Of a stretch of DNA of 64,000 nucleotides, positions 1-64,000 are shown piece after piece. The notes below the pieces were generated by a model. It had not been told where the DNA came from. It ran no database searches and was given only the letters and a program-made list of their open reading frames with translations. Position 1 is the first letter of the stretch; every line of letters starts with the position of its first letter. This DNA comes from an uncultured Gammaproteobacteria bacterium. Lineage in GTDB: Bacteria > Pseudomonadota > Gammaproteobacteria > Nitrosococcales > Methylophagaceae. The stretch spans positions 186,001 to 250,000 of the forward strand of contig CAJIZI010000001.1 of NCBI GenBank assembly GCA_905181885.1. Direction: 5' to 3'. Both the position numbers and the translations under genes were made by a program.

Positions 1-880
1 TTTCAGTTCTAACCAAAACTAAACTTGCCAACGATGCAGCTGCAACGGCTGCTGGCTGGGCTGTCGTATACACAAAGGTGCGAGATTGCTGGATCAATGT
101 TTCGATAACATCTTTATCCGCTGCAACAAAGGCACCTGCTGTACCAAATGCTTTGCCTAAAGTGCCCATCACAATCGGCATGTGTTCTGCTTTAACTTGC
201 CAATGTTCAACCGAACCTCGGCCATGCTTACCTAAAACTCCGATAGCATGGGCATCATCCACCATCAGAGCTGCTTGATGCTTTTGTGTTAATTGAATCA
301 ATGGTTGAAGGGGGGCCAAGTCGCCATCCATACTAAAAACACCATCAGTCACTACTAGGCGGCAACCGCTATCCTCAGTTTGACGTAAACGTCTTTGCAA
401 AGACCCCATATCTGCATGATGATAACGCCAAGATTTAGCAGCTGATAAACGGCCACCATCCAAAAGCGACGCATGATTTAACTTATCTTGAATAACCACG
501 TCACCACGTGACATAAGGCCATCAATCACACCTAAATTAGCCTGATACCCCGATGAGAATAGCAGCACAGATTGTTGCCCCATAAAATCAGCTAAAGCTT
601 CTTCAAGTTGCTGATGGTAATAACTGTGACCACTTAATAAATGGGCGGCTCCACTGCCAACACCCTCAGTCTCAGCAGCGTTGATAAAGGCTTTTGTGAT
701 AGTGGGATGGGCAGCAAGCCCAAGATAGTCATTACTACAAAATGACAGCATTTCTTTACCGTCTATAATAACGCTAACACCTTGCTCACCTGAACGCGTT
801 CGCAGACGGCGATAGCGGCCAGATAATTGCCTCTCAGCTAAAGTAGCTGCTAACGCCTTCGACCAAGGTAAGCTCGCCAC
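1..880 (-). CDS. bioF: 8-amino-7-oxononanoate synthase, 3' end outside window
   Basis: This PLP enzyme condenses pimeloyl thioester with alanine to give 8-amino-7-oxononanoate, the first committed ring-building step of biotin synthesis. About 293 residues are visible, and the C-terminal quarter lies beyond base 1. I see the family's SNDYLGL segment near the N-terminus, GVFSMDGD, VDDAHAIGVLG and the PLP-lysine motif GTLGKAFG. The start is a GTG at 880, directly abutting the bioB stop codon (881-883), so the two genes are translationally coupled in a bioB-bioF operon. No ATG lies nearby in frame at the right place. The family assignment is firm; only the start codon choice is inferred. Confidence 0.93.
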   Translation of the reverse strand, partial: MASLPWSKALAATLAERQLSGRYRRLRTRSGEQGVSVIIDGKEMLSFCSNDYLGLAAHPTITKAFINAAETEGVGSGAAHLLSGHSYYHQQLEEALADFMGQQSVLLFSSGYQANLGVIDGLMSRGDVVIQDKLNHASLLDGGRLSAAKSWRYHHADMGSLQRRLRQTEDSGCRLVVTDGVFSMDGDLAPLQPLIQLTQKHQAALMVDDAHAIGVLGKHGRGSVEHWQVKAEHMPIVMGTLGKAFGTAGAFVAADKDVIETLIQQSRTFVYTTAQPAAVAAASLASLVLVRTE

Positions 881-1885
881 TTAAGCAGCTGATGCGTGTT
901 TACCGGCATCAGAATCTTGTAGGATATTGATACCTAAACGAGCAAATAGTTTTTGGTCGTGTGCCGTATCCGGATTGTCTGTAGTTAATAACTTTTCACC
1001 ATAAAAAATAGAGTTAGCACCAGCCAAAAAAGTCATTGCTTGTAATTCATCACTCATATGTTCACGGCCTGCTGACAATCGAACCATCGATTTAGGCATC
1101 ATTAACCTCGCAACTGCAATTGTTCTTACGAAATCAAGTGGGTCGAGTGTGTCCATTTCAGCCATCGGCGTACCTTCGACTTGTACTAGCAGATTAATCG
1201 GCACACTTTGTGGATGTGCTGGTAGGTTAGCTAAAGCCATCAATAAGCCAGCGCGATCTTCTGGGTTCTCTCCCATACCAACAATTCCACCACTACACAC
1301 ATTAATATTCGCATCGCGAACATGGTCTAACGTATCTAAGCGATCTTGATATGTGCGGGTAGAGATAATATCGCCATAAAATTCGGGGGAGGTGTCTAAA
1401 TTATGGTTGTAATAATCAAGGCCCGCCTCTTTTAAACGTGTTGCTTGATGCCCTTCTAACATACCCAAGGTCACACACGTTTCTAGACCAAGATCTTTAA
1501 CGCCTGACACCATAGCAGCAATTCGTTCAAGATCACGATCTTTTAAATTACGCCACGCAGCACCCATACAAAAGCGACTTGCACCTGATTCTTTCGCTTT
1601 TGTCGCATTTTCTAATACTCGCTCTAACGGCATCAGAGGTGTTGCTTTAACTGCAGATTCATGATGTGCACTTTGTGGACAATATCCACAATCTTCAGCA
1701 CAGCCACCGGTTTTTATACTTAATAGGGTACTTACTTGTACTACATTTGGGTCAAAGTTAGCACGATGAAGAGTCTGGGCTCGGAACATTAAATCGGCAA
1801 AAGGTAAAGCATATAAGCTTTCTACTTGCTCTAGCTGCCAGTCATGACGAATTGTTTGATCGGGATTAGCTATATTTTTAGGCAT
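881..1885 (-). CDS. bioB: Biotin synthase
   Basis: Radical SAM enzyme inserting sulfur into dethiobiotin, the last step of biotin synthesis. The 334-aa length is typical. The radical-SAM cluster motif is CxxxCxxC at C62, C66 and C69 ([13 protein letters not shown]), and the remainder matches BioB, including [12 protein letters not shown] and [12 protein letters not shown]. The following gene is bioF with no gap. Upstream lies about 275 nt of non-coding sequence separating it from ubiA, so bioB is probably the first gene of its transcript. I did not find a convincing BirA operator there. Confidence 0.97.
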
Positions 1886-1972
1886 GATAATACTTCATAT
1901 AAATAAATAGATTGATTTTAAATGTTATTCAATTGACTAACAACATCTAGACACAAAAGTTACGTCTAAACC

Positions 1973-1999
1973 ATTATATTGTACAGCAAACTATTCCAA
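1973..1999 (-). promoter_or_regulatory. Weak candidate promoter for bioB-bioF
   Basis: Read on the minus strand, a perfect TATAAT (1978-1973) lies 15 bp from a TTGGAA (1999-1994), about 90 nt before the bioB start. The spacing is short and the -35 poor, so this is only a candidate. The rest of the 1886-2161 intergenic stretch shows no gene, terminator or clear BirA palindrome. Confidence 0.3.
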
Positions 2000-2161
2000 A
2001 CGCAGTGTCTACTCAGAGTGAACCACAGAGCTTTTTTCTATTTGTACTCACTTTCAATAAAATGAGTCTGTTATGAAGGCACTACCAAACAAAAGGGCTG
2101 TCATAATTTAATGAGCTGAGACTCCACTAAACGTTTATGCTTGTGATCTTATATGCAGGCT

Positions 2162-3022
2162 TCAAATAATAGCGTAATGTGCAACTATAGTTACAAAAAA
2201 TGACGCTCCTACCCAGTTATTATTAAGAAATGCCTTTAAGTAATTTTCTACTCCACCTACCCATGCCAATCGTTGTTGATAAACAAATAACCCAACAGAT
2301 GCTAACAAGCCCAGGTTGTATATAAAACTCATTTCTAGTTGTCGGCCAATTATTGCCATCATCACGATAAATGTGAGTTGTATAATGGCAATAATTACTC
2401 TGTTATTACTACCAAACAGCACCGCTGTTGACTTAACTCCAGCCAACAAATCATCTTCTCGATCAGCCATCGCATAAAATGTATCATAGATAACCGACCA
2501 GAGTATATTAGCTAAAAATAATAGCCATGCGATTGCTGGCACATTTCCAGTTTGAGCTGCAAAAGCCATCGGAATTGCCCAACCAAATGCCATCCCTAAA
2601 TATACTTGAGGAAAATGTGTGTAACGCTTCATAAAAGGATAAGTGGCTGCTAAAAACAAGCCGACAATTGACATTAAAATTGTCAGCATATTAAGTAGTA
2701 AAACTAGAAAAAAAGCTATTGTGGACAAAACAGCGAATAAGCACAAAGCCTCTTTACCTTCCAATGCACCGGTTGCTAATGGCCTACCCATTGTTCTACT
2801 CACCTGTCCATCTATATCTCTATCTGCATAATCATTTATCACACAGCCTGCACTTCGCATCACAATGACACCCAGTGTGAACACAATTAACACTAATAAG
2901 TCTGGTACACCTTGAGCAGCTATCCATAATGCCGACAAAGTAGGCCATAACAACAATAAGACACCTATAGGCTTATCTAGCCGCATTAGCTGAATATAGT
3001 GGGGTAACCTATCTCTCATCAT
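2162..3022 (-). CDS. ubiA: 4-hydroxybenzoate polyprenyltransferase
   Basis: Inner-membrane prenyltransferase that attaches the polyprenyl tail to 4-hydroxybenzoate in ubiquinone synthesis. The protein has 286 aa and is mostly hydrophobic with multiple membrane helices. Both Asp-rich Mg/prenyl-diphosphate motifs are visible: NDYADRDID (63-71) followed by GRPLATG, and [12 protein letters not shown] (179-190). It starts within the last 4 nt of ubiC, which supplies its substrate, so the pair is translationally coupled. Confidence 0.97.
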
Positions 3023-3555
3023 CGCGAATATAGCGCTGGTAAAAAAATTTCATTAACAAGTAAACCCTTGCCCGCAATATGAAACTGAGAACGCCTCCCC
3101 CATAATACTTGTGGGCGCTCCTCTTCTTCTAACAACGCCATTTCATATAGCCATTGCCCTGGTTTTATGCAAGCAATTTCAATCGGACCACGAGTCACAG
3201 TCGGATCAGAAAACAACAGCTCTCCCAGTGGCTTGCTCCCCAATTGATTGAAGCGATGTTGCATATTCATATATGTTGTTCTGGGTACTATTGTTCGCGC
3301 ATAAACATTCGCCCTATCACCATCCATTAAACGCACTTCTCGTTGATAGCTAAGTTCATTTAGCGGTGATTTTAAAGACAAACTTTCATCAATTAATGGT
3401 TTAATCCAACTATTACCTAGCAAATCAACTGAAAAAACACCTTGGTTATGTTTTATTAATCGCCGCGTGAGCGAACCTTTATGAAGCAACCATTCAGCTA
3501 TGTCCGGAGGCATCAAACGTCGCTGAGGTCGATACCACTGTGTTAAACCATTCAT
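3019..3555 (-). CDS. ubiC: Chorismate pyruvate-lyase
   Basis: Converts chorismate to 4-hydroxybenzoate and pyruvate, the entry step of ubiquinone synthesis. At 178 aa it is near the family's usual 165-190 aa. Recognisable blocks are SLTRRLI near the N-terminus, the [11 protein letters not shown] segment (UbiC arginine-containing core), LGELLF and a C-terminal [22 protein letters not shown]. The stop overlaps the ubiA start by 4 nt. Sequence divergence among UbiC proteins is high, but the neighbour ubiA makes the call secure. Confidence 0.93.
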
Positions 3556-3576
3556 AACACGCGCCCGACAAACATA

Positions 3577-5673
3577 TTACACTTGTCCAAAATCAATTTT
3601 ATGCCCAAACCACCGCTCAACTAAAGCATCACTATTATCTGGTGAAGACGTCAATAAATTATCCGCGGCAGCTGACATCAGATTAATCAAATCTTGATCT
3701 TCCATCAAGTTTGCAACTCTAAATTCGGCTAGTCCAGTCTGCCTCGTACCCAATAATTCCCCGGGACCCCGTAACTCTAAATCGCGCTGCGCGATCAAAA
3801 ACCCATCATTAGTATCACGCAAACAACTTAAACGTGATTGAGCATTTTCTGACAACGGAGACCGATACATTAATACACATTGACTTTCTAGCTTACCACG
3901 GCCCACTCGACCACGTAATTGATGCAACTGTGCCAAGCCTAAACGCTCTGCATTCTCAATTATCATCAAACTAGCATTCGGAACGTCAACACCAACTTCG
4001 ATGACTGTTGTAGCAACTAACAGATCAATTTCACCAGATTTAAAACGCATCATTATTTGATCTTTTTCTGCAGACTTCATTCGCCCATGGATCAAGGCGA
4101 CACGACAGTCTGGTAAAGACAACTGTAACTCTGTCGCTGCATCCTCAGCAGCCTTACATTGCAATTTTTCTGACTCCTCTACTAATGTACAAACCCAATA
4201 GACCTGCCTGCTTTGTTGGCAGGCAATATGAACCCGTTCAATAATATTTTGACGGCGCGTATCAGGAATTACCGCTGTCGTGATGGCCGTCCTACCCGGT
4301 GGTAACTCATCGATCACTGAAACATCTAAGTCTGCATAGGCTGTCATTGCCAAGGTTCTTGGAATAGGAGTTGCTGTCATCACTAATTGGTGCGGAAAAA
4401 TATTAGCATTTCGTCCTTTATCTCTCAGCGCTAAGCGTTGATGGACACCAAAGCGATGTTGCTCGTCAATAACCACTATGCCCAAACGAGAAAATATCAC
4501 ATTATCTTGAAATAAAGCGTGCGTACCCACCAACACATCAATTTCACCTTGAACTAATTCTGCCATTACGCGACGCTTTTCAACAACCGTCTGCTTACCC
4601 ACACACCAACCTACTTTGATACCCAAAGGAGACAACCAATTTTTAAAAGTTTGAAAATGTTGCTCTGCAAGCAATTCTGTAGGAGCCATCATAGCGGCCT
4701 GATAACCTGCAGTTACCGATTCTAAAACAGCTAAAGCAGCGACAATAGTTTTACCTGAACCCACATCACCTTGAATCAGACGTTGCATTGGAAGCCCTAA
4801 CTTAATATCTTTCAAAATATCATTGATAACGCGTTGCTGGGCAGTTGTAAGTGAAAAGGGTAACGCAGTCAGTAAAGCATTTCGTTGTTGGCCATCAGTC
4901 CTTAAAATAGGCGCTTTATGACTTTGCATTTTAGAGCGGACTTTACGTAAGCTTATATGCTGTGCCAGTAATTCTTCATAGGCCAACCGACGCTGTTTCG
5001 GGTGTCGCCGATCCATTAATAATTGTACATTCACATCAGGTGGTGGTTGATGTACAAAACCTAAGGCCTCTGCTAAAGAAGAATCTGCCACATCATGCAA
5101 ACGTGCTGTTGGTGGTATTAATTCCGGTAACGATACTCCATCAGTCAAAAATATCAACGCCTGCTTAATTAACTTTCGAAAACTTAGCTGATGTAAGCCT
5201 TCTGTCGTTGGGTATATTGGTGTCAATTCAGCATCAACTGGCACAATAGTATCTGTTGGAATAATGCTGTATTCGGGATGCACCATCTCTAGTGAGGAGG
5301 GCCCTTTGCGTATCTCACCAAAACAGCGTACGCGTACGCCTTCTGATAATTGCTGTTGTTGTACTTTTGAAAAATGAAAAAACCTCAACACTATGGAGCC
5401 AGTATCGTCATCAAGGTAACAGAGCAAAGTACGGCGACGTCCAAACGTAACTTGACTCAAGCGAATGGCCCCCTCGACTAAGCCTTCTTTTCCAGATATC
5501 AAGCTACCCATTGGTAATAATTGCGTCCTATCTTGATAGCGTAGAGGAAGATGGAACAACAGATCTTGGATCTGTTTGATACCTAATTTATGCAAACGCT
5601 CAGCAATTTTATTACCGACTCCTTTTAGTTCAGTAATAGGCTGTGTTAATGCATTAATTTCTCTAGCAACCAA
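3577..5673 (-). CDS. recG: ATP-dependent DNA helicase RecG
   Basis: Branch-migrating helicase that remodels stalled replication forks and Holliday junctions. The 698-aa protein is close to the E. coli length (693). The N-terminal part carries the wedge/OB-fold segment. The helicase core shows Walker A GDVGSGKT, the motif II variant DEQHRFGVHQR, motif III TATPIPRTLAMT and motif VI QLHQLRGRVGRG. It follows ridA at 20 nt in the spoT-ridA-recG order common in gammaproteobacteria. Confidence 0.98.
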   Translation of the reverse strand: MVAREINALTQPITELKGVGNKIAERLHKLGIKQIQDLLFHLPLRYQDRTQLLPMGSLISGKEGLVEGAIRLSQVTFGRRRTLLCYLDDDTGSIVLRFFHFSKVQQQQLSEGVRVRCFGEIRKGPSSLEMVHPEYSIIPTDTIVPVDAELTPIYPTTEGLHQLSFRKLIKQALIFLTDGVSLPELIPPTARLHDVADSSLAEALGFVHQPPPDVNVQLLMDRRHPKQRRLAYEELLAQHISLRKVRSKMQSHKAPILRTDGQQRNALLTALPFSLTTAQQRVINDILKDIKLGLPMQRLIQGDVGSGKTIVAALAVLESVTAGYQAAMMAPTELLAEQHFQTFKNWLSPLGIKVGWCVGKQTVVEKRRVMAELVQGEIDVLVGTHALFQDNVIFSRLGIVVIDEQHRFGVHQRLALRDKGRNANIFPHQLVMTATPIPRTLAMTAYADLDVSVIDELPPGRTAITTAVIPDTRRQNIIERVHIACQQSRQVYWVCTLVEESEKLQCKAAEDAATELQLSLPDCRVALIHGRMKSAEKDQIMMRFKSGEIDLLVATTVIEVGVDVPNASLMIIENAERLGLAQLHQLRGRVGRGKLESQCVLMYRSPLSENAQSRLSCLRDTNDGFLIAQRDLELRGPGELLGTRQTGLAEFRVANLMEDQDLINLMSAAADNLLTSSPDNSDALVERWFGHKIDFGQV

Positions 5674-5693
5674 TGATATTGTCTGACTCTAAG

Positions 5694-6080
5694 TTATGCA
5701 TCAATATGCATTACACCATCCATTTCGACTGGCACTGCTTTTGGTAAAGAAGCAACGCCAATTGCAGCACGTGCAGGATAGGGTTGCTCAAAGTATTCAG
5801 CCATAATTTCATTAACGGTTGCAAAGTGACTTAAGTCTGTTAAGAAAATATTCAGCTTCACAATATCTTGCAAGTTACCTCCAGCCGCTTCGGCTACAGC
5901 TGATAGATTGTCAAAGACAAGTCGTACTTGAACAGCAAAATCACCATCACTTATCTCCATAGTTTCTGGTACTAAAGGGATTTGGCCTGATAAATAAACC
6001 ACATTACCAACCTTAATTGCTTGTGAATATGTCCCAATTGCTTGAGGTGCTTTTGCTGTGTGAATAATTTCACGTGCCAT
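5694..6080 (-). CDS. ridA: 2-iminobutanoate/2-iminopropanoate deaminase (RidA family)
   Basis: Hydrolyses reactive enamine/imine intermediates released by PLP enzymes such as threonine dehydratase. At 128 aa it has full family length. Signature elements are the N-terminal [18 protein letters not shown] and [12 protein letters not shown], the catalytic-arginine segment [15 protein letters not shown] and a terminal [11 protein letters not shown]. It sits between spoT and recG, a conserved position for ridA in gammaproteobacteria. SpoT lies 23 nt upstream, so they are probably co-transcribed. Confidence 0.96.
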
Positions 6081-6103
6081 GTTTTAAACTCTCCAATATA
6101 CAG

Positions 6104-8269
6104 TTAATGCTTTAATCGTGTGATGCGCTCAACCATCTTAATTCGCCTCAACCGTCGAATGATATTTGCCAAATGCTTTCTACTTAATACACCAATCGTT
6201 AAACGTAAGTCGCTATATTCACTATCGCGCTCATCAACAATTACATTATCAATATTTGAATTGTTTTCTGAAACAGCCGCAGCAATCGTCGCTAGTGCTC
6301 CACGTTCATTTTTAACATGCACTAATATTTCAACTGAAAACTCACGATTTATGTCTGCAGCCCATGCCACATCCAACCATTTTTCACTTTGGTCACGTAA
6401 ATTCATGGTTGTTTTACAATTATCCTGATGGACAACAATACCCCGTCCAGCACTAATAAAACCATGTATAGGATCACCCGGAATAGGGTGACAACATCGC
6501 CCGAAATTAACCACCATACCCTCAGTACCCGCGATAAGTAATGCTTGAGGAGCTACCTCACCGACATTACCATTTGCATTGACTAATTTCTGGGCTATTA
6601 ATAATGCAGAACGATCACCGAGACCTATACCTTCTAATAGTTGATTAAAATTCTCTAATTCAAATTCTGCAACAACCTCAGCCATTTTTTGCTCTGACAA
6701 AGCATCAATACTACTCGAAAAAGCATGTAAATTCTTAGCCAACATATGTCGCCCTAACAACGCAGCCTCATCATTACGCAACTGTTTCAAATAATGCCTT
6801 ATATTTGTTCGGGCTTTAGCCGTCGTTACAAAGTTTAGCCATGTAGCATTTGGATGAGATGAACTTGTAGTAATAATTTCAACTGATTGACCGGTTTCTA
6901 ATGGAGTGCTGAGAGGAACTAAATGCCAACCGACTTTGGCTGCAACACAATGATTACCTACATCCGTATGCACGGCATAAGCAAAATCGACAGCCGTAGC
7001 TCCTTTAGGCAACGCCATGATTTTACCTGCTGGGGTAAAAACATAAATTTCTTCTGGGAATAAATCAATCCGTAGATTCTCTAAAAACTCAATTGAATCA
7101 CCCGAGTTTTTCTGAATTTCCAATAACCCTTGCAGCCATTGCCTTGCAAGACGATGTGCTAAGTTACCACCTTCATTTTCACCGGCTTTATACAGCCAAT
7201 GTGCAGCCACACCGGCTTCTGCCATTTTGTCCATATCCTGCGACCGAATCTGTATCTCGACAGGCATACCATAGGGACCAAACAAAACAGTATGTAATGA
7301 TTGATAACCATTAGCTTTAGGAATAGCAATATAGTCTTTAAACTTATTCTGCAACGGCTTATATAGATTATGTACTACGCCCAGCATTCGATAACAAGAA
7401 TCAACATCATCCACCACAATGCGAAAAGCATAGACGTCTAACACCTCAGAAAACGATAGCTTTTTGTCAACCATTTTCCTATATAGGCTGTACAAGTTCT
7501 TTTCTCGACCTTGCACATCAGCTGTCAGACCCTCCTGTTCCATTCTCTTTATAGTGGCTTCAGTAATCTGTCCGACAATCTCTTTTCGGTTACCCCGTGC
7601 TTTACGAACCTCATTTGCTAACACGCGATAGCGTAATGGGTATAACACATGAAAACCCAAATCCTCTAACTCACATCGCATTAAATTCATACCAAGTCGT
7701 TGTGCTATTGGAGCATAAATATCAAGTGTTTCTTCAGCAATCCTTCGCCGCTTTTCAGGACCGAGATGCCCTAAGGTACGCATATTATGTAATCGATCAG
7801 CCAGTTTAACTATAATCACGCGAATGTCTTCAGACATTGCTAGCAGCATTTTCCTTAAACTTTCTGCTTGAGCATGCTGCTTGGTTTCGAAAGTAGCTTT
7901 GGCCAACTTACTAACTCCATCAACCAATAAAGCTACTTCTTCGCTAAACTCTGCTGCTAGGACTTCCCGACTAACCTCTGTGTCTTCAATTACATCATGT
8001 AAGAGACCCGCCATAATACATTCATGATCCATATGCATCATCACTAAAACATGAGCGACGGCTAATGGGTGGGTAATGTATGGCTCACCAGATCGGCGTT
8101 TTTGTTCCTGATGGGCCTGTTCCGCAAAGTGATAGGCTCTACGAATGTCTTTAACTTGACGATCTTTTAAGTAATTGGCAGCTGCAAAACACAAATCATT
8201 GATTGTTATCTTAGGCTCGGCATCATGTATGAGCTCTAATTCTGAATCAACTGTCGGCTTTGCATTCAC
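6104..8269 (-). CDS. spoT: Bifunctional (p)ppGpp synthetase/hydrolase SpoT
   Basis: Controls the stringent-response alarmone by ppGpp hydrolysis and synthesis. The protein has 721 aa. In order: an HD hydrolase domain with the HD pair in GLLHDVIEDTE (near residue 90), a synthetase domain with DYIAIPKANGYQSLHT, a TGS domain (EEIYVFTPAGKIMALPKGATAVDFAYAVHTD split across two strands) and a C-terminal ACT/RRM region. The intact HD motif favours a SpoT/Rel-type bifunctional enzyme over monofunctional RelA. It lies 4 nt from rpoZ, forming the classic gmk-rpoZ-spoT operon. Confidence 0.97.
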   Translation of the reverse strand: MNAKPTVDSELELIHDAEPKITINDLCFAAANYLKDRQVKDIRRAYHFAEQAHQEQKRRSGEPYITHPLAVAHVLVMMHMDHECIMAGLLHDVIEDTEVSREVLAAEFSEEVALLVDGVSKLAKATFETKQHAQAESLRKMLLAMSEDIRVIIVKLADRLHNMRTLGHLGPEKRRRIAEETLDIYAPIAQRLGMNLMRCELEDLGFHVLYPLRYRVLANEVRKARGNRKEIVGQITEATIKRMEQEGLTADVQGREKNLYSLYRKMVDKKLSFSEVLDVYAFRIVVDDVDSCYRMLGVVHNLYKPLQNKFKDYIAIPKANGYQSLHTVLFGPYGMPVEIQIRSQDMDKMAEAGVAAHWLYKAGENEGGNLAHRLARQWLQGLLEIQKNSGDSIEFLENLRIDLFPEEIYVFTPAGKIMALPKGATAVDFAYAVHTDVGNHCVAAKVGWHLVPLSTPLETGQSVEIITTSSSHPNATWLNFVTTAKARTNIRHYLKQLRNDEAALLGRHMLAKNLHAFSSSIDALSEQKMAEVVAEFELENFNQLLEGIGLGDRSALLIAQKLVNANGNVGEVAPQALLIAGTEGMVVNFGRCCHPIPGDPIHGFISAGRGIVVHQDNCKTTMNLRDQSEKWLDVAWAADINREFSVEILVHVKNERGALATIAAAVSENNSNIDNVIVDERDSEYSDLRLTIGVLSRKHLANIIRRLRRIKMVERITRLKH

Positions 8270-8273
8270 GATA

Positions 8274-8525
8274 TTACTCTACTAGAGGAATATTTTCTTT
8301 GGCTGGTACTAATACTTCTGGCTTCGCTTTCTTCTCTAGAATACTCGCATCCGTCAAACCTTCAGCAATCTCACGAAGAGCAAGCACAGTCGGCTTGTCA
8401 TTTTCGCGCTCAACCAAGGGATCGGAACCCATCGCAATTTCTCGCGCTCGTTTTGATGCGATCAATACCAATTGGAAACGGTTTTCTACGTTTTCCAAAC
8501 AATCTTCTACTGTTGTGCGTGCCAT
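8274..8525 (-). CDS. rpoZ: RNA polymerase omega subunit
   Basis: Small subunit assisting RNA polymerase assembly and ppGpp binding at the beta-prime/omega interface. It has 83 aa. The start [20 protein letters not shown] and the helix [11 protein letters not shown] are diagnostic of omega, followed by [16 protein letters not shown]. It lies between gmk and spoT, its standard location, and all three are read on the minus strand. Confidence 0.97.
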
Positions 8526-8573
8526 GATATTTCCTCAAAACCAAAACATTGTATTCTACGAAAAATTACATAC

Positions 8574-9186
8574 TTAAGCCAGCAATGTCCTTAATAGTGA
8601 GGCCTGCGCATCTTTTTGAATTGTCATCGAATGTCTTCTTGCGGAAATAATAGTAGTCAATTCTGCCAGCGCCCTGCCAAAGTCATCATTTACAATCAAA
8701 TAGTCAAATTCCACGTAATGTGAAATTTCATTTTCGGCATCACGCATACGACGCTCAATAACATCAGTATCATCCTGCCCTCTGCCTCAGCAAACGCTGT
8801 TCTAATGCCTTCTTTGACGGCGGTAAAATAAAAATACCGATACTCTTGGGATAATTTTTACGAACTTGTTTCGCACCCTGCCAATCAATCTCCAAAATAA
8901 CATCAATACCGGCTTTCAATTGCTCAAAAACAGCCTCAGAAGAAGTACCGTAGGAGTGATCATATACGGTCGCCGATTCTAAAAAATCGCCACGTTCTCG
9001 CATATTGCTGAATACTCTCGGACTAACAAAAAAATAATCTTTGTCAGCAACTTCTCCATCACGGGCTTTTCGCGTGGTGTGAGATATAGATAAGGCTATA
9101 TTGTCTTGTTGTTCAACTAGAGCATTAACCAAACTGGTTTTGCCTGCTCCCGAAGGCGCAGCTACAATAAAAAGGCTACCTAACAT
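8574..9186 (-). pseudogene. gmk: Guanylate kinase, reading frame broken by one +1 frameshift
   Basis: GMP kinase (ATP + GMP to ADP + GDP). The first 138 codons encode the P-loop APSGAGKTSLV, the GMP-binding SHTTRKARDGEV-DYFF block and ILEIDWQGAKQV, then stop at 8770-8772. The rest is intact in another frame (IERRMRDAENEISHY, YLIVNDDF, ending LLRTLLA at 8574). The switch lies at the G3 run on the minus strand (8778-8780). Deleting one base gives an uninterrupted 203-aa protein, and the joined stretch then has the same length as E. coli Gmk there. Guanylate kinase is normally essential, so a sequencing or assembly error is the simplest explanation. It heads the gmk-rpoZ-spoT operon. Confidence 0.9.
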
Positions 9187-9297
9187 AAGCTTAATTCCAT
9201 CACTAAATCCACAAACTTGCCTTAAGGATAACAGCTAAAAAAGGTAATAATCACACTAAAAAATTGTCTGCAGAGTTTACTCACACCCCGCAGAGTA

Positions 9298-10167
9298 TTA
9301 TTCTATATTCTGTACTTGTTCTCGCATCTGTTCAATCAGTACTTTTAACTGCACTGTGTGATTGGTCGTCTCAGTATTGATCGATTTTGAACCCAAGGTA
9401 TTAGCCTCTCTATTCAATTCCTGCATCAAAAAATCCAGGCGCCTCCCTGTGGGTCCATCACGTTGCAGACACCTTTTGCACTTCAACCACATGGCTTTCC
9501 AACCTATCTAGCTCTTCGGCAACATCGCTTTTTTGAGCCAACAACACCATTTCTTGTTCTAAGCGTTCAGGGTCAAGACTTACTTTTAATTCGGTAACGC
9601 GTTCCTGCAAACGTTGTTGATGCTGTGTCAAAATTTCCGGCATTCGTCGTCTTACATCCTCTAGCAATACCATCAATTTGTAAGCAACGTTGCGCAATCA
9701 TTGTTTTTAAAGCGGCACCCTCAGTCTCACGCGTCACAATTAATTCATCAATAGCCGCGCGGACCAATGTCATTATCGAGTTATGTAATGCAACTTGATC
9801 CAAACTTTCTGTTTTCAACACACCAGGCCACTGCAATACTTTAACTGGATCAATTGGTGCAGCTTGAGTTGATAGTTCCGCTATAACCTCACAATTTTCG
9901 ACTACAGACTTTAGCTAAGTTTCGATCTATATTTACTTTAGACAAGCCTGCTGCAGGTATCTTGTAACGTAATACAGCATCTACTTTTCCACGCGATAAT
10001 TTCTCAGTAAATAATTTGCGAATAGGCATCTCCAGTGAACGAAAGCATTCATCAAGGCGCAATGAAAGTTCCAAGTAGCGATGGTTCACAGATCGTACTT
10101 CACAAGTTAATTCACCTTGTTCAGTTTGCTCTTCTTGGCGAGCAAATGCCGTCATACTTCTCGTCAC
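9298..10167 (-). pseudogene. yicC: YicC-family endoribonuclease, broken by three frameshifts
   Basis: YicC proteins are endoribonucleases linked to small-RNA turnover. Homology is continuous end to end: MTRSMTAFARQE and NHRYLELSLRLDE at the start, VTRETEGAALK in the middle, then EMVLLAQKSDVAEELDRL, GRRLDFLMQELNREANTL, and KVLIEQMREQVQNIE at the end. It needs three frame changes, near 9901-9912, 9673-9694 and 9461-9477. Removing exactly one base at each site restores a 288-aa protein, matching E. coli YicC (287). Divergent from rph, as in many gammaproteobacteria. Real decay is possible because yicC is dispensable, but the same +1 pattern in gmk and thrC suggests a common cause. Confidence 0.88.
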
Positions 10168-10235
10168 GCTTTCATCCAGATTAGTTTAAAAGTCACATCT
10201 TAACGAAAAGCACACTAAATAAGATAGTAGACAAG

Positions 10236-10241
10236 TATAAT
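10236..10241 (+). promoter_or_regulatory. Candidate -10 element for rph-rdgB-hemW
   Basis: A perfect TATAAT lies 37 nt before the rph start in the 110-nt divergent yicC/rph spacer. No good -35 sequence stands 17 bp upstream, so support is limited. An AAGGAA ribosome binding site precedes the rph ATG by 9 nt. Confidence 0.3.
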
Positions 10242-10277
10242 AGTTTTATTTTTTTATATATCTAAGGAATTTTCACT

Positions 10278-10994
10278 ATGCGCCCAAGCGGTCGTCAGCC
10301 CAATGATCTAAGAAACGTCACCATTACTCGGCATTACACCAAACATGCTGAAGGATCCGTTCTCGTTGAATTTGGTGATACCAAGGTGTTATGTACAGCC
10401 TCAGTAGAAGAAAAAGTTCCTGGGTTCTTAAGAGGTAAAAATGAAGGTTGGGTTACGGCTGAGTACGGAATGCTACCTCGCTCAACTGGAAGCAGAATGG
10501 GACGTGAAGCTGCACGCGGTAAACAAAGTGGACGTACTATGGAAATTCAGAGGTTAATTGGCCGCTCCTTACGTGCTGCGGTTGATTTAAAGGCCTTAGG
10601 TGAACGTAGTATTACTATTGACTGTGATGTGATTCAAGCAGATGGCGGTACCAGAACAGCTTCTATCACCGGTGCATTTGTCGCATTACAAGATGCCATT
10701 AATTTTTTAATCAAAAAAAAGAAAATCAAAAAAAATCCTCTTCATGGTCAAATTGCCTCAGTCTCAGTAGGTATTTATAAAGGCACGCCCGTCCTTGACC
10801 TTGACTACGATGAAGACTCAAATGCCGAAACCGATATGAATGTTGTGATGAATGACTTAGGGGCTTATATCGAACTACAGGGTACCGCAGAGGGCCATGC
10901 TTTTCGTCCAGAAGAGTTACAAGCTATGCTGGCATTAGCTAGTGATGGTATTAAAACTCTGATGCAGAATCAGCTCGAAGCGCTCGCAGATTAA
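10278..10994 (+). CDS. rph: Ribonuclease PH
   Basis: Phosphorolytic 3'-to-5' exoribonuclease that trims tRNA 3' ends. The protein has 238 aa, full length. Diagnostic blocks are [18 protein letters not shown] at the start, [48 protein letters not shown] and [19 protein letters not shown]. It is the first gene of a tight plus-strand operon: rdgB starts 1 nt after its stop. Divergently oriented to yicC. Confidence 0.98.
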
Positions 10995-10995
10995 A

Positions 10996-11604
10996 ATGTC
11001 TAAAATCGTTTTGGCTAGTGGTAATACCGGAAAATTAAAAGAGTTCTCAGTGCTATTAAGTGAGCTAGACATGGATATCATTCCTCAATCTGACTTTAAT
11101 GTCAGTGAAGCAGAAGAAACTGGCTTAACTTTTGTAGAAAATGCATTATTAAAGCACGCAATGCCTGTCTTCCATACAAGTTTACCTGCTATCGCCGATG
11201 ACTCGGGTATTGAAGTCGATGCCTTAAACGGCGAGCCCGGTATCTATTCTGCTCGTTATTCGGGGCTTGGTGCTACTAATCAACAAAATTTAGAGGCCTT
11301 ATTAAACACATTGAAAGACACTCCGGAATCAAGGCGCACGGCCCGTTATCAATGTGTCATTGTATATCTTCGTCATGCTACAGATCCAACACCAATAATC
11401 TGTCAAGCGAGCTGGGAAGGTAAAATATTACTAACTCCCGTAGGTAAAGGAGGCTTTGGTTATGACTCTATATTTTGGGTCAAAGAATCAAACTGCAGTG
11501 CAGCCGAACTGACCTCACATCAGAAGTACACTGTCAGCCACCGAGGCAAAGCCATTCGCCAATTATTAGGGCACTTACAGAGCCATAAGATTGGGCTTAG
11601 ATAA
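10996..11604 (+). CDS. rdgB: XTP/dITP diphosphatase (non-canonical purine NTP pyrophosphatase)
   Basis: Removes inosine, xanthosine and related nucleotides from the precursor pool to protect DNA. It has 202 aa. The N-terminal SKIVLASGNTGKLKEF is the family hallmark. The catalytic core ADDSGIEVDALNGEPGIYSARY and the C-terminal GKGGFGYDSIF and SHRGKAIRQL are present. It is coupled to rph (1-nt gap) and followed 5 nt later by the hemW-like gene, the standard arrangement. Confidence 0.97.
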   Translation: MSKIVLASGNTGKLKEFSVLLSELDMDIIPQSDFNVSEAEETGLTFVENALLKHAMPVFHTSLPAIADDSGIEVDALNGEPGIYSARYSGLGATNQQNLEALLNTLKDTPESRRTARYQCVIVYLRHATDPTPIICQASWEGKILLTPVGKGGFGYDSIFWVKESNCSAAELTSHQKYTVSHRGKAIRQLLGHLQSHKIGLR

Positions 11605-11609
11605 AACAA

Positions 11610-12773
11610 ATGTTTAACCTCACAGCCCTACCCCCCCTCAGCTTATATATACACGTACCATGGTGTGTTAAAAAATGCCCCTATTGTGACTTTAATTCTC
11701 ATAAATCACCTGAAGTGTTACCTGAGAATGATTATATTGATGCCTTGATTCGCGATTTAGAGCAAGAGGTACCATATGTTTGGGGCCGTACTATCAAAAC
11801 TATTTTTATTGGTGGCGGCACACCCAGTTTATTCTCTGCAAAAGCTTATGATCGTTTGTTTTCTTCTCTTCGCGCACTTCTACCAATTAGCCACAATGCT
11901 GAAATCACATTAGAAGCCAACCCCGGTACATTTGAACAACAGCGTTTTGCTGATTACCTATCACTTGGCATCAACCGATTGTCTATCGGTATTCAAAGTT
12001 TTAACAATGATTCATTACAAGCTCTTGGCCGTATTCATGATAGTCAACAAGCCATCAGAGCTGTAGAAACAGCGCATAAAGTAGGTTTTGAAAACTTTAA
12101 CTTAGATTTAATGTTCGGCCTACCCCACCAAACAGAGAAAACTGCTCGCGAAGATATTGAAACTGCCATTGCGCTTGAACCAACCCACCTATCTTATTAT
12201 CAGCTGACAATTGAACCCAATACACTCTTTCACCAGCAGCCGCCGAAATTACCCGATGATGACCCTGTTTTTGATTGGCAAATTGACAGCCAACATCGCC
12301 TCAGTAAAGCTGGCTATAAACAATACGAAGTCTCGGCTTATGCCAAGAATAAAAGACAATGCCAGCATAATGTAAATTACTGGCAATTTGGTGATTACAT
12401 AGGCATTGGGGCTGGTGCACATGAGAAAATTAGTGATGCTGCAAAACAATCCATTACACGTCGCTCAAAACAGAAGCAGCCACAAGCTTATATCGATTCA
12501 GCTGGCACAGAAAAATCTATTTTAACTAACGAAATCATCACTACCAAAGACATTGGTTTTGAATTTATGCTCAACGCCTTAAGATTAACAGATGGTTTTC
12601 CAACACCCCTTTTTTACCAGCATGTAGGTTTACCAATATCGCATATTGATAAAGCATTAAAGAAAGCTGAACAGCAAGGTCTAGTTATTTGGGATATTCA
12701 TCGTATATGCCCAACAGGAAAAGGTCAGCGTTTTTTAAACAGTTTAATTGAATTATTCCTGCCTGATAGCTAG
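11610..12773 (+). CDS. hemW: Radical SAM protein HemW (heme chaperone, formerly called HemN-like)
   Basis: HemW binds heme and a 4Fe-4S cluster and is thought to deliver heme to target proteins. It is not the oxygen-independent coproporphyrinogen oxidase it was once annotated as. The protein has 387 aa. The radical-SAM motif CVKKCPYC gives C19, C23 and C26, followed by FIGGGTPSLF, LEANPGTFEQQRF, INRLSIGIQSF and LDLMFGLPHQT. A HemW C-terminal region follows. Last gene of the rph-rdgB-hemW operon, with an AT-rich hairpin downstream. Confidence 0.94.
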   Translation: MFNLTALPPLSLYIHVPWCVKKCPYCDFNSHKSPEVLPENDYIDALIRDLEQEVPYVWGRTIKTIFIGGGTPSLFSAKAYDRLFSSLRALLPISHNAEITLEANPGTFEQQRFADYLSLGINRLSIGIQSFNNDSLQALGRIHDSQQAIRAVETAHKVGFENFNLDLMFGLPHQTEKTAREDIETAIALEPTHLSYYQLTIEPNTLFHQQPPKLPDDDPVFDWQIDSQHRLSKAGYKQYEVSAYAKNKRQCQHNVNYWQFGDYIGIGAGAHEKISDAAKQSITRRSKQKQPQAYIDSAGTEKSILTNEIITTKDIGFEFMLNALRLTDGFPTPLFYQHVGLPISHIDKALKKAEQQGLVIWDIHRICPTGKGQRFLNSLIELFLPDS

Positions 12774-12786
12774 ACAAGTTAAGAAC

Positions 12787-12810
12787 AAAATAACGACGGT
12801 TATTTTCTTC
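12787..12810 (+). terminator. Possible terminator after hemW
   Basis: Inverted repeat AAAATAAC-GACG-GTTATTTT (12787-12806) followed by CTTC, 14 nt after the hemW stop. The 8-bp stem is AT-rich, so it is a weak terminator at best. Confidence 0.4.
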
Positions 12811-12894
12811 ACCTTGATTTAACAAATAATTACAAGTCAGGATTCTTTCTTCTATAAAAATAACCCACCTATAAGTCATTGATAGCTATTTGTT

Positions 12895-12903
12895 TGTTAT
12901 ACT
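12895..12903 (+). promoter_or_regulatory. Extended -10 promoter candidate for serC-serA
   Basis: TGT-TATACT forms an extended -10 element (TGn plus a 5/6 match to TATAAT) 37 nt before the serC ATG. No strong -35 accompanies it, which is common for extended -10 promoters. It lies beyond the putative hemW terminator. Confidence 0.4.
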
Positions 12904-12939
12904 AACAACTTTTTATTCATTAATTCTGAAGGGTATTAC

Positions 12940-14022
12940 ATGTCACGCATATTCAATTTTAGTGCAGGACCCGCAATGATTCCTACTGCGGTTATACAAC
13001 AAGCAGAACAAGAATTTTTAGATTGGAATGGCTCGGGTATGAATGTGATGGAAATGAGTCATCGAGGTAAAGAATTTACTTCTATTGCAAACAAAGCAGA
13101 TGCGGATTTACGTGAAGTGATGGCTATCCCAGAAAATTACAAAGTGTTGTTCCTCCAAGGCGGCGCTTCAGGCCAGTTTAGTTCTATTCCGATGAACCTA
13201 TTACGTGGTAGAACAACAGCCGATTATTTTAACACCGGTCAGTGGTCAAAAAAAGCAATTCAAGAAGCCAAACGTTATTGTGACGTCAATGTTGTAGCTA
13301 GTTCAGAAGAGAATAATTTTTCTACTGTCCCAAGCAAATCAGCTTGGAAACTAAACCCCGATGCAGCTTACGTTCACTACACAGCTAATGAAACAATAGG
13401 TGGTGTTGAGTTTGATGATATACCTGATACCGGTGATGTACCTTTAGTCGTAGATTTATCATCAACTATTCTATCTCGTCCTATTGACGTATCGCGCTTT
13501 GGACTGATTTATGCTGGTGCTCAGAAAAATATAGGCCCGGCAGGTTTAACGCTCGTTATTGTTCGTGACGATTTAATTGGCAATGCCATTCCTAGCACAC
13601 CAATTACACTTGATTATAAAATCCAAGCTGATAATGACTCAATGTATAACACGCCACCCACATATGCTTTATACATAGCTGGACTTGTTTTCCAGTGGTT
13701 AAAAAAATTGGGTGGTTTAAAAGCTATGGGGGAGATCAACCAACGCAAAGCAGAAAAACTGTATTCAGCCATTGATAACTCAGGTTTTTATCAAAACCCT
13801 GTTGAAAAGCAGTATCGTTCTTGGATGAATATTCCATTTACACTAAACAATGCTGATCTAGATGCTGCTTTTTTAGCAGGGGCTAAAACTGCTGGTTTAT
13901 TGACACTAAAAGGACATCGCAGTGTGGGTGGCATGCGTGCTAGTATCTATAACGCCATGCCAGAAGAAGGTGTCGATGCCTTGATTAGTTATATGCAGAA
14001 ATTTGCAAAACAAAACAGATAA
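12940..14022 (+). CDS. serC: Phosphoserine aminotransferase
   Basis: PLP enzyme that transaminates 3-phosphohydroxypyruvate to phosphoserine, also serving pyridoxal phosphate synthesis. The protein has 360 aa, full length. It opens with IFNFSAGPAMIPTAVIQQA and has QGGASGQFSSIPMNL, the HYTANETIGGVEF segment and the PLP lysine in YAGAQKNIGPAGL. The C-terminal HRSVGGMRASIYNAMPEEGV is a family signature. It is followed after 54 nt by serA, the preceding step of the same pathway, so the two form a serine operon. Confidence 0.98.
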   Translation: MSRIFNFSAGPAMIPTAVIQQAEQEFLDWNGSGMNVMEMSHRGKEFTSIANKADADLREVMAIPENYKVLFLQGGASGQFSSIPMNLLRGRTTADYFNTGQWSKKAIQEAKRYCDVNVVASSEENNFSTVPSKSAWKLNPDAAYVHYTANETIGGVEFDDIPDTGDVPLVVDLSSTILSRPIDVSRFGLIYAGAQKNIGPAGLTLVIVRDDLIGNAIPSTPITLDYKIQADNDSMYNTPPTYALYIAGLVFQWLKKLGGLKAMGEINQRKAEKLYSAIDNSGFYQNPVEKQYRSWMNIPFTLNNADLDAAFLAGAKTAGLLTLKGHRSVGGMRASIYNAMPEEGVDALISYMQKFAKQNR

Positions 14023-14076
14023 GGCCACATATACAAAAAGCTCATAATTGTTACTCTAACTACATAAGGTAACCCG

Positions 14077-15246
14077 ATGTTTAAAGTCCTCACGTTAAAT
14101 AATATTTCTGTCACAGGTCTAGAGCGCCTTCCTCGTGAAAATTATGAGGTTGCATCCGAAATGCAACATCCCGATGCAGTATTGGTTCGTTCATTCAAAA
14201 TGCATGACTGGGATGTACCTGATACGTTGCAAGCTATCGGCCGTGCCGGAGCAGGGGTTAACAATATTCCCGTGGATGATATGACCATAAGAGGTATACC
14301 GGTCTTCAATGCTCCGGGGGCTAATTCTAATGCTGTACAAGAATTAGTTTTAACAGGCATGTTACTCAGTGCCCGCAATATCTGTCAGGCTTGGGATTTT
14401 TCTCGTGGACTCGAAGGCACCGATGCAAAAATAACCAAGCAAGTTGAAGCTGGGAAAAAAGACTTTGTTGGTTTCGAGTTACCGGGAAAAGCTATTGGTG
14501 TTGTAGGTCTAGGGGCTGTTGGAATTAAAATTGCCAATACCGCAATTTCATTAGGTATGCGAGTGATTGGATTCGACCCTAAAATCACGGTCCAAGCCGC
14601 ATGGCAACTTTCTCATCAGGTCGAACAAGCTGGAAGTATTGACGACTTATTGAGCCAGTGCGACTTTGTTACTTTCCATGTTCCTTTGATAGATGCTACG
14701 CGTAATATGATCAATGCTGAACGTCTCAAAAGTATGCGTGACGACGTGACTATCCTTAATTTTTCTCGAGCAGGAATTGTTAATGATGAAGCTGTTATAC
14801 AAGCATTAAATAGCGGGAAAGTTCGCGCTTATATCTGTGATTTCCCAAGTAATTTACTCAAAAAATCTCCCAAGGTAATTACTTTACCTCACCTAGGTGC
14901 TTCAACTACTGAAGCCGAAGATAATTGTGCGATCATGGTTTCCGAGCAAGTCAAAGATTATCTAGAAAACGGTAATATCTCTAATGCTGTTAACTTTCCA
15001 ACCATTAGAATGGCGAAGATCCCAGGACAACATCGTCTAACTATTGCTCATAAAAACATGCCCAATATAATTGGTCCCATCACTAATGCTATTGCAAAAG
15101 CTGAAATTAATATTGTCGACATGTTAAATAAATCATTGAATGAAGCCGCTTATACCTTAATCGACATAGAAGCAAAACTACCTCAGCTTGTAATCGATGA
15201 AATAACAGCTATTGACGGAGTACTAAATGTTCGCTGCTTAAAGTAA
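14077..15246 (+). CDS. serA: D-3-phosphoglycerate dehydrogenase
   Basis: NAD-dependent oxidation of 3-phosphoglycerate, the first step of serine synthesis. The 389-aa protein is shorter than E. coli SerA (410). It has an N-terminal D-2-hydroxyacid dehydrogenase catalytic part (GRAGAGVNNIPVDDMTIRGI), the Rossmann motif GVVGLGAVGIKIANTA, and conserved LNFSRAGIVND and LPHLGASTTEAEDN blocks with the catalytic Glu/His. A C-terminal ACT domain begins around residue 320, suggesting serine feedback. Its position directly after serC supports SerA over other dehydrogenases of the family. Confidence 0.94.
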   Translation: MFKVLTLNNISVTGLERLPRENYEVASEMQHPDAVLVRSFKMHDWDVPDTLQAIGRAGAGVNNIPVDDMTIRGIPVFNAPGANSNAVQELVLTGMLLSARNICQAWDFSRGLEGTDAKITKQVEAGKKDFVGFELPGKAIGVVGLGAVGIKIANTAISLGMRVIGFDPKITVQAAWQLSHQVEQAGSIDDLLSQCDFVTFHVPLIDATRNMINAERLKSMRDDVTILNFSRAGIVNDEAVIQALNSGKVRAYICDFPSNLLKKSPKVITLPHLGASTTEAEDNCAIMVSEQVKDYLENGNISNAVNFPTIRMAKIPGQHRLTIAHKNMPNIIGPITNAIAKAEINIVDMLNKSLNEAAYTLIDIEAKLPQLVIDEITAIDGVLNVRCLK

Positions 15247-15284
15247 TCGACTTACATTCTCGTCTATATTAAAGACCGATTAAG

Positions 15285-16431
15285 CTATTTAGGCATATGA
15301 TTTATAATCGCCTCTCGCACAGCATCTAGTGAGGCATCAACAGTGACCATAGGAGAGGAGCTTTGCTGAATTGCTATATCAGGGTCTTTCAAGCCATGGC
15401 CTGTTAATGTACAAACAACAGTACTACCTTCTGGGATTTTACCCGTTGCAATATCATTCAACGCACCAGCAAGTGATGCTGCAGAAGCAGGTTCGCAGAA
15501 AATTCCTTCTTGCTCTGCCAATAGCTTTTGTGCTGCAAGAATAGCTTCATCAGTACATTCATCAAACCACCCTCCTGACTCTTCCTTAACTACCCAAGCT
15601 CTCTCCCAGCTTTGCGGATGACCTATACGAATTGCTGTTGCAATTGTCTCAGGAGCATCAACCATTTCACCTCTCATAAATGGTGCGGAACCAGCTGCTT
15701 GATAACCAAGCATTTTTGGACGTTTAGTTCCAACAATTTCTTTTGCAAACTTACAATCACCTTCACAAAAAGCACATGATTCAGTAACTTTATCTCCGGA
15801 CTTGCACAGCATATTCAGAATAGCCTATCCAATGTGCCGTAATATTACCGGCATTGCCAACAGGCAAACAATGATAATCAGGAGCTTCACCCAACTCTTC
15901 AACAATTTCAAATGCCGCTGTTTTCTGCCCTTGAAGACGATAAGGATTAATTGAATTAACAATCGTCACCGGGGCTTCTTTAGCCACATCCTTAACCAAC
16001 TGCATTCCTTCATCAAAGTTGCCTTTTATTTGAATCACAGTCGCGCCATGCATCATCGCTTGCGCTAGTTTACCCAAAGAAATTTTACCATCAGGAATCA
16101 GTACAAATGCTGCGATTCCGGCACGTGCTGCATATGCTGCTGCTGCAGCAGATGTATTACCTGTAGAAGCACATATAATTGCCTTACTTCCCTCTTCAAC
16201 GGCTTTGGTTACTGCCATCGTCATACCGCGGTCTTTGAATGAACCTGTCGGATTTAAACCCTCGTACTTGACGTACAGATCAACATTTTTACCAGTTAAA
16301 CCTGGAATATTATCCAGCTTTAACAATGGCGTATTGCCCTCACCCAAACTAATTAAACGGGTATGATCACTGACCGGTAGCCGATCGCGATATTTATCAA
16401 TCAAACCCGTATAACGTGGTCGAAATGGCAT
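15285..16431 (-). pseudogene. thrC: Threonine synthase, broken by one +1 frameshift
   Basis: PLP enzyme turning O-phosphohomoserine into threonine. The first 213 codons carry [11 protein letters not shown], the PLP-lysine motif [11 protein letters not shown] and [20 protein letters not shown], then run out of frame at 15790. The remainder (MLGYQAAGSAPFMRG, TIATAIRIGHPQSWERA, VCTLTGHGLKDP) is intact in another frame. Removing one base near 15794-15807 gives a continuous 381-aa protein reading [16 protein letters not shown] across the join. The Cys-rich insert CAFCEGDCKF could bind a metal (inference). It lies 49 nt downstream of hom, in a hom-thrC operon. It may be functional in the organism if the shift is a sequence error. 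Confidence 0.9.
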
Positions 16432-16480
16432 AATTTTTTCCTCTTAAATATATTCTAGTTCTGATTAGTTAAACAACTAA

Positions 16481-17791
16481 CTAATCTAAAGATTCCATCC
16501 GGATTCGCATCACGGAATCTTTCACTGTCTTCAATGCTTCGATATCCTTAATGGCTAAATCCATATTTTTCTCAACCACTTTGTGAGTCAACATAATTAC
16601 CGGTACGATGCCGTTATGATCTTCAGGCTCTTTTTGTAAAATCGCTTCAATGCTAATCTTTTGCTCTGCTAAAATACGTGTAATATTTGCCAATACACCA
16701 GGCTCATCATCTGTATGAATACGTAGATAATAAGACGTGATTACATCATGAATTGGCAGAATAGGCATATCCAAAATAGCATCAGGTTGAAATGCCAAAT
16801 GTGGGACACGGTTTTCGGGATCCGTAGTCAACACACGGACTACATCTACAATATCTGCTACCACTGCTGATGCTGTAGCATCTGATCCAGCCCCTGCACC
16901 ATAATATAACGTTGGCCCGACTGCATCACCTTTAATAAGTACTGCATTCATAACACCGTCCACATTGGCAATTAAACGGCGGTGGGGGATCAAGGTTGGA
17001 TGAACACGAAGTTCAACACCATGCTCAGTCTGTTTAGTAATACCTATATGCTTAATGATGTATCCTAACTCTGCGGCATACAGCACGTCTTCTTGCGCGA
17101 CTTTACTAATACCCTCGGTATAGGCTTTATCAAATTGTAAAGGAATACCAAATGCAATTGATGCCATAATCGTAAGCTTATGAGCAGCATCGACCCCTTC
17201 AACATCAAATGTTGGATCTGCTTCTGCATAACCTAGTGCTTGTGCTTCAGCTAAGACATCAGGGAAATCGCGTCCTTTGTCACGCATCTCGGTTAAAATA
17301 TAATTTCCGGTACCATTAATAATACCTGCCAGCCACTCGATACGGTTGGCAGACAATCCTTCACGCATTGCTTTAATAATTGGTATGCCCCCAGCTACTG
17401 CAGCTTCAAAGGCAATTGTCACTCCTTTAGCTTGTGCTTTAGCAAATAACTCATTGCCATGTAAGGCAATCAAAGCTTTATTAGCCGTAATAACATGCTT
17501 ACCATTTTCAATAGCAGTCAGAACTAATTCACGTGCTATACCTGTTCCACCGATCAATTCAACTACAACATGGATCTCTGGATCATTAACGATTTCAAAT
17601 GCATCTGTCGTTAGCTTAATGCCACTCGTATCACAGTCTCGCTTTTTATCCATCGTTCGATCTGCAGCACGCGTAATTTCAATATCTCTGCCTGCCCGAC
17701 GTGTTATTTCTTTGATGTTTCGACTCAACACGTTCACGGTACCACTACCGACTGTGCCCAAACCTAGCACCCCAATTTTTACTGATTGCAC
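16481..17791 (-). CDS. hom: Homoserine dehydrogenase
   Basis: Reduces aspartate semialdehyde to homoserine, the branch point to threonine and methionine. The protein has 436 aa and is monofunctional. The Rossmann motif GVLGLGTVGSGTVNVL lies at the N-terminus; VITANKALIALHG and the catalytic-core segment GIINGTGNYILTEM with AEADPTFDVEGVDAAHKL follow. A C-terminal ACT domain (from about residue 355) suggests threonine feedback inhibition. It sits between the aminotransferase gene (12 nt upstream) and thrC. Confidence 0.97.
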   Translation of the reverse strand: MQSVKIGVLGLGTVGSGTVNVLSRNIKEITRRAGRDIEITRAADRTMDKKRDCDTSGIKLTTDAFEIVNDPEIHVVVELIGGTGIARELVLTAIENGKHVITANKALIALHGNELFAKAQAKGVTIAFEAAVAGGIPIIKAMREGLSANRIEWLAGIINGTGNYILTEMRDKGRDFPDVLAEAQALGYAEADPTFDVEGVDAAHKLTIMASIAFGIPLQFDKAYTEGISKVAQEDVLYAAELGYIIKHIGITKQTEHGVELRVHPTLIPHRRLIANVDGVMNAVLIKGDAVGPTLYYGAGAGSDATASAVVADIVDVVRVLTTDPENRVPHLAFQPDAILDMPILPIHDVITSYYLRIHTDDEPGVLANITRILAEQKISIEAILQKEPEDHNGIVPVIMLTHKVVEKNMDLAIKDIEALKTVKDSVMRIRMESLD

Positions 17792-17802
17792 TATTTTGCC
17801 CC

Positions 17803-18984
17803 TTAGCCTTTTCTAAACATGTCACGAATCCCACGGACCGCCTGACGTGTTCGATGTTCATTTTCAATCAAACCGAAACGAACGTGATCGTCCCCATACT
17901 CACCGAAACCAACCCCCGGTGACACAGCTACTTTCGCTTCTTGCAACAATTTTTTGGTAAATTCTAGAGAACCCATCTCACGATATTTTTCGGGAATTTT
18001 TGCCCAAACAAACATCGTTGCTTTTGGCTTTTCAACTTTCCAACCTATACTGTTCAAACCCTCGCAAAGTACATCGCGACGACTTTTATATGTGGCCACT
18101 ACTTCAGCAACACATTCTTGTGGGCCATCCAGCGCTGCTATAGCAGCCACTTGGATCGGTGTGAACATTCCGTAATCTAAGTATGATTTCATTCTCGCCA
18201 ATGCTGCTACTAATGTTGGGTTGCCAGACATAAAGCCAACTCTCCAACCAGGCATATTGTATGTCTTCGATAAAGTGTAAAATTCAACGGCAACATCCTT
18301 TGCACCCGGTACCTGCAAAATAGACGGTGCTTTATAACCATCAAATGTGATTTCACCATAAGCCAAGTCATGCACAACCCAAATTTCATGCTCCTTAGCA
18401 AATGCTACAACTCGCTCAAAAAATTCTAAATCAACACACTGCGTAGTTGGGTTGCCAGGAAAATTCAACACTAGCATTTTAGGCTTAGGCCAAGTGTCCT
18501 TAACTGACTTTTCTAACTCAGCAAAAAAATCACCACCCTCAATAAGGGGCACATGGCGAATATCAGCGCCAGAAATCACAAAACCATATGGGTGTATAGG
18601 ATAGGCTGGATTAGGAACCAAAATCGCATCTCCAGGCCCTACAGTTGCTAATGCCAAATGAGCTAAACCTTCTTTAGAACCAATTGTTACTATCGTTTCT
18701 GTATCAAAATCTAAACTGACTTCAAACTTGCGTTGGTACCAATCACAAATAGCCTTACGTAATCTTGGAATACCACGAGAAACTGAATATCGATGTGTAT
18801 CGGGACGCTGAGCTGCTTCAGTCAGTTTTTCAATAATGTGCGCCGGAGCTGGGCGATCTGGGTTGCCCATTCCAAAATCAATTATATCCTCACCGCGCGC
18901 TCGCGCTTTCGCCTTCAAATCATTAACAATATTGAATACGTATGGCGGGAGGCGTTTAATCCTGGGGAAATCGTCGTTCAACAC
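17803..18984 (-). CDS. alaC: Alanine/glutamate-pyruvate type aminotransferase (AlaC/YfdZ family)
   Basis: Class I PLP aminotransferase closely resembling AlaC (YfdZ), which makes alanine from pyruvate. In many gammaproteobacteria this gene precedes hom. Conserved blocks are [64 protein letters not shown] and the PLP lysine [15 protein letters not shown]. The frame is open upstream to 19044, but family members begin just before [12 protein letters not shown] therefore prefer a GTG at 18984 or TTG at 18981, both behind an AGGT ribosome binding site. A longer N-terminus would add an unmatched hydrophobic stretch. Confidence 0.88.
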
Positions 18985-19354
18985 TACACCTGAAATTATA
19001 AAAAAACAGTTTGCAAACCAAGTAAAATAACGGGAAAAAAACACTTCAAATTACGTTTAAAATAATGACCTGCGAATAGCCCAGCAAGACTCATTTTACT
19101 ACAAGATTTAACAAGAACTTAAAAATATCAATATATTACTGCATACCTTACCAGAAGTTGCTTTACCTGTCCCCGATGTTCTCTACAAACATGATGTAGA
19201 TCTCACTTCATGCATTATTCATAATATCCACTTTTTACATATTTTAATAACTGCCGTGCCTTAGAAAAATATAAATAAATAGGGATTGTTAACTAAGGAT
19301 AGATACTAACTGTCGAAGGGGCCCTTCACTAGCAAATATTTTAGCAAGAATTAC
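18985..19354. other. Non-coding region between lysS and alaC-like gene
   Basis: About 370 nt without a convincing gene. I see AT-rich sequence, a small GAAGGG-G-CCCTTC inverted repeat near 19315-19327 just past the lysS stop, and no T-run that would make it a standard terminator. The promoter for the alaC-hom-thrC run presumably lies here. Confidence 0.5.
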
Positions 19355-20848
19355 TTACTCAGGCCTCATATGCGGGAATAACAATACATCTCGAATTGAA
19401 GGTGAATCTGTCAATAGCATCACCAAACGATCAATCCCAATACCCTCACCTGCTGTTGGGGGCATACCATACTCAAGAGCACGAATATAGTCAGCATCAA
19501 AATGCATTGCCTCATCATCACCTGCATCTTTCTCCGCCACCTGAGCTAAAAAGCGCTCAGCTTGATCTTCTGCATCATTTAACTCTGAGAAGCCATTAGC
19601 AATTTCTCGGCCACCAACAAAAAACTCAAAACGGTCTGTAACAAAAGAATCATTATCATTACGTCGTGCTAATGGAGAGACTTCTGTTGGATAAGCAGTA
19701 ATAAAGGTTGGTTGCATCAAACGATGTTCAACCGTTTTCTCAAAAATCTCAATTTGTACCTTACCAAGGCCGTAACTATCTTTCAGCGAAATACCTAGAC
19801 CTTTTGCTACTAGGATAGCTTCATCTAATGTCGCTATCCCCTCCGCTGTGAGTGTTGGATTAAAATGTAAAATAGAATCAACAACAGTCATTCGATGAAA
19901 TGGTTTTGAAAAGTCTAAATCCGTACCTTGATAATGTACTTGGGATGTTCCTAAAACATCTTGAGTAACTGTTCGAAGCATTTCCTCAGTCAAATCCATC
20001 AACTCTCTATAATCGGCATATGCTTGATAGAATTCCACCATCGTAAATTCAGGATTGTGTCTGGTTGATAAGCCTTCATTTCGGAAATTTCGATTAATTT
20101 CAAATACCCGCTCAAAACCACCTACAACAAGTCGCTTCAGATAAAGCTCAGGTGCGATGCGTAAGAACAAGTCCATATCCAAGGCATTATGATAGGTATT
20201 AAAAGGCCTTGCTGTTGCACCACCCGGGATAGCTTGCATCATGGGTGTTTCAACTTCTAAATAATCTTTCGCCATCAGAAAGCGACGGATACCATCAATC
20301 ACCCTAGTACGGATCTTAAAAGTTTCACGACTAGCTTCATTCATAATCAAGTCAACATAACGTTGACGATAACGGGTTTCTTGATCAGACAGACCATGAA
20401 ACTTCTCAGGTAAAGGTCGTAAAGATTTAGTTAATAATCGAATATCATCAACAGCAACAGATAGCTCACCTTTTTGTGTACGAAACATAGTGCCTTCTGC
20501 AGCAATAATATCACCCAGATCCCAACGCTTAAATGCTGGGTAAACACCTTCGCCTAAATCATCACGTTTAACGTACAACTGCATATCACCCGACATATCA
20601 CGTATCGTGGCAAAACTCGCCTTACCCATCACACGCTTAGTCATCAGGCGACCAGCAATTTTAACGCGGCGAGTACCAGCTTTTAATATATCAGAATCAG
20701 TTTCAGCATACTCGGCAGCAAGTTCAGCATTGAGTACATTTCGGCGAAAATCATTTGGAAAAGCATTCCCTTCTTTTCGCAATTCATTTAATTTTTCACG
20801 ACGTAGTGCAATCAGTCGGTTTTCATCTTGTTCTATTTCATTGGTCAT
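19355..20848 (-). CDS. lysS: Lysyl-tRNA synthetase (class II)
   Basis: Charges tRNA-Lys. The protein has 497 aa with an N-terminal OB-fold anticodon-binding domain (residues about 55-170) and a class II catalytic core. Motif 2 is visible as [20 protein letters not shown] and motif 3 as [20 protein letters not shown]; the [16 protein letters not shown] and [13 protein letters not shown] blocks are LysRS-specific. It follows prfB by 11 nt, the conserved prfB-lysS operon. Confidence 0.98.
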
Positions 20849-20859
20849 AATGTTCTCGA

Positions 20860-21955
20860 TTACAGCCCTGATTTCAGGGAAGCTTTAATAAATTGATCTA
20901 AGTCACCGTCTAATACAGCTTGAGTATTGCCGGTTTCTACATTGGTACGTAAATCTTTTATTCGCGATTGATCTAATACATAGGAGCGAATTTGGCTGCC
21001 CCATCCTATGTCGGACTTTGCATCTTCCGCCGCTTTTTTTTCTTCATTTTGTTTCATTAATTCCAATTCATACAATTTAGCACGCAACTGATTCATCGCA
21101 TTATCACGATTTTGATGTTGAGAGCGTTGGTTTTGACACTGCACAACAGTATTGGTTGGCAAGTGAGTAACCCTGACGGCCGAATCCGTTTTGTTTATAT
21201 GTTGGCCACCAGCACCACTTGCACGATAAGTATCAACGCGAAGATCTGATGGGTTAATTTCAATATCAATATTGTCGTCAACTTCGGGGTAAACAAATAC
21301 CGAAGCAAATGACGTATGGCGTCGAGAACCCGAATCAAATGGCGATTTTCTAACCAGGCGATGTACTCCTGTTTCTGTCCGTAACATCCCAAAGACATAC
21401 TCACCTTCAAAATGTATCGTTGCACTCTTAATCCCCGCCACTTCGCCAGCTGAAACTTCAACTAAATTTACTTTATATTTATGTGATTCACCCCAACGTA
21501 GATACATCCGCAAAATCATATCAGCCCAATCTTGCGCCTCTGTACCCCCCGAACCAGACTGAATATCAAGGTAAGCATTATTAGCATCCAGCTTACCGGA
21601 AAACATACGTTGAAACTCCAGCTTCTCTAAAGCTTTCTCTAACGCTGCTAAATCAGTCTGCACAGCATCAAAAGTTTCTTGATCCTGTTCATCTACAGCC
21701 ATTCCCAACAAGTCCTTCGCATCAGATAAGGTTTTACTATGAGAGGAGAGAGTGTTAACAATACGCTCTAAACTTGACCGCTCCTGTCCTAGCTTTTGTG
21801 CTCTTTCTTGGTCATTCCATACTTCAGGTGACTCTAATTCTCGGTTAACCTCAATAAGCTGTTCTGCTTTGCCTTCATAGTCAAAGGTACCCCCTAAGAT
21901 CGTCACTTCGACCTCCGAGTTCTTTAATCTTTTGCATTGTCGCGCCTAACTCCAA
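20860..21955 (-). CDS. prfB: Peptide chain release factor 2, expressed by programmed +1 frameshift
   Basis: RF2 recognises UGA and UAA stop codons. The protein has the GGQ motif (TSGAGGQ equivalent [17 protein letters not shown]) and the codon-recognition segment [18 protein letters not shown]. Translation begins in one frame and reaches CTT-TGA-C (21886-21880), where a +1 shift joins 340 further codons, the same number as in E. coli after its shift site. I prefer a TTG start at 21955: it has a strong GAGAGGGG site 6 nt upstream and gives a 24-codon leader, close to E. coli's 25. The alternative is ATG at 21937. lysS follows. Confidence 0.94.
21880..21895 (-). promoter_or_regulatory. prfB programmed +1 frameshift site (autoregulatory recoding)
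   Basis: Minus-strand order AGG-GGG-TAC-CTT-TGA-C. A Shine-Dalgarno-like AGGGGG (21895-21890) lies three bases before the slippery CTT, whose tRNA shifts +1 when the in-frame TGA (21883-21881) is decoded slowly. In E. coli this lowers RF2 output when RF2 is plentiful. The element differs from the E. coli version by a single base (TAC for TAT). Confidence 0.95.
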
Positions 21956-22031
21956 GACTAGCCCCTCTCAAAATTCAATCTATGTAAGGCCTTAGGCCAT
22001 AATGCAAATATTATATCGCATTTAGAACCAC

Positions 22032-22739
22032 CTAGCGTTTTGGTAAAAAACGCATAGGATCTACAGGCTTTCCATTGCGCCGTATTTCGAAATGCAATTG
22101 ATCACGTTGGGTACCCGTTCGCCCTAACAGAGCAATTTTTTGCCCTGCTTTGACATGTTGTCCTTCTTTGACGAGCAGATTTTTATTATGCGCATAAGCA
22201 CTTAAATAAGAATCATTATGTTTAATAATAATCAAATTTCCATATCGCGGAAGTCCGTTACCACTATAAACAACTTTACCAGTAGCAGCGGCCCCCACTT
22301 TTTGTCCCGATTTTCCTGCAATATCAATTCCTTTTCTACCAGTAGCACTCTTAGAGTAAGTTGATATTACCTTACCTTGCATTGGCCAGCGCCAAGATAA
22401 ACGTTGGTTAGGTGATACTTTCGATGACGTAGTTTGACGCCTTGATTTTTTTGCACCTTTCTTCTTACTTTTTGACGCAATTTGTCTGTATGGTTTGAAC
22501 TGTAGTTTTTGGCCAACAAAAATAGTATAGGGAGACCTAATACCGTTGATCCTGGCAACCTCTTTAAAATCCATTCCGACACGCCAACTTACCGAATAAA
22601 GAGTGTCACCACTTTGTACTTTATAAACACTTGATGCTGTCTGATGGCTTTGAGCATTGTATGAACCTACAGGGGCAATAGCTTTGCCGCCACCACAAGC
22701 AGTAAGCATTGATACGAGCAAAATTAGAATAAATCTCAT
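22032..22739 (-). CDS. nlpD: NlpD-like lipoprotein with LysM and degenerate M23 domain
   Basis: Outer-membrane lipoprotein expected to activate the cell-division amidase rather than cut peptidoglycan itself. The 235-aa protein has a lipobox MLTAC (Cys 15), one LysM domain (YKVQSGDTLYSVSWRVG, about 38-83), a basic linker (KSKKKGAKKSRR) and a C-terminal LytM/M23 domain. In the M23 domain the metal-binding HxxxD histidine is replaced (RKGID) and the terminal HxH is broken (QLHFEIR), as in E. coli NlpD. It is shorter than E. coli NlpD (379 aa). In many relatives nlpD lies near pcm and surE, as here. Confidence 0.9.
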   Translation of the reverse strand: MRFILILLVSMLTACGGGKAIAPVGSYNAQSHQTASSVYKVQSGDTLYSVSWRVGMDFKEVARINGIRSPYTIFVGQKLQFKPYRQIASKSKKKGAKKSRRQTTSSKVSPNQRLSWRWPMQGKVISTYSKSATGRKGIDIAGKSGQKVGAAATGKVVYSGNGLPRYGNLIIIKHNDSYLSAYAHNKNLLVKEGQHVKAGQKIALLGRTGTQRDQLHFEIRRNGKPVDPMRFLPKR

Positions 22740-22817
22740 CTACAGCATTCTTCTAGTTAGAGTCCGAATCCCACAATATAAATTTCAAACGCTTTTTTCT
22801 ACCATTTTCAACATGTC

Positions 22818-23396
22818 TCAGTAGACCCAGATAAAATAAGCTCCGAACAATAAAAACACTATCGTCCAACCTAACCTATCGATCAAAAGTGATAACTTTT
22901 CTTCCAAAGCTCTTCCACCCCAGCGCATTAAACCTGACACTAGAAAAAACCGTAAACCACGGCCTACTAGAGACCCTAAGATAAAAGGCACTAAAGCCAT
23001 AGCTCCCGCGCCAGCAGCAATAGTGAAAACTTTGTAAGGAATGGGGGTGAAGCCTGCTATGAGAATAGCCCAAAAACCCCATTTCGAAAACCATACTTGA
23101 GCCAATTGGTACGAATCAAAATAACCAAAGTCATGCAGCCATGGCTCAACTACTTCAAAGGCGTAAATACCTATTACGTAGCCTAACAAGCCGCCCATCA
23201 CTGATAATACCGTCGTCAAACCGGCATAAAACCATGCCTTATCAGGTTTTGCTAACGTCATCGGTGCCAACATTACATCTGGCGGAACTATAAAAAATGA
23301 TGACTCTGTAAAACTGACTAAGGCTAACCAATAAGTCGCATATTGATGGCGAGACCAATACATCATCCTGGCATAGATAGTTGAAAATAATCTCAT
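22818..23396 (-). CDS. YqaA/DedA-type inner-membrane protein
   Basis: Polytopic inner-membrane protein of 192 aa related to YqaA and the SNARE-associated/DedA superfamily. Several hydrophobic helices are evident, with a conserved FTPIPYKVFTIAAGAGAM motif characteristic of the family. Members are implicated in lipid flipping or membrane homeostasis; the function here is unproven. It lies 11 nt downstream of pcm, between pcm and nlpD, which is a common arrangement in gammaproteobacteria. Confidence 0.85.
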   Translation of the reverse strand: MRLFSTIYARMMYWSRHQYATYWLALVSFTESSFFIVPPDVMLAPMTLAKPDKAWFYAGLTTVLSVMGGLLGYVIGIYAFEVVEPWLHDFGYFDSYQLAQVWFSKWGFWAILIAGFTPIPYKVFTIAAGAGAMALVPFILGSLVGRGLRFFLVSGLMRWGGRALEEKLSLLIDRLGWTIVFLLFGAYFIWVY

Positions 23397-23407
23397 CTAG
23401 TTCTTAG

Positions 23408-24040
23408 CTATTCTTCACCTGAAAGTAATGGCACAAAGCTTACGTCATCTAACACGGTTTCATCAAATGTTGTTCCATTTCGATCTATAACACGTAGAGA
23501 CTGATTTTCACTTCCTCCAACAGGAATAACCAATCGCCCTCCAGGTGATAGTTGCATCAATAAGGCCCCTGGCACCTCTTCAGGAGCGCAAGTAACAATA
23601 ATGCCATCATAAAGGCCATTTTCATTCCAACCCCATGTACCATCACTATATTTTAGCCTGATATTATTGAGCTTTAATTGATAGAAACGTTCTCTTGCTT
23701 TATTTTGCAAAGGCTCAATTCTTTCAACACTAAAAACACGTTCAACTAATCGTGATAACACTGCTGTTTGATAGCCCGAACCTGTGCCGATCTCTAATAC
23801 TTTTTTCTTCTGAATACCTGCTAACAAAACTTCAGTCATTCTCGCTACAATAAATGGCTGTGAAATGGTTTGCCCGTGGCCAATCGGTAATGCCGTATCC
23901 TCATAAGCCCTACTTGCCATGGCTTCATCCATGAATAAATGTCGGGGTAGCTCCCGCATAATATTTAACAGCTCAACATTAGCTATACCTTGTTTTTTTA
24001 GCCTGTTAATCATACGATCTCTAGTACGTTGTGAGGTCAT
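23408..24040 (-). CDS. pcm: Protein-L-isoaspartate O-methyltransferase
   Basis: Methylates isoaspartyl residues of aged proteins to start their repair. I place the start at [14 protein letters not shown], the conserved N-terminus, giving 210 aa and 16 nt of spacing to surE. An upstream ATG at 24103 would overlap surE by 47 nt. Motifs: [37 protein letters not shown] (substrate pocket) and SAM motif [15 protein letters not shown], with PVGG near the end. The surE-pcm pairing is the usual stress-survival arrangement. A second, diverged homologue is at 50285-50950. Confidence 0.94.
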
Positions 24041-24056
24041 CCCTATGCCACGCCGA

Positions 24057-24815
24057 TCAACAATCAACAGAGGCCCCTTGTAACCAATTCGCAACCCCAT
24101 CAATCGATTTGTATGATGTTAAATCAATTTGTAATGGCGTCACCGAAACAGCTCCACGTCGAATGGCATCAAAATCTGTTCCTGGCCCTGCATCTTGTTC
24201 TTCACCAGCTGGTCCAACCCAATACATTTCACGACCTCGGGGATCCAGCTCCTTAATCACTGGATCAGCCTTGTGTCGATGACCTAGACGAGTCGCTTCA
24301 AAACCAATAATTTCTTCAATTGGCAAGTCAGGAACATTAACATTTAAAATAGTATCCGCTGGGAGAGAAGTCGTTTGCAAATGCTTTACTAACTTCTTAG
24401 CCACCCAAGCTGCTGTCTCAAAATGTGTTGCTGTATGACCATTTAAAGAAATAGCAATTGCTGGCAGTCCCAAAAAGCGGCCCTCCATCGCTGCCGCTAC
24501 AGTACCGGAGTAAAGTACATCATCGCCTAAATTTGCCCCTGCATTAATACCAGAAACCACCATGTCGGGCTCTTCGTCCAATAGACCTGTAATTGCAAGA
24601 TGCACACAATCTGTTGGAGTGCCATCTACTCGGTACACACCGTCTTTTATTTTATTTAAGCGCAATGGGTTTTCTAGAGTCAATGAATTACTCGCACCGC
24701 TTCGATTCCGATCTGGCGCCACTACAGTGACCTCACCCAAACCTTTCAATGCAGAAGCTAAAGCACGGATGCCCTCTGCTAAATATCCATCATCATTACT
24801 CACCAATATCTTCAT
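24057..24815 (-). CDS. surE: 5'-nucleotidase SurE
   Basis: Metal-dependent phosphatase acting on nucleoside 5'- and 3'-monophosphates, associated with stationary-phase survival. The protein has 252 aa. The metal-site N-terminus [31 protein letters not shown] and [25 protein letters not shown] are all present, as is the C-terminal [13 protein letters not shown]. It is followed by pcm. Upstream, a stem-loop at 24880-24913 separates it from the formate dehydrogenase genes. Confidence 0.97.
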
Positions 24816-24879
24816 AACGTTCTAATTCACTCTCAATTAAACTATCATATTAAATTATTGTTATATCGATAATGCGACA

Positions 24880-24913
24880 AAGCCAAGTCACTATAAATCT
24901 TAGCGCTTGGCTT
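24880..24913 (-). terminator. Stem-loop downstream of the formate dehydrogenase operon
   Basis: On the minus strand AAGCCAAG pairs with CTTGGCTT (8 bp), and inside it CGCTA pairs with TAGTG across a 7-nt loop, with one A bulge and one G-U pair. It begins 29 nt past the fdhA-like stop. There is no long T-run after it, so it may be a weak terminator or an mRNA-protecting hairpin. Confidence 0.4.
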
Positions 24914-24941
24914 CTTGCTACTGCAACTTATCACTTAAAAA

Positions 24942-27740
24942 TTAATTCAACTTATTTTTTGACTGGCCACCGCCATAACTGTGAAACAACATTGGCTCCC
25001 CACCTGGTGTTACTTTAACAGCGCAATATTTAAACTCCGGAATTTTAGCCGCAGGATCTAAAGCCGCGTTCGACAACTTGTTAACCGCTGCCTCGTAGTA
25101 ACAAAAAGCCATAAAGACCGCACCTGTTGGCACTGATTCGTCAGATCGTGCAATCATTGAAATATGTCCTCGTCGTGTGGACAAGGTAATCATCTCACCA
25201 GGCATCACTCCCATTTCATCCAAACTTATAGGATTAATCGTTGCCACAGCCTCTGGTTCAAGAGCATCTAATACATTAGAACGCCGAGTCATAGATCCCG
25301 TATGCCAATGTTCCAACATCCGACCAGTGATCAACACAAATGGATATTCGTCATTTGGGCGCTCATCAGGTGGCACAATATCAGCAGGGACAAATTTGCC
25401 TAAACCATTAGCACTTTCAAAAGTTTCAGTAAATATTACATCCTCACCTGGATCTCCTTCATTTAAACAAGGATAGACAATTGCACCCTCCTCCTCTAAA
25501 CGATCCCATGTCATACCCGCCATTGTAGGTACGGCTTTGCGAATCTCAGCAAAAACATCGGATGAATCAGTATAATTCCAGTCTAAACCAAGTCCACGTG
25601 CCATTTCTTGAATAATCCATAAATCTTGGCGAGCTTCACCCGGTGGATCAATCGCTTGGCGACCCAATTGAACTAATCGATCAGTATTTGTAAATGTACC
25701 TGTTTTCTCAGAGAACGCTGACGCTGGTAAAACTACATCTGCCAGATAAGCAGTTTCTGTTAAGAAAATGTCCTGTACTACCATATGATCTAACTCCGCC
25801 ATTGATTGGCGAGCATGATTAGCATCAGGATCAGACATCGCAGGGTTTTCACCCATTACATACAAGCCATTCAAATCACCAGCATGTATTGCCTGCATTA
25901 TTTCAACAACCGTCAAACCAGGATTAGTATCCAAGTCACAACCCCATAGCGCTTCAAAATAAGCATGTGCTTTTTCATCAGTCACCGGTTGATAATCAGG
26001 AAAAACCATTGGGATTAAGCCCATATCTGATGCACCTTGCACATTATTTTGACCGCGTAAAGGATGCAAGCCTGTTCCAGGTCTACCGATTTGACCTGTC
26101 ATTAACGCTAATGAAATCAAACAGCGCGCATTATCTGTCCCGTGGACATGTTGAGAGACCCCCATTCCCCACAAAATCATTGAGCCTTTTGAGGTCGCAT
26201 ACAATCGCGCGACTTCTTTTAGTGTTTCAGCAGGAACACCACACACCGATGACATCATTTCTGGTGTGTAAGTCTTTAGATGCTCCTTCATTGCCTCAAA
26301 GCCTTCCGTTCTCTCAGCGATAAAAGTAGGATCCGTCAAACCTTCTTCAATAATCGTATGCATAATAGCATTCAACATCGGCACATCACTACCCGGTTTA
26401 AAAGCAACGTGATGCGTCGCTTGCCGAGATAATTCAGTCGTCCGTGGATCTATCAATATCAGCTTGGTGCCACGCCGCATGGCATTTTTCATCCATGTTG
26501 CACCTACTGGATGATTTACTGTTGGATTCGCCCCAATGATCATAATCACTTCAGCTTTATCAACATCCGATACCGGGTTAGATACTGCACCAGAGCCAAG
26601 GCATTCCAATAACGCAACCACAGAAGACGCATGACATAGACGTGTGCAATGATCTACATTATTGGTTTTAAAGCCTGTTCTTACTAATTTTTGGAACAAA
26701 TATGCTTCTTCGTTACTGCCTTTCGCACTTCCGAAACCGGCCAAAGCATTAGGGCCAACATTGTCACGTATTTTATTAAAGCCGCCTGATGCTAAAGCTA
26801 AAGCTTCATCCCACGTCGCTTCTCGAAAAACCTTATCCACATCGTTTGGATCCATCGAGAAATCAGCAGTCTTCGGAACACCCTCACGACGAATTAATGG
26901 TTTTGTTAAGCGATGTGGGTGATGAATATAGTCAAAGCCATATCGACCTTTCACACATAACCGACCATGATTAGCAGGCCCATCACGACCTTCCACGTAC
27001 AAGATCTTGTCATCTTTAATGTTATAAGTCAGCTGGCAACCAACCCCGCAATATGGGCATACCGAGTCAACTTTACGATCAGGTTCGGACATGCCAACTT
27101 CATTAGCTGGCATTAAAGCCCCTGTGGGGCAGGCTTCGACACACTCACCGCAAGCAACACATGTACTTTCTCCCATTGGGTCATCGAGATCAAAAACAAT
27201 CTGAGCATGACTGCCACGCATTGCTAAACCAATAACATCATTATTCTGTTCATCACGACAAGCACGAACACATCGCGTGCATTGAATGCAAGCATCCATG
27301 TTAACGGCGATACCTGGGTGCGAAATATCACGCTTTGGCTGAATCCTTGCAACAAAACGTGGTAAGCCAACTTCTAGTTTTCCAGCCCAATGGTCTAATT
27401 CTGAATTCAATGTATGTGGTTGCTCAGACACATCAGCTTTGAGTAATTCTAGAATCATTTTCTGCGATCTAACTGCACGCTCACTATCTGTTTTAACTAC
27501 CATATTTTCGGTGGGGCTACGACAGCATGAGGCTGCTAATACTCTTTCACCGTCGATCTCTACCATACATGCCCGACAATTACCGGCTTCACCTTGACGC
27601 TCTGAATAACATAAATGAGGTATATCAATACCCTCACGCTTTGCCACATCAAGAATGGTTTCATCTTCAGCAGCTGAAATTGCTTGGCCATTTAAGGTGA
27701 AACTCAAAGTCTTAGTTAATTTTTCTGGATTAGCAGCCAT
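24942..27740 (-). CDS. fdhA: Formate dehydrogenase alpha subunit (Mo/W-pterin, NAD-linked type)
   Basis: Oxidises formate to CO2 at a W- or Mo-bis-pterin centre and passes electrons to the beta subunit. The 932-aa protein carries an N-terminal [2Fe-2S] domain (C44, C55, C58, C72). Two [4Fe-4S] motifs follow (CIQCTRCVRAC and CVACGECVEAC), then the CPYCGVGC cluster and the cofactor domains. The metal ligand is probably the Cys of RLCHASS, so it is a cysteine, not a selenocysteine, enzyme. The C-terminal molybdopterin dinucleotide-binding domain includes LITGRMLEHWHTGSMTRRS. The start ATG overlaps the beta gene stop by one base. The layout resembles Methylobacterium FDH1, a tungsten enzyme; the metal here is inferred. 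Confidence 0.93.
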   Translation of the reverse strand: MAANPEKLTKTLSFTLNGQAISAAEDETILDVAKREGIDIPHLCYSERQGEAGNCRACMVEIDGERVLAASCCRSPTENMVVKTDSERAVRSQKMILELLKADVSEQPHTLNSELDHWAGKLEVGLPRFVARIQPKRDISHPGIAVNMDACIQCTRCVRACRDEQNNDVIGLAMRGSHAQIVFDLDDPMGESTCVACGECVEACPTGALMPANEVGMSEPDRKVDSVCPYCGVGCQLTYNIKDDKILYVEGRDGPANHGRLCVKGRYGFDYIHHPHRLTKPLIRREGVPKTADFSMDPNDVDKVFREATWDEALALASGGFNKIRDNVGPNALAGFGSAKGSNEEAYLFQKLVRTGFKTNNVDHCTRLCHASSVVALLECLGSGAVSNPVSDVDKAEVIMIIGANPTVNHPVGATWMKNAMRRGTKLILIDPRTTELSRQATHHVAFKPGSDVPMLNAIMHTIIEEGLTDPTFIAERTEGFEAMKEHLKTYTPEMMSSVCGVPAETLKEVARLYATSKGSMILWGMGVSQHVHGTDNARCLISLALMTGQIGRPGTGLHPLRGQNNVQGASDMGLIPMVFPDYQPVTDEKAHAYFEALWGCDLDTNPGLTVVEIMQAIHAGDLNGLYVMGENPAMSDPDANHARQSMAELDHMVVQDIFLTETAYLADVVLPASAFSEKTGTFTNTDRLVQLGRQAIDPPGEARQDLWIIQEMARGLGLDWNYTDSSDVFAEIRKAVPTMAGMTWDRLEEEGAIVYPCLNEGDPGEDVIFTETFESANGLGKFVPADIVPPDERPNDEYPFVLITGRMLEHWHTGSMTRRSNVLDALEPEAVATINPISLDEMGVMPGEMITLSTRRGHISMIARSDESVPTGAVFMAFCYYEAAVNKLSNAALDPAAKIPEFKYCAVKVTPGGEPMLFHSYGGGQSKNKLN

Positions 27741-29437
27741 TATTTCAACTCCTCAGGGAAGTACTTCATCACACTGCGCATCGGGTTGGGTGCGGCTTGA
27801 CCTAGACCACATATTGACGCATCGACCATTACTTCAGATAATTCTTCTAATAAATTTTCGTCCCATTCAGGCTTTTCCATCAAGACAACAGCTTTGGCAG
27901 TTCCAACTCGGCACGGTGTACACTGCCCACAAGATTCATCTTCAAAGAACTTCATTGCATTAACTGCTAAGTCACGTGCTCGATCTTGATCAGAAAAAAC
28001 TACGATTGCAGCAGAGCCAATAAAACAACCATATTCTTGCAACGTGTCAAAATCCAGAGCCACATCACCTAATGATGCAGGCAAAATACCGCCAGATGCT
28101 CCGCCAGGGAAATAACCGTAAAACGTATGATTATCTTCCATACCACCGCAATATTCTTCGATCAGTTCACGCACAGAAATACCAGCTGGTGCGAAATGAA
28201 CACCCGGCTTATTGACTCTTCCACTAACTGAAAAAGAGCGTAGGCCAACGCGACCATTCCGACCATGGTCAGTAAAAAAACTCGGTCCTTTTTCGAAAAT
28301 ATCTCGAACCCAGTAAACAGATTCCATATTGTGTTCAAGAGTTGGACGACCAAATGCACCAACTTGCGCCACATAGGGTGGCCGCAAACGAGGCATACCG
28401 CGCTTACCCTCTATCGACTCAATCATTGCTGACTCTTCACCACAAATATATGCGCCAGCTCCACGTCGCATATGAATAACAGGCATATTTGTTACTGGTG
28501 GATTGGCCAATAGCTTAGCAATTTCTTTTTCAAGAGTTCCTCTAATCGCCGCATATTCATCACGCAAATAAATATAAATCTCGTGAATATCTGTTGCCCA
28601 AGCAGCAATTAGCATGCCTTCAAGAAAACGATGCGGATCACGATCTAAATAATACTTATCTTTGAATGTACCAGGCTCACCTTCATCAATATTAACAGCC
28701 ATCACTTTAGGTGACTGTTGGCCCCTAACAATGCGCCATTTACGTCCAGTGGGAAACCCTGCGCCTCCTAGCCCGCGCAAGCCAGAGTCATCCATCATTT
28801 TAAGTACATCTTCTATCAGGTGCTCACCCTCCATGCATGCGACGTAGGTATTGTAGCCTTCCGATGCACGGTAAGCCTCAAGTTCTATCGGGTTAATAGT
28901 TTCCGGGCCGATCTCTTGTTGTGTGACAGCTTTAATAACCCTATCTGCTGTAGCACCTTCAATTGGGTTCATACCTACAACTGCAACTGGAGCTGAATTA
29001 CAACGACCAATACAGGGCACTTTCTGAACACGAACTTCATCACCTAAGGCACTTTCAAGTGATTCAATCAGGCTATGTGCCCCTTTCATTTCACAAGTTA
29101 ATGATTCACAAACACGTACTGTTAATGCAGGTGGGGCACTGTCCTCTTCTTTAATGACATCAAAATGATGATAAAAGGTTGCCACTTCATAGACTTCAGC
29201 TTTTGATAACTTCATTTCACGAGCTAGAGCAACAAGATGTGCAGCAGAAATATAGTGAAATTTATCCTGGATCTTGTGCAAGTGTTCGATCAATAGATCT
29301 TCCTGCCTAGACTCATCACCCAGCAAAGCTTGTATTTCTGACAACGCTTTGGGATCAACTTGTCGGCCCTTACCAACTGCTCTCGGTAATTTTAAGTTTT
29401 TACCTTTTTTTCGAGCGCTAATCGCTTGTTCACTCAT
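27740..29437 (-). CDS. fdhB: Formate dehydrogenase beta subunit, NuoE-NuoF fusion
   Basis: NAD-reducing subunit. The 565-aa protein fuses a NuoE-like thioredoxin-fold [2Fe-2S] domain (residues about 30-185; cysteines in CESLTC and CIGRC) to a NuoF-like domain. The latter has the NADH/FMN-binding GLRGLGGAGFPTGRKW and NIDEGEPGTFKDK, and a C-terminal [4Fe-4S] motif CGQCTPC. Such two-in-one beta subunits occur in FDH1 of Methylobacterium and in some soluble hydrogenases; the adjacent alpha gene decides for formate dehydrogenase. No fdhD or delta-subunit gene is in the window. Confidence 0.92.
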   Translation of the reverse strand: MSEQAISARKKGKNLKLPRAVGKGRQVDPKALSEIQALLGDESRQEDLLIEHLHKIQDKFHYISAAHLVALAREMKLSKAEVYEVATFYHHFDVIKEEDSAPPALTVRVCESLTCEMKGAHSLIESLESALGDEVRVQKVPCIGRCNSAPVAVVGMNPIEGATADRVIKAVTQQEIGPETINPIELEAYRASEGYNTYVACMEGEHLIEDVLKMMDDSGLRGLGGAGFPTGRKWRIVRGQQSPKVMAVNIDEGEPGTFKDKYYLDRDPHRFLEGMLIAAWATDIHEIYIYLRDEYAAIRGTLEKEIAKLLANPPVTNMPVIHMRRGAGAYICGEESAMIESIEGKRGMPRLRPPYVAQVGAFGRPTLEHNMESVYWVRDIFEKGPSFFTDHGRNGRVGLRSFSVSGRVNKPGVHFAPAGISVRELIEEYCGGMEDNHTFYGYFPGGASGGILPASLGDVALDFDTLQEYGCFIGSAAIVVFSDQDRARDLAVNAMKFFEDESCGQCTPCRVGTAKAVVLMEKPEWDENLLEELSEVMVDASICGLGQAAPNPMRSVMKYFPEELK

Positions 29438-29509
29438 GAATCAACTTCCTCTGAATCTAATGTCCTAGGGACTAAACTATTATGAATCAACCATAAAAAA
29501 TACCATGGG

Positions 29510-29525
29510 TTCACAATGTTGTGAA
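29510..29525. promoter_or_regulatory. Inverted repeat upstream of the formate dehydrogenase operon
   Basis: TTCACAA-TG-TTGTGAA is a perfect 7-2-7 inverted repeat lying 73-88 nt before the fdh beta start, a typical operator position. The arms face opposite to a CRP site (TGTGA...TCACA), so CRP is unlikely. The regulator is unknown. Confidence 0.45.
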
Positions 29526-29586
29526 GTCAGTGCACAAAGCCAGCCGTAAGCACCGATTTGAAAAACAACTTCAATTACTTAGACGC

Positions 29587-29608
29587 TATGAATACAAAAT
29601 GATTCATA
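29587..29608. promoter_or_regulatory. Second inverted repeat in the long fdh upstream region
   Basis: TATGAAT-N8-ATTCATA, a perfect 7-bp inverted repeat. It lies in the 465-nt region 29438-29902, which otherwise holds no gene that I can support and is strongly AT-rich. The spacing would suit a LysR-type or similar dimer. A third palindrome, ACTGTAA-A-TTACAGT at 29886-29900, touches the glnS 3' end. Confidence 0.3.
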
Positions 29609-29902
29609 TTAAATTAAGTAAGTACAGAGCGAAGTATTTCATGCTTTTGATATTATTCTGTTTTAAAGCAAAATAAGTACTTTTCAATATCAATTATATT
29701 AATTTATCATCAAAACCTTTCTGCTCAAAATGAGCCATACCAAACTTAACTGGCTTAGCTATAAATGATTAATTATTCTACATAATTTTCATTTTTGTTC
29801 GTTTTTTTGCGCATATTAATACCTACTTTAAGAGCGCTGAACTTTGATTTTAAATAGTCAAATAATATTTCTTAAATGAACATTAACTGTAAATTACAGT
29901 CC

Positions 29903-31585
29903 CTAGCTTGTCTTAACCCAAGTATCGCGAAGAGTAATCGTCCGATTAAATACTAAGTTTCCAGATGCACTCAACTCACTATCTGCACAAAAGTAGCCTT
30001 CTCGCTCAAATTGGTAGACAAGGTTGCTTGCAGCCAAGGCAACACTAGGCTCAACAATACTTTGAGTCAGTGTTATCAAAGAGTCGGGGTTCAAATGTAC
30101 CGTAAAGTCATCAACATCTTTATCCATGTCTGGGTGTGGATGATTGAATAAACGGTCAAACACCCTTATTTCAAGTGGTATGCCATGTTTTGCTGATACC
30201 CAGTGAATCACACCCTTTACTTTACGATCTTCGGGGTTGACTCCTAAAGTTGCAGGATCGTAGCTACACCTAAGTTCAACAACCTCACCAAGCTCATCTT
30301 TTATTACCTCATCACAACGAATAACATATGCATTTCTAAGACGCACCTCTTTGTCTTTGACCAATCGTTTAAATTTATTATTGGCTTCTTCCTTGAAATC
30401 CGACTTGTCAATATAAAGTGTTTTGCTAAATGGAACCTCACGAGTACCCATGCTCTCATTTTGAGGATGATTCGGTGCAATCAATTGCTCTGTTTTATCT
30501 TCTGGATAATTACTTATCACAACTTTAAGTGGATCCAGAACAGCCATTGCTCGGGGTGAATTTTCATTCAAATTTTCTCGGACGCAACTTTCCAGTATTC
30601 CCATTTCAACAGAGTTATCGGCTTTTGTTACACCGATACGCAAACAAAACTCACGTAATGCTTCAGCCGGATAGCCCCGTCGACGCATACCTGTAATTGT
30701 GGGCATTCTTGGGTCATTCCAACCATTAACAAAATTTCCTTCAACCAATTTTGTAAGTTTACGCTTGCTAGTGATCGTATATTGTAAATTAAGCCTTGAA
30801 AACTCAATTTGTTTTGGATGATGTTCTGTTTTTATAGTATTCAGAAACCAATCATATAACGGTCTGTGATCTTCGAATTCTAAGGTACAGAGAGAATGCG
30901 TCACTCCTTCAATCGCATCAGATAAGCAATGAGCATAATCATACATCGGATAAATTGACCAAGCAGTCCCTGTCTGATGATGTACCACATCACGCCTAAT
31001 TCGATAAATAGCGGGATCACGCAGATTGATATTCGCTGAGGCCATATCAACCTTAGCTCTCAACAGTCGAGATCCATCTTCAAACTCACCGTCACGCATT
31101 CGTTTGAATAAATCTAAATTTTCTTTAATCGACCGTTCTCGATAAGGACTATCTTTACCGGGAGTAGTCAGTGTCCCTCGATACTCACGTGTTTCTTCAG
31201 CAGACAAATCACAAACATAGGCATCACCTTGCTCAATAAGTTGCACAGCGTAAGCATACAGTTTCTCAAAATAACTCGAAGCATAGTGCAAGTGTTTCTC
31301 GAATTCAAAACCTAACCAATGCACATCTGTCTTAATCGCATCAACAAATTCTTCTTCTTCTTTTTGAGGATTAGTATCATCAAAACGCAAGGTACATAAA
31401 CCCTTGTAGTCCATAGCTAAACCAAAATTCAAACAAATGGATTTAGCGTGACCGATATGTAGGTAGCCATTAGGTTCAGGCGGGAAACGCGTTTGGAAGT
31501 GGCCACCATACTTATTTGCTGTCATATCAGAATCAATAATATGTCGGATAAAATTGCTTGGCTTTGTGTCCGCTATTTCGTTCAT
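29903..31585 (-). CDS. glnS: Glutaminyl-tRNA synthetase
   Basis: Charges tRNA-Gln. The 560-aa protein has class I motifs: the HIGH signature in [21 protein letters not shown] and the KMSKS variant [10 protein letters not shown]. GlnRS-specific features include [39 protein letters not shown] and a C-terminal two-domain beta-barrel anticodon-binding region (from about residue 340). The isolated position upstream of the fdh regulatory region suggests its own transcription unit. Confidence 0.97.
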
Positions 31586-31747
31586 TTTGCTCTCAATTGT
31601 TCATTAATTTCAGGCATAATTTTTGCCTTGATAGCTATTAAAAGCCTAAGGATAAGGACTTTAGTACAGTGGTGCAACTCACTTATAGTCAACAATAACT
31701 TAGACGACTAGTCACTTCATAAAAATTTTAAAGCAATAACATGATAC

Positions 31748-32146
31748 TCACGCACCTTCATTAGAAGGATAAGCCGAGAACTCAACCGAGATATTACAAT
31801 GATGTAATATTCCTAAAAATTCAGCTGACAAATTCACTGGCGCTGGCATTTCACCTGCTGGACCCACTGTGACATCTAGATCTAAAAAACAATTAACCTC
31901 ATTGTGTTTTAGAAAAGTAAATGCTTGTTCTTGCACATCAAGAAACTGTTTGGTTTTTTGCAGGCCATTTATCACAGTCTCATTTTCTACCAGAATCACG
32001 TCAAAACCTGAAAACTCAGTAGGGTTGCCTAATATATCGAGCTCTCCTTTTTTAAATAGGTTTGAAATAGCCATCTCTGGATACTTATTACAAAACAGAG
32101 CAACATCAAACTGCTCCCCATAAATGCGTAAAACCATATCCAACAT
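31748..32146 (-). CDS. Small conserved-type protein of unknown function
   Basis: A 132-aa acidic, soluble protein that I do not recognise with confidence. No signal peptide or membrane segment is visible. The outline (MLDMVLRIYGEQFD at the start, GELDILGNPTEFSGFDV, then a hydrophobic C-terminal strand NISVEFSAY) faintly resembles DUF4279-type immunity-like proteins, but this is a guess. It lies between glnS and parC on the same strand, with spacers of about 160 and 110 nt. Coding is supported by a clean frame and codon usage like its neighbours. Confidence 0.6.
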   Translation of the reverse strand: MLDMVLRIYGEQFDVALFCNKYPEMAISNLFKKGELDILGNPTEFSGFDVILVENETVINGLQKTKQFLDVQEQAFTFLKHNEVNCFLDLDVTVGPAGEMPAPVNLSAEFLGILHHCNISVEFSAYPSNEGA

Positions 32147-32256
32147 TTATTTCCTTAACCTTATAATTTTTCTAGTGGATAAATGAAAAGCCCTTCTAGC
32201 TCAGAGTCTCATTCGCTCGTCTAAGTAACCCATTTCTCTTATGAGTTTTAATGGCT

Positions 32257-34497
32257 TTATTCTACAACTTCCACTTTGGTTACTTTCTGTAACCCTCTTG
32301 GTAACTTATGACCTCGTTTCCCCCTCTCGCCGGTGTAGTGAGCTAAGTCCGCTTGTTTTAATGTCAAGTGACGTTTACCAGCATGTAATGTCAGGCTTTC
32401 CCCTTCAGGTACTTCGGTCACTGAATGTAACCATTCTCTTTTATTTGCAAAGGCTGCTTGGGGAATATTAATTAAGCGAACTCCCTTGCCTTTATTCATA
32501 CTCGGAATTTCGCTCGCTGCAAAGACTAATAGCCGACCATCACCGGCCATAACTGCTAATTTGGCAGTTGAAAGGTCACCAAGTAATGAAGGCTCCAATA
32601 CTTCAGCGTCGTCCGGTAGGTTAAATAAAGCTTTACCAGCTTTATTTTTGGCCAACAAGTTACCCAGAGTAGTAATGAAGCCATAGCCTGCTGAATTAGA
32701 TAGTAATAATGGTTGCTCCAACTCACCCGCCAACAATGCTACGAAGCGTGCATTAGGAGGCATTTGCAATCGTCCACTCAAAGGCTCGCCTTGTCCACGT
32801 GCCGACGGCAAGGTGTGCGCTGGCAAGGAGTAACTTCGGCCTGTTGAGTCTAGAAAAACAATTTGTTGATTGCTACGTGCTTTCACTGAAGTTGCATAGC
32901 GGTCACCTGTACGAAAGTTTAGCGAGGCTGGATCAACATCATGGCCCTTCGCGGCTCTAACCCATCCACTTTCCGACAACACGATTGTAATAGCCTCTGT
33001 CGGCAACAAATCTATTTCACTCATAGCTTTGGCTGCATCTCGGTTTACAAGCATCGAACGACGATCATCACCAAATTTCTCAGCATCAGCCACCAATTCT
33101 TTACGAATGAGGGTTTTAAGGCGGGTTTCCGAACTAAGTAATAATTCTAATTGCTTGCGTTCTTTTGCCAATGCATCCAGTTCACCTTGAAGCTTCATTT
33201 CCTCAAGTTTGGCTAAATGACGTAACTTTAATTCTAAAATTGATTCTGCTTGACGATCAGTAATTAAAAACCTGGCCATTAAGATCGATTTTGCTTCATC
33301 TTCTGTTCGGATAATGGCTATTACTTCATCTATGTTTAGATAAGCAATTAATAAACCTTCGAGCACGTGGATCCTATCTAGTATTTTATTCAGGCGATAT
33401 TGTAAACGCCGACGAACAGTTTCAGTCCGATATGTAAGCCACTCCAGTAACATGTCACGTAGATTTTTAACTTGTGGACGTCCATCCAAGCCAATCATAT
33501 TCATGTTAACTCGGTAACTACGCTCTAAATCTGTAGTGGCAAATAGATGCAACATAAGACTATCAATATCAATACGATTTGAACGTGGCACTACGACCAA
33601 TCTAACAGGATGCTCATGGTCAGATTCATCACGTAAATCAGCTACCATCGGTAGTTTTTTGTTTTGCATTTGATTGGCAATTTGCTCAATCACTTTCGCA
33701 CCAGAGACCTGATAAGGCAGCGCATTAATAATCAACTCACCTTCTTCAACGAGATACTTTCCTCGCTGTCGCACAGATCCATGTCCTGTTGCATAAATTT
33801 TATATAAGTCTTCTTCTGATGAAATAATTTCCCCACCTGTCGGAAAATCTGGTGCTTTCACGACTTCAAGCAACTGTTCCAATTTTGTTGACGGCTTTTT
33901 CAACAGTAACAAACACGCTTCGACAACTTCACGTAAATTATGGGGAGGAACATCTGTCGCCATACCAACAGCAATTCCACTTCCTCCATTGAGTAAAACA
34001 TTTGGTAGCCGGGCAGGCAGTAACTGGGGTTCATTCATCGTGCCATCAAAGTTTGGTACCCAATCAACAGTACCTTGGCCTAATTCAGTTAATAGCGTTT
34101 GAGCATATGGCGCTAGACGTGACTCTGTGTAACGCATGGCTGCAAAAGATTTAGGGTCATCCATCGAGCCCCAGTTACCTTGGCCATCGACGAGGGGATA
34201 ACGATAAGAGAACGGCTGTGCCATCAATACCATTGCTTCATAGCAGGCTGAATCGCCATGAGGATGATACTTACCCAACACATCACCGACTGTACGTGCT
34301 GACTTTTTATGTTTTGATAATGCACTGAGACCCAATTCTGACATCGCATATATAATACGGCGCTGAACAGGTTTCAATCCATCACCCACATGCGGCAATG
34401 CACGATCTAAAATGACATACATGGAATAATCCAGATATGCTTTTTCAGTAAAGTCTCTTACCGGTAACTGTTCTAAATCGTCAACTAATGAACTCAT
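32257..34497 (-). CDS. parC: DNA topoisomerase IV subunit A
   Basis: DNA-cutting subunit of topoisomerase IV, which decatenates daughter chromosomes. It has 746 aa. The catalytic tyrosine is Y123 in AAMRYTES. The quinolone-resistance region reads [11 protein letters not shown] with Ser 83 and Glu 87, the susceptible-type residues. The C-terminal beta-pinwheel region starts near residue 500. It is preceded 25 nt upstream by parE. Distinguished from GyrA by its shorter C-terminus, with no GyrA box seen, and by parE adjacency. Confidence 0.97.
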
Positions 34498-34522
34498 TGC
34501 CCAATCATCTCTTTATTGAAAA

Positions 34523-36424
<1,902 letters not shown>

Positions 36425-36580
36425 TTATTTGTTTCTGTGCAAAAGAGAGTAGCAGGATAAAAGGCTACTGCACAATACAATTAGAGACTTAATTACTCTC
36501 AAGCTATAGCCACCATCTAAAACAAAGTTAATTTAAAATGTTTGTGCCAAGTCATTAATACTCTAAATTGGCACCCAGCG

Positions 36581-37759
36581 TTATGAAATATATGCTGAAC
36601 GTATACTTTTCAACACCATCATGATTAGTGACCTTGGTGCTGCAATATTCAATCGCATAAAACCTGAACCGGCAATACCAAAAAGCGTGCCTGGACTCAT
36701 TGCAACCTTAGCTTGCTCAATAAAAAAATGGTGTAACTCAACATCTTTCATAGCCATCTTCCGACAGTCAAGCCACAATAAATACGTCCCTTCTGATTCA
36801 ACCACGGTGATATCCGGCAATGATTCTTTCAGATAAAATTTAACAGTCTCTTTTGTGATTTTTAAATAGAGCATCAAATCTTTCAACCAAGCTTCACCGT
36901 GCTGATAAGCTGCTTCAAAACCACAGATGCTAAATGGGTTCATGTTACTAACATGCCATTGGCTAAATACTTGTTTTATTGCTTTACGCTGAGCCTTGTC
37001 ACTTATAACCATAGCTGACAAACCAAGGCCCGGGATATTGAAGGTCTTACTTGGCGATACAGTTGTTATAATTGAAACATCATCAGCCAATGTTGTTATA
37101 GCTAAATGCTTCTGACCAGGAAAGATCAAATCGGCATGGATTTCATCTGAAATGATAGTCAAACCGTAACGTCGAGCCACTTCCAGTAAGCCTTCAAGTT
37201 CTGACTGTCTCCAAACACGACCTACCGGATTATGGGGTGAACACAGTACCAGAAACTTGGCGCCCGCTTCCGCACACTCAGCTAGATGTTCCAAGTCCAT
37301 CTGGTAATGGTTACCTTCTAGTCTGAGTGGGTTTTCGACTAAAGTCCTCTGGGTGTCAGTCACTGCAGTAAAAAAAGGATGGTAAACTGGTGGTTGAATT
37401 ATCACCTTATCTCCTACCTCCGTTAGTGCTGTGATCGCAGCATAGATAGAAGGTACAACCCCCGGACACATCACAATACTTTCTCTGTCTATTTCCCAAT
37501 TGTGGCGAGTTTTAAACCAGTCCTGCATTGATATGAACATACTTTCCGGATATTCGGTGTAGCCATAAATAGTATGCTCCGCACGCCCTACTAATGCCCT
37601 CGTCACCGCTACAGGTGCTGCGAAATCCATATCAGCGACCCATACGGGCGTTATATCCTTTGTCCCAAAGTAAGTTTCTCGACCTTCATATTTTAAACTC
37701 GCCGTGCCTTCGCGGCTAACCGGCGTGTCAAAATCATGTGTCATCCGCGATAACGCCAC
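36581..37759 (-). CDS. ovoB: PLP-dependent C-S lyase, probable ovothiol OvoB
   Basis: Class I PLP lyase of the MalY/PatB type, 392 aa. In OvoA-containing genomes a neighbouring lyase of this family (OvoB) splits the 5-histidylcysteine sulfoxide made by OvoA to 5-mercaptohistidine. Visible: CPGVVPSIYAAI, SPHNPVGRVW, ISDEIHADLIFPGQKH and the PLP lysine in SPSKTFNIPGLGLS. The start lies within the ovoA 3' end (19-nt overlap), so the two are coupled. Cystathionine beta-lyase activity is a possible alternative, but the context favours OvoB. Confidence 0.86.
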   Translation of the reverse strand: MALSRMTHDFDTPVSREGTASLKYEGRETYFGTKDITPVWVADMDFAAPVAVTRALVGRAEHTIYGYTEYPESMFISMQDWFKTRHNWEIDRESIVMCPGVVPSIYAAITALTEVGDKVIIQPPVYHPFFTAVTDTQRTLVENPLRLEGNHYQMDLEHLAECAEAGAKFLVLCSPHNPVGRVWRQSELEGLLEVARRYGLTIISDEIHADLIFPGQKHLAITTLADDVSIITTVSPSKTFNIPGLGLSAMVISDKAQRKAIKQVFSQWHVSNMNPFSICGFEAAYQHGEAWLKDLMLYLKITKETVKFYLKESLPDITVVESEGTYLLWLDCRKMAMKDVELHHFFIEQAKVAMSPGTLFGIAGSGFMRLNIAAPRSLIMMVLKSIRSAYIS

Positions 37760-39909
37760 ATAGTAGCTTCTGCCAATGTGTGTTGAAATTTACGGCTAGT
37801 TTCACGGATCACAAACGGCACTGCAATTGGCCCCTGTACTAAATCAAAGTGAGGCGCCAACATTTCTTTCAAACCGTCAAGAGTACATACATTCTCACCG
37901 TTCACCTTACGCCCGCCGACCCATTCGTCCTTATTAGTGTGTTCTTCAAGCCAAGTGTATGGTGAGGTAATCATTAAAATACCACCTGAGTTCATTCGCT
38001 CTTGAATCGTCGTTAAAAATAATGATGGCTGATATAACCGGTCTATCAAATTAGCAGCCAACACTAAATCATAGCCTTGATAGATGGGCTTCAAGTTACA
38101 AGCATCACCCTGCATGAATTCAACTTTTTTTGCTGAGACTTCATCAGTAAAGTCAATTAAATGACGTTCTTTATAGAGAGCTAATTCGCCCTCATCCACT
38201 ATACTGTAGCGAATTACACCTTGTTGCTGTAATTGCACTCCTATATTGATTAATCTGGCGGAGAAATCAATCGCGGTCACATGATCAAATTGCTTCGCCA
38301 ACTCGAAACTTGAACGACCGACGGCACAACCAATATCTAAAGCTCTGCCCTTAGCTTGGTCACCCATTGCACCGATCCCTAATTCAGCCAGTGCTACAGG
38401 GAAATTATCAACATCAAGATAGCGCTCTCCAAAATGGAACTCAGCATATTCTGATGACATTTTATCTGTCTCGTAATTTGAACTCACTTGCTCTTCTAAC
38501 TCCTCTGCAATCACATAACGGAATCCCGCATGCTGAAAAAAATGTTTTCTAAAGGCATAACGTGCACTTCTACGGCTCTCATTACCACAGGAAATCCACG
38601 ACCCACCTTTAAATAAATTATGGCGACCATCAAATGTTGGCATCGTAAAGTCATCATAAAGCGGATGAACTTTAAATTTATCTAAAGGATAAATTGCCGT
38701 TTCAGTCCACTGCCAGACATTACCTACAATATCGTATAAATCGCCATGCGCATGGCGATTTACAGGACAAGAGGATGCCGCATGATCTAAGTGCAAATTC
38801 GCATTAGCCAATCTACCTTGCTCGAGCTCTTTAACTCCCGAGAAATCATATAATCGATACCACTCATCTTCGGTAGGTAATCGAACCTGTTCACCACTCT
38901 TTTTTGCCAGCCAATTGCAAAAAGCCTTTGATTCATGATAGTTAACATCGGCAGGCCAGTCCCATGGCATTGGCACCACTTCAGCCATTAGCCGCAGCTG
39001 CCAGCCTTGTTCAGCACTCACCCAAAAGCTGGGATGAGTTGACTTCGTATATTGAAGCCATTCTAATCCTTCTTCAGCCCAGAAACTTTCGTCTTCATAA
39101 CCACCAGCTTGTACAAACTCGAAAAACTCTTGATTACTCACCAAGTAACGACCGGCTTTAAAGCCTTTAACTAGTCCTTTGTGACTACCATATTCATTAT
39201 CCCAACCATAGTAGGCTTCATCATCATTTTTGCCTACTAACACCTCACCAGTGGGAATATCAACAAAATCATTTACGGGAGCCTCACCTGCGACATCACA
39301 AGGTGCCCAATCTTTGTGAGGCCTTACCCAATCAATATTTTGCTGGCGAATTAAAACGGATGATGTTTCAAGATGGATATGCTCATGCTCAATTCCCATC
39401 ATTACTGTCCACCATGGACTTTCCCAGTCAATAGGCAATGAAAGCGGTGTGATTTTAATTAATCGATTAATCGCTTCACAGACCTGACCTCGATAAGTCT
39501 TAACTTCTTCGACAGTAGGCCAATCGTAATGTGCTTCATCTAAATCATCCCAACTCATTTCATCGACGCCGATAGCAAACATAGACTCAAACTGTGAATT
39601 AACACGGTGCTCAAGCAACCCTCCAATTATCAGTTTATTTACAAAGAATGTTGCTGTATGACCAAAATAAAAAATTAAAGGATGACGAAGTGAAATCGAC
39701 TTTTGATAATAAGCTCTATCATCTATTAGTATTTCAAATAGCTTATTATAGCGCTGCCACGTCTTATTAAAATACGTTGCTATTTCTTCTCGCTTGGCTT
39801 CAACATTATCACCCGTGAGCAAAGGAGTTCTAATGAATGCTGCTATTTCTTCTCGCTCCAACTTATTACTAATGTGTAATGATTCTCTTAAAGACTGTGA
39901 TGATGACAT
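37741..39909 (-). CDS. ovoA: 5-histidylcysteine sulfoxide synthase/methyltransferase OvoA
   Basis: Iron enzyme joining cysteine sulfur to histidine C5 with O2. A fused methyltransferase later N-methylates the product to give ovothiol A, a thiol antioxidant. The 722-aa protein has, in order, a DinB-like helical domain (the HEHIHLETSS stretch near residue 170 contributes iron-binding histidines), an FGE/sulfatase-modifying-factor domain (about 215-480; RLPTEDEWYRLYDF, GNVWQWTETAIYP, FKGGSWISCGNESRRSARY) and a SAM methyltransferase domain (from about 520; ALDIGCAVGRSSFELA). The three-domain layout distinguishes OvoA from ergothioneine EgtB. The ovoB gene overlaps its 3' end. Confidence 0.95.
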   Translation of the reverse strand: MSSSQSLRESLHISNKLEREEIAAFIRTPLLTGDNVEAKREEIATYFNKTWQRYNKLFEILIDDRAYYQKSISLRHPLIFYFGHTATFFVNKLIIGGLLEHRVNSQFESMFAIGVDEMSWDDLDEAHYDWPTVEEVKTYRGQVCEAINRLIKITPLSLPIDWESPWWTVMMGIEHEHIHLETSSVLIRQQNIDWVRPHKDWAPCDVAGEAPVNDFVDIPTGEVLVGKNDDEAYYGWDNEYGSHKGLVKGFKAGRYLVSNQEFFEFVQAGGYEDESFWAEEGLEWLQYTKSTHPSFWVSAEQGWQLRLMAEVVPMPWDWPADVNYHESKAFCNWLAKKSGEQVRLPTEDEWYRLYDFSGVKELEQGRLANANLHLDHAASSCPVNRHAHGDLYDIVGNVWQWTETAIYPLDKFKVHPLYDDFTMPTFDGRHNLFKGGSWISCGNESRRSARYAFRKHFFQHAGFRYVIAEELEEQVSSNYETDKMSSEYAEFHFGERYLDVDNFPVALAELGIGAMGDQAKGRALDIGCAVGRSSFELAKQFDHVTAIDFSARLINIGVQLQQQGVIRYSIVDEGELALYKERHLIDFTDEVSAKKVEFMQGDACNLKPIYQGYDLVLAANLIDRLYQPSLFLTTIQERMNSGGILMITSPYTWLEEHTNKDEWVGGRKVNGENVCTLDGLKEMLAPHFDLVQGPIAVPFVIRETSRKFQHTLAEATMWRYRG

Positions 39910-39993
39910 TAAACTATCCTTACCCGGTTCCCGAATACTTGAGGCACAAGCCTACCTATTTAAAATTTTGAATAACAACATTTTTTCACTTAA

Positions 39994-41229
39994 CTAACTT
40001 CCCGCCCTTTGTTCAACACTCTTACCTTCGATTATCAGTTCAAGATAATTCAACCACTGCAGCGCTTGCTTCTCTTCACTTTTATAATCTGTTGCTTTAT
40101 TTAAATAGAACTTTGCTTTCTTCAATCGGCCCAATTGAAATTCTGCCAGCCCTGCCATCAAAATAGCCGTTCCCCGCTTAGCCCCCTTCAACTTCTGAAG
40201 GCTATTTTCAAAGGCTTCACTCGAAGTTTGCCATTTCTCCAAATCAAACAACACCCTACCATATTTCAAATCTGACTCACCAGTAGAATCCTTTTCAGCT
40301 AAACGTTTTAAAACTGCTGCTGCCTTTCCCCTTTCTCTTGCAGCCAGCCAACTATCAGCTAGAAGACTAAGGTTTTTCTCATTATCAATAACCACACCTT
40401 TTTGCAGCCCAACCACCAACAATTGCGCTGATTTATAGGGTATATTTAGATACCTGTAGAGTGAGGAAACACGAAGTAAAACATCACCATCACTCAATTC
40501 AAGACGATCTGCCAACACTTGAGCTGCTAGGGCCGATACCTCCTTATTCTGCTGTCCGTATAAGAAGGCTAATTGTTGCCAATATCGATCTTTATGTGGG
40601 TAATGAACAATCATCAACTCTACTAACTCAATACCAGCCGAATACTGCTTTAATTCTATGTGGGCGGCTAATAACAATTGATACCAGTTTTCAGGTGCAG
40701 ACTTTTTATTACCAATAGCAACCTTCATATGTATGACTGTCTGGCTGTAGTTATTAAGTGGGTAATAACCGCTCGCAATCAGGGCATGTGCAGCATTCGA
40801 AGGAGAAGACTCGCCACTAAACCATTGTTCAAGCATTTTAACCCCCTTACTGTACTCTTCCTCAATCAGTAACAATTGACCTAAGTTATAGCGAAGGGAA
40901 TGGCTCACTGTTTCAGACAAAACTCTTAAGGCTAAAACTTGTTCAAACTCTGTTATTGCTTTTTGATATTGCTCTTGAGAAGAATAGGCATAGCCAAGCA
41001 TTTGTTTTACCATCGCTTCGTCATAAGACCCAGCATTCGTTCTCTTAAGTAGCCCTAGTAATTGTATCTCTGCTTTAGAGTACTGTTCTTTGAACATCAA
41101 TTGTTGCGTAGTAACTAGGGCCTTGTAGGTCTCATTAGTAAGCGAGTATTGATTACTGTTTTTTGCCATTGTTAGCGTATTGAAGAACAACAACATGGCC
41201 AATAAAGTAATACTTAGCCGACTAGACAT
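39994..41229 (-). CDS. Periplasmic TPR protein of the TonB operon
   Basis: A 411-aa protein with an N-terminal signal-peptide-like hydrophobic segment (LSITLLAMLLFFNTLTMAK) and repeated helix pairs typical of tetratricopeptide repeats, for example YDEAMVKQMLGYAYSSQEQYQKA (quoted in part). In TonB2-type operons a TPR lipoprotein or periplasmic protein is the last gene, and it is thought to help the TonB complex engage receptors. The stop of tonB overlaps its start by one base, so it belongs to this operon. Confidence 0.83.
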   Translation of the reverse strand: MSSRLSITLLAMLLFFNTLTMAKNSNQYSLTNETYKALVTTQQLMFKEQYSKAEIQLLGLLKRTNAGSYDEAMVKQMLGYAYSSQEQYQKAITEFEQVLALRVLSETVSHSLRYNLGQLLLIEEEYSKGVKMLEQWFSGESSPSNAAHALIASGYYPLNNYSQTVIHMKVAIGNKKSAPENWYQLLLAAHIELKQYSAGIELVELMIVHYPHKDRYWQQLAFLYGQQNKEVSALAAQVLADRLELSDGDVLLRVSSLYRYLNIPYKSAQLLVVGLQKGVVIDNEKNLSLLADSWLAARERGKAAAVLKRLAEKDSTGESDLKYGRVLFDLEKWQTSSEAFENSLQKLKGAKRGTAILMAGLAEFQLGRLKKAKFYLNKATDYKSEEKQALQWLNYLELIIEGKSVEQRAGS

Positions 41230-41900
41230 TATTTAGCCAACTTAAAAGTAATTTCTTGCGCTGCTGATTGCTCTACGGCTTGCCCATTGATGATTTTTGG
41301 GTTGAATTTCCATTTTTTAATAGCTTTGATAGCTGCATTTTCAAACACGCCCGGAGGAGAAGCACTCAACACTTTTGGATTAAAAACACGACCGTCTTTA
41401 GTAATTGTAAATGCCACTCTCACTACACCTTCTATATTTCGACGTGAAGCAGAGCGTGGGTATCGAGGTGGGATCCTGACCAAAGGTGCTACTAAATCAT
41501 AATCTGAAATAGAAGTCATAAAAGGTTTAACTGGAGCAGCTAAAAACTCACCAAGATGGGGCCCGCTAGCAATATTAAGCGGGACTTTGATGTTGGGTAT
41601 AACCATTTTTGGTACTAGCGCTTTGGGCTGTTTCATTTGCGGAGTTGCCTGTGTCAAAACTGGCATTTTTTCGGGTGGTATTGGCTTATCAGGTAGTTCG
41701 CGATTTCTTGTTTCCGTAGTTGTCCCTTTTTTAACCCTAACAAAATCCAACAACTGTGTTTCCCCAGTCAATTCCTGTTGAAAATTATTGCTTGATGTCA
41801 TTGCCTGCATAATTGTGAATAATCCTAAGTTCACTAAAACAGCAAATAGCAATCCAAATCCTAAGCGCATACTAACTTGATTAATCCCGCTCTGCAGCAA
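41229..41900 (-). CDS. tonB: TonB-family energy transducer (TonB2-like)
   Basis: Links the inner-membrane proton motive force to outer-membrane receptors. The 223-aa protein has one N-terminal membrane anchor (LGFGLLFAVLVNLGLFTIM), a Pro-rich/charged periplasmic spacer (PIPPEKMPVLTQATPQMKQP) and a C-terminal TonB domain (PPRYPRSASRRNIEGVVRV, ITKDGRVFNPKVLSASPPG, AAIKAIKKWKFNP). The short length is typical of TonB2. It overlaps exbD by 20 nt. Its position in a DUF3450-TtpC-ExbB-ExbD-TonB-TPR order is standard for TonB2 modules. Confidence 0.93.
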   Translation of the reverse strand: MLQSGINQVSMRLGFGLLFAVLVNLGLFTIMQAMTSSNNFQQELTGETQLLDFVRVKKGTTTETRNRELPDKPIPPEKMPVLTQATPQMKQPKALVPKMVIPNIKVPLNIASGPHLGEFLAAPVKPFMTSISDYDLVAPLVRIPPRYPRSASRRNIEGVVRVAFTITKDGRVFNPKVLSASPPGVFENAAIKAIKKWKFNPKIINGQAVEQSAAQEITFKLAK

Positions 41901-42288
41901 TCGAAACGTTAGCTATTCCAGCTAATCTTGCCTGATCCATGACTTCAATCAACAGACCAGTTTTCGCATCTTTGTCCGCTATGATAATTACCGAGCCTTC
42001 CGGGTTTTCTGCATGGAGTCGTTCAATATTCGCACGCACTGCACGGCGGTCAACCACCCGCCCACCAATGTTAATTTGACCACTAGAAGTGATAGCCACC
42101 ATAATATTTGCTAATTCTTTGTTCACTGCCGTTTCAGCAGAAGGTCGGTTCACATCCACTCCTGTTTCATTTACAAAAGAAGTTGTGACAATAAAAAAAA
42201 TCAACAATATAAAAACCATATCAATTAATGGTGTCATATTTATTTCTGCGGCACTGCCACTTTCACGCCTTGAGTGCCTATTTCTCAT
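41881..42288 (-). CDS. exbD: ExbD-type biopolymer transport protein
   Basis: Proton-channel partner of ExbB in the TonB complex. The 135-aa protein has one N-terminal membrane helix bearing the conserved aspartate (INMTPLIDMVFILLIFFIVT; Asp in PLIDMVF) and a periplasmic domain ending in VEVMDQARLAGIANVSIAAE. It sits between exbB (20 nt upstream) and tonB, which it overlaps. Confidence 0.95.
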   Translation of the reverse strand: MRNRHSRRESGSAAEINMTPLIDMVFILLIFFIVTTSFVNETGVDVNRPSAETAVNKELANIMVAITSSGQINIGGRVVDRRAVRANIERLHAENPEGSVIIIADKDAKTGLLIEVMDQARLAGIANVSIAAERD

Positions 42289-42308
42289 TATCTACACCAT
42301 TTATCATA

Positions 42309-42818
42309 TCAGTCATCCTGCCTTAGTTTATCTGCAACATTTTCAACTGCTAGCGACATCCGAGACTCTAATTCAGTACTAAAATATAATCCTGAAAGTG
42401 CCGTTACTAAACCTGCCATTGTTGTGATTAAAGCCACTGAAATACCTCCGGCCATTCCCCGTGCGTTACCCGTGCCAAAAACGGATAGCACATCAAAAGT
42501 CTGGATCATGCCATCTACCGTACCCAATAAACCCAACATTGGTAACGCACCAGTCAATGTTCTAATAAACATTAAATAACGTCTTAATGAAGCACGAGAT
42601 TTTGCAATCATTCCTACTCGAATTTGTTTCGCTGCCCAGCTTCGCCTTTCTGATCGTTGCTGCCATTCGGACAACAATATCGTTAGTGATTGCGGGTGAA
42701 CCCAATAAACATATAGATACCGCTCAGCAATCAAAGTCCACATTAAAATAGAAGCAAATAATATTAACCACAGCACCGTGCCACCGCTTTCCATAAATAA
42801 CTGTACGTTAAATATCAT
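42309..42818 (-). CDS. exbB: ExbB/TolQ-type proton channel protein (short, ExbB2-like)
   Basis: Inner-membrane MotA/TolQ/ExbB-family protein, 169 aa. Three membrane segments can be recognised, with the family signature LPMLGLLGTVDGMIQTF and GGISVALITTMAGLVTALSGL. It starts one base inside the stop of the preceding long ExbB-like gene and is followed by exbD. It is shorter than classical ExbB (about 240 aa), which is normal for ExbB2 in TonB2 operons. Confidence 0.93.
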   Translation of the reverse strand: MIFNVQLFMESGGTVLWLILFASILMWTLIAERYLYVYWVHPQSLTILLSEWQQRSERRSWAAKQIRVGMIAKSRASLRRYLMFIRTLTGALPMLGLLGTVDGMIQTFDVLSVFGTGNARGMAGGISVALITTMAGLVTALSGLYFSTELESRMSLAVENVADKLRQDD

Positions 42819-44185
42819 TACTGCTTGCTGCCATCATCTTTAGCTTCTGCATTGCGTGCAATCATAGATGCACTTTCTTCATCAAAAATCTGTACTAAGC
42901 GATTACTTTTATCTGACAATAGACTGTGTATAAGTAGCAAGGGTATTGCTACTGCTAAACCTAGTTCTGTCGTCATTAATGCTTGCGAAATACCGCCTGA
43001 CATTAATTTTGGGTCCCCTGTTCCAAACAACGTAATTGCTTGAAAAGTTTCGATCATGCCCGATACTGTACCCAATAGCCCTAGCATTGGTGCAATTGCG
43101 GCTAAAATGGCCAAGGTCATTAAACCCTGTTCAACTTTGGGTATCTCTCGTAAAATAGCTTCATCTATCTTCAGTGCTAAAGTTTCAATATCGTTCGCTA
43201 AGCCTGTTTTATAAACGACTAAAATTCGACCCAAGGGGTTTGTAATATCCGGCACACTTTCTGTCAGCTGTGAAGCAACGCCTTTTTCAGTCTCCGTCAA
43301 TGAAATAAAACGCTGCAATGCTATTAGTAAACCAACCGCACCCAAAATCAAAATCAAATAGCCAATCCAACCACCTTGATGAATACGCTCTTTCAAGTTG
43401 GGCGTTTGAACTAATAAAGCCATAATTGCACCGCGAGTAGGATCTATTACGACCGGATGAAAAACACTCTCTTCAGTGGACTGAAAGTCATCTACAATAT
43501 TCTGTAACCTCGCTACAGGCTGCCTTCCCAGCTCCACCAAGTTCCCAGTCTCTGGTAAATACCTTAAAAACTTTCCCTCACTAAAAGCGGAGAATGGGCC
43601 AACCCGAGTGACCTGCTTTTCTTCAACAATACCCTCGACTGTTATCACTGCTTGAGTAAAACTTTTTACTTTGGCTGACTCGGTCATTTCCTGCTGGAGT
43701 GTTAACCAAACTTGACGGATTTCTCCGATCGTAGGCTGCTGCTTTCTTTCAGCTACATCACTTAAAAAAGTGCTCCGTTCAGGCAACTCTGCCGAAATCA
43801 TTGAACTCTGTAAAACACTACCGCTCTCAACTGCAACTTGTCTTACAGTCCCAAATAGCTCACCCAGAGCGCCTGATTTGATAGCTAAGTTTTTATTTTT
43901 CTTAGCAAGCACTTTTTCTTGTTTTTCAAATACTTTATTGAGCCGTTTCGTTCTTTTTTCTTGAGTGGCTAGTTGCGCTTTGGCCTCTACTAATAACTTC
44001 GCTTGTTGATTTCGCTCAGCAATAAACATCGCTTCACGCTGTTGATTTTGTTCCTGCTCCATCACACGGTCATGTTTAACTTGTTCGTATAATTGATCTA
44101 GGTTAGTTGGCTTTTCTGATGAATGTAAAGCTAGAACAGATGAACTAAATAAACCTAGCAATAAAAACTGCGCTATAGCCTTCAT
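42818..44185 (-). CDS. Long MotA/TolQ/ExbB-family protein with periplasmic coiled coil (TtpC-like)
   Basis: A 455-aa protein with a signal peptide (LLLGLFSSSVLALHS), a charged coiled-coil periplasmic region (about 30-270) and a C-terminal MotA/TolQ/ExbB proton-channel domain (LAILAAIAPMLGLLGTVSGMIETF and GGISQALMTTELGLAVAIPLLL). This is the architecture of TtpC, an extra component required by TonB2 systems in Vibrio. Start and stop overlap the flanking genes by one base each, indicating tight coupling. Confidence 0.9.
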   Translation of the reverse strand: MKAIAQFLLLGLFSSSVLALHSSEKPTNLDQLYEQVKHDRVMEQEQNQQREAMFIAERNQQAKLLVEAKAQLATQEKRTKRLNKVFEKQEKVLAKKNKNLAIKSGALGELFGTVRQVAVESGSVLQSSMISAELPERSTFLSDVAERKQQPTIGEIRQVWLTLQQEMTESAKVKSFTQAVITVEGIVEEKQVTRVGPFSAFSEGKFLRYLPETGNLVELGRQPVARLQNIVDDFQSTEESVFHPVVIDPTRGAIMALLVQTPNLKERIHQGGWIGYLILILGAVGLLIALQRFISLTETEKGVASQLTESVPDITNPLGRILVVYKTGLANDIETLALKIDEAILREIPKVEQGLMTLAILAAIAPMLGLLGTVSGMIETFQAITLFGTGDPKLMSGGISQALMTTELGLAVAIPLLLIHSLLSDKSNRLVQIFDEESASMIARNAEAKDDGSKQ

Positions 44186-44952
44186 TAAAGAGTACCTTCT
44201 GTCTTTATAGGCAAAACTAACAAATCTGGTGGTAATTGCTTGTTCGCAACTTTCAAACCTTTATCAATCGCTTGTCGATATTCACTGTCAAGAGGCCGCC
44301 AGCCCGCATCCCATACTCCCGCTTGCTGTCCATCCAGTGTTAAATAGTACAATCCAACTCGGCCAATACGTAAAAAGTTAACTGTTCTAATTCTTTCATC
44401 TAGCTCTAACTCGTCCTGATAAGCTTCAATCGTTCTACCATATTCCGTTTCAACCTGATAAGCCTCAAGTACACGGCGATATTTTTCAGCTAAACTCACA
44501 TCAGCCCTTTCCATTATTGTTTGTAATTCGGCAACTCTAAACTGTCGCTCTTCTGGTAAAAAAGGGATATCCAATGCAACAAACTGAGAAATCACCTCAA
44601 CCATTTTTAACATTAACGGTACGATCTCACGTTGGGTCGTTTCCATATTAATCAACTGCTCAGCAATAGAGTCTATTTCACCCTGTTGTGATAGTACTAG
44701 TTTATCAAGCTGGTTGTTATAGATCCGTAAACTTTCTGCTTGACGTAACAGGTTTCGATATTCTGCTAGCATCTGATCAGCCTGGTCGGCCAGTCCATCT
44801 ATTTTTTTCTGAGACTTTTTTGCTGTTAATTCTGTTTTAATTTGTAAATCAATCGTATTTTGTAATTTATCTTTATGGTCTGCCGCATGAGCAAGCGAAC
44901 ATAACATCACAGATGCTAAACCACAGACCCAGTTGATAATAATAATTCGCAT
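44185..44952 (-). CDS. DUF3450 periplasmic coiled-coil protein
   Basis: A 255-aa protein with a signal peptide (WVCGLASVMLCSLAHAA) and a long coiled-coil region (about 35-115). A DUF3450 C-terminal domain follows with VALDIPFLPEERQFRVAEL and GRVGLYYLTLDGQQAGVWD. DUF3450 genes conventionally head TonB2-type operons; the biochemical role is unknown. Its start ends the minus-strand run, so its promoter lies in 44953-45265. Confidence 0.88.
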   Translation of the reverse strand: MRIIIINWVCGLASVMLCSLAHAADHKDKLQNTIDLQIKTELTAKKSQKKIDGLADQADQMLAEYRNLLRQAESLRIYNNQLDKLVLSQQGEIDSIAEQLINMETTQREIVPLMLKMVEVISQFVALDIPFLPEERQFRVAELQTIMERADVSLAEKYRRVLEAYQVETEYGRTIEAYQDELELDERIRTVNFLRIGRVGLYYLTLDGQQAGVWDAGWRPLDSEYRQAIDKGLKVANKQLPPDLLVLPIKTEGTL

Positions 44953-45265
44953 ATCGGCGCTTTCCTATTTGTAAATTACTGGCTATTTAAGCAATAAAAC
45001 TTGGTTAAATAACGCTAATTTGGTTAGCTATAATACCACTCTCACTAGCATTAGCGCAGCTTAACAATCACCCTATTCAACAGCATACCCTGTGTAATGA
45101 AAATATAAATGGGTGATATCACCTAATCGTAGGCTAAATCGCTCAGCATTTTCATGATAGAAGACATTAGATTATGAGCAGCGCTATAACCAGTAATAAA
45201 ATCAAAAATCGGCTAAAATATTCACATCGCATTATATTTAAAATTATTTTGACTAAGGATCCTCC
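44953..45265. promoter_or_regulatory. Divergent intergenic region between the TonB operon and hemL
   Basis: About 313 nt between oppositely oriented genes, hence promoters for both should lie here. I see a TATAAT near 45032, two copies of TTGGTTA about 20 bp apart (45002-45030 area) and a perfect 12-bp palindrome GGTGATATCACC (45112-45123). No Fur-box-like sequence is present despite the TonB genes. An AAGGAT ribosome binding site precedes hemL. Confidence 0.4.
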
Positions 45266-46558
45266 ATGCAAACGAATCATGATCTCTTCACTCTAGCCCA
45301 GCGTCATATACCCGGCGGAGTTAATTCACCCGTAAGAGCATTTAACGGTGTGGGTGGCGATCCTATTTTCTTTCGTGAAGGTAAGGGTGCGTGGCTAACT
45401 GATGCCGAAGGTAAAAAATATATTGATTACATTGGCTCATGGGGCCCTATGATTCTAGGCCATGCTCACCCAGATGTTGTTGATGCCGTGCAAAAGGCAG
45501 CAATTAAAGGTCTTGGATTTGGGGCACCAACAGAAATTGAAATTGAAATGGCTGACTTAGTTTGTCAGCTAGTCCCTTCGATGGAGCTTGTAAGGATGGT
45601 TAGTTCCGGTACTGAAGCCACGATGAGCGCTATTCGTCTTGCCCGAGGTTACACGAGACGGGACAAAATTGTTAAATTTGAGGGCTGCTACCACGGTCAC
45701 GCAGACTCGTTGCTCGTTAAGGCTGGATCGGGAGCCCTCACATTGGGTGAGCCATCGTCAGCTGGCGTTCCAGCAGCTCTAGCTGAACACACCCTGACCT
45801 TAACCTACAACGACTTAGACTCCGTCAGCCAGTGCTTCAAACAACAGGGTAATGAAATTGCATGCATTATCGTCGAACCCATTGCCGGCAATATGAATTG
45901 TATTCCACCTCAAGCAGGCTTCTTAGAAGGCTTACGTCACCTTTGTGATCAATACGGCGTTGTTCTCATTTTTGACGAAGTTATGACTGGATTCCGCGTT
46001 TCTCTTGGAGGTGCTCAGGAACTTTATGACGTCAAACCAGATTTAACCACACTCGGAAAAGTAGTTGGCGGTGGGTTACCTGTTGGCGCTTTTGGAGGTA
46101 AAAAAGAAATTATGGAATATATTGCACCCTTAGGACCTGTCTACCAAGCAGGTACCTTGTCTGGAAACCCTATTGCCATGGCAGCAGGTCTGAGCACATT
46201 AAAATTACTACAAGCGCCTAATTTTCACCAACAACTTTCTGACAGTGCAGCAGCGTTAGTTCAAGGTTTACAACAAGCTGCTGATAATGCAGGTATAGGC
46301 TTTGCTACCAATCAGGTTGGCGGCATGTTTGGCTTTTTTTTTACACAAGAGAAAAGCGTGAGTCACTTCGCACAGGTCGTCGCCTGTGACCAGGAAATAT
46401 TTAAACAGTTTTTCCACGGCATGCTGGGCGAAGGAATCTATCTTGCTCCATCATCCTACGAAGCCGGTTTCATCTCTGCAGCACACGGTGAATTAGAAAT
46501 AAAAACAACTATAGCAGCTGCAAAAAAAGTATTTTCGACCTTAACAAAAAAACTATAA
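45266..46558 (+). CDS. hemL: Glutamate-1-semialdehyde 2,1-aminomutase
   Basis: Makes 5-aminolevulinate, the tetrapyrrole precursor, from glutamate-1-semialdehyde. The 430-aa protein is close to E. coli HemL (426). Motifs: [70 protein letters not shown] and the PLP-lysine segment [18 protein letters not shown]. It is followed 9 nt later by sbcB, an arrangement without an obvious functional link. Confidence 0.98.
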
Positions 46559-46567
46559 GGGCTCTAG

Positions 46568-48010
46568 ATGAAAACACTTTACTGGCACGATTATGAGACT
46601 TTTGGCCTAGACCCACGCTATGACAGGCCTTCACAGTTTGCAGGTATTCGTACCGATGAGGAACTCAATATTATTGGTGAACCATTAATGGTTTACTGCA
46701 AGCCAGCTGATGATTTCTTGCCGCACCCACAAGCCTGCCTTGTGACCGGTATCACGCCTCAAGAAGCTGCTGAAAAGGGAGTTAATGAAGTTGAATTCAT
46801 TAAACTTATTCATCAAGAGTTATCCGCTGACAATACCTGCGGCGTGGGCTACAACAGTTTAAATTTTGATGATGAATTTACCCGGTTTATCCTCTACCGC
46901 AACTTCTATGATGCTTATGCAAGAGAATGGCAAAATGGATGTTCTCGTTGGGATATTATAGATGTGGCCAGACTGACACGAGCTTTAAGGCCCGAGGGTA
47001 TCAATTGGCCTAATCGTGAAGATGGCAAACCTAGCTTTCGTCTGGAACACCTCACGGCAGCTAATAACATTCAACATAAAGGTGCTCACGATGCTTTAGT
47101 TGATGTCTATGCAACTATTGCCTTGGCTAAGCTCATTAAAAAAACCCAACCAAAACTATATGATTATGTTTATCAGCATCGGCAGAAACAAGCAATATCA
47201 CCTTTGCTAAATTGGAATGACCGGCTGCCTGTAATCCATGTTTCTCGAATGTACTCCAGTGAATATTACGGCACAGCTTTAGTCATACCGCTGGCTATAG
47301 ATCCCAACAATTCTAATGGCATTATCGTCTACGACCTCAGACATGATCCCTCTGATTTTATTAACGAAGACCCTGCCATATTAAGAGACTGGTTATTTTC
47401 ACCTTCCAAAAACTTAGCTAAGGGTACTAAACGACCTGCATTAAAAACTATTTATATCAACAAATGTCCTATCATCGTCCCAGAAAAAACACTCAATGAT
47501 GCTGCTGCTGATAGACTACAAATTGATAGAGAACTACATAAAAAGCACTTGCGCCAGATAAATGATGCTGGTGATCTCACAGCTAAAATTAATGCCATTT
47601 TCACCAAACCTGATTATCTTTCTACCGATGATCCCGATGCCAACCTCTATGGAGGTGGATTTTTTAGTGGTAATGATAAAAAAAACATGGCTTTAATTCG
47701 CGATACAGGAGCAGAAGAATTATCAACACTGGCAATCGCATTCGACGATTCCCGACTTGATGAGATGCTATTTCGATATCGTGCACGTAACTGGCCTGAT
47801 GGTTTAAATACTGATGAAAAAGAAGAGTGGCAAGACTACTGCAAACAGCGTTTAACACAAGAAGATAACTCAGCTATTTTGAACTTTACCCGCTATTTCA
47901 GTCAGATTGATGCTTGCAAAAAACAAGCTACAACTGATAAACAACAAAATGTCCTAGAAAAGCTCAAAGCATACGGCCTATCTCGTCAAGTCCAGCTAAC
48001 TAATCTTTGA
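46568..48010 (+). CDS. sbcB: Exonuclease I
   Basis: Degrades single-stranded DNA 3' to 5', used in mismatch repair and recombination. The 480-aa protein has the DEDD nuclease motif YDYETFGLDPRYDRPSQFAG at the N-terminus, GYNSLNFDDEFTRF, and HKGAHDALVDVYATIALA. A C-terminal ExoI helical domain follows (residues about 200-480). Length and motifs match E. coli SbcB (475). The gene overlaps none of its neighbours and ends 43 nt before the convergent isochorismatase-family gene. Confidence 0.95.
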   Translation: MKTLYWHDYETFGLDPRYDRPSQFAGIRTDEELNIIGEPLMVYCKPADDFLPHPQACLVTGITPQEAAEKGVNEVEFIKLIHQELSADNTCGVGYNSLNFDDEFTRFILYRNFYDAYAREWQNGCSRWDIIDVARLTRALRPEGINWPNREDGKPSFRLEHLTAANNIQHKGAHDALVDVYATIALAKLIKKTQPKLYDYVYQHRQKQAISPLLNWNDRLPVIHVSRMYSSEYYGTALVIPLAIDPNNSNGIIVYDLRHDPSDFINEDPAILRDWLFSPSKNLAKGTKRPALKTIYINKCPIIVPEKTLNDAAADRLQIDRELHKKHLRQINDAGDLTAKINAIFTKPDYLSTDDPDANLYGGGFFSGNDKKNMALIRDTGAEELSTLAIAFDDSRLDEMLFRYRARNWPDGLNTDEKEEWQDYCKQRLTQEDNSAILNFTRYFSQIDACKKQATTDKQQNVLEKLKAYGLSRQVQLTNL

Positions 48011-48053
48011 AAAACCTTTTCGTGAATTAATACAATAAATAGTGTCCCAACAC

Positions 48054-48620
48054 TTAGATAATTAGTTTAGCCAAGACTTTAAATTCAGCCCGACTCGCAT
48101 CACCCAACCATTCAAAAAAAACAGACTCAACATTGGTGACAATTACGCCAGCATTGCGTAACCTCCGTAGTCCATTATCTTGATTAGTCTTCGTTCGTGA
48201 AATCACAGCATCTTCAACAACAAAAACTCGAAAACCTGCTTTTTGGAGAGCCAAAGCCGTTTGCAAAATACAAATATGTGCTTCCATGCCCACTAATACA
48301 ATTTGCTTGCGGCCACTTTGATCAATAAGCTCAGCAAAACCTAACGCATCAAATGCCGAGAAGGATGTTTTCTCAATAACGGCCACTAAGCTTGTGAGTT
48401 GTTCATTCAATGCTGGCACAGTATGTCCTAAACCATCTGGATATTGCTCCGTCACAATAATCGGAATAGACAAAGTATTCGCTATTGTTAATAAGGTCTT
48501 TATCTTTTCAATAACATTTTCTTTAGCTTCAGTAGGCATAGCTGAAGTCAGTTTTTGTTGCACATCCATCACTACAACGAGGCTATCTTGAGAATCTGCT
48601 AAAAAGTTACTTTCTGTCAT
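48054..48620 (-). CDS. Isochorismatase-family (YcaC-like) cysteine hydrolase
   Basis: Soluble Rossmann-like hydrolase. Visible: VVVMDVQQKLT at the N-terminus (catalytic Asp region), TEQYPDGLGHTV, EKTSFSAFD (catalytic Lys region) and LVGMEAHICILQTALALQKAGF with the nucleophilic Cys. The substrate cannot be inferred. The frame opens upstream at 48638, which would overlap tolC by 16 nt. I prefer the internal ATG at 48620 (MTESNFLADSQ), just past the tolC stop, giving 188 aa. It is the last gene of the PCMT-like/rhodanese/tolC/hydrolase run. Confidence 0.85.
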   Translation of the reverse strand: MTESNFLADSQDSLVVVMDVQQKLTSAMPTEAKENVIEKIKTLLTIANTLSIPIIVTEQYPDGLGHTVPALNEQLTSLVAVIEKTSFSAFDALGFAELIDQSGRKQIVLVGMEAHICILQTALALQKAGFRVFVVEDAVISRTKTNQDNGLRRLRNAGVIVTNVESVFFEWLGDASRAEFKVLAKLII

Positions 48621-48622
48621 GC

Positions 48623-49939
48623 TTAATGTTCTAGCCATTGATTAATAAGCACAAGATCATTCCTTCTTAGCGTTCCTGCAGATTGCTTTAGACGCAAACT
48701 TGATAGAATGTAATCGTACATTGAACTAGAGTAATCTATTTTAGCCTTAAAAAAGTCACGCCGAACGTTAAGCACATCAACCGTCGTCCGAGTACCCACT
48801 TCATATCCCGCTTCAGTAGATACAAGAGCCTGTTTACCAGAGAGCAGTGCTTGCCTCAAAGCTTTCACTCTACTGATACCAGACACAACACCATTATAAG
48901 CTTCTCGACTTTGGCGAATCACTAATCTACGATGCTTCTCCTCATTTTGCATTGCTTGATCCATACGATGTCTAGCTTCACGTGTCTTAGACAGTACATT
49001 ACCTCCCTCAAAAAGAGGCAGTTTAAATCGAAGGCTCAATGTATCTTGATGCACCTTAGTACTACCTCCAAAATTACTCTCGCTTTGTGATGTATAGCTC
49101 TTTTCACCTACTAAATCTAAGCTAGGAAGATGGCCACTTCTTTCCAATGAAATGACTTGTTCCGCATCTTCTTTCAATTTTTTAGCCACTCTTAAACTTA
49201 GGTTATTTACTAATGCTGCTTTTACCCATTGTTCAATATTCTCAGGCTCTGGCTTTACTAATGGTATTTCATTTTGTAACGGAGCTAATCGCTCCCAATA
49301 AAGACCTGAAGTTTCCCGTAGATATTCTTTACTATTATCCAACGCATTAAAAGCTAAAATAAGGTCAGCATTTGCCAAATCCAAACCAGCTTGGGACTCA
49401 CTTAGGTCCGTAATGGTTGCTAGACCGAGGTCAAAACGTAACTGTACTTGTTCTAATTGTTTAGTATTAGCTTCTTTTTTTGCAGCGGCAAAGCCGACCT
49501 CATCCTGACGAGCCAGAAAATTAAAATATTGTTCTGCAACACGTAAAAGGAAATCTTGTTCAGCAATCATATAGTTAGCTTGAGCAGTCTCTATTGCAAT
49601 CTCAGCTTGAGTGCTTTTTATGAGGCTTTCTGGTCGATAAATGGGCTGAATGAGGCTTAATGTATAACCATGGCTGTTGTACTCATTATTGCCACCAAAT
49701 GTCATTGCGGAAGATCTGCGGCGGACTTTACCATTATTAGCTGATAGTGAAATTTGAGGAAGGAAACGTGCAGTCGCCTGAGAATCTAATTCACTCACAG
49801 CTCTTTGAGAAGCTGCCTCAGCTAACAATTGAGGATCACTTGTTAGGGCTCTTTCAAAAACTTCAATTAGGTCGTCTGCCCGACTCATTGATGAAGATAA
49901 TACGGCGATCAAACTGATAGTTATTGCAAACTGTTTCAC
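48623..49939 (-). CDS. tolC: TolC-family outer membrane channel protein
   Basis: Outer-membrane factor for type I secretion and efflux pumps. It has 438 aa. An N-terminal signal peptide (ITISLIAVLSSSMSRA) precedes two long repeated helical halves (EAASQRAVSELDSQA, ANADLILAFNALDNSKEY and LVSTEAGYEVGTRTTVDVLN near the end). The latter matches the conserved TolC signature. No RND or ABC partner gene is in this window apart from weak remnants at 55662-55895. A PCMT-like gene and a rhodanese gene lie just upstream, a common tolC neighbourhood in gammaproteobacteria. Confidence 0.95.
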   Translation of the reverse strand: MKQFAITISLIAVLSSSMSRADDLIEVFERALTSDPQLLAEAASQRAVSELDSQATARFLPQISLSANNGKVRRRSSAMTFGGNNEYNSHGYTLSLIQPIYRPESLIKSTQAEIAIETAQANYMIAEQDFLLRVAEQYFNFLARQDEVGFAAAKKEANTKQLEQVQLRFDLGLATITDLSESQAGLDLANADLILAFNALDNSKEYLRETSGLYWERLAPLQNEIPLVKPEPENIEQWVKAALVNNLSLRVAKKLKEDAEQVISLERSGHLPSLDLVGEKSYTSQSESNFGGSTKVHQDTLSLRFKLPLFEGGNVLSKTREARHRMDQAMQNEEKHRRLVIRQSREAYNGVVSGISRVKALRQALLSGKQALVSTEAGYEVGTRTTVDVLNVRRDFFKAKIDYSSSMYDYILSSLRLKQSAGTLRRNDLVLINQWLEH

Positions 49940-49948
49940 TCTATTTTC

Positions 49949-50272
49949 CTAATATACCGACATCGTAGTATCAACGTCAGTAGCCCATCCATTCATGCCA
50001 CCAGACAAATTGATCACATCAGTAAAGCCCAATTTTTCGAGGTATTCCCCTACATGTTCACTTCGCTTTCCGGATCGGCAAATCAAAACAATAGTCTGGC
50101 TATGATCTTCGCCCAACTGATGTAGCTGCTCTCCAAACTCTTGCATGGGTATAGCTATTGCACCAGCTATCATTCCATGAATTAGCTCATGCTCCTCGCG
50201 GACGTCGACTAAAGTTGGCGTAGGGCTATTACCCATTAGGTCTGCTAATTCAGTTGCTATTATTTGTTTCAT
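49949..50272 (-). CDS. Rhodanese-like single-domain sulfurtransferase
   Basis: A 107-aa cytoplasmic rhodanese domain. The active-site loop CRSGKRS carries the catalytic cysteine in IVLICRSGKRSEHVGEYL, and the CH2A-type segment LVDVREEHELIHGMIAGAIAIPM matches. It may move sulfane sulfur; the substrate is unknown. It lies 9 nt upstream of tolC and 12 nt downstream of a PCMT-like gene in a conserved block. Confidence 0.9.
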   Translation of the reverse strand: MKQIIATELADLMGNSPTPTLVDVREEHELIHGMIAGAIAIPMQEFGEQLHQLGEDHSQTIVLICRSGKRSEHVGEYLEKLGFTDVINLSGGMNGWATDVDTTMSVY

Positions 50273-50284
50273 ATCACACTCTAT

Positions 50285-50950
50285 TTAAAATTTAAACTCA
50301 GGTTTCGGCTCAGCATTAATCACTGCAGGAATCACTGTTTCTAGGACGGACTTGGTCTGCCACTCTCTTTCAGCTACTCTATAGATTAATTGTACTTCCA
50401 TATTTTGTTCTTGTCCTACGACTGCTAAAAGGCGTCCACCCACTTTTATATTTTGTAAGTAGTCGTCTGGAACAACAACGAAAGCCGCCGTCAATACGAT
50501 TACGTCAATACGATCAGAAAGAGGATAGATTTTTGATGCATCACCGACGCAATAAGTAATATTGTCAAAACCATAACCCTCTATATTTTGTTTAGCTATT
50601 AAAGATAACTCTTTCATAATTTCAATGGTTGTGACATGTTGCGCTAAAGTTGATAGCAGTGCGGTGAAGTAACCTGACCCTGTGCCAACTTCTAATACAT
50701 GTTCATCATTATGTATTTCTAACGCTTGCAACATTCTCCCATGTAAAATAGGCGGCAACATCATTTGACCATGGCCAATGGGAAGTGCAATGTCAGCATA
50801 TGCAATTCCTGATAGACTTTCGTCAACAAAATCAGCACGCTTAATCTGCTTTAATACTCCTAATACCTTATGATCTAGAACGTCTCCAGGTCGAACTTGT
50901 TGCTCAAGCATATTAAAATGAGCATTATTTTGATTTTGCACTATATTCAT
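50285..50950 (-). CDS. PCMT-fold methyltransferase linked to tolC
   Basis: Homologue of protein-L-isoaspartate methyltransferase found upstream of tolC in many gammaproteobacteria. The SAM motif VLEVGTGSGYFTALL is intact. The substrate segment reads GHGQMMLPPILHGRM instead of the canonical QTISQP of the pcm gene at 23408, so isoaspartyl repair may not be its role. I chose the ATG at 50950 (MNIVQNQNNAHFNMLEQQVR), as family members start just before the conserved FNMLEQQVRP. The longer frame from 51013 would overlap the msrA leader. Confidence 0.86.
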   Translation of the reverse strand: MNIVQNQNNAHFNMLEQQVRPGDVLDHKVLGVLKQIKRADFVDESLSGIAYADIALPIGHGQMMLPPILHGRMLQALEIHNDEHVLEVGTGSGYFTALLSTLAQHVTTIEIMKELSLIAKQNIEGYGFDNITYCVGDASKIYPLSDRIDVIVLTAAFVVVPDDYLQNIKVGGRLLAVVGQEQNMEVQLIYRVAEREWQTKSVLETVIPAVINAEPKPEFKF

Positions 50951-51040
50951 CCAAGTCAAAAAAAGGGATAATCCTAATAAGCTAAGGATAGAAGCTTTCA
51001 TATACTGGTGCAACTACATGGTTACGATAAGGATAAAACA

Positions 51041-51499
51041 ATGACAATTGCAACATTTTCCGCCGGCTGCTTTTGGGGTGTAGAAGAAAAGTTCAGGCAG
51101 TTTCATGGTGTATTATCTACACGAGTGGGTTATACAGCAGGTCATACAAATGATCCCGTTTATAAAACAGTTTGTACCGGCAATACCGGTCACGCCGAGG
51201 CTATTGAAATCACATTCGACCCAACTCTTATAAGCTATGAGGACTTACTTGATATCTTCTGGAAAATACACAATCCGACGACTTTAAATAGTCAAGGGCC
51301 AGATATTGGCAGCCAATATCGTTCTGGAATTTTTTATCATGACCATGAACAAAAACAACAAGCACTCGACAAAAAGCAGGCACTCAATCAAAGTCACTTT
51401 TCTGCTCAACTAATTGTGACCGAGATTACCCCTGCAAGTCATTTTTATTCTGCAGAGGCTTACCATCAATGCTATATAGAAAAACAAAAGCGTTACTAG
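51041..51499 (+). CDS. msrA: Peptide methionine sulfoxide reductase MsrA
   Basis: Repairs methionine-S-sulfoxide in proteins. The start ATG at 51041, after AAGGATAA, gives 152 aa and places the catalytic Cys at position 10 in SAGCFWGVEEKFR. An upstream ATG at 51008 would add an unmatched leader. Further blocks are VGYTAGHTNDPVYKTVCTG, HAEAIEITFDP, NSQGPDIGSQYRSGIF and HFYSAEAYHQCYIEKQ. Divergent from the PCMT-like gene. Confidence 0.95.
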   Translation: MTIATFSAGCFWGVEEKFRQFHGVLSTRVGYTAGHTNDPVYKTVCTGNTGHAEAIEITFDPTLISYEDLLDIFWKIHNPTTLNSQGPDIGSQYRSGIFYHDHEQKQQALDKKQALNQSHFSAQLIVTEITPASHFYSAEAYHQCYIEKQKRY

Positions 51500-51510
51500 G
51501 GGAAACAGCT

Positions 51511-51831
51511 CTAAGAGTCTACTATCGCCTCCATGTCTCCTTTTGCTCCTGTATTATCCACCCAGCGGATTGCAATTGTATCACCTACCTGACCACCCGC
51601 TAATTCAAATGAAAAATATGGGTTTTGCGAAGTTCCACTCCCACACTTAATCACTAGCACCTCATTATCATTTCTCCAACAACGAATGTCCTGAATAAAC
51701 TCGGCGTTAACGAGCATATTATCTTTATTTAGTTGCCGTCCTGAATGCATAGGATGAGCAAGTAATAGCCTGATATGTGTATTGTCCGCTCTTACTGTCG
51801 CACGAATACGATCCTCTGCTTTTATCATCAT
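51511..51831 (-). CDS. soxZ: Sulfur-oxidation carrier subunit SoxZ
   Basis: SoxZ pairs with SoxY to form the carrier that holds sulfur intermediates in the periplasmic Sox pathway. The 106-aa protein matches: IRATVRADNTHIRLLLAHPMHS, SGTSQNPYFSFELAGGQVGD, and IRWVDNTGAKGD. No signal peptide is visible (SoxZ travels with SoxY). Its start overlaps the soxY stop, so they are coupled. No soxXA, soxB or soxCD gene is in the window, so the partner pathway is unproven. Confidence 0.9.
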   Translation of the reverse strand: MMIKAEDRIRATVRADNTHIRLLLAHPMHSGRQLNKDNMLVNAEFIQDIRCWRNDNEVLVIKCGSGTSQNPYFSFELAGGQVGDTIAIRWVDNTGAKGDMEAIVDS

Positions 51832-52325
51832 CAGATATCACCCCCAGTATCAACTCTCACATCACGCTTAGTCAGATATAGCTTACCACCCGCTCGAACA
51901 ACAGCTATCACCTGAGACTTTCCTTTGATCAGCTTAATCCTGGTTTTCAATGGTAATAATACATCGGGACTAAAATCCATACTCATTACTAATGGGAAAG
52001 GGTTGTTATCAACTAAAATTGCAAACCGCTCAATATTTTCAAGTTCACTATTGATTTCTACTGAAACCGACCCACCATTCGCTATGCGTTTGGCTGGTTT
52101 TCCAACGGAAAAATTTAACTTTTCACTTGAACTAATATTAGCTTTTCCTAGTAAGGCCAGTAAAACATCTTCCACTGTTTCCGCATTAAAAGCTTTAGTT
52201 GGCCAATGCGCCAGCACACGCTGAGGTAATAATAAACCACTCGTCGCCACCATAGCTATGGTCGATGCTGAAAGTGATTTTTTAATTAATATTCGTCGCT
52301 TTATATCAATCGTTATTTTAGTCAT
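51831..52325 (-). CDS. soxY: SoxY-like sulfur carrier lacking the carrier cysteine
   Basis: Homologue of SoxY, normally the thiol carrier of the Sox complex. The 164-aa protein begins with a Tat-like signal (KRRILIKKSLSAS then a hydrophobic stretch), and the core ends GGKLYLTKRDVRV like SoxY. Normal SoxY finishes GGCGG, whose Cys binds the substrate. Here the end is TGGDI and the whole protein has no cysteine, checked from the nucleotides at the 3' end. It sits between a bepA-like gene (4-nt overlap) and soxZ (coupled). The function is inferred to differ from thiosulfate oxidation. Confidence 0.85.
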   Translation of the reverse strand: MTKITIDIKRRILIKKSLSASTIAMVATSGLLLPQRVLAHWPTKAFNAETVEDVLLALLGKANISSSEKLNFSVGKPAKRIANGGSVSVEINSELENIERFAILVDNNPFPLVMSMDFSPDVLLPLKTRIKLIKGKSQVIAVVRAGGKLYLTKRDVRVDTGGDI

Positions 52326-53785
52326 AACTCTTCCAATTGAAGTAATGTTGCTTCTACATCTTGGAGCCTTGCATTAAATTTAGCCAATTGATATTGACTG
52401 CCTTTTGAAGCTTTTACAGCCAACTTTAATTGACTGACTGACTGTTTTATTCTACCCGCACTATAATAATATTCTGCTAACCAACCATGAGCATCGCTAA
52501 TGTTACCCATATCACCAGAGCTCTGCGCTAATAGCTTATAAATTTGAGACGACTTATTCCCGATCTCTAACTGCCTCAATAATAATTTCCCACCTTGGGC
52601 AGGGAAATCAGACTGCAAAAGTGCCACCACCTGCTTTATTGTTAAAGCTTCATTATTAGGAAATATTTTTTGGTTAGCTTGATAGATATTTAAAGCCTTC
52701 GACACATGACCTCTTGCTATTTCTATATCTGCCATTGCTAACTGATAAGACAGCCTTTCTTCATCCAATACAATTAACTTTTTAAGCTCAGCCATTGCTT
52801 GTCTGTAATCACCCATGGCTGACATCACGAGAGTAAGACCATAGCTCACTGCTTTAATATTTCGGTAGTTACCATCCTCTATCGCAGTCTGGTAATACTG
52901 CTTAAGTTCTGCAAGATTTGTTGTTGACAGAACTCGTAACTTCTCGCGCATCAGATAAAACTGTAAATTATCTCTCCGTTGTGTTTTAAGCCGGTAAGTC
53001 GCTGCTCTACCTCGTGCTTCAGCGATTCGCGATGTTGTCACTGGATGGGTACGCAAAAATTCAGGCACTGCGTTCCCTTTATTAAACCGACTCGACTCCA
53101 GCAGTCGTTCAAAAAAAGTTGGCATTGCCTGGGCATCAAATCCAGACTTGACCAAATTTAACATGCCTAAATTATCAGCTTCAGCTTCATGGGCACGTGT
53201 ATGATCAATTCTCGCTTGGACACCACTAGCTTGCAACACTGTCATTGCTGCAATACCAGCTTGTGGATCAGCAGCTGCAAGTAATAGTGTAGCTATCATT
53301 GCGGCAGCTTTTGGCAAACTGGATTGATTGTTTTTCTCAAAACTACGTATTAGATGTCTTTGGGTCACATGAGAAATTTCATGTGCCAACACTGAAGCCA
53401 ACTCATCTTCTGTCTGGCTAGTCAATAACAAGCCAGTATTAACCCCAATAAACCCACCTGGTGCAGCAAATGCATTAACTCCCCGGTTGGCTACCATGAA
53501 AAATTTGAATGGCAAGCTAGGACGGTTGCTATACATTACTAAACGTTGGCCCAACTTATTCAAATAACTATTTACTTCAGCGTCATCCACTAAATTTACA
53601 GATTGCTGCAAACGCCAAAAATAAGCTTGTCCAATACGATATTCTTGTTGCGGTGAAATTAGAGTCCCCGCACTATCACCAATCTCTGGTAAATCTATAT
53701 CAACAGGGTTTCCATATGAAATCCGCCCTAAAAATAGGGACACAAATATCATAAGAATGTATGTTTTCATAGTGAGTCTAGTCAT
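52322..53785 (-). CDS. bepA: M48 metalloprotease with TPR repeats (BepA/YfgC-like)
   Basis: Periplasmic zinc protease that helps assemble or degrade outer-membrane proteins such as LptD. The protein has 487 aa, with an N-terminal signal (TYILMIFVSLFLGRISYG). The M48 catalytic motif HEISH is in LASVLAHEISHVTQRHLIRS, with the third ligand in ADNLGM, and C-terminal TPR-like helices run to the end. An internal ATG at 53770 (MKTYILMIF) is an alternative start. The soxY gene overlaps its stop by 4 nt, an unusual partner for BepA. Confidence 0.9.
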   Translation of the reverse strand: MTRLTMKTYILMIFVSLFLGRISYGNPVDIDLPEIGDSAGTLISPQQEYRIGQAYFWRLQQSVNLVDDAEVNSYLNKLGQRLVMYSNRPSLPFKFFMVANRGVNAFAAPGGFIGVNTGLLLTSQTEDELASVLAHEISHVTQRHLIRSFEKNNQSSLPKAAAMIATLLLAAADPQAGIAAMTVLQASGVQARIDHTRAHEAEADNLGMLNLVKSGFDAQAMPTFFERLLESSRFNKGNAVPEFLRTHPVTTSRIAEARGRAATYRLKTQRRDNLQFYLMREKLRVLSTTNLAELKQYYQTAIEDGNYRNIKAVSYGLTLVMSAMGDYRQAMAELKKLIVLDEERLSYQLAMADIEIARGHVSKALNIYQANQKIFPNNEALTIKQVVALLQSDFPAQGGKLLLRQLEIGNKSSQIYKLLAQSSGDMGNISDAHGWLAEYYYSAGRIKQSVSQLKLAVKASKGSQYQLAKFNARLQDVEATLLQLEEL

Positions 53786-54000
53786 TCGATTTCATCACAG
53801 AGTTTCTTCAAAGGCAGCCTTCTCATTCTAACAACAAGTTAACTCTTTAATGATGAAAGATCATCCTACAATTCGTTTACTTGAATATTGCGAAGCCTCA
53901 ATATCGCTAATCACATTGAAAACTACTTAAATGAGCATCTTAATTAGAATTGATGAGCGATACACAATGTATGTAAATAGACAACTATTAGGAATAATCA

Positions 54001-54029
54001 TTGCATACGCTAATGATAATGATTATCAT
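54001..54029 (+). promoter_or_regulatory. Candidate promoter of the Fur-box operon
   Basis: TTGCAT (54001-54006), 17-bp spacer, TATCAT (54024-54029). The -10 overlaps the Fur palindrome, so Fur binding would block RNA polymerase. The 53786-54010 stretch upstream shows no gene. Confidence 0.5.
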
Positions 54030-54031
54030 TA
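54011..54031. promoter_or_regulatory. Perfect Fur box (19-bp core palindrome)
   Basis: AATGATAAT-G-ATTATCATT (54012-54030) is a perfect 9-1-9 inverted repeat, extended by one T/A pair on each side. It closely matches the E. coli Fur consensus, and Fur with Fe2+ would repress the operon below. It is 72 nt before the first start codon. Confidence 0.93.
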
Positions 54032-54102
54032 CGATACTGAGAAGGTTCATTAATACTTCCTCATCACTAACAACCTAAAAGTTAGCATTAAAGGAAAAGA
54101 CT

Positions 54103-54366
54103 ATGAGTGGAAAAATGGGGAATAGATGGAAGCTCCTGGCTGAACACGAACAATGGCTTGTCGAATATGGGACTGATTCTAATATTGTTCGTGTGAACCT
54201 CGGTAACACAACCATGCATCTAAAACGTGATGAATATCAGATATTATGGGGTGTTCTAACCCAAGGCTTAGATGAATTAGAGCGTCTGGAAGATGATCCC
54301 TCCCGTTTGATGGAGCCAAATTTATCAACTGATCTTCAAGCAACTCGACTCAAAACCCGTCATTAA
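54103..54366 (+). CDS. Small unknown protein, first gene of the Fur-box operon
   Basis: An 87-aa soluble protein that I do not recognise. It is rich in charged residues, with TMHLKRDEYQILWGVL and an acidic LDELERLEDDPS tail, and no signal peptide, membrane segment or cysteine. The ATG follows AAAGGAAAAGACT, a good ribosome binding site. It is coupled by position to the S4 paralogue (31-nt gap). Its iron-regulated position is the only functional clue; HemP-like small proteins do not match its sequence. Confidence 0.72.
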   Translation: MSGKMGNRWKLLAEHEQWLVEYGTDSNIVRVNLGNTTMHLKRDEYQILWGVLTQGLDELERLEDDPSRLMEPNLSTDLQATRLKTRH

Positions 54367-54397
54367 AAATATATTAAATACTTAAGAGGATAAAAGT

Positions 54398-55015
54398 ATG
54401 TCAATCAAGATTGGTGCACGTCTAAAAATAATGCGTGCACTTGGTATAGATTTACCAGGCTTATCACGTAAAAGCATAACAAACCGTCCAAATCCACCCG
54501 GCCAGCACGGTCCTAATAGTGGTCGACGTAGAAAGTCTGAATATGGCCTTGCGTTAATGGAAAAGCAAAAGTTACGGTTTAACTATGGCGTAAGTGAACG
54601 TCAATTACGTACGATGATGGTACGTGCTCGCCGTAAAGATGGACCGTCTGGCGAAATCTTACTACAGATGCTGGAATGCAGACTCGACAATGTTGTCTTT
54701 CGTGCTGGATGGGCACCAACTATTCCAGCTGCACGGCAACTTGTAAGCCATTGCCATATATTGCTAAATGGTAAACGCGCAAACATTGCTTCAATTCGTT
54801 TGAAACCAGGAGATGAAGTGAGTGTGCGTAACCGTTCTCGAGCTATGTCAATGGTGGTGAACACATCCATGGTACCTTCCTTAGAAAGACCAGAATGGTT
54901 AAACTATGATGAGACAAAATTTACAGCAAAGATAACAAGGTTACCAGAAGCTGATGAGGTTCCCTTTCCGATAGAAATTCATTTGGTTGTAGAGCTATAC
55001 GCGAAAAGCATGTAA
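54398..55015 (+). CDS. Divergent ribosomal protein S4 paralogue
   Basis: A 205-aa homologue of 30S protein S4. The alignment runs from GARLKIMRALGIDL through PGQHG, YGLALMEKQKLRFNYGVSERQLR, LLQMLECRLDNVVFRAGWAPT and ARQLVSHCHILLNGKRANIAS to EIHLVVELYAKSM. In place of the zinc-type Cys positions near residues 9 and 32 there is no Cys; only two cysteines occur, in the core. It is not in an alpha-operon context but in an operon behind a Fur box, so it probably replaces or supplements the main S4 under iron starvation (inference). The normal rpsD is not in the window. Confidence 0.9.
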   Translation: MSIKIGARLKIMRALGIDLPGLSRKSITNRPNPPGQHGPNSGRRRKSEYGLALMEKQKLRFNYGVSERQLRTMMVRARRKDGPSGEILLQMLECRLDNVVFRAGWAPTIPAARQLVSHCHILLNGKRANIASIRLKPGDEVSVRNRSRAMSMVVNTSMVPSLERPEWLNYDETKFTAKITRLPEADEVPFPIEIHLVVELYAKSM

Positions 55016-55075
55016 ATAGAAGAAAATATTTTTATCAAAACTAAATTCAATCTTTAACATCAGGAGATTTATACA

Positions 55076-55510
55076 ATGAAGGAATTAAATTCGAAATTAG
55101 TCTGTAGCATTTTAAATGAAATAATGGAATATGAATTATCAGGAGTTGTGAGGTATACCCACTCAGCTTTGATGGTGAGTGGTCCAGGCCGGATTCCAAT
55201 AGTTGCATTCCTTAAAGAGCAAGCGTATGAATCACTAAAACATGCAGAGCAGGCTGGAGAGCTAATTGTTGGGCTAGATGGCCACCCGAGCCAAAAGACA
55301 GCACAAGTTAAAGAAACTAATAGACATTCTATTAAGGACATTTTAGAAGAAAGTTTGAATCACGAATTACATGCCTTAGGTTTATATAAAAAACTTTTAG
55401 AAAATGTTACCGATAGATCTATCTATTTAGAGGAATATTCACGCGGGTTGATTGGGCAAGAGGAGCAGCACTCGTTAGAACTTAAAGCGATGTTAAAAGA
55501 TTTCGGATAA
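55076..55510 (+). CDS. Ferritin-like/bacterioferritin-like four-helix protein
   Basis: A 144-aa all-helical protein of the ferritin-like superfamily. Metal-ligand-type residues are visible: E15/E18 in LNEIMEYE, E52 and H56 in YESLKHAEQ, E92 and E97 in EESLNHELHA, and E129-x-x-H132 in GQEEQHSLEL. GGHPS-type text (LDGHPSQ) marks this subgroup. The ExxxH spacing differs from classic bacterioferritin ExxH, so the metal-site geometry is not certain. No heme-binding Met is obvious. Its place behind a Fur box is odd for an iron store, which is usually induced by iron. Confidence 0.86.
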   Translation: MKELNSKLVCSILNEIMEYELSGVVRYTHSALMVSGPGRIPIVAFLKEQAYESLKHAEQAGELIVGLDGHPSQKTAQVKETNRHSIKDILEESLNHELHALGLYKKLLENVTDRSIYLEEYSRGLIGQEEQHSLELKAMLKDFG

Positions 55511-55604
55511 CAGTAGTTAGCCCTAAAAAAGACTATTGAATAACCAGCGTGTTAGTTAACAATAGAATTGAGCCAAATATCGCCTAACGGTGCTCATCAT
55601 TGAA

Positions 55605-55633
55605 CTATGCTGCATTATCGCAGCATAGCTTTT
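55605..55633 (+). terminator. Terminator of the Fur-box operon
   Basis: CTATGCTGC-ATTATC-GCAGCATAG is a perfect 9-bp stem with a 6-nt loop, followed by CTTTT. It is about 95 nt after the ferritin-like stop. Confidence 0.65.
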
Positions 55634-55661
55634 ACTTCGTTACTTTGTGTAGAGTCACTAA

Positions 55662-55895
55662 GGTGCCAATAGCTGTCATACGTTTAACTACGCATTCGAG
55701 GAGGCCCTGCCAAAAATAAGGCGCGATATTACCCATGAAACGTTGATGATTAATATCGCCCGCAGAGCAGTCCTCGACACCAAAGGGGAAACATTTTATG
55801 TGCAAAACATCGATCAAAAAGTTGTAGCCATACTAGCAGGAATTGGCAAGGACCATCTGCCGCTAGAGAGGATTAAATATGCACTTCAAGAATAG
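55662..55895 (+). pseudogene. Short open-frame remnant with faint similarity to RND/HlyD-type periplasmic adaptor
   Basis: This stretch (78 codons from just after an in-frame TAA at 55659-55661 to a TAG at 55893-55895) reads ALPKIRRDITHETLMI and RRAVLDTKGETFYVQN, ending IKYALQE. The RAVLD-GE-FYVQ pattern recalls the C-terminal beta-barrel of efflux adaptors but is too short to be functional. It could be a small gene from the ATG at 55746 (49 aa). A decayed gene is my preferred reading. Confidence 0.3.
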
Positions 55896-56100
55896 CGATC
55901 TCATCAAACTTGATTTTGATGAGAGTTCTGTCCACGAGAATTTTTCTGCTTGGAAAGTTAGTAACAAAGGTAAGGTTCTGCAAGCATTAACTAAAAGACT
56001 GTCTACCGTATTTGGCAAGAAAAAAATGCAATACCCAAGCGCTATTAATTACGTTCTGCAAAAACTAATGGTGTCAAACACCATTCTTTTATATCTGTAG
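55879..56100 (+). CDS. Short unknown open reading frame beside tRNA-Arg
   Basis: A 73-aa frame beginning MHFKNSDLIKLDFDES and ending VSNTILLYL. I do not recognise it. It overlaps the end of the preceding remnant by 17 nt and stops 18 nt before the tRNA 3' end. The bases before its ATG, AGAGAGGATTAAAT, include a plausible ribosome binding site, but there is no other coding support. It may be a remnant of a larger element. Confidence 0.3.
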   Translation: MHFKNSDLIKLDFDESSVHENFSAWKVSNKGKVLQALTKRLSTVFGKKKMQYPSAINYVLQKLMVSNTILLYL

Positions 56101-56117
56101 TCGAAATAATCCTAGAA

Positions 56118-56194
56118 TGGTGCCCCCGGCGCGATTCGAACGCACGACCTTCCCCTTAGGAGGGGGACGCTCTATCCAGCTGAGCTACGGGGGC
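56118..56194 (-). tRNA. tRNA-Arg (anticodon CCT)
   Basis: Minus strand, 77 nt including the encoded CCA. The acceptor stem GCCCCCG pairs with CGGGGGC; D-arm GCTC/GAGC; anticodon stem TCCCC/GGGGA enclosing loop CTCCTAA with anticodon CCT reading AGG; T-arm GTGCG-TTCGAAT-CGCGC. All stems pair. E. coli's argW has this anticodon and is a known integration site. The stretch between it and hemH (56195-56459) holds no gene I can support. Confidence 0.97.
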
Positions 56195-56459
56195 TTGACC
56201 AGCAAGTATATCAGGGTGATAGTGAAGCTTCGAGCAAGATAATCTATTAGTTGATAGTTGAATGGAAAAGCATGAGGAACTACTCACAAGCGCTCTGAAA
56301 TGAGATTTAGAAAAGCTGGTCAAAAAGCAACTCTCGGTGCACAAACTAGTAACTCTCTCTGCAGTAAATTATCGTCAATTCTGGGAAAAATACAGACCAT
56401 CAACTATACTAGTCTACTGTACCTTTATCACTTCCCATTCACCTTAGACGAGATAACTA

Positions 56460-57473
56460 ATGAATCACCGTGCGGTATTACTTGCGAACCTGGGTTCGCC
56501 TGACCAACCAGATACACCATCGGTCCGTAGGTACCTTGACCAATTTTTGATGGATCCTTATGTTATCCAGCTACCATGGCCATTGCGTCGCTTAATTGTC
56601 AGCTTACTAGTTTTACCCAAGCGTCCTAAAGAGTCTGCAAAGGCATATCAAAGTGTCTGGTTAGATGAAGGTTCTCCGCTCGTTGTTTTTTCTGAACAAT
56701 TGAAAACAGCATTACAAACTGAAGTTAAAATGCCAGTTGGGATTGCCATGCGTTATGGTTCTCCCGATATTGAGACTGAACTACTCAAACTCGCCAGCCA
56801 AGATGGTATCAATGAAATATTATTTATTCCTCTCTATCCACACTTTGCAGAGAGCACAATTACCACGTCGGTAGAACAAGCTAAAGCCGTTATAACAAAG
56901 CATCAGCTGTCAGTTAAGCTCAATGTCGTTTCACCTTTTTACCAACAAGATGATTATATATCGGCACTAGTTGAGAGTGCGCGATCGTATTTAACTCAAC
57001 CATTTGACCACCTCGTTTTTAGTTATCACGGTTTACCTGAGTCACATATTACTAAACTTGATACATCCGGCAGTCATTGCCTAAAAAATGGTGAGTGTTG
57101 CCAGGTAGTCAACCCCGCGCACGACACTTGCTATCGCCATCAAATCATGATGACTACAGAGCGCTTTGTGGAAAAAGCAGGATTATTGGAAACTCAATAC
57201 TCTGTTGCATTTCAATCGAGACTTGGCAGAGCTAAATGGCTAGATCCTAATACAGAAGACAGACTAAAAGAACTAGCGGCAGCCGGAGCAAAAAATATTC
57301 TCGTAATTTGCCCAGCATTTGTTACAGACTGCTTAGAAACTCTTGAAGAAATCGCCATTAGAGGACAAGAAGTCTTCGAAGAAGCGGGTGGCGAAAAATT
57401 AACACTTATTCCTTGCCTAAACCAGCACCCAAAATGGGTAGAAACATTAGCCGCTTGGTGTGTAAACAAATAG
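56460..57473 (+). CDS. hemH: Ferrochelatase
   Basis: Inserts Fe2+ into protoporphyrin IX to make heme. The 337-aa protein starts at ATG 56460 with HRAVLLANLGSPDQPDTPSVRRYL. The catalytic His is in FSYHGLPESH, and the acidic metal-site segment is in TDCLETLEEI; FIPLYPHFAESTITT is also conserved. No heme gene is directly adjacent. It lies close to the Fur-box operon but is separated from it by the tRNA, and no Fur box precedes it. Confidence 0.96.
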   Translation: MNHRAVLLANLGSPDQPDTPSVRRYLDQFLMDPYVIQLPWPLRRLIVSLLVLPKRPKESAKAYQSVWLDEGSPLVVFSEQLKTALQTEVKMPVGIAMRYGSPDIETELLKLASQDGINEILFIPLYPHFAESTITTSVEQAKAVITKHQLSVKLNVVSPFYQQDDYISALVESARSYLTQPFDHLVFSYHGLPESHITKLDTSGSHCLKNGECCQVVNPAHDTCYRHQIMMTTERFVEKAGLLETQYSVAFQSRLGRAKWLDPNTEDRLKELAAAGAKNILVICPAFVTDCLETLEEIAIRGQEVFEEAGGEKLTLIPCLNQHPKWVETLAAWCVNK

Positions 57474-57676
57474 TTTGTTAGTCTCCCCACCAATATTCAG
57501 TTAACAGGTTAATTATTGTATTTTTCTGCGAGTCGGTAGTTTTTTACTCTGTATGCAGAGGTGTAAAAATAATCATTTAAAAAAGTGTGTCAAGCCTTTC
57601 AATACAGATGATTGTCATCCTATTGTTAAAAGCATACTCTATTATCTTAACCTTTTATCTTGGAAATCAACAAAAG

Positions 57677-58738
57677 ATGGCATCACAATTTAAGCAACAA
57701 ATTAAAGATCTTGCTGAAGATACCCTTGATAGCTTGACAAACCCAGTCAACCGTCAAAGAAACTTAATACGTGCTGCTGGGCTATTAGCTGTTCTAGCTA
57801 TTCTTTTCTTATTTACCATGTTCTGGTGGGATAATACGCCTGATAAGTTTAGTCCTGTTGGAAATGCCAAAAAGTTCGCAATGGAACGCCAACAAAAAAT
57901 TGTCACTGGCTACACCTCTACCGCGACATTAATTACCTTAGTTAATTCACTCCTAGATAAACCTGGTGGCTATTTAAGTAATGATTTAATGCCACCCTCG
58001 ATATGGATGGATAATGTACCCAATTGGGAGTTTGGTGTCCTTGTACAAATCCGAGACTTTTCGAGAGCACTCCGTAATGATCTTAGTCGTTCACAGTCGC
58101 AGTCTTTGGAAGATAATGATCTTACTATTGCGGAACCTCAATTTAATTTCAATTCCGATTCCTGGATCCTTCCATCGACAGAGGGAGAGTATAGGTTAGG
58201 AAAAAAAGCATTAGAGTCTTATCTCTCCAGACTTAGTGATAGCAATGAAAAGAATGCGCAATTTTATGCTAGGGCTGATAACTTAGCAGCGTGGTTAGCC
58301 ATTGTCGAAAAACGTCTAGGCAGCCTTTCTCAACGTCTAAGCGCTAGTGTCGGACAAGTCAGGATCAATACCGACCTGACCGGTGATAATGCTTCACAAC
58401 AATCGACACTCTCACCGGCAGAAATAGTAACAAAAACTCCATGGGCCGAAATAGATGATATTTTTTATGAAACTCGAGGTTCTGCTTGGGCATTAATTCA
58501 TCTATTAAAAGCTGCAGAGCACGATTTTTCAGATGTACTTAAAGACAAAAATGCATTGCTCAGTTTGCGCCAAATTATCCGTGAATTAGAAGCCACACAA
58601 GAAACAATCTGGAGCCCTATGATCTCAAATGGAAGCGGTTTTGGCTTCCTGGCTAACCATTCATTGGTAATGGCGTCCTATATCTCTCGCGCGAATGCTG
58701 CTATTATCGACTTGCGGAGTTTGCTTAGCCGAGGATAG
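57677..58738 (+). CDS. DUF2333 family membrane protein
   Basis: A gammaproteobacterial protein of unknown role. From the ATG at 57677 (MASQFKQQIKDLAEDTL) it has 353 aa. One membrane helix follows (GLLAVLAILFLFTMFWW, about residues 34-50), then a long soluble, probably periplasmic domain with WILPSTEGEYRLGKKALESY and the C-terminal FGFLANHSLVMASYISRANAA. A GTG at 57587 could start a longer 383-aa form with an extra hydrophobic stretch, which seems less likely. No function is proposed. Confidence 0.8.
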   Translation: MASQFKQQIKDLAEDTLDSLTNPVNRQRNLIRAAGLLAVLAILFLFTMFWWDNTPDKFSPVGNAKKFAMERQQKIVTGYTSTATLITLVNSLLDKPGGYLSNDLMPPSIWMDNVPNWEFGVLVQIRDFSRALRNDLSRSQSQSLEDNDLTIAEPQFNFNSDSWILPSTEGEYRLGKKALESYLSRLSDSNEKNAQFYARADNLAAWLAIVEKRLGSLSQRLSASVGQVRINTDLTGDNASQQSTLSPAEIVTKTPWAEIDDIFYETRGSAWALIHLLKAAEHDFSDVLKDKNALLSLRQIIRELEATQETIWSPMISNGSGFGFLANHSLVMASYISRANAAIIDLRSLLSRG

Positions 58739-58796
58739 TTTACTAAAACTTGCATTATTATCAACTTAACACATTAAAATATAAGGAAAATTAATT

Positions 58797-58943
58797 ATGA
58801 ACAAGCTAACACTTGCTGTACTTTTGGCTTCAACGTTAATCATTTCAGCTTGTGGCGGAGCCGGAGACGCCGTAGGTACCAGCGCTCAGGTTCACTCAGT
58901 CACAGAAGCTTATCATGCAAAAATGGAAGAAGCGGGCCACTAG
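58797..58943 (+). CDS. Tiny (48-aa) predicted lipoprotein
   Basis: Starts with ATG after AAGGAAAATTAATT, a good ribosome binding site. MNKLTLAVLLASTLIISAC is a textbook lipoprotein signal, with the lipobox ISAC putting the mature N-terminus at Cys 19. The mature chain is only 30 residues and ends KMEEAGH. It lies 58 nt after the DUF2333 gene, is followed by a bidirectional terminator, and has no recognisable domain. It belongs to the entericidin-like size class, but the sequence does not match that family. Confidence 0.75.
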   Translation: MNKLTLAVLLASTLIISACGGAGDAVGTSAQVHSVTEAYHAKMEEAGH

Positions 58944-59002
58944 CCCACTGTTTAGCTTATTGTAAAAATAACAAGCTAAATCATCACATTTTAAATGATG
59001 AT

Positions 59003-59038
59003 AAAAAAGCCGATGCAATAGTTTGTATCGGCTTTTTT
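59003..59038. terminator. Bidirectional intrinsic terminator
   Basis: A(6)GCCGAT-(12-nt loop)-ATCGGCT(6): six GC-rich stem pairs (59009-59014 with 59027-59032) flanked by A- and T-runs, so it works on both strands. It separates the lipoprotein gene from convergent tupA. A smaller hairpin (TCATCA/TGATGA) precedes it. Confidence 0.88.
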
Positions 59039-59050
59039 ATATACTAAAGC

Positions 59051-59863
59051 TTAATTTATTACATCTGGGTAATATAACGAATGGCCCAGCATTTTGAAAT
59101 TTTGAATAATAAGCTGTCCTTGCTTGCCTGTCACAAACCGAATGTATTGTTTCGCTAATCCATATTGCACATTATCGAATCGTTCTGGGTTTACTGCCAT
59201 AATATGATAAGGATTAAATAACACCTCATCACCCTCGTACAAGACTTTCAAATTTATTTTGTTTTTGAATGCGAGATATGTCCCACGATCTGTCAGAGTG
59301 TAAGCCTTCAGTTCGTCAGCCATCTTAATAACAGCACCCATCCCCTGACCAGCTTGAATATACCAGTTACCAATAGGTGACAAATTAGCATCTTTCCACA
59401 AAGCTAGTTCTTTTTTATGAGTACCGGAATCATCACCGCGTGATACAAAGCGAACTTTAGCACTCATGAGCTTTTTCATTGCATCAACCACTGAGTTTGT
59501 ACCTGATAAATCAGCAGGATCTGAACTTGGACCTATAATGACAAAATCATTATGCATAACAGCTCTACGGTCTATAAAATAACCTTCTTTTACATATTTT
59601 AGTTCAGATAGTGGCGCATGAACAAGCACTACATCAACATCTCCGCGACTGCCTATTTTGAGAGCCTTTCCAGTACCCGCTGCAATCACTTTAACTTTAA
59701 CTCCATACTTCTCTTCAAAAGCTAAGTTCAGAACTTTTACTAGGCCTGAATTCTCAGTGCTAGTTGTGGTTGATAACATTAAATTTTCAGATGCGTTGGT
59801 AGATAAACAAATGACTAAAAAAAAGACGCTTACTAAAGGTGAGAATAAAGACATTCTTGCCAT
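59051..59863 (-). CDS. tupA: Tungstate ABC transporter substrate-binding protein TupA
   Basis: Periplasmic binding protein that captures tungstate (or molybdate). The 270-aa protein has a signal peptide (SPLVSVFFLVICLSTNAS) and the oxyanion-binding motif TTTSTENSGL. VKVIAAGTGKALKIGSRGDVDVVLVHAP, quoted here by its ends, and SRGDDSGTHKKEL also fit TupA and WtpA. The usual TupB permease and TupC ATPase genes are absent from the window, so this copy is an orphan here. Tungsten could serve the formate dehydrogenase at 25-29 kb. Confidence 0.92.
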   Translation of the reverse strand: MARMSLFSPLVSVFFLVICLSTNASENLMLSTTTSTENSGLVKVLNLAFEEKYGVKVKVIAAGTGKALKIGSRGDVDVVLVHAPLSELKYVKEGYFIDRRAVMHNDFVIIGPSSDPADLSGTNSVVDAMKKLMSAKVRFVSRGDDSGTHKKELALWKDANLSPIGNWYIQAGQGMGAVIKMADELKAYTLTDRGTYLAFKNKINLKVLYEGDEVLFNPYHIMAVNPERFDNVQYGLAKQYIRFVTGKQGQLIIQNFKMLGHSLYYPDVIN

Positions 59864-60024
59864 TCCTATAATTTATTAAAATATTACTTAGCTATTTGCT
59901 GAAGCAGCATTGCCTACCAACGACTAATTAGGGGCCAGTGAATCAATATAACTTAACTTGAAACTTAGTATCAGTCTGTCCAAGCAGTTTAGATCTTAAA
60001 AAATAACTGATGTCTTTTCTTTAG

Positions 60025-60510
60025 CTATAATTCGCGTACCCAGTGTCCTGACTTACCTCCCCTTTTCTCAAGTAATCGAATATCCAACAGAATCATGCCA
60101 CGATCAACTGCTTTACACATATCATAGATAGTTAATAGGGCTACTTGAACTGCCATCAACGCTTCCATCTCAACACCAGTTTTACCACTAGTTTCTACTT
60201 GAACACGACATTGAACCGCGACCTCATCTTCTAAAATATCAAAGTCCAACGTCACCTTAGTCAATGACAAAGGGTGACACAAAGGGATCAAATCGGATGT
60301 TTTCTTAGCCGCCATAATCCCCGCAATACGAGCGATCCCCAGAACATCACCTTTTTTATGACCGCCTTGTTTTATCAAAGCTAAAGTAGTATCGAGCATC
60401 TGAATTTGACCTTTAGCCACAGCAACACGCTTCGTCACTTCTTTATCACCAACATCTACCATGTGCGCTTCGCCCGCCGTATTAAAATGCGTTAAATTTG
60501 ACATAGTCAA
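60025..60510 (-). CDS. moaC: Cyclic pyranopterin monophosphate synthase
   Basis: Catalyses, after MoaA, formation of cyclic pyranopterin monophosphate, the first stable intermediate of molybdenum-cofactor synthesis. The 161-aa protein has [45 protein letters not shown] (quoted in part), [22 protein letters not shown] and KSGHW. The GVEMEALMA block carries the catalytic region. It is divergent from moaDE with a 183-nt spacer. moaA and moaB are not in the window. Confidence 0.96.
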
Positions 60511-60693
60511 CTCCGTAATTTTCTATAATGGACAGCTTTATTTTCATCATACTCAATAAACCAAGACTTTTATTAACAGCTATTCTACCGCACGCGCCAC
60601 TTTCGAAAAGCCAATTTATTATGATTAACTAACAAAAATAAATTTGGAAGGTACAATAGAGAGAACTTTCATAAATTTAGTCACTAAAAAATA

Positions 60694-60921
60694 ATGAGCA
60701 TACAAGTCAAATTTTTCGCAAGTCTAAAAGAAACCCTCAACATTGACGATCATGATATCAAGAGTGCTGCTACAGTGGGTGAAGTTTGGGATATCACAAC
60801 TAATAATACAGAGCGCCCTAACAACGTTCTCGTAGCTATTAATCTTGAATACGCACAATTTGAAAGTACTGTAAAAGATGGTGACGAAGTTGCTTTTTTT
60901 CCGCCAGTGACGGGGGGTTAA
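60694..60921 (+). CDS. moaD: Molybdopterin synthase small subunit MoaD
   Basis: Ubiquitin-like sulfur carrier that donates sulfur to make molybdopterin. The 75-aa protein ends FFPPVTGG, with the C-terminal Gly-Gly thiocarboxylate site typical of MoaD. IQVKFFASLKETLN at the start fits. It precedes moaE by 3 nt and is therefore co-translated with it. Confidence 0.95.
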   Translation: MSIQVKFFASLKETLNIDDHDIKSAATVGEVWDITTNNTERPNNVLVAINLEYAQFESTVKDGDEVAFFPPVTGG

Positions 60922-60924
60922 ACT

Positions 60925-61362
60925 ATGGCCGCTTATATTCTAGAACAGTCTTTTAATCCATGGGAGTCTATCTCTGAACATCAGAAAAGTACAACGCTTG
61001 ATAATCAGTTTGGAGCAACAGCAACTTTTATCGGCACAATGCGTGACTTTAATGACAATGTAGCCGTTAGTGCCATGATATTAGAACACTACCCTGCTAT
61101 GACTCAATATTACCTTGAAAAACTCATTGATGAAGCCACATGTAAATGGAATTTATTAGATATTCTTATTATTCATCGTGTCGGGAATATTAAGCCTAGC
61201 GACCCCATTATGCTTATCGCTTGTTGGTCTGCGCACCGCCGAGCAAGCCTAGATGCCTGTAGTTGGTTAATAGAGGAACTGAAGCACCGAGCACCTTTTT
61301 GGAAAAAAGAAACCAGAGCAAATGGTGAATATTGGGTAGAAAAAAATACTAATGGTCTATAA
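60925..61362 (+). CDS. moaE: Molybdopterin synthase large subunit MoaE
   Basis: Catalytic subunit of molybdopterin synthase, acting with MoaD. The 145-aa protein has GATATFIGTMRDFN, LEHYPAMTQYYLEKLIDEA, the conserved IIHRVGNIKPSDPIMLIACW segment and KHRAPFWKKETRANGEYWVE with the catalytic lysines. It is the last gene of the moaDE pair and is followed by a convergent ubiD gene. Confidence 0.96.
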   Translation: MAAYILEQSFNPWESISEHQKSTTLDNQFGATATFIGTMRDFNDNVAVSAMILEHYPAMTQYYLEKLIDEATCKWNLLDILIIHRVGNIKPSDPIMLIACWSAHRRASLDACSWLIEELKHRAPFWKKETRANGEYWVEKNTNGL

Positions 61363-61466
61363 TTTGTTCACAAGTGGATTTCGAAAAGTATTGCCCAGTT
61401 AAAATACTCTCTTTATTAATCAGGCTAGTCTCCGACATAATTATATAAAATCAGTGAGGTATTAAT

Positions 61467-62939
61467 TCACTCTTGCTCTATCCCTAAACTCGCCCAAATC
61501 TCATCAATACGCTCGACAATTTTAGGATCCCGTTTGATTGGCTTACCCCATTCTCGGTTAGTTTCACCAGGCATTTTATTTGTAGCATCCATTCCCATCT
61601 TCGAGCCTAAACCTGAAACTGGTGAGGCAAAATCAAGATAATCTATAGGTGTATTATCAACCAGAGTTGTATCACGAATAGGATCCATTCTGGTGGTAAT
61701 CGCCCATATCACATCATTCCAATTCCGAACATCCACATCATTATCCACCACAATGATAAATTTCGTGTACATAAACTGACGGAGGAATGACCAAACCCCC
61801 ATCATCACACGCTTAGCATGACCTGGATATTGTTTCTTCATACTGACTACTGCCATTCTGTATGAACAACCCTCAGGCGGTAAGTAAAAATCAGTAATCT
61901 CAGGGAATTGTTTTTGCAATATTGGTACAAAAACCTCATTTAAAGCCACACCTAAAATAGCAGGCTCATCTGGTGGCCGGCCAGTATAAGTACTGTGATA
62001 TATTGGTTTTTTACGTTGGGTAATTCGCTCAATAGTAAGCACTGGGAAACTATCAACTTCATTATAATAACCGGTGTGGTCACCATAAGGCCCTTCATCA
62101 GCTATATCCTCTGGATGAAGAAAGCCTTCCAAAATAATTTCAGCACTTGCTGGCACCTGTAAATCATTACTTATACAGTTAACCAACTCCGTTTTAGACC
62201 CCCGTAATAAACCAGCAAAGGCATATTCAGACAGACTATCAGGAATCGGCGTCACTGCAGCAAGAATAGTGGCTGGATCACAGCCAAGAACAACACTTAC
62301 AGGAAAAAGTTCGCCTGGTTTTTTCTCCTGCCATTCTTTAAAATCCAAAGCTCCACCACGGTGTGAAAGCCACCGCATAATTACACGGTTTTTGCCCACC
62401 ACCTGCTGACGATAAATACCCATATTCTGCCTTGACTTATTCGGGCCCCGTGTCACTACTAATCCCCATGTAATCAATGGTGCAGCATCTTCAGGCCAGC
62501 ATAACTGGATAGGATAGTTCCCTAAATCAATATCATCTCTTTCAATTACTATTTCTTGACAAGCAGCTGATTTCACAATTTTCGGTGCCATATTTAAGAC
62601 TTGTTTAAATATCGGCATTTTTTGCCAAGCGTCTTTCATACTCTTTGGAGGCTCAGGTTCCTTCAAAAATGCCAATAAACGACCTACATCTCTTAAAGCC
62701 TCAACCGATTCTTCTCCCATACCCAAGGCCACGCGTTTTGGTGTGCCAAAAAGATTCGCTAGCACCGGAATATCACTTCCTTTTGGGTTTTCAAATAATA
62801 ATGCTGGGCCACCCGATCTCAATACCCTGTCACAGATTTCTGTCATTTCTAAAACTGGATCAACTTCTAAACTGATACGCTTTAATTCGCCCATCTGCTC
62901 TAAATTAGAAATAAAATCTCGAAGATCCTTATATTTCAT
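61467..62939 (-). CDS. ubiD: 4-hydroxy-3-polyprenylbenzoate decarboxylase
   Basis: Prenylated-FMN-dependent decarboxylase of ubiquinone synthesis. The protein has 490 aa. The start [19 protein letters not shown] and the acidic prFMN/Mn-site segment [20 protein letters not shown] are diagnostic, with [15 protein letters not shown] and [12 protein letters not shown] near the C-terminus. It complements ubiC and ubiA at 2-3.5 kb, although it is far from them. Its partner ubiX is not in the window. A 17-nt gap separates it from prlC. Confidence 0.97.
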
Positions 62940-62956
62940 TGAACTATTCTCAAATA

Positions 62957-64000
62957 TTATGCAGCAATGCCGCTATGGCGTAATAAGGCATCTATTTCTG
63001 GTTTACGGCCTCGAAACTCAACAAACAAATCCATCGGTTCACGTGATCCACCCTGTTCTAAAATCGCCCGTAAAAACTCAACACCTGTTTTCCTATCGAA
63101 AATACCTTTTTCTTCAAACTTAGAAAAAGCATCTGCAGATAACACCTCCGCCCATTTATAACTGTAGTAACCCGCTGCATAGCCACCTGCAAAGATATGT
63201 GAAAAGCTATGGGCAAAACGACTGAAAGTCGGAGGGGTAACAACTGATATCTCTTTTCGTACTTCTGCCAGTACTTTCTCTGCTTGGCCTTCTTGCTCAG
63301 GATCAAATTCTAAATGTAAACGGAAATCAAATAATGAAAATTCTAGTTGGCGAATCATCACCATTGCTGATTGAAAATTGCGTGCTGCTATCATTTTATC
63401 GAATAATTCACTAGGTAAGGTTTCGCCTGTTTCAAAATGTTCTGATATCAAATCAAGCGCCTCACGTTCCCAACACCAGTTTTCCATAAATTGACTCGGC
63501 AATTCAACAGCATCCCAAGGTACACCATTGATACCCGAGACCCCTGCATGGTGGATCTTCGTCAACATATGATGCAAACCATGTCCAAACTCATGAAACA
63601 AGGTTGTCACTTCGTCATGGCTAAACAATGCAGGATTATCACCGATAGGTTCTGAAAAATTACAAGTTAAATAAGCCACTGGTGTCTGTAACCCGTTTGA
63701 CGTGAGGCGATGAGCTAAACATTCATCCATCCATGCTCCACCTCGTTTATGACTGCGGGCATAAAGATCCAGATAGAATTGACCTCGCAAAGCATCACTT
63801 TCATCAAAAATATCAAAAAATCGTACTGAAGGATGCCAGACATCAACATCATGTCGTTCAACAATATTTAAACCATAAAGCCGGTTCACTACTGCAAATA
63901 GGCCTGATACCACTTTATTTTCTGGAAAATACGGCTTAAGCTCTTCTTGCGAAATTGAATAGCGTTGCTGACGCAATTTCTCTGAAAAGTAAGTCATATC
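62957..64000 (-). CDS. prlC: Oligopeptidase A, 5' end outside window
   Basis: M3-family zinc peptidase that degrades oligopeptides and signal peptides. The C-terminal 348 codons are visible. The HExxH zinc motif is in [14 protein letters not shown], with the third Glu ligand in the following helix region. Its reading frame continues through the window edge (GAT before the first ATG at 63997), so the real start lies beyond 64000. The visible [16 protein letters not shown]-like and [15 protein letters not shown] segments match PrlC/OpdA. ubiD follows 17 nt downstream. Confidence 0.94.

Follow-up and report, generated by a model that had tools for sequence, protein, structure and literature searches.

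The window, by which we mean the whole stretch of 64,000 nucleotides analysed here, holds three close-set plus-strand genes, as the initial annotation had stated, coding for a protein of 87 aa, a paralogue of the ribosomal protein S4 (uS4) and a ferritin-like protein (Table 1). The 205-aa product of the second gene is identified as S4 by PF00163 (70.6 bits) and PF01479 (56.4 bits), and it matches the NCBIfam S4 equivalog NF003717 with 240 bits over residues 1-203. A possible promoter, overlain by a palindrome of the Fur-box type, precedes the first gene. The hairpin that follows the third had been called a good terminator; it has a T-rich tail, but the terminator scan found one hairpin against a mean of 1.3 in shuffled sequences, which is weak evidence alone. 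The operon is flanked on one side by a divergent M48 peptidase gene, adjoined in turn by the genes of SoxZ and SoxY, and downstream by a tRNA-Arg gene, beyond which lies a ferrochelatase gene.

Table 1. Features of the S4 operon and its surroundings, with positions in the window.
Feature	Position	Strand	Basis or remark
SoxZ and SoxY genes	51511-52325	-	adjoin the M48 peptidase gene
M48 peptidase gene	52322-53785		divergent from the S4 operon
Possible promoter	54001-54029	+	TTGCAT 54001-54006, 17-base spacer, TATCAT 54024-54029
Fur-box palindrome, 10-1-10, 21 bases	54011-54031	none	over most of the spacer and the -10
87-aa protein ORF	54103-54366	+	ORF call; first gene of three
S4 (uS4) paralogue, C- (N-terminal-Cys-free), 205 aa	54398-55015	+	ORF call, Pfam/NCBIfam
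Ferritin-like protein, 144 aa	55076-55510	+	ORF call, PF00210
Terminator-like hairpin, T-rich tail	55605-55628	+	9 pairs; terminator scan
tRNA-Arg (cct)	56118-56194	-	downstream of the S4 operon
Ferrochelatase gene	56460-57473		downstream, beyond tRNA-Arg

The palindrome differs from its own reverse complement at the centre base only, is unique in the window and has a 7-1-7 Fur motif within it, at 54014. It had been described as a perfect 9-1-9 Fur palindrome overlapping a -10 element; on inspection it is slightly better, 10-1-10, and the TATCAT hexamer lies entirely inside it. The putative TTGCAT-N17-TATCAT promoter was not among the predictions of a generic promoter scan of the window, because its -35 matches the consensus at only 3 of 6 positions. 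Genome-wide, Fur-like 13-mers with at most one mismatch are hardly more frequent than in the control (15 against 12), so that the case for a Fur box rests on its conservation and position. Wherever the 87-aa gene was found in the genus (three genomes, own included), the palindrome holds the longest conserved block 5' of it, which makes chance unlikely. Among the proteins of the genome are an unambiguous Fur (PF01475, 149.9 bits) and a second, weaker Fur-family member (37.4 bits). A Fur box lying over the putative promoter and a Fur encoded in the same genome together argue for membership of the operon in the Fur regulon, and Fur is predicted to bind at the palindrome. Elsewhere in the genome AATGATTATCATT has just one exact copy (G000:C1:326294-326306, L149), located between an uncharacterised ORF of 145 aa and a Dak2-domain gene.

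A search of the genome (1.5 Mb in 3 contigs, 99.7% complete) returned two S4 matches. The main S4 is flanked by S11 and rpoA in the alpha operon and carries cysteines 9, 12, 26 and 31 (C-X2-C-X13-C-X4-C), a form hereafter referred to as C+. The window paralogue, only about 39% identical to it, has none of the four and contains cysteines 94 and 119 only (C-). The presence of the alpha-operon copy, with all four cysteines kept, rules out the window S4 as the sole S4 gene, and the paralogue is, as had been claimed, a diverged copy without the N-terminal cysteines. Among S4 classes, C-(IV) has been characterized by Leu or Phe at residue 15, Gly or Pro at residue 21 and a deletion of seven residues (PMC3087516). 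The window S4 has Leu15 and Gly21, and its stretch before PPGQHG is six residues, not seven, shorter than in the main S4, as counted by eye.

The N-terminus of the main S4 aligns without gaps, cysteine matching cysteine, to PDB S4 chains of Thermus thermophilus such as 1fjg. In that organism uS4 is reported to coordinate Fe4S4, while eight other ribosomal proteins hold zinc (PDB 4Y4Y, cited in PMC10450194). The cysteine positions had been called zinc-type in the initial annotation; a metal-type four-Cys site is indeed present in the main S4, but its metal need not be zinc, and the zinc reading is made unlikely by the Fe4S4 reported for the identical motif in Thermus (PMC10450194). A cluster at this motif would also explain why the regulator should be Fur instead of Zur. 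By analogy, the C+ S4 of the present organism would be expected to contain an Fe-S cluster; in the part of that source considered, a cluster in S4 is documented for Thermus only, and a mesophilic C+ S4 could hold zinc instead.

Within the family of the window genome (57 genomes searched, own included) C- S4 occurs in two, the window genome (G000) and G010. The other 29 S4 genes of the family, namely our own main S4 and L118-L145, comprise 10 of the four-Cys kind, 17 with cysteines 9 and 32 and 2 with a single cysteine; the main S4 genes of G000 and G029 belong to the first of these groups. In G010 an S11 match was sought and none was found, so that its alpha operon is not assembled. Among the best 80 of 475 matches in genome_contigs, the closest relatives come from Methylophaga sp. 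HyVt-379 (84%) and from Methylovorus and Methylotenera (60-63%); beyond that level they belong mainly to Rhodocyclales, with one Deltaproteobacteria MAG at 58%. In a tree of 66 S4 rows the window paralogue falls within a group of 29 proteobacterial C- genes, with a support of 92/94 that is below the star level of the tool, and apart from 18 main S4 rows. The type is rare, being present in 4 of 369 genomes of a class sample (E<=1e-50, own included) and in 16 of 399 genomes of the order of Azospira (E<=1e-55). A plasmid origin was considered and rejected: of 72,556 plasmid records, 65 gave S4 matches, all below 60% identity, and none matched the 87-aa protein. C- S4 genes at a greater distance, from a different family within the class (L162, L163, L164), each lie beside a gene that looks by eye like a pseudouridine synthase, two of them also near a dnaX-like gene, and these three loci have neither a Fur-like box (best 10-12 of 19) nor iron neighbours.

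Such a sporadic distribution (3 of 57 family genomes for the 87-aa gene, and the C- S4 counts given above) would suit a spare S4 that came in by horizontal transfer and ended up in an iron operon with no function to perform, an explanation we find barely credible given that the paralogue is under purifying selection and that the box has been retained throughout the genus as well as in several Betaproteobacteria. Between the window and G010 copies dN is 0.11 and dS 1.62, the differences being mainly synonymous. Furthermore, in three genomes (G426, G479 and G526) rpoA directly follows S11 with no S4 between them, so that the C- gene is the only S4 there and the protein type can therefore serve the ribosome; S11 matches were also sought in G422, G435, G439, G440, G579 and G846, where none was found, and the Myxococcota-type genomes G429, G448 and G452-G454 were outside this assessment. 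Low dN relative to dS, together with relatives that work as sole S4, makes the window paralogue most likely a functional S4, which would presumably be incorporated into ribosomes.

Where both forms coexist, the companion is uniform. Among the 33 genomes with the closest C- S4 genes, Myxococcota-type included, 23 have a second S4 of the other type, all 23 with cysteines 9, 12, 26 and 31; in a second sample, 10 of 14 further genomes have a companion, with the four-Cys motif in 10 of 10. The resulting 34 of 34, own included, does not discriminate between readings and is consistent with replacement, since the four-Cys S4 is probably the usual form in these lineages anyway.

S4 is both an accuracy protein and an autogenous translational repressor of the alpha operon in Escherichia coli. 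These roles, and the divergence of the paralogue from the main S4, raise the alternative of a specialised ribosome or an extra-ribosomal regulator, by which altered accuracy or repression of the alpha operon would slow the making of ribosomes under iron stress, metal saving being secondary. We hold this to be quite unlikely, because relatives work as the only S4 and because pairing with a four-Cys S4 better fits the substitution of a metal.

The neighbourhoods of C- S4 genes were scored for ten iron-linked families (hemP, TonB, ExbB, ExbB-like, ExbD, DUF2149, TonB-dependent receptor, FTR1, bacterioferritin and FecI-like sigma), reaching up to 4 kb on each side in the discovery and other C- loci and about 1.5 kb in the second sample and the C+ loci; L006 was left out as the same stretch as L005. 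The C- gene had at least one of them nearby in 16 of 29 discovery loci (15 if L031 is discounted, its only match, to TonB at 7e-5, being doubtful) and in 8 of 14 separately sampled loci; in the controls the figures were 2 of 55 for other C- loci and 0 of 24 for C+ loci, the latter a weak control because they lie in the alpha operon. Since it was mainly the discovery loci that had supplied the families, only the 14-locus sample comes close to independence, and one hemP query of the three had been taken from its locus L166. None of the ten was found in the remaining 13 discovery and 6 second-sample loci, and the sole-S4 loci L173 and L174 are among the eight with an iron neighbour. hemP is a neighbour in 6 discovery and 5 second-sample loci. 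In Methylovorus, S4 is followed by hemP, an 80-aa protein, tonB, exbB and exbD; in L166 and L167 hemP comes immediately after S4, with a receptor-like ORF next in line. L016, L019, L024 and L025 have receptor, ExbB-like and DUF2149 genes ahead of S4, L017 has FTR1 and bacterioferritin near it, and L033 has bacterioferritin together with a FecI-like sigma factor.

These neighbours bear on the question of which metal is spared. In the survey of Chen, Roberts and Luthey-Schulten (2009), 26 of 660 genomes had two or more S4 genes, as a rule one C+ accompanied by one C-(IV) or C-(V), and the metal was assumed to be zinc (PMC3087516). In line with that first description as zinc and non-zinc forms, the C+ S4 might hold zinc and the C- copy spare it, with Fur or a Fur-family protein as the sensor, for which the weaker Fur-family protein of the genome would be a candidate; a ZIP transporter also adjoins S4 in three relatives (L027, L029, L035), although its substrate is ambiguous, zinc or iron. 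Against zinc economy, which we regard as unlikely, are the box, a motif of the Fur type, the hemP, TonB/ExbBD, TonB-dependent receptor, FTR1 and bacterioferritin genes among the neighbours, and the Fe4S4 at the identical motif in Thermus (PMC10450194); moreover, in the part of the 2009 study considered, Zur sites were sought near S4 paralogues and none was found (PMC3087516).

We then assessed the 600 bases upstream of S4, comparing the best Fur-like 19-mer of each with dinucleotide shuffles. At p<=0.01 the shuffles were exceeded in 9 of the 29 paralogue loci, as against 0 of 24 C+ main loci and 0 of 53 other C- loci (two of the 55 being dropped for an upstream region below the minimum length), and at p<=0.05 in 14 of 29, 3 of 24 and 3 of 53, respectively. 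Paralogue scores differed modestly from those of the C+ loci (Mann-Whitney p 0.026) and more strongly from those of the other C- loci (p 9e-8). A matrix built from eight boxes of the Methylophaga and Methylophilaceae type was also run on 27 further genomes, the control for each being the region upstream of its own C+ S4. Paralogue loci scored above the highest of the 27 controls (12.4) in 15 of 27, at a cut picked after the scores had been seen, while the other 12 were no higher than the best control; at low cuts the difference disappears or is reversed (17 paralogues against 23 controls at 4, and 17 against 17 at 6), while in a paired comparison the difference is weak (Wilcoxon p 0.039). At least four of the 12 low scorers (L011, L016, L025 and L168) have receptor, TonB/ExbB or hemP genes upstream of S4, so that the promoter may be further away.

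The clearest contrast was seen among loci of the Methylophilaceae type, five of which (L171, L173, L174, L177 and L178) were so assigned by neighbours and sequence. All six with a C+ S4 (L007, L008, L009, L171, L177 and L178) have a box that matches at 13 or more of 19 positions, each with a TTGAC(T/A)-N17-TATCAT promoter under it, read by eye; none of the three in which C- is the sole S4 has one (L010, L173 and L174; Fisher 0.012, for a grouping of related genomes made after the boxes had been seen). When every decided locus is counted, 15 of 34 with C+ (own included) have such a box against 0 of 3 without, a difference that is not significant. The direction fits the expectation that a gene which is always needed shows no iron switch.

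The ferritin-like protein is the only PF00210 match of the genome (61.3 bits, cut-off 24.5) and falls short of the NCBIfam bfr equivalog cut-off (18.4 bits against 125.55). A conserved three-gene set was considered and rejected as regards this gene: among the loci compared, a relative of the ferritin-like protein is found near S4 in the window genome only, while the pair of the 87-aa protein and S4 is kept in G000 and G010. A ferritin under Fur repression is also unexpected for simple iron sparing. It could be accommodated if the operon served repair or oxidative stress, the cluster-free S4 replacing an S4 with an oxidised cluster and the ferritin-like protein taking up the released iron, and the bacterioferritin near two relatives (L017, L033) is in keeping with this; the ferritin link is not conserved, the box is of the Fur type and the neighbours are mainly uptake genes, and we therefore consider a repair role very unlikely.

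Our analyses make it probable that the operon is an iron-sparing ribosomal switch, in which Fur derepression supplies a cluster-free S4. The housekeeping S4 of the alpha operon would carry, in the motif that binds [4Fe-4S] in Thermus, a cluster of its own; when iron is short, Fe-Fur would leave the palindrome over the -10, its release would allow the operon to be transcribed, the cluster-free paralogue would be built into new 30S subunits, and ribosome assembly would thereby be freed from the need for an Fe-S cluster in S4. The chances seem to us about even for a more general form of this proposal, by which the four-Cys S4 of many bacteria would have a physiological [4Fe-4S], ribosome assembly would depend on iron, and some Proteobacteria would make a Fur-controlled swap to the cluster-free form with a partner of the 87-aa type assisting. 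The initial annotation had proposed a Fur-governed counterpart of the Zur swaps; relatives in Betaproteobacteria, iron-uptake neighbours and the missing box where C- is the sole S4 speak for it, but the zinc reading of the cysteine positions has become unlikely and conservation of the three-gene set was not borne out.

Iron shortage turns on iron-free stand-ins elsewhere, such as the Fur-controlled isozymes encoded by fumC and sodA of Pseudomonas; the stand-in here differs in being a structural part of the ribosome. Zur-controlled zinc-free paralogues are known for S14, L31, L33, L36 and other ribosomal proteins (summarized in PMC3087516), and the window S4 resembles them in being a Cys-free copy outside the usual operon and apparently under a metal-sensing repressor. 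It differs from them in that the protein is S4, the signature is that of Fur, the neighbours of its relatives are often iron-uptake genes and the site holds Fe4S4 in Thermus. With the C+/C-(IV) pairs described in 2009 the two S4 genes of the genome share the placing of C+ in the alpha operon and of a C- copy, putatively C-(IV), outside it, and the window S4 has the residues at 15 and 21; that study, in the part considered, assumed zinc, left regulation open and drew no link to iron (PMC3087516). The Thermus uS4 has the same N-terminal cysteine spacing as our main S4, but no Fur-controlled paralogue is mentioned in the part of the report considered, which reads the site as heat adaptation (PMC10450194).

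No description of Fur-controlled or iron-regulated S4 paralogues was found in the open-access literature, subscription papers being mostly outside the scope of the search, and the main text of a Nitrosomonas Fur paper (PMC3050691) contains neither 'ribosomal' nor 'rpsD'. A metal-free spare ribosomal protein is of a known kind, and it is the combination of metal, regulator and protein that is new. Such spares are known for zinc; if the iron version is true, ribosome composition follows the iron supply, the S4 metal site gains genomic evidence as an iron-sulfur site outside thermophiles, and an answer is offered to the question of 2009 as to what controls C- S4 paralogues. The proposed iron switch is directly testable in the cultivated relatives Methylovorus menthalis and Azospira oryzae.

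The 87-aa protein has no match at E<=1 in Pfam or NCBIfam. It occurs in 3 of the 57 family genomes (G000, G010 and G029, own included), within the genus only; the contig of G029 stops just past the gene. Its structure model, built from 3 sequences, consists of four strands and a helix with a mean pLDDT of 69, and a fold search with it gave no significant match. The 80-aa protein encoded at hemP-tonB loci of Methylophilaceae may be a distant relative, as suggested by hhalign at E 0.065 with four sequences and E 0.0068, probability 5.6%, with seven; BLASTP between the two gave no match, and an HMM of the 87-aa protein run over the collected loci matched the genus only. That it may help the S4 switch is a guess.

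Small ORFs recur at other C- S4 loci. Four S4-adjacent ones were searched, with no Pfam match at the chosen cut and nothing in NCBIfam above the respective cut-off. In many Rhodocyclales loci, ORFs of 88-111 aa lie directly 5' of the C- S4 gene (L021:3623-3958, L014:3704-3976, L166:1222-1488), one such cluster being present in 14 of 30 loci, and further small ORFs are found on the 3' side (e.g. L021:4635-4865). A DUF2325 protein also recurs near the C- S4 gene (L012:5589-6917, L017:1528-2880, L169 and L175).
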